A stretch of 32,037 nt of DNA from Vicinamibacteraceae bacterium (GTDB lineage Bacteria > Acidobacteriota > Vicinamibacteria > Vicinamibacterales > UBA8438), in the NCBI GenBank assembly GCA_012271165.1, contig JAAXGX010000205.1, positions 1-32,037 on the forward strand, given 5' to 3'. Below are positions 1 to 32,037 of this stretch, piece after piece. How positions within the stretch are numbered: position 1 is the first letter of the stretch; every line of letters starts with the position of its first letter. The position numbers were made by a program, and so were the translations under genes. The notes under the pieces were generated by a model. The model was not told where the DNA came from. It ran no database searches and was given only the letters and a program-made list of their open reading frames with translations.

Positions 1-1708
1 GCGACTTTCACCACAGGCTGTTAGGGGTTTCCCCTTGCGTGGGAGCCTAGCTTTGTGGGCGAACGGGATCTTCGACCAGTCCATCGTCTGGCCGACCTTG
101 GTCATGTCAAGGTCCACGACGTAGATGCTTCCGGCCTCGCAACACTCGGACAGCGGCCGTACCGCGTCGGAACACTGAAGAAGCGGTTCTCCACCGCTCG
201 CAGGCGGAGAATCGACGACCATTTGATGTCCGTTACGTTGTCGAAGCTCGGATTGACCCACAGGCGTGCGCCACGTGCCGCGAGAGCGCGGGGAAGGAGC
301 CCAAGATAATGATCATGACAGATCGTTGCCCCGGCTGTTGCACCGGCGAGTTCGAAGAGCGGGAGGGCGGCGCTCGGCTCCCAGTCTGGTCGCTCAAAGG
401 CAACGGCGTCGGCGGTGGAGTGCTTGACGTACACCCGGTACCGGCAGCCGTCAGGGTCGAAACGAAGAAGAACCTGCCAAGCGCGGCGGGTGGCATCGAC
501 GGCGGTGTCTACTGCACCCACGAGCAGCGGTGCGTTCAGGTCCGCCGCGAGCCTCCTCAGCGATTCGGCGCGTCCCCGGTCGGACGCTGATACGTAGCCT
601 TCGGGGAAGAGAACTAGGTCGACGGCCTCGCCGGCCAACGAATCGGCCGTCGGCACGTCCGGCTGCTGGGCGCCGGGACCGCTAGGCGGAACACCGTTCG
701 AGGATCTCGCTGCGACCTGGGGAAACACCAGTGCCACGCGCAGGCTCGACTCCGGTCGCGCGGACCGGCGCGGAACTTCCACCGTTGTTCGTCTGGGCCG
801 AGAACCGCCCTGATGGATCAGGTCCGAGAAACCCTTCCGGTCCTCCCTGCTGTCCAGATCAAGCGAGCACCAAACCCGGTCGCGCGCGTAGAGCCGCGCC
901 GTGGGCTGCACGCCTTCGATAGACGGGACGAGGTCGCGCAGTGTGTCGTACCAGGCTCGCTGTTCGTCGCGGAAGGGGGGATCGTTGTCCCTTGCGTCAT
1001 GTTGTTCGCAAAGCTCCAGCCAGCGTCTTGCGGCGAGCCCCAAGGGGTGCCCGTCCACGTACAAGGCGAGGGCAAGCTTCCGCGGGCGCGTGAAGTGCTG
1101 GCTCTCATCGAACTCGACGATGAATCCAGGGTCGGGAACCCAGTAGTCACAGGCTGCGAGCATCGGGGTACGCACGAACGTGCAGACGCCATAACCGCGA
1201 TATCCCTCCAGAACCCCGGCCACGTCTCGGAGAATCGGGTCGATTGAGGTTCCCGCGTACGCTGCGAGGCCCGTCGCCCATGGAAATCTGCGGTTGACCA
1301 CGCACGCCCGTAGATGCGCTCGAGAAGCTGCCCGACCCGGAACTTGCACGCGTGACACCGCTCCGAGTGCGGCTTGGAGGGGCTCGTACGCGCCCTCCTC
1401 ACCGTTGGACGGAGCACAACCGCTCCGGGACCGTCGCCGACGCTGCCGCAGCAGTCGCACTCGATGACGGCAAAGCCCCGGCGCCGAAGGAACTCGTTCG
1501 ACTCACGGCCTCCGGAGAATCGGTCCGAAGGCAGCAGCTCGCCCGCAGCGACCTGATGGGCCAGCGCAATCGTGTACTTCGGGGGAAAATGCTCGCCCTT
1601 CGTCGCCAAGCAGTAACCTCGACTCCTCCTTCCCGGTGGCATGCCGTCACGGATGATGAGCCGTATGGCTTCCTCGATGTGCGCGCCGGTGATGTGCTTC
1701 GGGATCAT
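1..1708 (-). pseudogene. Broken McrA-N-like / nuclease-like / nitrilase fusion gene, continues past the left edge
   Basis: Three consecutive blocks are read on the minus strand in changing frames. Block 1 (from ATG at 1708, about 135 residues) resembles the N-terminal head of ScoMcrA-type restriction proteins: a FPPKY motif, then FSGGRESNEFL and RGF, then Cys pairs (CDCC, CHACK) that could bind zinc. Block 2 lies in the frame of the 102..1460 ORF and contains DYWVPDPGFIVEFDESQHF, which looks like the acidic core of a PD-(D/E)XK nuclease, followed by DNDPPFRDEQRAWYDTLRD. Block 3 is a carbon-nitrogen hydrolase with a plausible Glu-Lys-Cys triad (FPEGY, YVKHS, TICHDH). Reading must change frame near 1300-1312 (YG|RACVVN) and again near 145-180, after ENRFFSV. 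Beyond that a stop-free frame reads SIYVVDLDMTKV, like the last nitrilase strand, up to base 1. Both shifts are of the -1 type (one base missing). The gene is therefore decayed, carries assembly errors, or is frameshifted by design. GC is lower than in the flanks. Blocks 1 and 3 are fairly secure; the nuclease assignment is inference. A defence role is suggested only by the domain types. Confidence 0.7.
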
Positions 1709-1816
1709 CGCTGTTCGACGAAATGCTACTCGCGCCTCCCCCGCAAGGCCATCGCCCCCGGCCGATCAGCCCTCCGTGCTCGGCGGTAATGATCCGCCCG
1801 CGCGCCGCTGCGCACC

Positions 1817-2539
1817 TCACGCGCACAGCACCTGCGCGAGCGCCGCGAAGTCCTCGACGATCAGATCCGGCTGGTGCGGCGAGCCCCCGAAGGGGCGCTT
1901 CCGCCGACCGATGAACGCCGTGCGCATCCCCGCCGCCTTCGCGCCGATGCAGTCGAACGCGTGGTTCGCCACGAAGAGGACGCTGGACGGGTCGACAACG
2001 AGAATCTCGCACGCCCGGGCGTACGTCGCGCGGTGCGGCTTGAAGTAGCCGGCGGCCTCTACCGAGATCACCGCGTCGAAGTCGAAACCGATGTGCGGCT
2101 TCGCGGCCTCGAGCATGTCGCGGTCTCCGTTCGAGAGAATCGCCAGGCGGTACTGCCGCCGCAGCCTGCCGAGCGCCGCCAGGACGTCGGGAAACGGCTT
2201 CAGCCGCTCGATCCGGGAGACGAGCCAGCGCACCTCGTCGGCCGTGAAGTCGATGCCGGCCCGGCGCATCACCTGCGCCACCGCGCGCTGGCCGATCTCC
2301 CGGTACGACGTGTGGCCGCGGTCGCACAGCGAATCGATCATCGAGTCCTCGAAGTGCGTGCGCCGCCACCAGGTGACGAAGCGGTGCGGGTCGCCGCGCC
2401 AGCCCTTGCCGGTCAGGAACGGCGCGACCATCTCGGTCAGGCCGGCCTGCATGTCCACGACGGTGCCGTACTGATCGAACATCACCGTCGTGACCCCGCG
2501 GCGCAGCAGGCCGGATACGTCGGCGTCCATGGTGCCCAT
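1817..2539 (-). CDS. Haloacid dehalogenase-like (HAD) hydrolase, type II dehalogenase group
   Basis: This is a soluble hydrolase of about 240 residues that works through a phospho- or ester-aspartate intermediate. Motif I is MFDQYGT, with the first Asp as nucleophile and the YGT typical of the 2-haloacid dehalogenase/phosphatase branch. Motif II is ILSNGD. The conserved Lys is in GYFKPH, and the acidic C-terminal motif is replaced by FVANHAFDCIGAKAAG, the form normal for this branch. The ORF track extends to 2914 but overlaps potA antisense. I use ATG 2539 (MGTMDADV); ATG 2530 is equally possible, and neither has a clear Shine-Dalgarno. It is divergent from potA and lies 108 bp upstream of the broken fusion gene. 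The substrate (haloacid versus phosphate ester) cannot be read from the sequence. Confidence 0.85.
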   Translation of the reverse strand: MGTMDADVSGLLRRGVTTVMFDQYGTVVDMQAGLTEMVAPFLTGKGWRGDPHRFVTWWRRTHFEDSMIDSLCDRGHTSYREIGQRAVAQVMRRAGIDFTADEVRWLVSRIERLKPFPDVLAALGRLRRQYRLAILSNGDRDMLEAAKPHIGFDFDAVISVEAAGYFKPHRATYARACEILVVDPSSVLFVANHAFDCIGAKAAGMRTAFIGRRKRPFGGSPHQPDLIVEDFAALAQVLCA

Positions 2540-2639
2540 TGTCGCCGAAGACGAGTCCGCCGGCCGGAGCGCGACGCGCCGGCCCGACGTCGTCGGTTGC
2601 CGTACTGGGGTACTCTGGGTCGGATCGCGGGCGGGATCG

Positions 2640-3773
2640 ATGCCGGTGCAGCGGGACAGCCAGCCGTCGAACGGCAGCGCGTACGTCGAGTTCGAGCGGG
2701 TCCGCAAGAGCTTCGACGGGCGGACCCTGGTGGTGCGCGACCTCGACCTGCAGATCCGCAAGGGCGAGTTCCTGACGCTCCTCGGGCCGTCCGGCTCCGG
2801 CAAGACGACCTGCCTGATGATGCTGGCGGGCTTCGAGACGCCGACGTCAGGCGCCATCCGCATCGACGGCAGCCCCATGCACCAGGTGCCTCCCCGGCGC
2901 CGCGGCATCGGCATGGTGTTCCAGAACTACGCGCTGTTCCCGCACATGACCGTGGGCGAGAATCTCGCCTTCCCGCTGGAGGTGCGCGGGCTCGATGCCG
3001 AGCGGCGCCGCGACCGGGTGCGCCGAGCACTGGCGCTCGTGCGGCTCGACGGCCTCGAGCAGCGGCGGCCGCGGCAGCTGTCGGGCGGCCAGCAGCAGCG
3101 GGTGGCCATCGCGCGCGCGCTGGTGTTCGAGCCGGACCTCGTCCTGATGGACGAGCCGCTGGGCGCGCTCGACCGGCGCCTCCGCGAGGAGCTGCAGTAC
3201 GAGATCCGGCGCATTCACCAGGACCTCGGCGTCACGGTCCTGTACGTCACCCACGACCAGCACGAGGCGATGGTGCTGTCCGACCGGGTGGCGGTCTTCC
3301 GGGCGGGGCGCATCGAGCAGATCGCGTCCCCCGAGGCGCTCTACGAAGAGCCGACGCGCTCGTTCGTCGCGCGCTTCATCGGCGCGAACAACCGCCTCAC
3401 CGGCCGGGTGACGGCCGTCAACGACGAGGGGATCTGCGACGTCGACGTCGGCGGACAGGTCGTCCGGGCGCTGCGTATCGCGCCGTGCGCGCCGGGCGAT
3501 GCGACGACGCTCTCGATCCGGCCCGAGCGGGTCGCCGTCGCGCCCGCCGCGGGCCTGTACACCAACGAGTTCGAGGCCCGCATCGAGGACATCACCTTCC
3601 TCGGCGACCACCTTCGGCTGCGGGTCACCGTCTGCGGGCGGTCGGACTTCATCGTCAAGATCCCCAACATCGTGGGCCACGGCGCGGTGCTCGAGGGCGA
3701 CCGCATCCGCATCGGCTGGACGCCGACCGATTGCCGCGTGCTGAACCCGGACGAAGAGGAGGAGCCGGCTTGA
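2640..3773 (+). CDS. potA: ABC transporter ATP-binding protein, PotA type (polyamine importer)
   Basis: This is the cytoplasmic ATPase that powers polyamine-type import, 377 residues long. Visible in order are Walker A GPSGSGKTT (about residues 49-57), Q-loop FQNYALFPHMT, signature LSGGQQQR, Walker B LVLMDEPLGALD and switch His in VTHDQHEAM. A C-terminal TOBE-like region follows (SIRPERVAV near residue 290 onward). ATG 2640 (MPVQRDS) is chosen because it puts the first strand YVEFERVRKSF at the usual distance; the longer ORF start at 2490 overlaps the HAD start antisense. The stop overlaps the potential TTG of the next gene, so the two are translationally coupled. The ATPase role is certain; the substrate (spermidine/putrescine or a similar cation) is inferred from family and operon. 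Confidence 0.93.
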   Translation: MPVQRDSQPSNGSAYVEFERVRKSFDGRTLVVRDLDLQIRKGEFLTLLGPSGSGKTTCLMMLAGFETPTSGAIRIDGSPMHQVPPRRRGIGMVFQNYALFPHMTVGENLAFPLEVRGLDAERRRDRVRRALALVRLDGLEQRRPRQLSGGQQQRVAIARALVFEPDLVLMDEPLGALDRRLREELQYEIRRIHQDLGVTVLYVTHDQHEAMVLSDRVAVFRAGRIEQIASPEALYEEPTRSFVARFIGANNRLTGRVTAVNDEGICDVDVGGQVVRALRIAPCAPGDATTLSIRPERVAVAPAAGLYTNEFEARIEDITFLGDHLRLRVTVCGRSDFIVKIPNIVGHGAVLEGDRIRIGWTPTDCRVLNPDEEEEPA

Positions 3774-3781
3774 GGAATCTG

Positions 3782-4867
3782 ATGAGATGGTCGCTGCTCC
3801 TGCCGGCGCTGGCCATCACGGCGCTGGCGTCCGGCTGCGCCGGTCAGGCCCGCGAGACGCTGACGGTCGTCTCCTGGGGCGGCTCCTACGCGCAGGCTAT
3901 CGACAAGGGCTACCTCCAGCGCTTCGAGGCCGAGACGGGCATCGAGGTCCGCCTGGAGGACTACAACGGCGGCCTGGCCCAGGTGCGGGCCCAGGTCGAG
4001 ACCGGCAACGTCCATTGGGACGTCATCGACCTGGAGACGCAGGACGTGGTCAGCGGCTGCGACGAGGGCATCCTGGAGCCGATCGACCTCGATGCGCTGC
4101 CGCCCGGGGCGGACGGCACGCCCGCCGCGGACGACTTCGCCCCCGGCGCCCTCTTCGAATGCGGCGTGGGCACCACGTTCTACTCCACGGTGTACGCCTA
4201 CAGCCCCGAGCGCTTCCCCGGCGAGAAACCGTCGACCCTGGCGGACTTCTTCGATATGGAGCGCTTTCCCGGCCGGCGCGGGATGCGCCGCGTGCCGCAC
4301 GCGAACCTCGAGTTCGCGCTGATCGCCGACGGCGTGCCGGTCGACGAGGTGTACGCCACGCTCGACACCCCCGCGGGCGTGGACCGCGCCTTCCGCAAGC
4401 TCGACACCGTCAAGGACCAGGTGGTCTGGTGGGAGGCCGGCGCCCAGCCGCCGCAGATGCTGGCCGACGGGGAGGTCGTGATGAGCACCGCCTACAACGG
4501 CCGCATCTTCAACGCGCAGGCGCTCGAGAACCAGTCGTTCGTCATCGTGTGGGACGGCCAGATCCTCGACGTCGGCCCGGTGGCCATCGTCGCCGGGACG
4601 CCGGACCTCGAGGCGGCCCGCGCGCTCGTCCGCTTCGCCACCACGGCGGAGTCGATGGCCGCCGTCGGCCACTACATCGCCTACAGCCCGGCGCGCCGCT
4701 CCGGTCAGCCCCTCATCGGCCGCCACGCCGAGGTCGGCATCGACATGAACCCGCACATGCCCCTGTTCCCCGCGAACACCGGCCGCCTCCTGGAGAACGA
4801 CTGGGAATGGTGGAGCGACCACGGCGACGAGATGAACGAGCGCTTCAGCGCCTGGCTGGCGCGCTGA
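3782..4867 (+). CDS. potD: Periplasmic polyamine-binding protein, PotD-like, probable lipoprotein
   Basis: This is a solute-binding protein of about 361 residues that would deliver polyamine-like ligands to the PotBC permease. It has a basic hydrophobic signal, MRWSLLLPALAITALASGC, with a near-canonical lipobox (ASGC). It then reads LTVVSWGGSYAQAIDKGYLQRFEAETGI, the hallmark N-lobe of PotD/extracellular family 1 proteins, and later VMSTAYNGRI and MPLFPANTGRL. Two starts fit: TTG 3770, overlapping the potA stop, and ATG 3782, preceded by GAGGA. I chose the ATG. Its last codons (MNERFSAWLAR, stop) lie in repeat copy A, which recurs at 6719 and 8260. The permease genes that should follow directly are displaced by about 3.4 kb. 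Confidence 0.9.
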   Translation: MRWSLLLPALAITALASGCAGQARETLTVVSWGGSYAQAIDKGYLQRFEAETGIEVRLEDYNGGLAQVRAQVETGNVHWDVIDLETQDVVSGCDEGILEPIDLDALPPGADGTPAADDFAPGALFECGVGTTFYSTVYAYSPERFPGEKPSTLADFFDMERFPGRRGMRRVPHANLEFALIADGVPVDEVYATLDTPAGVDRAFRKLDTVKDQVVWWEAGAQPPQMLADGEVVMSTAYNGRIFNAQALENQSFVIVWDGQILDVGPVAIVAGTPDLEAARALVRFATTAESMAAVGHYIAYSPARRSGQPLIGRHAEVGIDMNPHMPLFPANTGRLLENDWEWWSDHGDEMNERFSAWLAR

Positions 4868-4887
4868 CCCGGCCACAGGTGCGCGCG
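4831..4887 (+). repeat. potD/potB junction repeat, copy A (functional potD 3' end)
   Basis: This stretch begins GATGAACGAGCGCTTCAGCG and runs through the potD stop to GGTGCGCGCG. It matches copy C at 8266-8322 in about 49 of 57 positions by hand alignment, and copy B less closely. It encodes the true PotD C-terminus MNERFSAWLAR. Its downstream part resembles the potB 5' coding sequence although no potB follows here. It marks the left boundary of cargo module 1. Confidence 0.75.
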
Positions 4888-4918
4888 TTCCGGACGAAAC
4901 CGCACGTTCGTACCGCTA

Positions 4919-4947
4919 TTGACGTGACGACAGATGCGCACAAAAAT
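4919..4947 (+). promoter_or_regulatory. Candidate sigma-70 promoter of the hicAB genes
   Basis: TTGACG (4919-4924) and AAAAAT (4942-4947) are separated by exactly 17 bp, 54 bp before the hicA ATG. The -35 box matches five of six consensus bases and the -10 box four of six. It is the strongest promoter-like match I noticed in the window and lies in a locally AT-richer patch. No clear operator palindrome for HicB was found nearby. Confidence 0.5.
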
Positions 4948-5000
4948 GTACGCTTTGGTGGGTCTTCGTCCGCCACGCGCGGCTCTAGCCGATCGAGTAC

Positions 5001-5213
5001 GTGAATGGACGTCAGTTCATCGCAAGAGTACGCAAATGGGCCCGGCCCCGAGGCTTTGCCGTACGGTTCGTCTCCTCGGAGGGCCCCGGATCTCACGGAA
5101 CGCTCTACGTCGGGAAGCGCAGGACAACCGTGAAGGATCGCAGGAAGGACATCGGCAAGGGCCTGCTCAAGAAAATGCTGGCTGATCTGGCCATCAAGGA
5201 CGACGACTTCTGA
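5001..5213 (+). CDS. hicA: HicA-type toxin (mRNA interferase)
   Basis: This 70-residue basic protein fits the usual HicA size. The family core is visible: an N-terminal helix (RQFIARVRKWA), a strand with GPGSHGTLYVG in which His32 is the expected catalytic residue, then RTTVKDRRKDIGKGLLKKML, equivalent to the family's final strand and helix. HicA proteins are dsRBD-like RNases that cleave mRNA when the HicB partner is lost. The start ATG 5001 lacks a strong Shine-Dalgarno. hicB follows after 49 bp, the common toxin-first order. It is the first gene of the module inserted between potD and potB. Confidence 0.88.
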   Translation: MNGRQFIARVRKWARPRGFAVRFVSSEGPGSHGTLYVGKRRTTVKDRRKDIGKGLLKKMLADLAIKDDDF

Positions 5214-5262
5214 GGACCGCGGGTGGGCAACGTAACGCGATTCGCTGTGGACGTGCGATCTC

Positions 5263-5700
5263 ATGCTTGACACATTCAACTATCCCGCGGAGATTCAGCG
5301 AGACGAGGACGGGAGATTCGTCGTGACGTTCCCCGACTTCGGCTGGGGTGCCACCGACGGCACCACCCGCGAGGAGGCGCTCGCCGAGGCCAAGGATCTG
5401 CTGCGCGAACTCATTTCAACCACCATTCGCGAGGATGCACACCTGCCAGCACCCTCACCGGCCACCAAGCGGCGCCCGGTTGTTGTTCCGCCGGTTCAGG
5501 TCGCATTGAAGGCCGCGCTCTATACGGCATACCGGAGCGCCGGCATTTCGCAGCGCCAGCTCGCACGGGATCTCAACGTCGCGGAGAGCGCGGTCCGCCG
5601 CATGCTGAATCCGGATCATCCGACGAAGGCCGCGACCATCGACAATGCGCTGCGGCGCCTCGGAAAACGCGTCACCGTCACCGTCACCGACGCCGCCTGA
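5263..5700 (+). CDS. hicB: HicB-type antitoxin with C-terminal helix-turn-helix
   Basis: This is a 145-residue antitoxin. The N-terminal HicB fold is recognised by YPAEIQRDEDGRFVVTFPDF followed by TREEALAEAKDLLRELI, the partial RNase-H-like core. A Pro-rich hinge (residues 62-78) leads to a Cro/XRE-like helix-turn-helix, GISQRQLARDLNVAESAVRRML, near residues 95-117. This domain order is the long HicB form that neutralises HicA and represses its own operon. The partner gene lies 49 bp upstream. Autoregulation from the promoter before hicA is expected from family knowledge, not seen directly. Confidence 0.9.
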   Translation: MLDTFNYPAEIQRDEDGRFVVTFPDFGWGATDGTTREEALAEAKDLLRELISTTIREDAHLPAPSPATKRRPVVVPPVQVALKAALYTAYRSAGISQRQLARDLNVAESAVRRMLNPDHPTKAATIDNALRRLGKRVTVTVTDAA

Positions 5701-5766
5701 CTTGGCTGCCAATCGCTTGCCGCACATATCTGATTCGCACCGTTCTCTCGCGAGGATCACGACAGC

Positions 5767-6729
5767 ATGGCTGACGACTCACACTGCCCCATCTGGGGCA
5801 CGCCTCTTCATGGGCAGAGCCGGAATGCAGGCGACGGCAAGCACGTAGATTCACCGCGTGCCGGCGGCGAGTACTTCATCACCGGAACGGCGCAAGCGAT
5901 GCTCCGCAACGAAGATGATTCCGACAAGGCGCGATTGACATCCTGGCTCGTTGATCAGAGGCGATTGGGAGAAGCGTGCCCGGCGGTAGAGGCAGCGACA
6001 ATCAAAGAGGCCGCGAGACGACGGCCCTTGTCTCCGCGGGAGCGAGCGGATCGGCTGCTTCGGCACATTGCGTCAGCGTTGTCGCATATCGCAGACGGGT
6101 TTCCTATATATGTGGGCGAAACAGATCTAGAAAATCAACGACGGCTGGCGTGGTCAGAATGCGTCCATGCTGACGAGCTACACTATCTAATGGACTATCT
6201 GGAGAATCAAGGCTGGATCGAGAAGAAGTACGACAACTTAGCATCCATGTACCACGTGTCCATTGACGGCCACGCTCGATTGGCCGCTCTTGATGAACCC
6301 GATGCCAGGTCACAGATGGCGTTCGTCGCCATGTGGTTCAACGAATCCATGAACAAAGTGTGGGAACAGGCCATACAGCCTGGAATCGAGGAGGCGGGCT
6401 ACGAGCCACTACGAATCGACCGCAAAGAACATATAAACAAGATAGACGACGAGATCATTGCGGAGCTCAGGCGGGCTCGCTTTGTGGTCGCAGACTTTAC
6501 GCATGGTCACGACGGCCCACGGGGAGGCGTGTACTACGAAGCGGGCTTCGCTTACGGACGCGGCGTCCCCGTCATATTCTCCTGTCGCAAAGACGCAATA
6601 GACAAGATCCATTTCGACACGCGCCAGTACAACCACATCGTGTGGGAGGCAGGGAAGCTGGACGAGTTTCGCCGCAGGTTGACAACGCGCATTTGTGCGG
6701 TTGTCGGAGACGGGCCACGTGAACGATGA
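5767..6729 (+). CDS. wHTH plus nucleoside 2-deoxyribosyltransferase-like (TIR-like fold) protein
   Basis: This 320-residue protein is composed of three parts. Residues 1-110 start with CPIWGTPL and SPRAGGEYFITGTA, an N-terminal module I cannot name. Residues 130-178 (HADELHYLMDYLENQGWI, then YHVSIDGHARL) look like a winged helix. Residues 184-310 form a nucleoside-deoxyribosyltransferase-like domain: MAFVAMWF, then ARFVVADFTHG, then GGVYYEAGFAYGRGVPVIF. There Glu258 sits where the family nucleophile is expected and Asp243 in a substrate-site position. C-terminal HFDTRQYNHIVWE is also typical of the group. Related domains hydrolyse or transfer nucleosides or NAD-like ligands, and several bacterial immune effectors use this fold; a defence role here is inference. 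GC is visibly lower than in the flanks and rarer codons (ata, cta, tta) appear, suggesting transfer. Its end overlaps repeat copy B. Confidence 0.72.
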   Translation: MADDSHCPIWGTPLHGQSRNAGDGKHVDSPRAGGEYFITGTAQAMLRNEDDSDKARLTSWLVDQRRLGEACPAVEAATIKEAARRRPLSPRERADRLLRHIASALSHIADGFPIYVGETDLENQRRLAWSECVHADELHYLMDYLENQGWIEKKYDNLASMYHVSIDGHARLAALDEPDARSQMAFVAMWFNESMNKVWEQAIQPGIEEAGYEPLRIDRKEHINKIDDEIIAELRRARFVVADFTHGHDGPRGGVYYEAGFAYGRGVPVIFSCRKDAIDKIHFDTRQYNHIVWEAGKLDEFRRRLTTRICAVVGDGPRER

Positions 6730-6775
6730 ACGAGCACTTCAACGCCCGGCTGTCGCACTGAGCCGGCCGCCCGGC
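6719..6775 (+). repeat. potD/potB junction repeat, copy B (relic between the two cargo modules)
   Basis: The sequence GTGAACGATGAACGAGCACT continues to CTGAGCCGGCCGCC. One frame reads MNEHFNARLSH-stop, a degenerate version of the PotD C-terminus MNERFSAWLAR-stop. It also keeps the GTGAACGATGA that begins potB in copy C. It overlaps the last codons of the deoxyribosyltransferase-like gene and sits exactly between module 1 and module 2. It is the most diverged of the three copies (about 9-10 differences in 50 from copy C). Confidence 0.6.
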
Positions 6776-6788
6776 GGCTCAGTGCGAC
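6752..6788. terminator. Strong hairpin between convergent genes
   Basis: Perfect 14-bp arms GTCGCACTGAGCCG and CGGCTCAGTGCGAC flank a 9-nt GC loop. It lies where the plus-strand deoxyribosyltransferase-like gene meets the minus-strand dehydrogenase and overlaps the dehydrogenase stop codon. There is no U-tract, so intrinsic termination is not assured; a transcript-end or bidirectional role is likely from position. Its left arm belongs to repeat copy B. Confidence 0.5.
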
Positions 6789-8077
6789 GCCTCGACGGGT
6801 TCGAGCCGCAGCACGGCGCCCTCCGTCGCGTCGACCGTGACGTACAGCAGCCCGTCGGGTCCCTGCTTGACGTCGCGGATGCGGCGCTTGAGCTCGTGCA
6901 GCATGGTCCAGTTTCCCGCGCGCTGGGGGAAGCCGGCGCGGTTGAGGACGATGCGGTGCAACTGGCGCGCCCCCAGGTGCGAGCCGGCGCCCATCGCGCC
7001 CACGAAGACGTTGCCCTGCCAGGCCGGAAACCTGTCGCCCGTGTAGACGGCGATCCCGGACACCGCCGGCGAGGGGCTCCAGAACAGGAACGGCTCCTCC
7101 ATCCCGTCCCGCTGGCGCTCGCCGGATCCGATGGGCTGGTTGACGTAGCCGCGGCCGTACGAGATGACCGGCCAGCCGTAGTTCCTGCCCGGCCGGATGA
7201 TGTTGATCTCGTCACCACCCATCGGGCCGTGCTCGGTCTCCCAGATCTCCCCCGTCTCCGGGTGCACGAACAGCCCGACCGCGTTGCGGATGCCGAGCGC
7301 GTAGATCTCCGGCCGGTAGCCCGACCGGCCCACGAAGGGGTTGTCCCGCGGGACCGTGCCGTCGTCGTTCAGACGCAGTACCTTGCCGCCGTGCGTGGCG
7401 GGATTCTGCGGCTGGTCGCCTCGCGGCATGCCGATCGTCATGATGATCGTGCCATCGCGGGCGAAGGCGATGCGCGATGCACAGGCCGTTCCGCACCGGG
7501 CGTCGGACACGAAGACGTCCTCGACGTCGGCGAGCGCCGCGCCCCCCTCGAACCGGGCGCGCGCCAGGGTGACCGTGGTCGCGCCCCCCGGGGCCCCGCC
7601 CGCGGCCGGGCCTTCCGAGAGCGTCTTCGAGTACGTGAGATAGATGAACCGGTTGTCGGCGTATTGCGGATGGACCGCGACGTCCATCACCCCCGCGCGC
7701 CAGGCGCGCACGTTCGCCTGGGGCACGCCGGAGATCGGCCGCGGATCGAGCACCCCGTCGCGGATGATCCGCAGCCGGCCCCCGAGCTCGGTGACCAGGA
7801 TGTCGCCGTGCGGCAGGAACGCGAGCGCCCAGGGGTGCGCGAGCCCCGTGATCGGCACCACCCGGAACGGCTGCCCGCCCGAATCCGTGAAGATCTGCGG
7901 TCCGTCGGGAAGCGGAACGGCCGGTGTGTCCGCGCCGCGGGAGGCTGCCCTGCCCGGAAACGACACGGGCGATTCGGGCGTGGTCGGCCCCGACTGCTGC
8001 GCGACCGGCAGGGCCGTGCCGAACGCCATCGTCAGGCCGAGCGTCATCAGGCCGAGAGTCGGAAGATGTCGGTTCAT
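6779..8077 (-). CDS. Secreted PQQ-type sugar dehydrogenase (glucose/sorbosone dehydrogenase family)
   Basis: This exported soluble aldose-sugar dehydrogenase-like six-bladed propeller has about 432 residues. The signal peptide is MNRHLPTLGLMTLGLTMAFG up to about residue 26. Family signatures in order are HPWALAFLPHGDILVTELGG, then AGVMDVAVHPQYADNRFIYLTYS, then FARDGTIIMTIG, NPATHGGKVLRL and YALGIRNAVGL, ending near GPDGLLYVTVD. The His of LAHPWALAF and the NPATHGGK region fit PQQ/metal-binding blades. The ORF extends to 8170, but ATG 8077 places a proper signal peptide first; its Shine-Dalgarno is weak. It is transcribed against its neighbours and sits between repeat copies B and C, so it is a second insert inside the pot operon. 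Base composition is host-like. The actual sugar substrate is unknown. Confidence 0.88.
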   Translation of the reverse strand: MNRHLPTLGLMTLGLTMAFGTALPVAQQSGPTTPESPVSFPGRAASRGADTPAVPLPDGPQIFTDSGGQPFRVVPITGLAHPWALAFLPHGDILVTELGGRLRIIRDGVLDPRPISGVPQANVRAWRAGVMDVAVHPQYADNRFIYLTYSKTLSEGPAAGGAPGGATTVTLARARFEGGAALADVEDVFVSDARCGTACASRIAFARDGTIIMTIGMPRGDQPQNPATHGGKVLRLNDDGTVPRDNPFVGRSGYRPEIYALGIRNAVGLFVHPETGEIWETEHGPMGGDEINIIRPGRNYGWPVISYGRGYVNQPIGSGERQRDGMEEPFLFWSPSPAVSGIAVYTGDRFPAWQGNVFVGAMGAGSHLGARQLHRIVLNRAGFPQRAGNWTMLHELKRRIRDVKQGPDGLLYVTVDATEGAVLRLEPVEASH

Positions 8078-8250
8078 TGGTGTGCTCGGTGGCCGGGGCC
8101 TCATGCCTCGGCGGTCAGATGCGGAAGGGCCGCGCCCCAGCCACGGTAACAACGGCAACAATAGGAGCAACCGGCGTTGCGCGACAACGAAAAAGTGGCC
8201 GGAGAAACCTCGACGGTGTTCGGTGCCGCGTAGCGGCGGCGTGGGAGAGA
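8078..8250. other. Intergenic region between divergent dehydrogenase and potB, with short iterated repeat
   Basis: This 173-bp region must hold promoters for the dehydrogenase (leftward) and, since the operon is split, perhaps for potBC (rightward). I see no convincing -35/-10 pair. It contains GGTAACAAC, GGCAACAAT and AGGAGCAAC in direct succession at 8145-8171, three imperfect 9-bp repeats in an AT-richer patch, which could be an operator. GGGAG just before ATG 8251 is the only ribosome-site candidate. Confidence 0.35.
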
Positions 8251-9483
8251 ATGGACCGGGTGAACGATGAGCGAGCGCTCGAGCGCCTGGCTGGCGCGCT
8301 GAGACGGCCGCCGGTGCGGGCGGCCGGGCTCGTGCTGCCGCTGGTCGCGTTCGTCGGCGTCACCTTCCTCGCGCCGGTGGGGACGATGCTGGTGCGCAGC
8401 GTCTACGACCCGGTGGTGGCCGACGCCCTGCCGGACACGCTGGCGGCCTTGCGCCAGTGGGACGGCGAGGGAGCGCCCGGCGAGGCGGTGTACGCCGCGG
8501 CGGCGCGCGAGCTGCTCCGCGCGCGCGATGATCGCACGCTGGGCCGGGTCGCCAGCCGCGTGAACCGCGTGCAGGGCGGCCTGCGCAGCGTCCTCGTGCG
8601 GAGCGTGCGCCGGCTGCGGGAGGTCGACGCCGGCCCCTGGCGCGCGGCGTTTATCGCCATCGACGCCGACTGGGGCGAGGCGCGCACGTGGCACGCCATC
8701 CGCACGGCGGGCGAGCGCATCACGGCGCGGCACTACCTGCACGCCCTGGATCTGCGGCGCCTGCCCGACGGCGCCGTCGCCCGCCAGCCGGAGGACCGCC
8801 GCATCTACGTGGCGCTGCTGGGGCGTACGTTCGCGGTGAGCCTCGCCATCACCGCGTTCTGCCTGCTGCTCGGCTACCCGCTCGCCCACCTGATTGCGCA
8901 TGCTGCTCCGCGCCGGGCCGCCTTGCTGCTGGCGCTGGTCCTCGTGCCGTTCTGGACGTCGCTGCTGGTCCGCACCACGTCCTGGATCGTGCTGCTGCAG
9001 ACCCAGGGCGTGCTCAACGACCTGTTCGTCAGCCTCGGGCTGATCGGCGACGACGCCCGGATCGCCATGATCTACAACATGACCGGCACGATGGTCGCGA
9101 TGACCCACGTGCTGCTGCCCTTCATGGTGCTGCCGCTCTACTCGGTCATGCGCACGATCCCGCCGCAGCAAATGAGCGCCGCGGCCTCGCTGGGAGCCAG
9201 CTTCCCGCAGGCGTTCCGGCGCGTCTACTGGCCGCAGACGCTCCCGGGCGTGGGCGCCGGCTCGCTGCTGGTCTTCATCCTCGCCATCGGCTACTACATC
9301 ACCCCGGCGCTGGTGGGCGGCCAGAGCGGCCAGCTCATCTCCAACTTCATCGCCTACCACATGCAGACGTCGCTGAACTGGGGGCTCGCCAGCGCCCTCG
9401 GCGCCATCCTGCTGGGCTGCGTGGCCGGGCTCTACCTGCTCTACGACCGGCTGGTCGGCATCGAGCGCATGAGGCTGGGATGA
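8251..9483 (+). CDS. potB: ABC transporter permease, PotB type
   Basis: This inner-membrane permease subunit of about 410 residues is part of the polyamine-type importer. The first membrane segment is VLPLVAFVGVTFLAPVGTML. A long extracytoplasmic stretch (about residues 55-185) follows before the remaining segments, the enlarged loop seen in many 400-residue PotB-like proteins. The EAA-type coupling motif is in MSAAASLGASFPQAFRRVYWPQTLPG. Two starts are possible: ATG 8251 with GGGAG close upstream, and GTG 8260, which begins inside repeat copy C and fits an ancestral overlap with the potD end. Its C-terminus overlaps potC by the ATGA quartet. Its own promoter must be new because potA/potD now lie 3.4 kb away across an antisense gene. 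Confidence 0.9.
   Translation: MDRVNDERALERLAGALRRPPVRAAGLVLPLVAFVGVTFLAPVGTMLVRSVYDPVVADALPDTLAALRQWDGEGAPGEAVYAAAARELLRARDDRTLGRVASRVNRVQGGLRSVLVRSVRRLREVDAGPWRAAFIAIDADWGEARTWHAIRTAGERITARHYLHALDLRRLPDGAVARQPEDRRIYVALLGRTFAVSLAITAFCLLLGYPLAHLIAHAAPRRAALLLALVLVPFWTSLLVRTTSWIVLLQTQGVLNDLFVSLGLIGDDARIAMIYNMTGTMVAMTHVLLPFMVLPLYSVMRTIPPQQMSAAASLGASFPQAFRRVYWPQTLPGVGAGSLLVFILAIGYYITPALVGGQSGQLISNFIAYHMQTSLNWGLASALGAILLGCVAGLYLLYDRLVGIERMRLG
8260..8322 (+). repeat. potD/potB junction repeat, copy C (potB 5' end with relic potD tail)
   Basis: The bases code for the PotB N-terminus (NDERALERLAGALRRPPVRA) in one frame. In another frame they read MSERSSAWLAR-stop, nearly the exact PotD C-terminus MNERFSAWLAR-stop of copy A. 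GAGCGCCTGGCTGGCGCGCT is shared with copy A except for one base. The best explanation is that potD originally ended here, overlapping the potB start, and that insertion of the modules regenerated a potD end upstream as copy A. Confidence 0.75.
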
Positions 9484-10292
9484 GCGGACGCATCGCCCAC
9501 CTGGCCGCCTGCACGCTGATCTTCGCGTTCCTGATTGCGCCCATCCTGGTGATCGTGCCGCTCAGCTTCAACGCGGAGCCGTACTTCACGTTCACCGAGG
9601 GCATGCTGCGCCTCGATCCGGAGGCTTATTCGCTGCGCTGGTACCGGGAGATCGCGAGCAACGCCCAGTGGACGCGCGCGCTCGGCAACAGCCTGCTCAT
9701 CGGGGCGGCGGCCACGGTGCTGGCGACGGTGCTCGGCACGCTGGCCGCGCTGGGACTGGCCAGCCGCGCCATGCCGGTGCGCCGCCTGGCCTTGGGCCTG
9801 CTGATCTCGCCGATGGTCACGCCGCTCATCATCTCCGCGGCGGGAATGTTCTTCTTCTATTCGACGCTGGGCCTGTCCCAGACGCACCTCGGCCTCATCC
9901 TGGCCCATGCCGCGCTGGGCACGCCGTTCGTGGTCATCACGGTGACCGCCACGCTGTCGGCGTTCGACATCAACCTGACGCGCGCCGCCGCCAGCCTCGG
10001 CGCGGGTCCGCTGCGCACCTTCCGCCGGGTGCAGTTGCCGCTCATCGCCCCCGGCGTCCTCTCCGGCGCCCTGTTCGCCTTTGCCGCGTCGTTCGACGAG
10101 GTGGTGGTGGTGCTCTTCATGGCCGGCGAGGATCAGCGCACCATCCCGCGCCAGATGTGGGCGGGCATCCGCGAGCAGATCAGCCCGGCCATCCTGGCCG
10201 TGGCGACCTTCCTGATCGTCTTCGCCGTCCTGCTGCTGCTGACCGTGGAGTGGCTGCGCGGGCGCGCCGGCGCGCGGGCCGCGGCCGGCTGA
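9480..10292 (+). CDS. potC: ABC transporter permease, PotC type
   Basis: This second permease subunit of the importer has about 270 residues and six predicted membrane segments, the first being LIFAFLIAPILVIVPLSF. The EAA loop is visible as TRAAASLGAGPLRTFRRVQLPLIAPG. ALFAFAASFDEVVVVLFMAG, just after, is typical of PotC/YdcV proteins. The ATG at 9480 overlaps the potB stop (ATGA), so translation is coupled. The gene ends in a perfect palindrome shared with the convergent exonuclease gene. With potA, potD and potB it completes a four-part importer. Confidence 0.92.
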   Translation: MSGRIAHLAACTLIFAFLIAPILVIVPLSFNAEPYFTFTEGMLRLDPEAYSLRWYREIASNAQWTRALGNSLLIGAAATVLATVLGTLAALGLASRAMPVRRLALGLLISPMVTPLIISAAGMFFFYSTLGLSQTHLGLILAHAALGTPFVVITVTATLSAFDINLTRAAASLGAGPLRTFRRVQLPLIAPGVLSGALFAFAASFDEVVVVLFMAGEDQRTIPRQMWAGIREQISPAILAVATFLIVFAVLLLLTVEWLRGRAGARAAAG

Positions 10293-10300
10293 CCGGCCGC
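10281..10300. terminator. Palindromic hairpin at the potC / xthA convergence
   Basis: GCGGCCGG-CTGA-CCGGCCGC has perfect 8-bp arms around a four-base loop that contains the potC stop. It lies 15 bp from the end of the convergent exonuclease gene. There is no T-tract on either side, so it is a transcript-end candidate on structure and position alone. Confidence 0.4.
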
Positions 10301-10314
10301 GCGCACCGGCCGCG

Positions 10315-11097
10315 CTACGCGAGGTCGACCCCGACCGGGCAGTGATCGGAGCCGGTCACCTGCGGCCAGATGAAGGCGTCCGTGACGCGTTTGGCGGCGG
10401 CGGCCGAGGCCAGGACGTAGTCGATGCGCCAGCCGACGTTCCGCTCGCGGGCGCCGCCCCACTGCCGCCACCAGGTGTAGTGGTCCGGCTCGCCGGGGTG
10501 AGCGGCGCGGAACGTGTCCACCCAGCCTGCCCGGAGCCAGCGGCCCAGCTCCGCCCGCTCCTCGGGCAGGAAGCCGCTGGTCTTCGTGTTCGCCGCCGGC
10601 CGCGCCAGGTCGATCGGCTCGTGCGCGGTGTTGTAGTCGCCGACCACGAGCACGGGGCGGCGCCGCCGCAGCGGCTCGAGGTGCTCGAAGAGCGCCGCGT
10701 AGAAGGCGAGCTTGTAGGCCACGCGGCGGTTGTCCCGGTCGCGGCCGCTCCCCTTGGGAAAGTAGACCGACGCCACCGCCAGCCGCCCGCAGCGGGCCCC
10801 GAATTCCGCAATGACGAGCCGACCCTCGACGTCGAACCGGCGCTCGCCGAGGGCCGTCTCCACCCGCTCGGGCGGCTCGCGGGAATAGAGGGCAACGCCG
10901 CTGTACCCCGCCCGCTCGGCGGGCGCGAACGCCGCGTGCCAGCCGGCCGGCGCCCGCACCCCGGGTTCGAGCTGATGCTCGAACGCGCGCACCTCCTGCA
11001 GGCCGACGATGTCCGCGCCCGACGCGTCGAGGAAGTCGAGAAACCCCTTCCGGGCGCACGCCCGCAGCCCGTTGACGTTCCAGCTCACGACGCGCAC
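10315..11097 (-). CDS. xthA: Exodeoxyribonuclease III (AP endonuclease family)
   Basis: This Mg-dependent 3'-5' exonuclease/abasic-site endonuclease acts in base-excision repair; it has 260 residues, the normal length. All EEP-family motifs are present: MRVVSWNVNGLRA, GLQEVRA (metal Glu), SVYFPKGSGRD, VVGDYNTAHEPID, DHYTWWRQW, GWRIDYVLAS and TGSDHCPVGVDL with the catalytic Asp-His. LQEVRA replaces the common LQETKA; the metal-binding Glu is unchanged. The start is GTG at 11097, with GGAAG about 8 bases upstream. It is downstream of, and 30 bp from, the serine hydrolase gene on the same strand, so the two may be co-transcribed. Confidence 0.95.
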   Translation of the reverse strand: MRVVSWNVNGLRACARKGFLDFLDASGADIVGLQEVRAFEHQLEPGVRAPAGWHAAFAPAERAGYSGVALYSREPPERVETALGERRFDVEGRLVIAEFGARCGRLAVASVYFPKGSGRDRDNRRVAYKLAFYAALFEHLEPLRRRRPVLVVGDYNTAHEPIDLARPAANTKTSGFLPEERAELGRWLRAGWVDTFRAAHPGEPDHYTWWRQWGGARERNVGWRIDYVLASAAAAKRVTDAFIWPQVTGSDHCPVGVDLA

Positions 11098-11127
11098 GGC
11101 GCGGCTTCCGTCAGCACGACGCCCGCC

Positions 11128-12399
11128 TCAGTCGACTATCGCCTGGTGGATGAGCGTCCTCAGCTTGCCGTGGTCGTCGATGTCGCGCGCCGGAATGAGC
11201 TGGGTCAGGTAGACGACCACGAGCTCCTCCGCCGGATCGACCCAGTAGGTCGAGTGGTACGCGCCGCCCCAGCCGAACTCGCCGACCGACGCCGGCAGCC
11301 CGAGCGCGGCGGGATCCTCCACCACCGAGAAACCGAGGCCGAAGCCCTGCCCCGGACGGAACGGGATGTCGCCGAGGTGATCGACCGTCATCGACTCGAC
11401 GGTCTTGCGCGAGAGGACGCGCTTGCCGTCGAAGGCGCCGCCGTCGAGCATCATCTGCAGGAACGTGGCGTAGTCGGTCGCGGTCGAGAGCAGGCCCGCA
11501 CCGGCGGAGAAGCTCGTGCGCGGCCCCTCCACGTACGCGCCCTGGCCCACCATGTGGCCGGGATCGGGCGCGCGGTCGAGACCCTCGTCGCCCGACGAGT
11601 AGACCGTCGCCAGCCGGTCGACCTTGTCCTCCGGCACGAAGAAGTGGGTGTCATCGAGCCCGAGCGGGCCGAACAGCCGCTCGCCGAGGAACTCGCCCAG
11701 GGTCTGGCCGCTGATCTTCTCGATCATCGCGCCGAGGATGTCGGTGTTGTACCCGTAGATCCACGACTCGCCGGGATGCGCGTCGAGCGGCAGCTCCGCC
11801 AGCCGCGCCATGACGTCGCCGACCGGCTCGTCGCGGTCGGCGAAGTACCAGCCGGTGATCCCGGCCGTGTACCACTGATCGGCCGCCGGGCCGTTGCCGT
11901 AGCTAATGCCGGCCGTGTGCGTCAGCAGGTCGAGAATCGTGATCGGCCGCTCCGCCGGGACCACGTCGTAACCGCCCTCGTCGTTGCGCTCCGCGACGGT
12001 CGTCTCCAGGAACGCCGGCAGGTACTTGCCGACCGGATCGGTGATGAGCAGCTTGCCGTCCTCCTGCAGCAGCATCACGCCGGTGCTGGCCAGCGCCTTG
12101 GTCTGCGACGCAATCCGGAAGATCGCGTCGGTGGTCATGGGCGCTTCCGACTCGATGTCGCGGTAGCCGACCGCTTCCAGGTAGGCAATCTTGCCGCGCC
12201 GGGCCACGATAGCGACGGCGCCGGGCAGGCGGCCCTCGTCGACGTAGCCCTGGAGCGCTGCCGTCAGCCGCTCGAGCCGTTCCGACGACAGGCCGACATC
12301 CTCCGGCGTGGCCCGGGTCAAGCCTTGCGCAAGCAGCGACTGCGGGACGAGAACGAAGACCACGGCGACGAGCACGGCGAAGCGGATGCGTGACATCAT
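11128..12399 (-). CDS. Exported serine hydrolase, class C beta-lactamase / EstB esterase-like
   Basis: This protein of about 423 residues has a signal peptide (MMSRIRFAVLVAVVFVLVPQ, cleavage near LLA-QG). The nucleophile motif is SQTK (Ser98-x-x-Lys101). The Tyr box is WIYGYN, with Tyr215 as the general base and Tyr instead of Asn at the third motif position. The third box is WGGAYHSTYWVDP rather than KTG. GWGGA with fwvDP is typical of family VIII esterases (EstB type) and related periplasmic hydrolases, so ester or peptide hydrolysis is more likely than true beta-lactamase activity. ATG 12399 has GAGGGG five bases upstream, which decides the start against the longer ORF. It is divergent from the first barrel gene. 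Confidence 0.87.
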   Translation of the reverse strand: MMSRIRFAVLVAVVFVLVPQSLLAQGLTRATPEDVGLSSERLERLTAALQGYVDEGRLPGAVAIVARRGKIAYLEAVGYRDIESEAPMTTDAIFRIASQTKALASTGVMLLQEDGKLLITDPVGKYLPAFLETTVAERNDEGGYDVVPAERPITILDLLTHTAGISYGNGPAADQWYTAGITGWYFADRDEPVGDVMARLAELPLDAHPGESWIYGYNTDILGAMIEKISGQTLGEFLGERLFGPLGLDDTHFFVPEDKVDRLATVYSSGDEGLDRAPDPGHMVGQGAYVEGPRTSFSAGAGLLSTATDYATFLQMMLDGGAFDGKRVLSRKTVESMTVDHLGDIPFRPGQGFGLGFSVVEDPAALGLPASVGEFGWGGAYHSTYWVDPAEELVVVYLTQLIPARDIDDHGKLRTLIHQAIVD

Positions 12400-12530
12400 G
12401 ACAACCCCTCGGCTGGCCCCGCGGCACCGTTGACCGCGGGGGAAAGACAGCGGACCGAATCGGGCGGCGCGCCGCGCACGACCCCGAACGACCCCGGCAA
12501 ACCAGCACATGATAGTCTGCAACGTTCCTC

Positions 12531-15353
12531 ATGTCGCACCGCAACGTCACATTCACGTCCCACGCGCGCGGCGCGGCGCTGCTGGCGGCCTGGCTGCTGG
12601 TCCAGCCGGGGCCTGCGCGCGGCCAGCCCGGCGCCGATGCGGCGGGGCCGGGGCCGCAGGCGGGTGTTGCGGTGCAGCCCTTCGTCAACCTCAGCGGCCG
12701 CGCCGCCGACGCGTGGATCGGCACGGGGATCGCCGCCTCGCTGTTCGCCGACCTCAACCCTGCGGGCACCACCGCCCAGCCGCGCTGGCTGGTGCAGGGC
12801 AGCTACCAGCGGGTGGGCGACAGCCTCCGCATCACCGCGGAGCTCGTCGACCCGGCGTCAACGGCGGTCATCGCGGGCGCGCGGGCGGACGGCGAGCTGT
12901 CGGCGCTCCTGGCGCTCCAGGACGCGCTGGCCGATCAGCTCGCCGACGCGCTGCAGGCGGCGCACGGATTGCCCCCGGGCCGGGCGGAGCCCCGCGGAGC
13001 CGGGGCGCCGGCCGCCGCCGCCCCGGCGGGCGCGGGGCCGCTGCGGGCCGCCCCGCAGGCAGTCCCGCCCGGTGAACGCGTTCCGCCCGCGCGGGCAGGT
13101 GCGCCGGCCGCCGGCCCCGGGGCATTCGGCGGGCTGGCGCTGAACATGACCGCGGGTATCGATCCGCCGCCGCCCGTCCCCCCCGAGGTCGTCTCGCGCA
13201 ACGCCGCGGGCAACATGACCATGCGGGCCGTCCGGCTCGACGCTCCGTTGCAGCTCGACGGCCGGCTGGACGAAGAGGTGTACCTCACGGTGCCGCCCAT
13301 CACGGACTTCGTCCAGCAGGAGCCCGACACCGGGGCGGTCGCGACCGAACGGACCGAGGTCTGGGTCATGTTCGACGGCGACACCCTCTACGTCGGGGCG
13401 CGCTGCCTGGTCTCCGAGGCGGGCCGCGTCGTGGCCAACGAGATGAAGCGGGACAGCCCCGGCATGTTCGGCAACGACAGCCTCGCGGTCATCCTCGACA
13501 CGTACTACGACCGGCGCAACGGGTTCATCTTCATCACGAACTCGCTGGGCGGGATCTTCGACGCGACGGTCACCAACGAGCGGACCCCGAACCTGGACTG
13601 GAACACCGTCTGGGACGTGCGCACCAGCCGCTTCGAGGACGGCTGGACGGTCGAGCTGGCCATCCCGTTCAAGTCGCTGCGCTACCGGACCGGCGCGGCG
13701 CAGCTCTGGGGCATCAACATGCAGCGGCGGGCGGTGTGGAAGAACGAGCAGTCGTTCCTGACCCCCATCCCCGCCGCGTTCGGCATGACCGGGATGTTCA
13801 GGGTCTCGCTGGCCGCCACGCTGACGGGGCTGGAGGTGCCCTCGGCGGGCATGCCGGTCGAGCTAAAGCCGTACGCCATCTCCGACGTGACGAGCGACTT
13901 CGCGGCGCCGACGCCCTTCACGAACCAGCTCGGGGGCGACGCGGGCGTCGACCTCAAGCTCGGCGTCACCCAGGGCCTGACCGCCGACCTGACCTACAAC
14001 ACCGATTTCGCGCAGGTCGAGGTGGACGAGCGGCAGGTCAACCTGACCCGCTTCAGCCTCTTCTTCCCGGAGAAACGCGAGTTCTTCCTCGAGGGGCAGG
14101 GCATCTTCGACTTCGGGGGCGGCCAGCGCCCCGTGCCCAACCGCTTCTTCATCACGGGCGAGCGCTTCCCGGTCGACGCCCCGATCCTCTTCTTCAGCCG
14201 CCGCATCGGGCTCGAGAGCGGCCAGACGGTACCGATCACCGGCGGCGGCCGGCTGACCGGCAAGGCCGGGGCGTTCAGCCTCGGCCTGCTCAACGTGCAG
14301 ACGGGCGAAACCCCGTCCGGCAGCGTCGCGCCGACGAACTTCACCGTCGTCCGCGTGAAGCGCGACGTGCTGCGGCGCAGCAGCATCGGCGGCATGTTCA
14401 CCCGGCGCTCGCTCTCGACCCGCGGCGACGGCGCGAACCAGGTGTACGGGGTAGACGGCGTGTTCTCGTTCTACGAGGCGCTGAACTTCAACACGTACAT
14501 CGCGCGCACCGACACGCCGGGGTTGCCCGACGACGACCTGAGCTACCGGACGGAGCTGTACTACGAGGGCGACCGCTGGGGCTTCACCGCCGATCACCTG
14601 CGCGTCGGCACCAACTTCAATCCCGAGATCGGCTTCGTCCGCCGCTACGGCTTCCGACGCAACTTCGGCCAGTTCCGCTTCAGCCCGCGCCCGCAGGGCA
14701 TCGACGCCGTGCGCAAGTTCACCTGGGAAGCCAGCATCGACCACATCACGGACGGCGCGGGCCGCATGGAGACGCGGCTCCAGCGCGGGCAGTTCGTCAC
14801 CGAGCTCGAGACCGGCGACCTGCTGTTCGCGCTGGCGACCGACAACTACGAGTTCCTCGTGGAGCCGTTCCAGATCGCGCCCGACGTCACGATTCCGGTC
14901 GGCGGGTACTCGTTCCTGAACTATCGCGCGGGATACTCGCTGGCCCGGCAGCGAGGCGTCAGCGGCGGGGTCGCCATCGACTTCGGGCGTTTCTACGGCG
15001 GCGAGAAGACGACGCTCAGCTACTACCAGGGCCGGCTCACGCTGACCCCGCAACTGACGCTCGAGCCGAACATCTCACTGCACTGGATCGACCTGCCCGA
15101 GGGCAGCTTCACGACCGAGCTGGTGTCGACGCGCTTCACCTACACCCTGTCGCCGCGCATGTTCGTGGCCGCGCTGCTGCAGTACAACTCGGCGGACAAC
15201 GCGATCGGCAGCAACGTCCGCTTCCGCTGGGAGTATCAGCCCGGCAGCGAGCTGTTCGTCGTCTACACCGACGAGCGCGATACGCTGAACCCGCGCCCGT
15301 TCCTGCTGAACCGGGCGTTCGTCGTCAAGCTGACGCGGCTGTTCAGGTTCTGA
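12531..15353 (+). CDS. Outer-membrane protein: TolB-N-like domain, CBM9-like domain, DUF5916-type barrel (copy 1)
   Basis: This 940-residue exported protein starts with MSHRNVTFTSHARGAALLAA, a signal peptide ending near ARG-QPG. Residues 45-150 (VAVQPFVNLS, DAWIGTGIAASLFADL, WLVQGSYQRVG, LQDALADQLADAL) resemble the TolB N-terminal/FlgO-like domain. A Pro/Ala/Gly linker covers about 150-215. Residues 225-400 fit a CBM9-like beta-sandwich (LDGRLDEEVYLTVPPITDF). The rest, from NTDFAQVEVDERQVNLTRFSLFFPEKREFFLEG, is a DUF5916-type beta-barrel ending in LTRLFRF, the terminal Phe expected of BAM-inserted porins. The substrate is unknown; glycan or peptide handling at the cell surface is only a guess. 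There is no Shine-Dalgarno before ATG. It is the first copy of a tandem pair, with about nine residues in ten identical to copy 2 by eye. Confidence 0.83.
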   Translation: MSHRNVTFTSHARGAALLAAWLLVQPGPARGQPGADAAGPGPQAGVAVQPFVNLSGRAADAWIGTGIAASLFADLNPAGTTAQPRWLVQGSYQRVGDSLRITAELVDPASTAVIAGARADGELSALLALQDALADQLADALQAAHGLPPGRAEPRGAGAPAAAAPAGAGPLRAAPQAVPPGERVPPARAGAPAAGPGAFGGLALNMTAGIDPPPPVPPEVVSRNAAGNMTMRAVRLDAPLQLDGRLDEEVYLTVPPITDFVQQEPDTGAVATERTEVWVMFDGDTLYVGARCLVSEAGRVVANEMKRDSPGMFGNDSLAVILDTYYDRRNGFIFITNSLGGIFDATVTNERTPNLDWNTVWDVRTSRFEDGWTVELAIPFKSLRYRTGAAQLWGINMQRRAVWKNEQSFLTPIPAAFGMTGMFRVSLAATLTGLEVPSAGMPVELKPYAISDVTSDFAAPTPFTNQLGGDAGVDLKLGVTQGLTADLTYNTDFAQVEVDERQVNLTRFSLFFPEKREFFLEGQGIFDFGGGQRPVPNRFFITGERFPVDAPILFFSRRIGLESGQTVPITGGGRLTGKAGAFSLGLLNVQTGETPSGSVAPTNFTVVRVKRDVLRRSSIGGMFTRRSLSTRGDGANQVYGVDGVFSFYEALNFNTYIARTDTPGLPDDDLSYRTELYYEGDRWGFTADHLRVGTNFNPEIGFVRRYGFRRNFGQFRFSPRPQGIDAVRKFTWEASIDHITDGAGRMETRLQRGQFVTELETGDLLFALATDNYEFLVEPFQIAPDVTIPVGGYSFLNYRAGYSLARQRGVSGGVAIDFGRFYGGEKTTLSYYQGRLTLTPQLTLEPNISLHWIDLPEGSFTTELVSTRFTYTLSPRMFVAALLQYNSADNAIGSNVRFRWEYQPGSELFVVYTDERDTLNPRPFLLNRAFVVKLTRLFRF

Positions 15354-15400
15354 AAGGCGAGGCGAGGAGGTTGCCGCGCGCCGGGCCCGGCGACGCAGCA

Positions 15401-15449
15401 GCCTTCATGAAGACCGCCTCGACGTTGGCGGCCAGACGGCCGTTCCGCT
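15401..15449 (-). pseudogene. Relic of the NIPSNAP gene 3' end between the duplicated barrel genes
   Basis: This 49-bp stretch differs by one base from 18297-18345, where it encodes the NIPSNAP C-terminal segment RNGRLAANVEAVFMKA on the minus strand. Here it has no upstream gene body and its former stop-proximal codons are missing. It records that the original unit ended inside the NIPSNAP gene. It also means copy 2 of the barrel gene has gene debris, not its ancestral promoter, upstream. Confidence 0.85.
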
Positions 15450-15453
15450 GCTC

Positions 15454-18204
15454 ATGTCGCACCGCAACGTCACATTCACGTCGCTCGTGCGCGGCGCGGC
15501 GCTGCTGGCGGCGTGGCTGCTCGTCCAGCCGGCGCCCGCGCGCGCCCAGCCCGGCGCCGGCGCGCCGGTCCCCGCCCCGCGCGCCGGCGTCGCCGTCCAG
15601 CCGTTCGCCAACCTGAGCGGTGACGCCGCCGACGCGTGGATCGGCGCCGGGATCGCGGCCTCGGTATTCGCGGACCTCAACGCCGCGGGGAGCACCGCCG
15701 ACCCGCGCTGGCTGGTGCAGGGCAGCTACCAGCGGGTGGGCGGCCGGCTCCGGATCACCGCGGAGCTCGTCGACGCAGCCTCGGCAACCGTCGTCGCGGC
15801 CGCGCGGGTGGACGGCGAGCTGTCGGCGCTCCTGGCGCTCCAGGACGCGCTGGCCGACCAGTTGGCCGACGCGCTGGACGCGGCGGAGGGGCCGCCGGCG
15901 CGCCCGCCGGCGCCCCGCGCAGCCGGCATCCCGGCGGGCACGGATCCCGCGCCGGCCGCGGGTGCCGGGACCTTCGCCGGGCTGGCGCTGAACCCGACCG
16001 CGGCCATCGACGGCCCGCCGCCGCCGGTGCCGCCCGAGGTCGTCTCGCGCGACGCCGCGGGCAACATGACCATGCGGGCCGTCCGGCTCGACGCTCCGTT
16101 GCAGCTCGACGGCCGGCTCGACGAGGAGGTGTACCTGACGGTGCCGCCAATCACGGACTTCGTTCAGCAGGAGCCCGACACCGGGGAGGTCGCGACCGAA
16201 CGGACCGAGGTCTGGGTCATGTTCGACCGCGACACCTTCTACGTCGCCGCGCGCTGCCTGGTCTCCGAGCCGGGCCGCGTCGTGGCCAACGAGATGAAGC
16301 GCGACAGCCCCGGCATGTTCGGCAACGACAGCCTCGCGGTCATCCTCGACACGTACTACGACCGGCGCAACGGCAACATCTTCATCATGAACGCGCTGGG
16401 CGCGATGGTCGACATGACGGTGACCAGCGAGCGGACGCCGAACGTCGACTGGAACACGGTCTGGGACGTGCGCACCAGCCGCTTCGAGGACGGCTGGATC
16501 GTCGAGATGGCGATCCCGTTCAAGTCGCTCCGCTACCGCCCCGGCCCGGTCCAGCTCTGGGGCATCAACATGCAGCGCCGGGCGGCCTGGAAGAACGAGC
16601 AGTCGTTCCTCACACCCATCCCCGCCGCGTTCGGCATGACCAGCATGTTCAGGGTGTCGCTGGCCGCCACGCTCACGGGCCTCGAGGTGCCCTCGTCGGG
16701 CATGCCGATCGAGATGAAGCCGTACGCGATCTCCGACGTGACGAGCGACTTCGCGGCGGCCACGCCCTTCTCGAACCAGCTCGGCGGCGACGCCGGCGTC
16801 GACCTCAAGCTCGGCGTCACCCAGGGCCTGACCGCGGACCTGACCTACAACACCGATTTCGCGCAGGTCGAGGTGGACGAGCGGCAGGTCAACCTGACCC
16901 GCTTCAGCCTGTTCTTTCCCGAGAAGCGCGAGTTCTTTCTCGAGGGCCAGGGCATCTTCGACTTCGGCGGCGGCCGGCGCCCGGACCCGAATCGCTTCTT
17001 CGTCACCGGCGAGGGGTTCGCGGTCGACGCGCCGATCCTCTTCTTCAGCCGTCGCATCGGGCTCGAGGGCGGCCAGACCGTGCCCATCCGGGGCGGCGGC
17101 CGGCTGACGGGCAAGACCGGGCCGTTCAGCATCGGGCTGCTCAACGTCCAGACGGGCAACAGCCCCGCCGGCGACGCCGCGCCGACCAACTTCACCGTCC
17201 TCCGCGTCAAGCGCGACGTGCTGCGGCGCAGCAGCATCGGCGGCATGTTCACCCGGCGCTCGCTGGCGAGCGGGGGCGACGGCCCCAACCAGGTGTACGG
17301 CGTCGACGGCGTGTTCTCCTTCCACGAGGCGCTGAACTTCAATACGTACCTCGCGCGCACCGACACCCCGGGCGTGCGCGACGACAACCTGAGCTACCGG
17401 ACGGAGCTCTACTACGAGGGCGACCGCTGGGCCTTCACCGCCGACCACCTGCGCGTCGGCGCCAACTTCAATCCCGAGATCGGCTTCGTCCGACGCTACG
17501 GCTTCCGGCGCAACTTCGGCATGTTCCGCTTCAGCCCGCGCCCGCAGGGCATCGATGCCGTGCGGAAGTTCACGTGGGAGGCCAGCGTCGACCACATCAC
17601 CGACGGCGCGGGCCGCGTCGAGACGCGGCTCCAGCGCGGGCAGTTCATCACCGAACTCGAGACCGGCGATCTGCTGTTCGCGCTGGCCACGGACAACTAC
17701 GAGTTCCTGACCGAACCGTTCCAGATCGCGCCGGACGTCACGATTCCGGTCGGCGGGTACTCGTTCCTGAACTACCGCGCGGGGTACTCGATGGCGCAGC
17801 AGCGGCCCCTCAGCGGCGGGGTCGCCGTCGACTTCGGGAGGTTCTTCGGCGGCGAGAGGACGACCCTCAGCTACTACCGGGGCCGCATCACGCTGACGCC
17901 GCAACTGACGCTCGAGCCGACGATCTCACTCAACTGGATAGACCTGCCGGAGGGCAGCTTCACGACCGAGCTGGTGTCGACGCGCGTCACCTACACCCTG
18001 ACGCCGCGGATGTTCGTGGCCGCGCTGCTCCAGTACAACTCGGCGGACAACGCCATCGGCAGCAACGTCCGCTTCCGCTGGGAGTATCAGCCGGGGAGCG
18101 AGCTGTTCGTCGTCTACACCGACGAGCGCGACACGCTGAACCCGCGTCCGTTCCTGCTGAACCGGGCGTTCGTCGTCAAGCTGACGCGGCTGTTCAGGTT
18201 CTGA
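15454..18204 (+). CDS. Outer-membrane protein: TolB-N-like domain, CBM9-like domain, DUF5916-type barrel (copy 2)
   Basis: This 916-residue paralogue of the preceding barrel gene has the same order: signal peptide (MSHRNVTFTSLVRGAALLAA), TolB-N-like domain with VAVQPFANLSGDAADAWIG, Pro/Ala linker, CBM9-like sandwich and barrel ending LTRLFRF. It is 24 residues shorter, nearly all in the linker. The barrel is strongly conserved; many changes fall in the linker and in a few patches such as GNIFIMNALGAMVDMTV versus GFIFITNSLGGIFDATV, which may alter ligand contacts. The start context GCTGCTC-ATG has no ribosome site, and upstream lies the NIPSNAP relic, so expression may depend on read-through from copy 1. 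Convergent with NIPSNAP across a hairpin. Confidence 0.83.
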   Translation: MSHRNVTFTSLVRGAALLAAWLLVQPAPARAQPGAGAPVPAPRAGVAVQPFANLSGDAADAWIGAGIAASVFADLNAAGSTADPRWLVQGSYQRVGGRLRITAELVDAASATVVAAARVDGELSALLALQDALADQLADALDAAEGPPARPPAPRAAGIPAGTDPAPAAGAGTFAGLALNPTAAIDGPPPPVPPEVVSRDAAGNMTMRAVRLDAPLQLDGRLDEEVYLTVPPITDFVQQEPDTGEVATERTEVWVMFDRDTFYVAARCLVSEPGRVVANEMKRDSPGMFGNDSLAVILDTYYDRRNGNIFIMNALGAMVDMTVTSERTPNVDWNTVWDVRTSRFEDGWIVEMAIPFKSLRYRPGPVQLWGINMQRRAAWKNEQSFLTPIPAAFGMTSMFRVSLAATLTGLEVPSSGMPIEMKPYAISDVTSDFAAATPFSNQLGGDAGVDLKLGVTQGLTADLTYNTDFAQVEVDERQVNLTRFSLFFPEKREFFLEGQGIFDFGGGRRPDPNRFFVTGEGFAVDAPILFFSRRIGLEGGQTVPIRGGGRLTGKTGPFSIGLLNVQTGNSPAGDAAPTNFTVLRVKRDVLRRSSIGGMFTRRSLASGGDGPNQVYGVDGVFSFHEALNFNTYLARTDTPGVRDDNLSYRTELYYEGDRWAFTADHLRVGANFNPEIGFVRRYGFRRNFGMFRFSPRPQGIDAVRKFTWEASVDHITDGAGRVETRLQRGQFITELETGDLLFALATDNYEFLTEPFQIAPDVTIPVGGYSFLNYRAGYSMAQQRPLSGGVAVDFGRFFGGERTTLSYYRGRITLTPQLTLEPTISLNWIDLPEGSFTTELVSTRVTYTLTPRMFVAALLQYNSADNAIGSNVRFRWEYQPGSELFVVYTDERDTLNPRPFLLNRAFVVKLTRLFRF

Positions 18205-18221
18205 GAGGCGGGGCGGGGGGC

Positions 18222-18256
18222 GTCTGCCGCGCGCCGGGCCCGGCGGCGCGGCAGAC
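18222..18256. terminator. Long GC hairpin between barrel copy 2 and NIPSNAP
   Basis: GTCTGCCGCGC pairs perfectly with GCGCGGCAGAC around an inner GCCGGG/CCCGGC palindrome, giving a 17-bp stem with one bulged G. It lies between convergent genes and lacks a T-run. The equivalent place after copy 1 (about 15371-15400) keeps the inner palindrome but the outer stem has degenerated. Confidence 0.5.
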
Positions 18257-18271
18257 GGATTGCGCCTGGTT

Positions 18272-18724
18272 CTACTTCATGGGGGAGTAGTCGGTCGCCT
18301 TCATGAAGACCGCCTCGACGTTGGCGGCCAGGCGGCCGTTCCGCTCCGACTCGGCGCGCGCCTCCATCCACTCGGGATCCGTGCGGAAGGCGTCCCAGCT
18401 CGCCTGCGCGGCGTCGCGGCTCTCGTGCTCGAGGACGTAGATCAGCGTGTCCGCGGAGAGCGGCTCGTCGGTCGGCACCCAGTAGCCGACGTTCGTCATG
18501 CCGTGCTTCTCGAACAGGCCCACGGTGTGGTTGCGGAAACGCGCCTCCAGGTCGCTCAGCTTGCCGGGCGACGCGGTGTAGGTCCGCAGCTCGAACACGT
18601 GCTCGCCGTGATCGTGCTCCTGCGCGCGCGCCTCCCCCAGCGACTCGGTGAGGTTGCCCGCGACGAAGCCGCCGGCGAAGACGAGCGCCAGCAGGACGAG
18701 ACCGAACGACTTGTTGCGCAACAT
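18272..18724 (-). CDS. Exported NIPSNAP-family protein
   Basis: This 150-residue protein has an N-terminal signal or anchor (LRNKSFGLVLLALVFAGGFVAG) and one NIPSNAP (dimeric alpha-beta barrel) domain: VFELRTYTASPGKLSDLEARFRNHT, then LFEKHGMTNVGYWVP, then LIYVLEHESRDAAQASWDAFRTDPEW. Family biochemistry is poorly defined and no catalytic residue can be assigned. ATG 18724 is preceded by GGAGGAAGG, a very good ribosome site, which overrides the longer ORF to 18892. The His-rich EHDHGEH follows the signal. A 49-bp copy of its 3' end sits at 15401, showing that the upstream duplication reached into this gene. Confidence 0.9.
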   Translation of the reverse strand: MLRNKSFGLVLLALVFAGGFVAGNLTESLGEARAQEHDHGEHVFELRTYTASPGKLSDLEARFRNHTVGLFEKHGMTNVGYWVPTDEPLSADTLIYVLEHESRDAAQASWDAFRTDPEWMEARAESERNGRLAANVEAVFMKATDYSPMK

Positions 18725-18873
18725 CGACCTTCCTCCTTCCGCGCCGTTCCAGGGCGCAGACTCCGATCGTATTCCGAACACGATGACCGCCGCGGCCGCC
18801 GACGAAGGCATGCATTGTAGCCGACGCGTGCAATAATGCCCCTTCCCGCGGAACGTGACGGGGGAGGTGCCGT

Positions 18874-19803
18874 ATGAGGCGGTCAGTTGCACCGAGCGTC
18901 CTGATTGCCGCCGTCGGGCTGGCGGCGGTTGCCGGCGGAGCGCGCGCGCAGGACGAGGAGCCGAAGGTCGTCCGCATCGACACCCTGAACGTGCGCGACA
19001 CCCTCTATCACCTGTCGGGCGGCGGCCGCAACGCCCTGGCGCTCATCGACGAGATCAACGGCGGCATCGTCCTGGTCGACGCGATGCCTCCCGGCTGGAG
19101 CCAGGCGGTGCTCGACGCGGTGGCCCTGGTGACCCACCTGCCGGTGACGACCATCATCAACAGCCACGCGCACGCGGGCGATGCGAGCGGGAACGCCGAG
19201 TTCGAGGACGTGACGCAGATCGTGGCGCACGAGAACACCGGCGCCCGCCTGGAGGGTTTCGCGGAACCTGACGCGCCGGGACTGCCGACCACGACGTTCG
19301 CCGAGCGGTTCTCGCTGCTCGAGGATCTGGACCGCATCGAGCTGTACTACTTCGGCCCGGCGCACACCGACGGCGACATCGTCGCCGTCTTTCCCGCCAA
19401 GGGCGTGGCGTACCTGGGCGACCTGTTCCCCGCGAAGCGGGTGCCGACCATCGACGCCGCGAGCGGCGGCAGCTACCTGGCGTACCCGGATACGCTGGCC
19501 CGCGCCGCGGCGGCGATTGAGGGGGTCGAGCGCGCGATTACGGGTCGCACGCCGCCGCCCTCGACGTACGCCGGCCGGGGCCGGCGCGACCGGCGGGAGC
19601 CGTGGACGACCTGGCAGGACTTCGTGGAGTACGCCGAGTTCACCCGCGAGTTCGTGGGGGCCGCGGAGGCGGCGTTCGAGGCCGGCCGGAGCGCCGCGGA
19701 GGCAGCCGCGTCCCTCACGCTGGCCGAGCGCTACGCCGCATACGACATGCAGCGGGCGGAGGCGGTCATCGAGGCGATCTACGCCGAGCTCGCGCCGCGT
19801 TGA
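18874..19803 (+). CDS. Exported metallo-beta-lactamase-fold hydrolase
   Basis: This 309-residue protein has a signal peptide ending near ARA-QD. The MBL fold is shown by TIINSHAHAGDASG (HxHxxD: His98, His100, Asp103), FGPAHTDGD (His164) and AYLGDLF (Asp183). The last zinc ligand, normally a His in a GH motif near residue 228, appears to be Arg here (AITGRTPPPS). That may mean one metal ion, altered chemistry or no activity. The C-terminal third is helical and Ala/Glu-rich. ATG 18874 has GGGGGAGG six bases upstream. It is followed 30 bp later by the PQQ-like propeller gene, probably the same transcript. Substrate unknown. Confidence 0.85.
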   Translation: MRRSVAPSVLIAAVGLAAVAGGARAQDEEPKVVRIDTLNVRDTLYHLSGGGRNALALIDEINGGIVLVDAMPPGWSQAVLDAVALVTHLPVTTIINSHAHAGDASGNAEFEDVTQIVAHENTGARLEGFAEPDAPGLPTTTFAERFSLLEDLDRIELYYFGPAHTDGDIVAVFPAKGVAYLGDLFPAKRVPTIDAASGGSYLAYPDTLARAAAAIEGVERAITGRTPPPSTYAGRGRRDRREPWTTWQDFVEYAEFTREFVGAAEAAFEAGRSAAEAAASLTLAERYAAYDMQRAEAVIEAIYAELAPR

Positions 19804-19833
19804 CCGCGCAGACACCCGAGGAGGATGACGACC

Positions 19834-21183
19834 ATGAAGCGCTTCAACCACGGGCTCCTGGCGCTGGCGCTCGGCTCGCTCGTCGCGGCCGCCCCCGGCG
19901 CCGCCCGCGCCGAGGACTGGCCCGAGTTTCGCGGGAAGGGACGCCTCGGCATCTGGCTCGAGACCGGAATTCTCCGGACGTTCCCCGCCGACGGCCTCAA
20001 GGCGCGCTGGCGGATGCCGATCAAGGCAGGCTACTCCGGGCTGGCAGTGGCCGACGGGCGCGTCTTCGCGACCGACTGGGAGCCGACCCGCGGCATGCGC
20101 GGCGTCGAGCGCGCGCTGGCGTTCGACGAGGCGACCGGCCGCACGCTGTGGACGGTCGAGTGGGACGCGGACTACGCCGGCGTCATGTGGGAGATAGGCC
20201 CCGGCGCCACGCCAACCGTCGACGAGGATCGGGTGTACATGCTCGGCCGCACCGGCGTCCTGTCCGCGCTGAGCGTCACGGACGGCACGCTGCTGTGGCG
20301 CAAGAACTACGGCGAGGACTACGACGTGAACCGGATGCAGTGGGGCTACGACTGGGGGTTCGCCAGCGCCCCGCTCGTCGACGGCGACCGGCTCATCTGC
20401 CTGGTCGGCGGCGCGCAGGACGCGCGCGTGGTCGCCTTCGACAAGCTGACCGGCGAGGAGATCTGGCGGGCGCTGCCGAGCGACGAGGATCTCGGCGTGG
20501 CGCAGCCGATCATCATCGAGGCCGGCGGCGCGCGGCAGCTCATCGTCTGGAATCCCGAGGAGGTGGCCTCGCTCGATCCGGAGACCGGCGAGATCTACTG
20601 GCGGCAGCCCTACACGGTCGGCGGCGCGATGACCGTCGCGGTGCCGGTGCAGATCGGCTCGCAACTGTTCTTCACGACGTTCTACGACGGGCCGATGATG
20701 CTGAACCTCAACCAGGACCGTCCCGACGCCACCGTCGCCTGGAAGGGCTCGAGCAACAGCGAGATCCTGACCGAGGGACTGCACGCCGTGCTCGCGACGC
20801 CGATCATCGACGGCGGCTACATCTACGGCATCTGCAGCTACGGCCAGTTGCGCTGCCTGGACGCGACTACGGGCGAGCGCATCTGGGAGACCCAGGAAGC
20901 GACCGTCGAGCGGCGGCGCTGGGTGTCCGGGTTCATGGTGCGCAACGGCAACCGCGTGTTCATCAACAACGACCGCGGCGAGCTGATCATCTCGCGGCTG
21001 AGCCCGACCGGCTACGAGGAGATCAGCCGCACCCAGCTCATCACGCCCACCTCCGCGCCGGGCAACCGCCGCGAGCTGCGCTACGTGAACTGGGTGCACC
21101 CGGCCTACGCCAACAAGCACATCTACATCCGGAACGACGAGGAGATCATCGCCTGGTCGCTGGATGCTGCCGACTACGAGTGA
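19834..21183 (+). CDS. Exported PQQ-like beta-propeller protein
   Basis: This protein of about 449 residues begins MKRFNHGLLALALGSLVAAA with a clean AxA site (ARA-ED). The mature protein starts EDWPEFRGKGRLGIWLETG, the recognised N-terminal signature of PQQ-like repeat proteins. Repeated blade motifs follow (ALAFDEATGRTLWTVEW, VVAFDKLTGEEIW, SLDPETGEIYWRQPY, CLDATTGERIWETQ). GAGGAGG directly abuts ATG 19825, so the second ATG at 19834 has the correct spacing and is chosen. Many such proteins bind no PQQ and serve as scaffolds, so enzymatic activity is uncertain. It lies between MBL and OmpA genes with gaps of 30 and 16 bp. Confidence 0.88.
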   Translation: MKRFNHGLLALALGSLVAAAPGAARAEDWPEFRGKGRLGIWLETGILRTFPADGLKARWRMPIKAGYSGLAVADGRVFATDWEPTRGMRGVERALAFDEATGRTLWTVEWDADYAGVMWEIGPGATPTVDEDRVYMLGRTGVLSALSVTDGTLLWRKNYGEDYDVNRMQWGYDWGFASAPLVDGDRLICLVGGAQDARVVAFDKLTGEEIWRALPSDEDLGVAQPIIIEAGGARQLIVWNPEEVASLDPETGEIYWRQPYTVGGAMTVAVPVQIGSQLFFTTFYDGPMMLNLNQDRPDATVAWKGSSNSEILTEGLHAVLATPIIDGGYIYGICSYGQLRCLDATTGERIWETQEATVERRRWVSGFMVRNGNRVFINNDRGELIISRLSPTGYEEISRTQLITPTSAPGNRRELRYVNWVHPAYANKHIYIRNDEEIIAWSLDAADYE

Positions 21184-21199
21184 GCCGCCAGGAGGAACC

Positions 21200-21859
21200 A
21201 TGCGGATGACGGGGAAGTGGATGGTGTTGCTGGGCGCGGCGGCCCTCGCCGCGTCGACGGCGTGCGCGTCGCGCGGCGACGTCCGCACCGCGGCCGCCGC
21301 GGCGGCCGCGCGAATCGAAACGCTGGCCGCCGCCGTCGAGGAGGCGCAGGAGCGCACGACCGAGAACGAGGAGCGGATCGACGACGTCGATCGTCAGGTG
21401 CAGCAGGTGACGCAGATGGGCCGGCAGTTGATGGAGACGGCTACCGGAGCCGCCCAGGCCGTCAACGCGCGCCTCGATCGGATCGAGCAGGCGGCCAACC
21501 GGTTGATCTACGAGGTGACGCTCAACGAGGCGCACGGCGACTTCGTGATCAACAGCGCCGACCTGCCGGAAGAAGTCCGCGCGCGCATCGACGAGCTGGT
21601 GGCCCGGATCAAGGTCGAGCACCGGAACGTGTACCTCGAGATCGAGGGCCACACGGATTCCATGGGATCGGAGCCCCACAACCTGCGTCTCGGCCTCGAG
21701 CGGGCCGAGGCGGTGAAGATGTATCTGTACGACATGCACAAGGTGCCGCTGCACAAGATGAACGTGCTCAGCTTCGGCGAGACCTGGCCGGCGGCGCCGA
21801 ACGACACGGCGGAGGGACGCGCGCAGAACCGGCGCGTCGTGATCCGGGTTCTCGGATAG
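21200..21859 (+). CDS. OmpA-family lipoprotein with coiled coil
   Basis: This 219-residue protein has a lipoprotein signal: MRMTGKWMVLLGAAALAAST with STAC as lipobox. Residues 30-110 form an Ala/Glu-rich coiled coil (TLAAAVEEAQERTTENEERIDDV, QVTQMGRQLMETATGAAQAV). Residues 112-219 are an OmpA peptidoglycan-binding domain, with IEGHTDSMGSEPHNLRLGLERAEAV and GRAQNRRVVIRV carrying the conserved Asp and Arg that hold diaminopimelate. It would tether the outer membrane to the wall. The GGAGG ribosome site is four bases before ATG 21200 (ten before ATG 21206, an alternative). Last gene of the MBL/propeller/OmpA set. Confidence 0.92.
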   Translation: MRMTGKWMVLLGAAALAASTACASRGDVRTAAAAAAARIETLAAAVEEAQERTTENEERIDDVDRQVQQVTQMGRQLMETATGAAQAVNARLDRIEQAANRLIYEVTLNEAHGDFVINSADLPEEVRARIDELVARIKVEHRNVYLEIEGHTDSMGSEPHNLRLGLERAEAVKMYLYDMHKVPLHKMNVLSFGETWPAAPNDTAEGRAQNRRVVIRVLG

Positions 21860-21860
21860 T

Positions 21861-21875
21861 GAGCCGTTACGGCTC
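21861..21875. terminator. Small hairpin between convergent OmpA and formamidase genes
   Basis: GAGCCG-TTA-CGGCTC gives perfect 6-bp arms with a three-base loop that is the stop codon of the minus-strand gene. The two genes are only 7 bp apart, so it may serve both strands. It is short and without a T-tract. Confidence 0.3.
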
Positions 21876-23012
21876 CAGGAAGATCTCCTTCGGGACGAAG
21901 GCCGTCACCACCTGCGTCAGATCGACGGCCTCGGCGACGCGGAAGTCGACCGCGATGCTGGCGAGCGAGAACGCCTGCGAGCGCGTCAGGCCGCGCTCCT
22001 CGACGAGGAAATCGACCGTCGCCACCACCGCCTTGCGCAGCGCGCGGTCGAGGTCGAGGTCGATCCCCATCAGGATGTGGTGCGCCGCGTTCTCGGCGCG
22101 GGGGCCGTCGACGGAGCGGTCCTTGTGCAGCACGAAGCGGAAATCGCCGCCGAGCGACTGCTCGATGGCCGTGCCGCTCACCTCGCCGTCGCCCTGCGCG
22201 GAGTGCGGGTCCCCGACGTAGAAGCGCGCGCCCGGATGGAAGACCGGCAGGTAGAGCGTACTGCCGGCCGTGAGGTCCTTGACGTCGAGGTTCCCGCCGA
22301 ACGGCCCCGGCGGGCGCGACGCCTGCACGCCGGCGAGCGTCACGCCCGGCTGCCCGACGGTCGGGCTCTCCGGCGCCACGGCCATGATGCCCATGAACGG
22401 CGCGAGCGGCACCTGGACCGTGTCCGAGAAGAAGGCCACCTCCCGGCCGCCGGCCTCCCCGGTCCGAATGAAGTGCCGCACGGCCGGCATGCCGGGGAAC
22501 GGCTCGTCGTCGGGCGCGGTGCCGGGATAGCCCGGGCCGAGGACGCCGGTCGCGGGGCCCGTGCTGTTGATGCCGTAGGGCACCCGCGTGCGCAGCGCCA
22601 GGACCTGCACCTCAAGCACGTCGCCCGGCTCGGCGCCCTCGATGTAGATCGGCCCGGTGATCACGTGCCCGCTGCGTCCCTCGCGGGGCCGCTCCGACCG
22701 GGTCCCCCAGAAATCGAGGACGTCCTGCAGGACGTCCTCGGGCGCCACGCCGAACTGGCCGAGATAGCGCTCCGGATCCGCGGCCTGCGTGGTCCCGGCG
22801 TGGCTGAGCGTGTCGATGCGGACCGTCTCGCCCGACCGGACGGTCAGCACGGGCGCGCGATCGATCGGGAACCAGCCCCAGACGACGTTCTCCGGCGTCG
22901 ACCGCACGACGTGCTGCGGCGCGGCCTCCTGGGCGCCGAGCGGCCCCGCAGCAACAGACGCAAGCGCGGCGGCCAGGAAGGTGACGAACGGGAGGCGCAA
23001 CCGCGGATGCAT
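21867..23012 (-). CDS. Exported acetamidase/formamidase-family protein
   Basis: This protein of about 381 residues belongs to the FmdA/AmdA amidase family, which hydrolyses formamide or short amides to ammonia and acid. Signature stretches are TGPIYIEGAEPGDVLEVQVL, FMGIMAVAP, GGNLDVKDLTAGSTLYLPV and FYVGDPHSAQGDGEVSGTAIE, the strongest family motif. A signal peptide (LRLPFVTFLAAALASVAAGP) sends it to the periplasm, unlike the classical cytoplasmic enzymes. ATG 23012 is used (GGAGG three bases before); the track starts at GTG 23015. It follows the unknown secreted protein gene by 25 bp on the same strand. Confidence 0.9.
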   Translation of the reverse strand: MHPRLRLPFVTFLAAALASVAAGPLGAQEAAPQHVVRSTPENVVWGWFPIDRAPVLTVRSGETVRIDTLSHAGTTQAADPERYLGQFGVAPEDVLQDVLDFWGTRSERPREGRSGHVITGPIYIEGAEPGDVLEVQVLALRTRVPYGINSTGPATGVLGPGYPGTAPDDEPFPGMPAVRHFIRTGEAGGREVAFFSDTVQVPLAPFMGIMAVAPESPTVGQPGVTLAGVQASRPPGPFGGNLDVKDLTAGSTLYLPVFHPGARFYVGDPHSAQGDGEVSGTAIEQSLGGDFRFVLHKDRSVDGPRAENAAHHILMGIDLDLDRALRKAVVATVDFLVEERGLTRSQAFSLASIAVDFRVAEAVDLTQVVTAFVPKEIFLEP

Positions 23013-23037
23013 CACCCTCCGGCCGGACGTCGCGCCG

Positions 23038-23970
23038 TCACGGATTGACGACGAAGGTCACGTCCTCGGCCGCCAGGAGCCCCCCGTCATGGGCGAGGGA
23101 GCGCAGGACGTAGGTGCCCGGCTCGCTGAAGGTCGCCTGCACGGCCCATTTGCCATCCGGCGGCGCCGGGGGCGTCTTCCAGCCGGGCGAATAGGGCGAG
23201 TCGGCGTTGTTTCTGGTGTCCTCCCATGCCTTGAACTGCGGCGGATCGAAGACGACCTCCCCCGCGCCCCGGTAGACGAACCAGGACAGCCGGAGACCGC
23301 TCGCGGCGTTCGGCGTCACGTTGACCGGCCTCCGCGCCGGGTTGAAGCGCCGCATGGGCCTCGGCTCGGGGAGCCCGTCATCCGTGGCATGCGCCACCAG
23401 ATCGACCGGCTGTCCCACCTTGACGGTGCGGGTCAGCCTGCCGTCGACCGTGAGCTCCGGCGGCTGGTTCTTGTAGATCTCGCCGGAGACCCCCCCGCCG
23501 CTGTTCGCCATGATCACGCTGTTGTCGATGTAGTAGTCGGGGTGGAGCGTGGCGTATGCCCGCTTCGTCTCGCCGTTGGGACTCGTCAGGGTCCACACGA
23601 CCTCGCTGTCGCCGAAATCCGCCGGGACGCGGATCCTGAAGAGGAACCGATTGCGTCTCGGGAGAAAGTGGGTCGGCTGCCCCTGGTCCGGCGCGCCGGG
23701 CTCGAGGCGATTGTCGGGACCCGGTGGGATGTCGATCTCCTCTTCCCAGTTTCGGTTGAAGTAGCCGAAGACCAGGTTGAAGGACCCGTCGGGATTCGGC
23801 TCCCAGCCCTCGTACGCGGGCACGACCTCCTGGCCGGTCGCGAACGATTCCCGCATCTTCCGCGGGCCCTGGGCGCCGCTCTCCAGAACGGCCCCGACGA
23901 CAAACGCCAACGCCACGAGCAAAGCGCAGCCCAGCCTCCACATCTGCCGCCGAGTGCGCGGTTCGTTCAT
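23038..23970 (-). CDS. Secreted protein of unknown function
   Basis: This 310-residue protein is not assigned to a family. It has a signal peptide (MNEPRTRRQMWRLGCALLVA, cleavage near SGA-QG). The mature part looks all-beta: NLVFGYFNRNWEEEIDIPPG, then PTHFLPRRNRFLFRIRVP, a SPNGETKRAYATLHPDYYID strand, and a C-terminal Ig/PKD-like end (FSEPGTYVLRSLAHDGG). The end reads like a polycystic-kidney or cadherin-type module for binding rather than catalysis. ATG 23970 is preceded by GGGAGGG at good spacing, which overrides the ORF start at 24066. It lies between the cytochrome/monooxygenase and formamidase genes, presumably one operon. Confidence 0.8.
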   Translation of the reverse strand: MNEPRTRRQMWRLGCALLVALAFVVGAVLESGAQGPRKMRESFATGQEVVPAYEGWEPNPDGSFNLVFGYFNRNWEEEIDIPPGPDNRLEPGAPDQGQPTHFLPRRNRFLFRIRVPADFGDSEVVWTLTSPNGETKRAYATLHPDYYIDNSVIMANSGGGVSGEIYKNQPPELTVDGRLTRTVKVGQPVDLVAHATDDGLPEPRPMRRFNPARRPVNVTPNAASGLRLSWFVYRGAGEVVFDPPQFKAWEDTRNNADSPYSPGWKTPPAPPDGKWAVQATFSEPGTYVLRSLAHDGGLLAAEDVTFVVNP

Positions 23971-24074
23971 AGCCGACCCTCCCTGGTGGACGAGAGCACG
24001 GACCGACGCGGTCGGGCCGCATGCGCCGCCCGACCGCGCTTTCTCATCTTCGCGGCCGCGTACCACGCGCCGCG

Positions 24075-25556
24075 CTACTGATTTCCGTCGGCGTCGGCGT
24101 CGGCGACAGCGTCCGCGTCCGCCTGGGCCTCGTTGAGCGGGTCGTCCACGCCGCAGAGCGGGCAGCCGAGCACGCGGTCGCCCGGGGCCACGTCGAGCGC
24201 CGCCTCGCGCGCGGCAAGGGCCGCCTTGAACTCGTCGTCGTCCAGATAGCTGCCCTGCATGATGTTGATGAACATCTGGTCGACCGAACGGTGGCCTCCA
24301 CCGGACCAGTTGCGCGGATCGGGAACGTTCGGGTTCGACGCCGAGTTGTTGAACCAGCCGGTGATGTGCAGGATGGTGCCCTTCGGCAGCAACGGCATCG
24401 CATCATCCTCGTAGGAATAGACGCGCACCCAGCTGTGGTCGTACCCCGCGCAGTTGAGGGTCTCGATCGTGGTGCCGTAGATGGCCTCGAGACACATCCG
24501 CACGCCGGGCGCATGCATGTGGGGCTCGAATACGGCGATCCGCGCATGCTCCGGGAGCACGAAATACGATTCCATCGTCTGGTTCGGGTGCATCGCCTCG
24601 ACGTCCAGGTCGACACCGTTGCCGAACGAAATGAGCCTCTGGTCCACCTTCGGCTCGTATCCCCGCGGATGGAACTTGAAGCCGATGTCGAGGCGGGCCT
24701 GGGTGTCCGCGCCGTTGGCGTGCAGGTGCATCGAGGTGAACCGGATCTTGGAATTGGCCGCCATGAGCTTGCCGCCGTCGGCATCGAAGACGTCGGCGTT
24801 GCGCCCGACCTCGTGGACCGGCCAGCTGCTGAGCCCCGCGCGCGCCAGCTCGTCGTCCGCCTCGCTGTCAGGATCGACGACGCGGATGACCGCATGGTGG
24901 ACGACGAAGCGCCCCCCGACCGTCTGCCGGCTGGTTCCGACCCGCGACTCGGTGACTTCCTTGAACTCGACCGCCGAGACGTAGCGATCTTCCGTCAGAC
25001 CGGTCGGCCTGTCCTCGATCGCGCCCCACCAGTCCGGCTGCTCGGCCTTCACTTCTACGCTGGGGCTCGACACGATCAGATCAGGCTGGCCGATCTCCCA
25101 CTCGTCCACGTCGATGAAAGCGAGCGGCGGCGGCAGGTCGTTCGGATCGCCCTGGGGCGCACCGTTGTCCGCCCAGGCCGCGATCTTCGCGATCTCGTCG
25201 TCGCTCAACGACGGATCGTTCTTGAACTCCTGGATGCCGATGTCCTTCTCGATGTACCACGGCGGCATCACGCCCATCGTGTCGCGGAGGCCGGTCCGAT
25301 ACTTCATCGCCCGCGCCCAGGGACGCACCTCTTCGTAGTCGATCAACGACATCGGCGCCAGCGAGTCGGGCCGATGGCACTTCTGGCAGCTCCGCTGCAG
25401 GATCGGTGCGATGTCCTTCGTGAACGTCACCTGCTCGGTGGCGTCGGGTGCCGGAACCTGCCCGGCCGCGGGCACTGCCGCCATGACGGCGATGGCCGCG
25501 ACTGCAAGCGCGGTTCCCGCCACCGCCGATTTCCGGGGATGGTGCTGGATGGTCAT
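24075..25556 (-). CDS. Exported cytochrome c / copper type II monooxygenase-like fusion
   Basis: This 493-residue periplasmic protein has a signal peptide ending near AAG-QV. Residues 42-135 are a c-type cytochrome domain with one haem site CQKCH (57-61), a later MPPW that could give the Met ligand, and the helix DDEIAKIAAWADNGAP. Residues 190-440 resemble the PHM/DBM copper-monooxygenase fold: FVVHHAVI (His220, 221), MHLHANG (277, 279), PHMHAPGVRM (346, 348 and Met354) and HITGWFNNS. These are plausible CuA/CuB ligands. The tail has a Cys pair (GCPLCG) and an Ala-Asp run. ATG 25556 with GAGGAA seven bases upstream fixes the start. It probably couples haem electron transfer to copper-dependent oxidation; the substrate is unknown. 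Confidence 0.82.
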   Translation of the reverse strand: MTIQHHPRKSAVAGTALAVAAIAVMAAVPAAGQVPAPDATEQVTFTKDIAPILQRSCQKCHRPDSLAPMSLIDYEEVRPWARAMKYRTGLRDTMGVMPPWYIEKDIGIQEFKNDPSLSDDEIAKIAAWADNGAPQGDPNDLPPPLAFIDVDEWEIGQPDLIVSSPSVEVKAEQPDWWGAIEDRPTGLTEDRYVSAVEFKEVTESRVGTSRQTVGGRFVVHHAVIRVVDPDSEADDELARAGLSSWPVHEVGRNADVFDADGGKLMAANSKIRFTSMHLHANGADTQARLDIGFKFHPRGYEPKVDQRLISFGNGVDLDVEAMHPNQTMESYFVLPEHARIAVFEPHMHAPGVRMCLEAIYGTTIETLNCAGYDHSWVRVYSYEDDAMPLLPKGTILHITGWFNNSASNPNVPDPRNWSGGGHRSVDQMFINIMQGSYLDDDEFKAALAAREAALDVAPGDRVLGCPLCGVDDPLNEAQADADAVADADADGNQ

Positions 25557-25961
25557 GATGAGTTCCTCGCTGTTTCGACGAAAACGGAACCTCGGGTGCT
25601 CACGGCCGACTTCGGCGATCCGGTTTTCCAAAGGGGCAAAGTATCAGGTTTCCGGACAAAGCTCAACCGAGATCCGGCAGCCGCCGGACCACCCGGCGTC
25701 GAGCCGTGCAAACCGCTGACGACGTGCCTGTGCCGCCAGACCAACGTACAGCGCTATGGCGGCGTGTCGCGCACGCTCGCGCGACCGACCCCGGCCGGCC
25801 TCACAGGTAGCGCTCGCCGCTCCATTTGACCCCATCCTGCCTGCGACACCCACGGAGGGCCGGCCCCGGTAACATCGCACTCCGGCAGCGCGCGGCGGGG
25901 GCGCACCGGAGAGCCCAAACTCCTTGCAACCTGGGCCAATCGAAGCAAGAATAGGCAGATC
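25557..25961. other. 405-bp noncoding region between divergent operons
   Basis: No ORF here has coding character; track entries in it are shadows. It must carry promoters for the cytochrome/monooxygenase operon (leftward) and the DUF1592 operon (rightward). Composition is less GC-rich near both ends (GTTTCGACGAAAACGG, GGTTTTCCAAAGG) than in the middle. Leftward I found only a poor pair (TTGAGC, 15 bp, GATACT). No RNA gene or riboswitch structure was recognised. Confidence 0.5.
25924..25952 (+). promoter_or_regulatory. Weak promoter candidate before the DUF1592 operon
   Basis: TTGCAA and AAGAAT are 17 bp apart; each matches four of six consensus bases. The -10 box ends only 9 bp before ATG 25962, so the transcript would be nearly leaderless. 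That agrees with the absence of a Shine-Dalgarno (only TAGGCAG) but makes this assignment tentative. Confidence 0.3.
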
Positions 25962-28397
25962 ATGCGAAGGTGTCTGTACTGGGTCGCCGGTTGGCTGATC
26001 GCCGGGGTAGCGGGGGTCGCGTCTCCCGGTTGGGCGCAGCCGGCTTCACCGGCGCACGAAGACGGGACAGCGGCCGACTCCGAGACCCGGGCCGTCCTGC
26101 AGCGCTACTGCCAGGGGTGCCACAACGAGCGCGCCGCCGTCGGCCGCGACACGGGGTTGACGCTCGACACGCTCGCCGCCGAGGACCCGGCCGGCGCCCC
26201 CGGGCAGTGGGAGAAGATCGTCCGCCGCCTGCGGAACGGGTCGATGCCCCCGGCGGGGCGTCCGCGCCCGAGCGCCGACGTCTACGAGCGCACGGCGGCC
26301 TGGATCGAGGCCCGGCTCGACGCCGCGGCGGCCGCCCGGCCGAACCCCGGCCGTCCGGCGGTGCTCCACCGCCTCAACCGCGCCGAGTACCGCAATGCCG
26401 TGCGCGACCTGCTGGCGCTGGACGTCGACGTGTCGTCGCTGCTGCCCGCCGACACGTCCAGCTACGGCTTCGACAACATCGGCGACGTGCTGGGCGTGTC
26501 GCCGCTGCAGCTCGAGAGCTACCTCTCGGCCGCCAACCGGATCAGCCGGCTCGCCGTCGCCAGCAGCCCGGCCGTCGCCGTGACCGCCGACGTCTACAAG
26601 GTGTCGACGGAGCTGACGCAGACGGATCGTCTCGAGGGCATGCCGTTCGGCACGCGCGGGGGCACGCGCGTCGAGCATTTCTTCCCGGTCGACGGCGAGT
26701 ACGAGATTCGCGTCCGCCTCGCGCGCAACAGCTACGGCATCGTCGGCCTGCGGGAGCCGCACCCGCTGGAGATCACGCTCGACGGCGCGCGTGTCCAGCT
26801 GGTGACCGCGGGCGCCGGCGTGTCGAGCGCGGACGCGGACGACCGCCGCGAGCGGTACAAGCTGCAGGACGACAACCTCCACGTGCGCCTGCCCGTGCAG
26901 GCCGGGCCGCACACCGTGGGCGCCGCCTTCCTCAAGCGGCCGTCGGCGCAGGTCGAGAGCGTGCGGCGCCCGTTCCTGCGCGCGCTGCTGGAGCATGGCC
27001 AGTCGCACCAGATCCCGTACATCGGCGAGATGGTCATCACCGGGCCGTTCGAGCCCGCGCCGCCGGACAGCACCCCCAGCCGCGACCGCATCTTCCTGTG
27101 CCGCCCGGCCGGCAGCGGCGACGAGGCGCCGTGCGCGCGGCGCATCGTCACGACGCTGGCGCAGCGGGCCTTCCGCCGGCCGGCGACCGACGCCGAGATG
27201 CGCATGCTGATGGCCTTCTACGACGACGGGCGCCGCGGCGGCAGCTTCGACAGCGGCGTCGAGCGGGCGCTGACGCGCATCCTGGTCAGCCCGGCGTTCC
27301 TGTTCCGGCTGGAGGCCGACCCGCTGGACGCCAGACCGGGTGCGCCGTACGAGCTGGACGACTGGACGCTGGCCTCGCGGCTGTCGTTCTTCCTGTGGAG
27401 CAGCATCCCGGACGACGAGCTCCTCGCGCTCGCCGGGCAGGGCCGCCTGCGCGACCCGGCCGTTCTCGAACGGCAGACCCGGCGCATGCTGGCGGACCCG
27501 CGGTCGGACGCGCTGGTCGCCAACTTCGCCGGGCAGTGGCTCTACCTCCGCAACCTGTCCGTGCCGCAGCCCGACTTCCGGCTGTTTCCGGACTTCGACG
27601 ACAACCTGCGGCACGCGTTCCGGCGCGAGACGGAGCTGCTGTTCGAGAGCATCATCCGCGAGGACCGCAGCGTGGTGGACCTGCTCGCGGCCGACTACAC
27701 CTTCGTCAACGAGCGGCTGGCGCGCCACTACGGCATGCCGCACGTGTACGGCGACCACTTCCGCCGCGTGAGCACGGCCGAGCAACCCATGCGGGGCGGC
27801 CTGCTGGGCCAGGGCAGCTTCCTCACGGTGCAGTCGCTGGCGACGCGGACGTCGCCGGTCAAGCGCGGCATCTGGATCCTGGAGAACATTCTCGGCACGG
27901 TGCCGCCCGACCCGCCGCCCAACGTGCCGCCGCTGGCGGCGGATGCCTCCGACGGCCGCCCGCGGTCCATGCGGGAGGCGATGGAAGCGCACCGCGCGAA
28001 TCCCACGTGCGCGGCGTGCCACCGGCTGATGGACCCGCTGGGGCTGTCGCTGGAGAACTTCGACGCGGTCGGCCAGTGGCGCGAGGTCGGCGCGTCGAAC
28101 GAGCCGATCGACGCCTCCGGGGAGTTGCCGGACGGCACCCGCTTCGCCGGCGTGGCGCAGCTCAAGCAGGCGCTGCTCGCGCATCGGGAGCAGTTCGTGA
28201 ACACCCTGACCGAGAAGCTGCTGACGTACGCGCTCGGCAGGGGCCTCGAGCACTACGACGCGCCGGCGGTCCGCCGCATCACCCGCGCGGCGGCGGGTCA
28301 GGATCACCGCTTCTCGGCACTGGTCCTCGGCATCGTCGAGAGCGTGCCGTTCCGCATGCGCATGGCCGGCGGCGACGCGCGGCAAGCGCAGAATTGA
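25962..28397 (+). CDS. Exported DUF1592-family protein with two haem-c motifs
   Basis: This 811-residue protein has the multi-domain architecture common in Acidobacteriota and Planctomycetota. It has a signal peptide up to WAQ (about 25), a cytochrome-like PSCyt segment with CQGCH (50-54) and the DUF1587 signature VLHRLNRAEYRNAVRDLLAL. A carbohydrate-binding-like beta region follows (about 230-350), then DUF1595/1592 (AQRAFRRPATDAEM, LASRLSFFLWSSIPDDELL), DUF1588 (VKRGIWILENILGTVPPDPP) with a second CAACH near residue 683, and a DUF1585-type C-terminus (LTEKLLTYALGRGLEHYD). Function is unproven; haem-linked surface chemistry is a family-level idea. The following DUF1552 gene, 31 bp on, is its near-constant partner. 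Confidence 0.92.
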   Translation: MRRCLYWVAGWLIAGVAGVASPGWAQPASPAHEDGTAADSETRAVLQRYCQGCHNERAAVGRDTGLTLDTLAAEDPAGAPGQWEKIVRRLRNGSMPPAGRPRPSADVYERTAAWIEARLDAAAAARPNPGRPAVLHRLNRAEYRNAVRDLLALDVDVSSLLPADTSSYGFDNIGDVLGVSPLQLESYLSAANRISRLAVASSPAVAVTADVYKVSTELTQTDRLEGMPFGTRGGTRVEHFFPVDGEYEIRVRLARNSYGIVGLREPHPLEITLDGARVQLVTAGAGVSSADADDRRERYKLQDDNLHVRLPVQAGPHTVGAAFLKRPSAQVESVRRPFLRALLEHGQSHQIPYIGEMVITGPFEPAPPDSTPSRDRIFLCRPAGSGDEAPCARRIVTTLAQRAFRRPATDAEMRMLMAFYDDGRRGGSFDSGVERALTRILVSPAFLFRLEADPLDARPGAPYELDDWTLASRLSFFLWSSIPDDELLALAGQGRLRDPAVLERQTRRMLADPRSDALVANFAGQWLYLRNLSVPQPDFRLFPDFDDNLRHAFRRETELLFESIIREDRSVVDLLAADYTFVNERLARHYGMPHVYGDHFRRVSTAEQPMRGGLLGQGSFLTVQSLATRTSPVKRGIWILENILGTVPPDPPPNVPPLAADASDGRPRSMREAMEAHRANPTCAACHRLMDPLGLSLENFDAVGQWREVGASNEPIDASGELPDGTRFAGVAQLKQALLAHREQFVNTLTEKLLTYALGRGLEHYDAPAVRRITRAAAGQDHRFSALVLGIVESVPFRMRMAGGDARQAQN

Positions 28398-28428
28398 CGG
28401 ATTGAGGGCATACGGGAGCTGAAAACCA

Positions 28429-29775
28429 ATGCTGATCACCAAGCAAGCACTTCCGCGACGAACGTTTCTGCGCGGCATGGGCGCCGCGGTGGCCCTGCCG
28501 CTGCTCGATGCCATGGTGCCGGCCCTGACGGCGGCCGCCCGCACCGCGGCCGCGCCGGTCCGCCGGCTCGGGTTCATCTACTTCCCCAACGGCGCGAACA
28601 TGTTCCAGTGGCCCAGCGCCGGCGACGCCAAGCAGCTCGAGCTGTCCCCCACGCTGGCACCGCTCGGCAAGGTCCGCGGCGCCGTCACCGCGTTCTCCGG
28701 CCTCGACAACGCGCCGGCGGACGCCTGGGGCGACGGGAGCGGCGACCACCCGCGCAGCGGGTCGTCCTGGCTCAACGCCGTGCATCCCAAGAAGACCGAG
28801 GGCGCCGACGTGCGGGCCGGCACGACGATCGACCAGATCGCCGCCGCGGAGTTCGGCAAGGAGACGCCGCTGGGCTCGCTGGAGCTGTGCCTCGAGCCGG
28901 CGGGGTGGGTCGGGAGCTGCGGGGGCACCGGCTACAGCTGCGCCTACACCGATACCATCGCCTGGAGGACGCCGACGACGCCGCTGCCGATGGAGCGCAA
29001 CCCGCGCAACGTGTTCAACCGCCTGTTCGGCGACGGCGCAACGGCCGAGGAGCGCATCGCGCGGCGGCAGCTCGACCGCAGCGTGCTCGACTCGGTCACC
29101 GAGGAGATCGCCGGGCTGCAGCGGCGGATCGGCCCCGCGGACCAGTTGCGGCTCACCGAGTACCTGGACGCGGTGCGGGAGATCGAGCGGCGCATCCAGC
29201 GCGCCGAGGCGCACAGCGCGAGCATGCCGGACGTCGACCGCCCGCTCGGGATTCCCGACGGCACGGCCGCGCACTGCAAGCTGATGTACGACCTGCAGGT
29301 GCTGGCCTACCAGGCCGACGTGACGCGCGTGGTCACGTTCCAGCTGGGCCGCGAGGTCAGCCAGCGCACGTTCCCCGAGATCGGTGTCCCGGATCCGCAC
29401 CACTCCAACTCGCATCACCTGAACGACCCGGCGCGGCTGGAGAAGATCGCCCGCATCGACACGTTCCTCGTGCAGCTCTTCGCGTACTACCTGGAGAAGC
29501 TGCAGGCGACGCCCGACGGCGAGGGTACGCTGCTCGACAACGTGATGGTGCTGTACGGCGGGGGCATCAGCGACGGCAACCTGCACATCCACACGTCGCT
29601 GCCGCTGGTGGTCGCCGGTCACGGCGGCGGGCGGCTGGCCGGCGGGCGGAACCTGGAGTATCCGGCCGGGACCCCGCACGCCAACCTGCTCGTCTCGCTG
29701 CTCCACAAGGCGGGCGTGCCGGTCGAGAAGATCGGCGACAGCACGGGTCGGCTCGATGGCCTGTCCGATGTCTAG
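28429..29775 (+). CDS. DUF1552-family protein, Tat-exported
   Basis: This 448-residue protein begins with a twin-arginine signal, PRRTFLRGMGAAVALPLLDAM, so it is exported folded, perhaps with a cofactor. The DUF1552 core is seen in RRLGFIYFPNGANM, LDNAPADAWGDGSGDHPRSGSSWL, TIDQIAA, YLDAVREIERRI and VTFQLGREVSQRTFPEIGVPDPHHSNSHH, ending PHANLLVSLLHKAGV. The His/Asp-rich patches (GDHPR, DPHHSNSHH) resemble metal sites of sulfatase or alkaline-phosphatase-like folds, so hydrolytic activity is possible but not shown. It has no strong Shine-Dalgarno (GGAGCTG upstream). Its stop lies inside the start of the ankyrin gene. Confidence 0.92.
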   Translation: MLITKQALPRRTFLRGMGAAVALPLLDAMVPALTAAARTAAAPVRRLGFIYFPNGANMFQWPSAGDAKQLELSPTLAPLGKVRGAVTAFSGLDNAPADAWGDGSGDHPRSGSSWLNAVHPKKTEGADVRAGTTIDQIAAAEFGKETPLGSLELCLEPAGWVGSCGGTGYSCAYTDTIAWRTPTTPLPMERNPRNVFNRLFGDGATAEERIARRQLDRSVLDSVTEEIAGLQRRIGPADQLRLTEYLDAVREIERRIQRAEAHSASMPDVDRPLGIPDGTAAHCKLMYDLQVLAYQADVTRVVTFQLGREVSQRTFPEIGVPDPHHSNSHHLNDPARLEKIARIDTFLVQLFAYYLEKLQATPDGEGTLLDNVMVLYGGGISDGNLHIHTSLPLVVAGHGGGRLAGGRNLEYPAGTPHANLLVSLLHKAGVPVEKIGDSTGRLDGLSDV

Positions 29776-31297
29776 ACGGGCCAGCTCGGGGGCGGCTGCC
29801 ACGGCCTGGCTGGCCGCGGCACTGCTGCTCTGCCCGCTCGCCGCCGCGGCGCAGCCCCCGCTGATCGAGGCGGTCAAGGGCGGGGATCTGGCCGCGGCGC
29901 GCGCGCTGCTCGACCAGGGCGTCGACGTGAACGCGCCGGAGGTCGACGGCACGACGGTGCTCCACTGGGCGGCGCATCGCGACGATCTCGAGGCGGCCGA
30001 GCTGCTGATCGGCGCGGGGGCCAACGTCGCCGCCGGGAATCGGTACGGCGTGACCCCCATCTCCCTGGCGGCCACCAACGGCAGCGCCGCGATGATCGAG
30101 CGGCTGCTGGCCGCCGGCGCCGACGCGAACGCCAGCCTCCTGGAAGGCGAGACGGCGCTGATGACCGCTGCCCGCACCGGCGCGGTCGAGGCGGTCCGCG
30201 TCCTGCTCGATCACGGCGCCGACGTGAGCGCGGTCGAGCAGTGGCGCGGCCAGACGGCCCTGATGTGGGCCGCCGCCGAGGGTCATGCCGCGGTGGTGCG
30301 CGAGCTCGTCGCCCGCGGCGCGGAGGTCGACGCACGCTCGAGCCCCGGCGGCGACGATGCGGACGCCGGCGGCGAACGCCCCGGCGGCTTCTCGGCGTTC
30401 CTCTTCGCCGTCAGGAACGGCCACCTGGGGGCAGCGCAGGCACTGGCCGACGCGGGTGCGAACCTGAACGATACGGCGCCCGACGGCTCGAGCGCGCTGG
30501 TCGTGGCGGTCGACAATCGCAACTACGAGCTGGCGGTCTGGCTGCTGCAGCGCGGAGCCGACGCGAACGCGGACGGCGTGGGGTGGACCGCCCTGCACAC
30601 GGCAGTCCTGGCGCACCGGCCCCATTTCCGGGTCGTGCCGGACCCGCTGCCGACCGGCCGCGTCGACAGCTTCGGCCTGCTCGAGGCGCTGGTGACCCAC
30701 GGGGCCGATCCCAACCGGCCGGCCGATCGGCGCGTGCGCCTGGCGCAGGCCACGTCGCCGCTGTTCGACACCGTCGGGTCGACGCCCTTCATGCTGGCGG
30801 CCGTGGCGGCCGACGTGCCGGTGATGCGCCTGTTGCTGGCCCACGGCGCGGATCCGTACGTCAAGACGCCGGCGGGGTCGACCGCGCTGATGGCGGCGGC
30901 TGGCGCGGCGACCTACGCCTGGCAGAGCCCGGGCTCGGAGGCGGAAGCGCTGGAGGCGGTGAAGCTGGTCCTGGAGTCGGGCGTCGACGTCAACGAGGCG
31001 GACGAGGCGGGCAACACGGCGCTGCACGGCGCGGCGAACCGGGGCGCCAACTCGGTCGTCGAGCTGCTGCTGGCGCGGGGCGCCAGGCTCGATGCCGCCA
31101 ACGAGGAAGGCTGGATGCCGGTGACGATCGCGCAGGGACCGGTCGACACGATCGAGCCGTTTCCCGAAACCTACCGGTTCCTGCTCGGACTGATGGAGGC
31201 GGCGGGGCTGAGCCCTCCGGCCTGCCCGCAGTGCGCGCTCGGCTACACCAACGACGAGATCGTCCTCGCCGGCAGCGAGCCGGACGCTGCCCGCTAG
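29768..31297 (+). CDS. Exported ankyrin-repeat protein
   Basis: This 509-residue protein has a signal peptide (MSRRASSGAAATAWLAAALL, cleavage near AAA-QP). About ten ankyrin repeats follow, several exact to consensus: DGTTVLHWAAHRDDLEAAELLIGAGANV, EGETALMTAARTGAVEAVRVLLDHGADV, RGQTALMWAAAEGHAAVVRELVARGAEV, AGNTALHGAANRGANSVVELLLARGA. An acidic Gly/Asp insert (SPGGDDADAGGERPGG) interrupts the middle and the C-terminus carries CPQC. Periplasmic ankyrin proteins probably act as binding scaffolds. ATG 29768 overlaps the DUF1552 stop by 8 bases; ATG 29756 is the longer alternative. Position in the operon suggests it works with the DUF1592/DUF1552 pair. Confidence 0.9.
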   Translation: MSRRASSGAAATAWLAAALLLCPLAAAAQPPLIEAVKGGDLAAARALLDQGVDVNAPEVDGTTVLHWAAHRDDLEAAELLIGAGANVAAGNRYGVTPISLAATNGSAAMIERLLAAGADANASLLEGETALMTAARTGAVEAVRVLLDHGADVSAVEQWRGQTALMWAAAEGHAAVVRELVARGAEVDARSSPGGDDADAGGERPGGFSAFLFAVRNGHLGAAQALADAGANLNDTAPDGSSALVVAVDNRNYELAVWLLQRGADANADGVGWTALHTAVLAHRPHFRVVPDPLPTGRVDSFGLLEALVTHGADPNRPADRRVRLAQATSPLFDTVGSTPFMLAAVAADVPVMRLLLAHGADPYVKTPAGSTALMAAAGAATYAWQSPGSEAEALEAVKLVLESGVDVNEADEAGNTALHGAANRGANSVVELLLARGARLDAANEEGWMPVTIAQGPVDTIEPFPETYRFLLGLMEAAGLSPPACPQCALGYTNDEIVLAGSEPDAAR

Positions 31298-31321
31298 GGA
31301 AAACCCCGCGAGAGAAGACCG

Positions 31322-32037
31322 ATGATGAGGCTGCTACGGAACCGCAAGCTGTGGACGGGCCTTGCCGGCGTCGTGCTGTTCGCGGCGCTGGCCGTCGGCC
31401 AGTCGGCGCTGGAGCGTTCGGCCGCGGCGCAGGCCGAGGGCCTGACCTGGGGGCCGATCTTCGAGGTCGACCCGCTGTGGCCGAAGCCACTGCCCAACAA
31501 CTGGGTCATCGGGGCCGCCATCGGCGTCTCGGTCGACGAGTGGGACCACGTGTGGATCGTGCACCGCGAGGCGACGCTCAACGCCGGCGAGATCGAGGCC
31601 GCGGCCGACCCGCCGGTGGCCGTCGACTGCTGCGTGCCGGCGCCGCCGGTGCTCGAGTTCGACACGGCGGGCAACGTGGTGCGGCACTGGGGCGGCCCGG
31701 GCGAGGGCTTCGAGTGGCCGCGGTCGAACCACGGCATCACGGTCGACTACAAGGGCAACGTGTGGATCGGCGGCAACGACCGCGAGGACGCGCACATCCT
31801 GAAGTTCACGCGCAACGGCGACTTCCTGCTGCAGGTGGGCCGGGCCGGCCAGAGCATGGGCAGCAACGACATGGCGAACTTCAGCCGGGTGGCGGAGATC
31901 TCGGTCGACCCGCTGGCCAACGAGGCGTACGTCTCGGACGGCTACGGCAACAAGCGCGTGGTGGTGATCGACGCGGACACGGGCGAGTTCAAGCGCTACT
32001 GGGGCGCGTACGGCAACGTGCCCGACGACGCGGACCT
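31322..32037 (+). CDS. Exported NHL / six-bladed propeller-like protein (3' end outside window)
   Basis: The reading frame from ATG 31322 stays open for 238 codons to the window edge and is missing from the ORF track because it has no stop here. The signal is MMRLLRNRKLWTGLAGVVLF with cleavage near AAA-QA. Blade motifs VDPLWPKPLPNNWVIGAAIGVSVDE, DHVWIVHR, VLEFDTAGNVVRHWGG, GITVDYKGNVWIGG, ILKFTRNGDFLLQVG and AYVSDGYGNKRVVVID match NHL-repeat propellers of the peptidylglycine-lyase-like type. A vicinal Cys pair, VDCCVP, falls between blades 1 and 2. GAGAAG lies five bases before the start; the gap to the ankyrin gene is 24 bp. Lyase activity cannot be judged from this part. Confidence 0.85.
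   Translation, partial: MMRLLRNRKLWTGLAGVVLFAALAVGQSALERSAAAQAEGLTWGPIFEVDPLWPKPLPNNWVIGAAIGVSVDEWDHVWIVHREATLNAGEIEAAADPPVAVDCCVPAPPVLEFDTAGNVVRHWGGPGEGFEWPRSNHGITVDYKGNVWIGGNDREDAHILKFTRNGDFLLQVGRAGQSMGSNDMANFSRVAEISVDPLANEAYVSDGYGNKRVVVIDADTGEFKRYWGAYGNVPDDAD

Follow-up and report, generated by a model that had tools for sequence, protein, structure and literature searches.

Introduction

The type IV restriction enzyme ScoMcrA (Sco4631) starts with an N-terminal part that is called the 'head' in the literature and that is followed by SBD, SRA and HNH domains (PMC7461809). In DRT1, a UG1 reverse transcriptase with a nitrilase on the C-terminal side, the nitrilase acts as an effector that requires a tetramer and brings about abortive infection; the same paper describes nitrilases as uncommon in antiphage defence (PMC13275509). 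Other comparable proteins are the DUF559/Vsr-like nucleases and AbaSI, which carry a D...E-x-D...H motif, and DUF7255 (PF23913), a function-unknown family for which our searches found no literature.

Here we analyse a gene at the start of a 32,037-nucleotide stretch of DNA from a Vicinamibacteraceae bacterium (the window; contig JAAXGX010000205.1 of assembly GCA_012271165.1), whose MAG comprises 3.7 Mb in 217 contigs and is 71.8% complete. The gene joins a ScoMcrA-type head, a nuclease-like core and a nitrilase, and we regard it as a broken copy from a modular family whose most likely role is the defence of cells against invading DNA.

Results

The gene runs from 1708 down to 1 on the minus strand, is spread over three frames and encodes, end to end, a ScoMcrA-type head, a core with the motifs EFDESQHF and RDEQRAWYD, and a Glu-Lys-Cys nitrilase (Table 1), the very order put forward in the original prediction, which intact relatives encode in one frame. 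Chance reading frames were ruled out as the source of these blocks, as relatives keep all of them: proteins 44-69% identical align in order to the window's core and nitrilase at E-values as low as 2e-164, well outside what chance would give, and the head is common to relatives as well. Two simple frameshifts had been envisaged at the frame breaks; DNA alignment with relatives retained the first as a single missing base pair at 1307/1306 and replaced the second by an out-of-frame deletion of more than 90 bp (91-94 bp, at about 173/174), which costs the nitrilase about 31 residues. Either lesion would inactivate the gene. The start of the window is also the end of the contig (C122), which takes most of the C-terminal part of about 180 residues present in intact relatives. 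Because of the two lesions and this truncation, with relatives matching the remainder, the window copy is a broken or mis-assembled version of a real fusion gene, the lesions being due either to real decay (a pseudogene) or to assembly error near the contig end. Elsewhere in the window, two large DUF5916 proteins are encoded next to each other (12531-15353 and 15454-18204), downstream of an ABC transporter cluster (ATPase at 2643-3773).

Table 1. Features of the fusion gene in the window.
Feature	Position	Strand	Basis
ScoMcrA-type N-terminal head, gene residues 1-89	1442..1708	-	Alignment with 33 other heads; profile match to 5zmm_A
Cys knuckle HSERCHACK and first core helix, in the head's frame	1307..1369	-	HxERCxxCK nearly invariant in 45 cores
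Nuclease-like core (D...EFDESQH, 1148-1095; RDEQRAW, 971-951)	777..1304	-	Invariant residues; DUF559 match
Nitrilase (CN_hydrolase) domain	159..749	-	Pfam score; invariant triad
Nitrilase triad codons	Glu 602-600, Lys 425-423, Cys 320-318	-	All three kept
Rest of nitrilase end and start of C-terminal tail, third frame, cut by contig end	1..173	-	tblastn of relatives

One genome per species was scanned, which yielded 79 related loci from bacteria and archaea. Head, core and nitrilase share one open frame in 11 of them (L021, L022, L023, L027, L029, L030, L031, L032, L033, L035 and L045), each ending in a conserved tail some 180 residues long, and their hosts include Gammaproteobacteria, Nitrospira, Acidobacteriota, Latescibacterota, Dadabacteria, Gemmatimonadota and an Aenigmatarchaeon. 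At L025, L026, L039 and L088, two genes with a few bases between them encode core and nitrilase; homologues that always occur as separate genes would have refuted the original prediction, and we found that most relatives are fused and that both states occur. Each of 22 genomes contained a single core, and the distribution of the core is patchy, as the window's own genome was the only one among 297 genomes of its phylum to match over the core. Intact copies were sought in that genome and phylum, where matches besides the window copy were confined to the nitrilase region, and a plasmid search with the whole fusion protein as query returned just 13% coverage, in its nitrilase part, and no core. 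The core was likewise absent from the viral contig and phage collections searched, and we count its absence from all three kinds of collection against a defence reading. Broken copies occur in several places (the window, L028, L038, L056, L082 and L087).

A profile of 34 heads retrieved ScoMcrA as its top solved structure (5zmm_A, residues 4-96; E 1.6e-5), in line with the McrA-N-like head that had been proposed. The likeness to ScoMcrA concerns this N-terminal part: in the family it is followed by a PD-(D/E)XK-like core and then a nitrilase, and Pfam detected no SBD, SRA or HNH domain in ten relatives. The head is optional, some members being without it.

Across 45 diverse cores, D75, E86, D88, E89, H92, R97, D128, P131, RDEQRAWYD (134-142), D146 and R159 are invariant, while C5, C8, C121 and C168 are nearly so and suggest a putative zinc site. 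Profile-profile comparison by hhalign against a DUF559 alignment built in the present analysis gave an E-value of 8.1e-6 and placed D75/E86/D88/H92 on D49/E60/D62/H66, in the same order, versus E-values of 0.43 and 0.31 for two unrelated control profiles; AbaSI is a weak sequence match over the same motif (0.12). The core differs from DUF559/Vsr-like nucleases and AbaSI in having E-x-D-E-x-Q-H, a long insert before RDEQRAWYD and a Cys knuckle, and in lacking an SRA domain. An AlphaFold model of the core is confident (pLDDT 95.3), and Foldseek comparison with the PDB returned nothing at E 0.001, RecE, PA endonuclease and HindIII being non-significant matches, a result that we count against the assignment. 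The nuclease call is therefore based on sequence profiles, and it is on these and not on fold comparison that we take the core to be a divergent PD-(D/E)XK nuclease, in line with the nuclease-like core originally proposed. DUF7255 is the best Pfam match of the core (20.7 bits for the window; between 11.5 and 26.4 bits across ten relatives), and a true member of that family (L140) reads VELDVEQHF...RAFCDYLRDV, yet every core scores below the DUF7255 gathering score of 27 bits. A single protein at L097 (7731-8957) appears to carry two tandem core copies.

In the nitrilase and its ALTERNATIVES, the Glu-Lys-Cys triad (E76, K134, C169) of what we term type I is invariant in 17 sequences. Pfam CN_hydrolase scores lie above the gathering cut-off of 23.2 bits in the window (43.4), L021 (34.3) and L035 (59.6), and just under it in L045 (20.9). 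The full-length type I model (pLDDT 88.6) has nitrilases and amidases as best Foldseek matches (E down to 2.4e-12), and among the 50 matches listed for the whole protein there were nitrilases only. The nitrilase with a complete triad that had been predicted is therefore borne out, with the correction that the full-triad enzyme is one among several partner modules.

The core is constant across the 79 loci while its partner is swapped, either fused to it or encoded next door; many stand-alone cores are directly followed by a partner-module gene that overlaps them or lies a few bases away. With family models built in the present analysis, a partner was assigned in 59 of the 79 loci (type I, 19; type II, 16; type III, 18; type IV, 6), the other 20 being cut by contig ends or ending in a different tail or none that was recognised. 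Type II is similar to type I over 167 columns (E 2.6e-4), as type III is to type II (E 3.3e-5); types II and III both keep the invariant Lys and a Cys-[YH]-Asp motif, with Gly or Ala in place of the type I Glu. Since modules of types II and III are without the nitrilase peptides of the search pattern and were found via the core, we infer that their pairing with it is no search artefact. The core tree implies about 20 switches of partner type (minimum 4; shuffling 27.8), a rough figure because support inside the tree is weak; partners are clustered on this tree, yet have been exchanged repeatedly.

These residue patterns bear on a role in abortive infection, whereby head and core would serve chiefly to detect foreign DNA while the nitrilase would kill by depleting an essential amide- or amine-bearing metabolite, as in DRT1. 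Such an account draws on the complete and invariant type I triad and on the need for the nitrilase effector in DRT1 (PMC13275509), but the catalytic Glu is missing from types II and III, which keep the nuclease residues unchanged, so that hydrolysis cannot be the common function, and we consider the account possible, though unlikely. The invariance of the nuclease residues, while two partner groups lose the Glu, suggests that the nuclease is the catalytic part common to the family, and the intact triad suggests real hydrolysis by the type I nitrilase, as proposed for DRT1. The likeness to DRT1 lies in the C-terminal position of the nitrilase, which in L035 has a weak PADLOC Drt1a match (0.013); the family has a head and nuclease instead of a reverse transcriptase, a domain for which neither Pfam nor PADLOC gave a match in the window or the relatives searched.

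The type IV genes L048:727-1587, L070:8096-8878, L072:1288-2151 and L094:5546-6319 share conserved LFS/CGE/LNP motifs and look nitrilase-like by eye; as nitrilases they found no support by hhalign (0.3 versus type I; a partial 0.0057 versus type II). L036:3912-5522 and L037:7833-10172 each encode a close relative of the window's core joined to an unrelated C-terminal region, the end of which, in L037, is weakly like uracil-DNA glycosylase (E 0.046). At L059, L064, L074, L078, L083 and L091, and among the downstream genes at L055 and L076, the same core is followed, by fusion or in the next gene, by further partner modules in which no domain was recognised. The type III genes L040:1373-2293 and L041:8584-9549 are convergent with the core gene, on the opposite strand, rather than downstream on the same strand.

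Several loci adjoin known defence genes: brxA, brxB, brxC and brxL of BREX (L088), a DSR1-type (L027) or ThsA-like (L023) SIR2 protein, a type IIG restriction-methylation enzyme (L026), PglZ and DrmD of DISARM type (L068), a type IV restriction enzyme with Mokosh-like proteins (L080), DpdJ (L031) and a TIR-like protein (L035). Proteins encoded by the three nearest genes per side at 20 loci (118 proteins) matched 374 PADLOC models at E 1e-5 versus 55 for distant stretches of the same contigs (117 proteins), a comparison that is suggestive of a defence link and carries no formal statistic, because the counts include partly redundant models and come from a simple gene caller. Other copies, including that of the window, sit among housekeeping genes, which we count against the defence reading. 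The defence role, pure inference when first proposed, has thus gained support from neighbourhoods.

An enzyme of DNA repair or metabolism without a defence role would fit the housekeeping neighbourhoods, as well as the weak glycosylase likeness of the L037 tail, and Vsr-type nucleases include a repair enzyme. The patchy presence of the family, its distribution over unrelated phyla, the swapping of modules, the adjoining defence genes and the several broken copies all speak against such a role, which we hold to be improbable.

The neighbourhood of L031 also bears on modification-dependent restriction, whereby the nitrilase-like modules would recognise or process amide- or nitrile-bearing phage bases and license the nuclease. 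The presence of DpdJ there, the head in common with a modification-dependent enzyme, the weak likeness of the core to AbaSI, module swapping as expected for specificity parts and the conservation of Cys and Lys without the Glu are all consistent with it, and 7-cyano or 7-amido deazaguanine does occur in phages (PMC6884629). DNA binding by any nitrilase fold is, however, purely putative, and we judge this mode of restriction highly improbable. Specifically, nitrilase-fold modules might act as chemical readers, in which the Glu-less Cys and Lys would capture a modified base, the full triad would hydrolyse it and the nuclease would cut; we give this version very little credence, and if true, such modules would form a swappable-sensor class of modification-dependent restriction.

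Discussion

We favour defence against invading DNA as the function of the family, which is probably a new modular defence protein because it is often found beside virus-defence genes. Its constant unit consists of the optional ScoMcrA-type head, the Cys knuckle and a probable DUF559/Vsr-like PD-(D/E)XK nuclease, and a swappable nitrilase-superfamily module is joined to it, either within one protein or as the gene next door. For the DNA cutting, the signal sensed, the nitrilase substrate and the coupling of the parts, we infer the following: head and core would engage foreign or modified DNA, which the nuclease would then cut or nick; in type I, with its full triad, the nitrilase would be switched on as a second effector, hydrolysing a C-N bond of a small molecule, and in the Glu-less variants the module may serve as a sensor or regulator.

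Each part of the protein is known. Their combination, and the family with its swapped modules, appear to have gone undescribed within the literature searched. In PADLOC no model matched the whole of the fusion or of the core: the window gave no match and relatives just weak partial ones. The papers searched, with most subscription journals outside their scope, held no nuclease-nitrilase defence protein, so the premise that no described system has this domain order still stands for the PADLOC models and papers covered. If the family defends, nitrilases would be a recurring defence part across a wide bacterial and archaeal range, and the family would give defence-finding software a missing model. 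Cultured hosts (Neobacillus, Anoxybacillus, Geobacillus, Desulfacinum and Cupriavidus) are among those that carry the family, which makes the defence idea directly testable.

Follow-up and report, generated by a model that had tools for sequence, protein, structure and literature searches.

Peptide hormones and noradrenaline are products of PHM (peptidylglycine alpha-hydroxylating monooxygenase) and DBH (dopamine beta-hydroxylase), enzymes whose two coppers lie far apart and are supplied with electrons by a route that is still debated. Within a 32,037-nucleotide stretch of DNA from a Vicinamibacteraceae bacterium (contig JAAXGX010000205.1; hereafter the window), one gene encodes a protein in which a haem c motif precedes copper-type motifs reminiscent of these enzymes, and it is followed on the same strand by two further genes, the second of which is of the acetamidase/formamidase family. 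The locus raises the questions of whether a bacterium encodes a copper monooxygenase with its own haem, and whether the neighbouring genes take part in the same chemistry. A reading made from the letters of the DNA alone (the sequence-only reading) had proposed a self-contained periplasmic enzyme releasing an amide that the amidase would then hydrolyse. A 2020 review table places PHM and DBM under eukaryotes only (PMC7435645). In the open-access literature we found no description of a bacterial PHM/DBH-like family fused to haem c, which is weak evidence of absence.

Organization of the gene and conservation of its motifs

A GAGGAA Shine-Dalgarno-like motif, read by eye, lies 5′ of the predicted start codon, and the features of the gene are as follows.

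24075-25556, minus strand: encodes the 493-aa haem c / type-II dicopper monooxygenase-like protein, from an ATG at 25556 to a stop at 24075
25458-25556, minus strand: Sec-type signal peptide, approximately residues 1-33, from sequence inspection; a low-confidence tail in the structural model
25374-25388, minus strand: CQKCH haem c attachment motif (C57-H61), invariant
25266-25268, minus strand: M97 of MPPW (residues 97-100), likely axial haem ligand
24894-24899, minus strand: H220-H221 (VVHH), predicted CuH ligands, aligned with DBH H262/H263 and PHM H107/H108
24726-24728, minus strand: H277 (MHLH), predicted third CuH ligand, aligned with DBH H333 and PHM H172
24513-24521, minus strand: H346-M-H348 (PHMH), predicted CuM ligands, aligned with DBH H412/H414 and PHM H242/H244
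24273-24275, minus strand: M428 (VDQM), predicted CuM thioether ligand, aligned with DBH M487 and PHM M314

In a profile of 94 homologues, drawn from the window's own genome and from 78 loci in other genomes, residues C57, C60, H61, M69, M97, H220, H221, H277, H346 and H348 are present in all 94 proteins, and M428 in 92 of 92, two rows being gapped at that position. Every homologue contains a single CxxCH, and the invariance of the ligands holds although identity among the homologues drops to about 28%. Because they are invariant across 94 homologues of this and other genomes, the copper and haem motifs of the window protein are not chance occurrences. The motif order described in the sequence-only reading – an N-terminal CQKCH cytochrome ahead of HH, HLH and HMH...M – is borne out, both in the window protein and in the conservation of these residues among the homologues. 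The designation of HLH as a copper motif holds for its first histidine, since H277 is invariant and a likely CuH ligand, whereas the second, H279, is kept in 80 of the 94 proteins and is not a ligand. M69 is as invariant as M97, and is an alternative candidate for the axial ligand of the haem.

The match of the window protein to Cytochrome_CBB3 scores 16.7 bits, below the Pfam cut-off of 27, and 89 of the 94 homologues match the cytochrome model at E<1. The signal peptide and the haem c motif together suggest a periplasmic location for the enzyme.

Relationship to DBH and PHM

An AlphaFold2 model built from the 94 homologues (pLDDT 87.8, pTM 0.84) was compared with the PDB using Foldseek. The first-ranked match was human DBH (4zel; E 3.2e-11), and ranks 1-30 were all DBH or PHM, with E values from 3.2e-11 to 3.1e-5; a single-protein sequence search of the PDB gave no useful match. 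The rmsd of the superposition is large (6-7 Å over about 310 columns), as expected if the copper subdomains sit at a different angle, so the angle between the two may differ from that in PHM.

Profile-profile comparison with DBH and PHM (E 6e-6, probability 85%) paired all six predicted copper ligands with DBH, whose sequence was checked against 4zel: H220/H221 fall on VHH, H277 on the first His of VHYH, H346/H348 on HTH and M428 on EEM. By position these are H262, H263, H333, H412, H414 and M487, the established copper ligands of DBH. In PHM the CuH ligands are H107, H108 and H172, and ascorbate provides one electron per copper (PMC6123673). Structure prediction had been put forward as a check on copper-site geometry; it returned the DBH/PHM fold, and the alignment pairs the six ligands with those of DBH, so that at the level of fold and residue correspondence the check came out in favour. 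Together with the CxxCH motif, fold and ligand pairing support the presence of haem c and a PHM/DBH-type dicopper core within one exported chain.

The copper region of the window protein is not recognised by any model in Pfam or NCBIfam. The Pfam model Cu2_monoox_C does not match it, and all copies in its genome score below 23 bits, under the curated cut-off. The PROSITE-type patterns HHMxxFxC and HxFx4HTHxxG occur in none of the 94 homologues and are both present in the DBH control. The window protein shares with DBH and PHM, which are copper type II ascorbate-dependent monooxygenases (PF01082 plus PF03712), the two-subdomain beta-sandwich, secretion, and the order and flanking residues of the six ligands, but differs in the domain that accompanies this core – haem c here, DOMON in DBH and PAL in PAM – and in being bacterial and multi-copy.

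A conserved partner gene

Directly downstream of the enzyme gene lies a second gene of the same orientation.

23038-23970, minus strand: partner gene, encoding an exported Ig-like beta-sandwich protein; likely start ATG at 23970 (reading frame open from 24066)

Its product consists of two Ig-like domains with no redox residues, and no Cys, His or Met is conserved in it. Pfam returned a weak PKD/Ig-like similarity and Foldseek tandem-Ig folds, and neither placed the protein in a named family or gave a functional match. Since the partner is encoded as a separate exported protein and lacks conserved redox residues, it is probably a structural or substrate-docking subunit.

At the 78 external loci, 74 of the 90 enzyme genes are immediately followed by the partner on the same strand, at a distance of no more than 300 bp; the partner is upstream on the same strand at most of nine further enzyme genes, and is absent from six, several of which are at contig ends. 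Partner genes number 29 in the window's genome and 39 in the same-genus genome G001. Distances among enzyme paralogues and among partner paralogues in the window's genome are correlated (r = 0.68 over 23 pairs, with none of 5000 permutations as high), although the nearest neighbours of the two sets agree in only 6 of the 23 pairs. Given this linkage and the correlated paralogue distances, we conclude that enzyme and partner form a conserved two-gene unit whose members have broadly been duplicated together. The partner is not obligatory across the wider family, because distant copies in the window's genome (L112-L116) are without it.

Two other arrangements were seen in the window's genome. At paralogues L104, L105, L108, L110 and L111 the partner stands ahead of the copper gene, the pair being kept with its order inverted, and at L128 (G000:C107:9300-19821) a local tandem amplification has placed three haem-copper genes near one another, accompanied by a single partner gene.

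The formamidase gene and other neighbours

The third gene of the minus-strand series starts about 25 bp after the partner gene.

21867-23015, minus strand: exported protein of the acetamidase/formamidase family, FmdA/AmdA (PF03069, E 3.5e-34)

Members of the FmdA/AmdA family are usually cytoplasmic; the N-terminus of this one is signal-peptide-like, and it would be an exported amidase. The gene is adjacent to the pair, as described in the sequence-only reading, and is probably co-transcribed with it in the window, but the arrangement is not conserved elsewhere. FmdA was found at none of the 78 external enzyme loci, some of which end shortly after the pair; the near-orthologue loci L002 and L065 continue past the partner, and there the next gene is on the opposite strand and is not FmdA. 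The same-genus genomes G001 and G002, with 54 and 25 monooxygenase copies, contain no FmdA, and among the FmdA places listed in other relatives none adjoins a listed pair. Of the proposed conserved linkage of three genes, the middle one is retained, and FmdA is a local passenger outside the conserved unit.

This distribution bears on the proposal that oxidative N-dealkylation, resembling peptide amidation, releases an amide that the adjacent formamidase hydrolyses. The close spacing of an exported FmdA/AmdA gene in the window is in its favour, but the gene is missing from the external loci, L002 and L065 included, and from G001 and G002. Moreover, the position of PHM Arg240 is occupied by Glu or Gln in 87 of the 94 homologues (E 71, Q 16, with R in 2), and those of Asn316 and Tyr318 are mainly hydrophobic (I/F and L/I/W, respectively). 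In PHM these three residues bind the peptide carboxylate, so that Glu or Gln in place of Arg240 argues against carboxylate binding, and hence against literal peptide-amidation chemistry. We therefore consider amide release for the formamidase very improbable.

Some 400 bp upstream of the copper gene, a divergent run of plus-strand genes starts (25962-31297); it encodes a PSD/DUF1592 cytochrome protein, a protein with DUF1552 (HXXSHH) and an exported protein with ankyrin repeats. The Planctomycete-type PSCyt1/DUF1592 and DUF1552 proteins (25962-29775, plus strand) resemble the window enzyme in being exported, in having a small N-terminal haem c domain and in their occurrence in Acidobacteriota, but their C-terminal domains are unrelated and their operon is divergent. 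Genes of the PSD type are found repeatedly in the vicinity of copper-gene copies. Other candidate operon partners (DUF5916, PQQ propellers, PSD/DUF1592, an SSF symporter, GSDH and a methyltransferase) were considered, and none is linked consistently. Clustering of gene neighbours yielded mainly shadow ORFs and general families, and no regulator or transporter consistently linked to the enzyme gene.

Copy number and distribution

The window's genome (G000; 3.7 Mb, 72% complete) contains 41 enzyme genes, counted like the others as genome-search matches, and the same-genus genomes G001 (4.2 Mb) and G002 contain 54 and 25. Other genomes of the same Acidobacteriota family have 13-29 copies, for a family-wide range of 13-54. 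Elsewhere in the order, most of the genomes sampled from other families gave no match, although several other genera did; matches were found in 66 of 297 Acidobacteriota genomes, and also on contigs labelled Gammaproteobacteria, Gemmatimonadetes and others, these being unverified bin labels.

In a tree, the copies of the window's genome form 19 separate clades, with sequences from other genomes interspersed among them, and the window gene has counterparts elsewhere that are 84-85% identical, compared with at most about 72% identity to paralogues in its own genome. On these grounds many of the copies are old lineages kept side by side, and their long retention suggests distinct substrates. So high a copy number per genome is unusual for a single enzymatic step, and the residues around the CuM ligands vary among the homologues; both would fit a degenerate copper domain that serves copper or O2 sensing, signalling or metal storage without catalysis. 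Degenerate copies normally lose ligands, however, whereas all six ligands of both copper sites are kept here across divergent paralogues, and the consistently linked regulator or transporter sought by neighbour clustering was not found. We consider a non-catalytic role quite unlikely.

Proteins above the Pfam Cu2_monoox_C cut-off occur in 15 of 149 Acidobacteriota genomes, taken as a spread. All 12 of those that were fetched are matched by the 94-homologue profile, and a CxxCH is present at the N-terminus of 11, so that the haem fusion is a broad bacterial architecture, of which the window's subfamily is a branch beyond Pfam's reach. These nearest recognised relatives have the same order, haem c first and then the HH ... 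HMH core, but belong to more distant subfamilies, and the partner gene is present at one of the 12 fetched loci, the flanks of which span only about 1 kb.

Two distant paralogues, L114:3967-7236 and L110:3251-5368, lie in frames of 1090 and 705 aa, with the haem motif at about residues 690 and 303, respectively. The extra length may reflect additional fusions, or no more than the chance openness of GC-rich sequence upstream.

Discussion

The gene architecture, predicted fold, ligand conservation, two-gene linkage, co-duplication and copy number lead us to favour, as the probable explanation, a secreted PHM/DBH-type copper monooxygenase that is wired to its own haem, with haem in the role of ascorbate, and that acts with a partner protein on diversified substrates. 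The N-terminal cytochrome c domain would accept single electrons from the periplasmic cytochrome pool and pass them from haem c first to CuH (H220/H221/H277) and then to CuM (H346/H348/M428), so doing the job that ascorbate does for the animal enzymes. By analogy with PHM and DBH, from which copper loading, electron flow and hydroxylation are all extrapolated, O2 would be activated at CuM and a small organic substrate would be hydroxylated at an aliphatic or benzylic C-H. The two-domain Ig-like partner would contribute structure or substrate docking, and, with the family multiplied in one Acidobacteriota family, different copies most likely oxidise different substrates.

The direction of electron flow could also be the reverse, with the copper domain oxidising its substrate without oxygen insertion and the haem delivering electrons to the respiratory chain, as in a cytochrome-linked dehydrogenase or oxidase. 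Where a periplasmic enzyme is fused to a haem c domain, this domain is often an electron acceptor, and the neighbouring exported proteins in these genomes include cytochrome-fused and PQQ-type oxidoreductases that feed respiration. The window protein, however, has the exact ligand set of PHM and DBH, the CuM Met included, and to our knowledge all characterised proteins with this set are monooxygenases that need electron input; we regard reverse flow as unlikely. The favoured haem-wired monooxygenase has a parallel in fungi, where the haem of cellobiose dehydrogenase reduces LPMOs and a haem domain thus feeds electrons to a secreted copper monooxygenase. The fungal proteins differ in having other folds, haem b and not haem c, separate polypeptides and a mononuclear His-brace copper.

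The wider proposition – a bacterial PHM/DBH-type clade in which a fused haem c has replaced ascorbate, and which, with its Ig-like partner and up to 54 copies, would constitute a broad periplasmic toolkit for C-H oxidation – seems to us evenly balanced. If it is true, the built-in electron donor would provide a tractable system for timing the delivery of single electrons to CuH and CuM, and vitamin C would not be the sole reductant for PHM/DBH chemistry. The presence of tens of copies per genome, unnamed by standard models, points to a large unrecognised oxygenase capacity outside the cell membrane.
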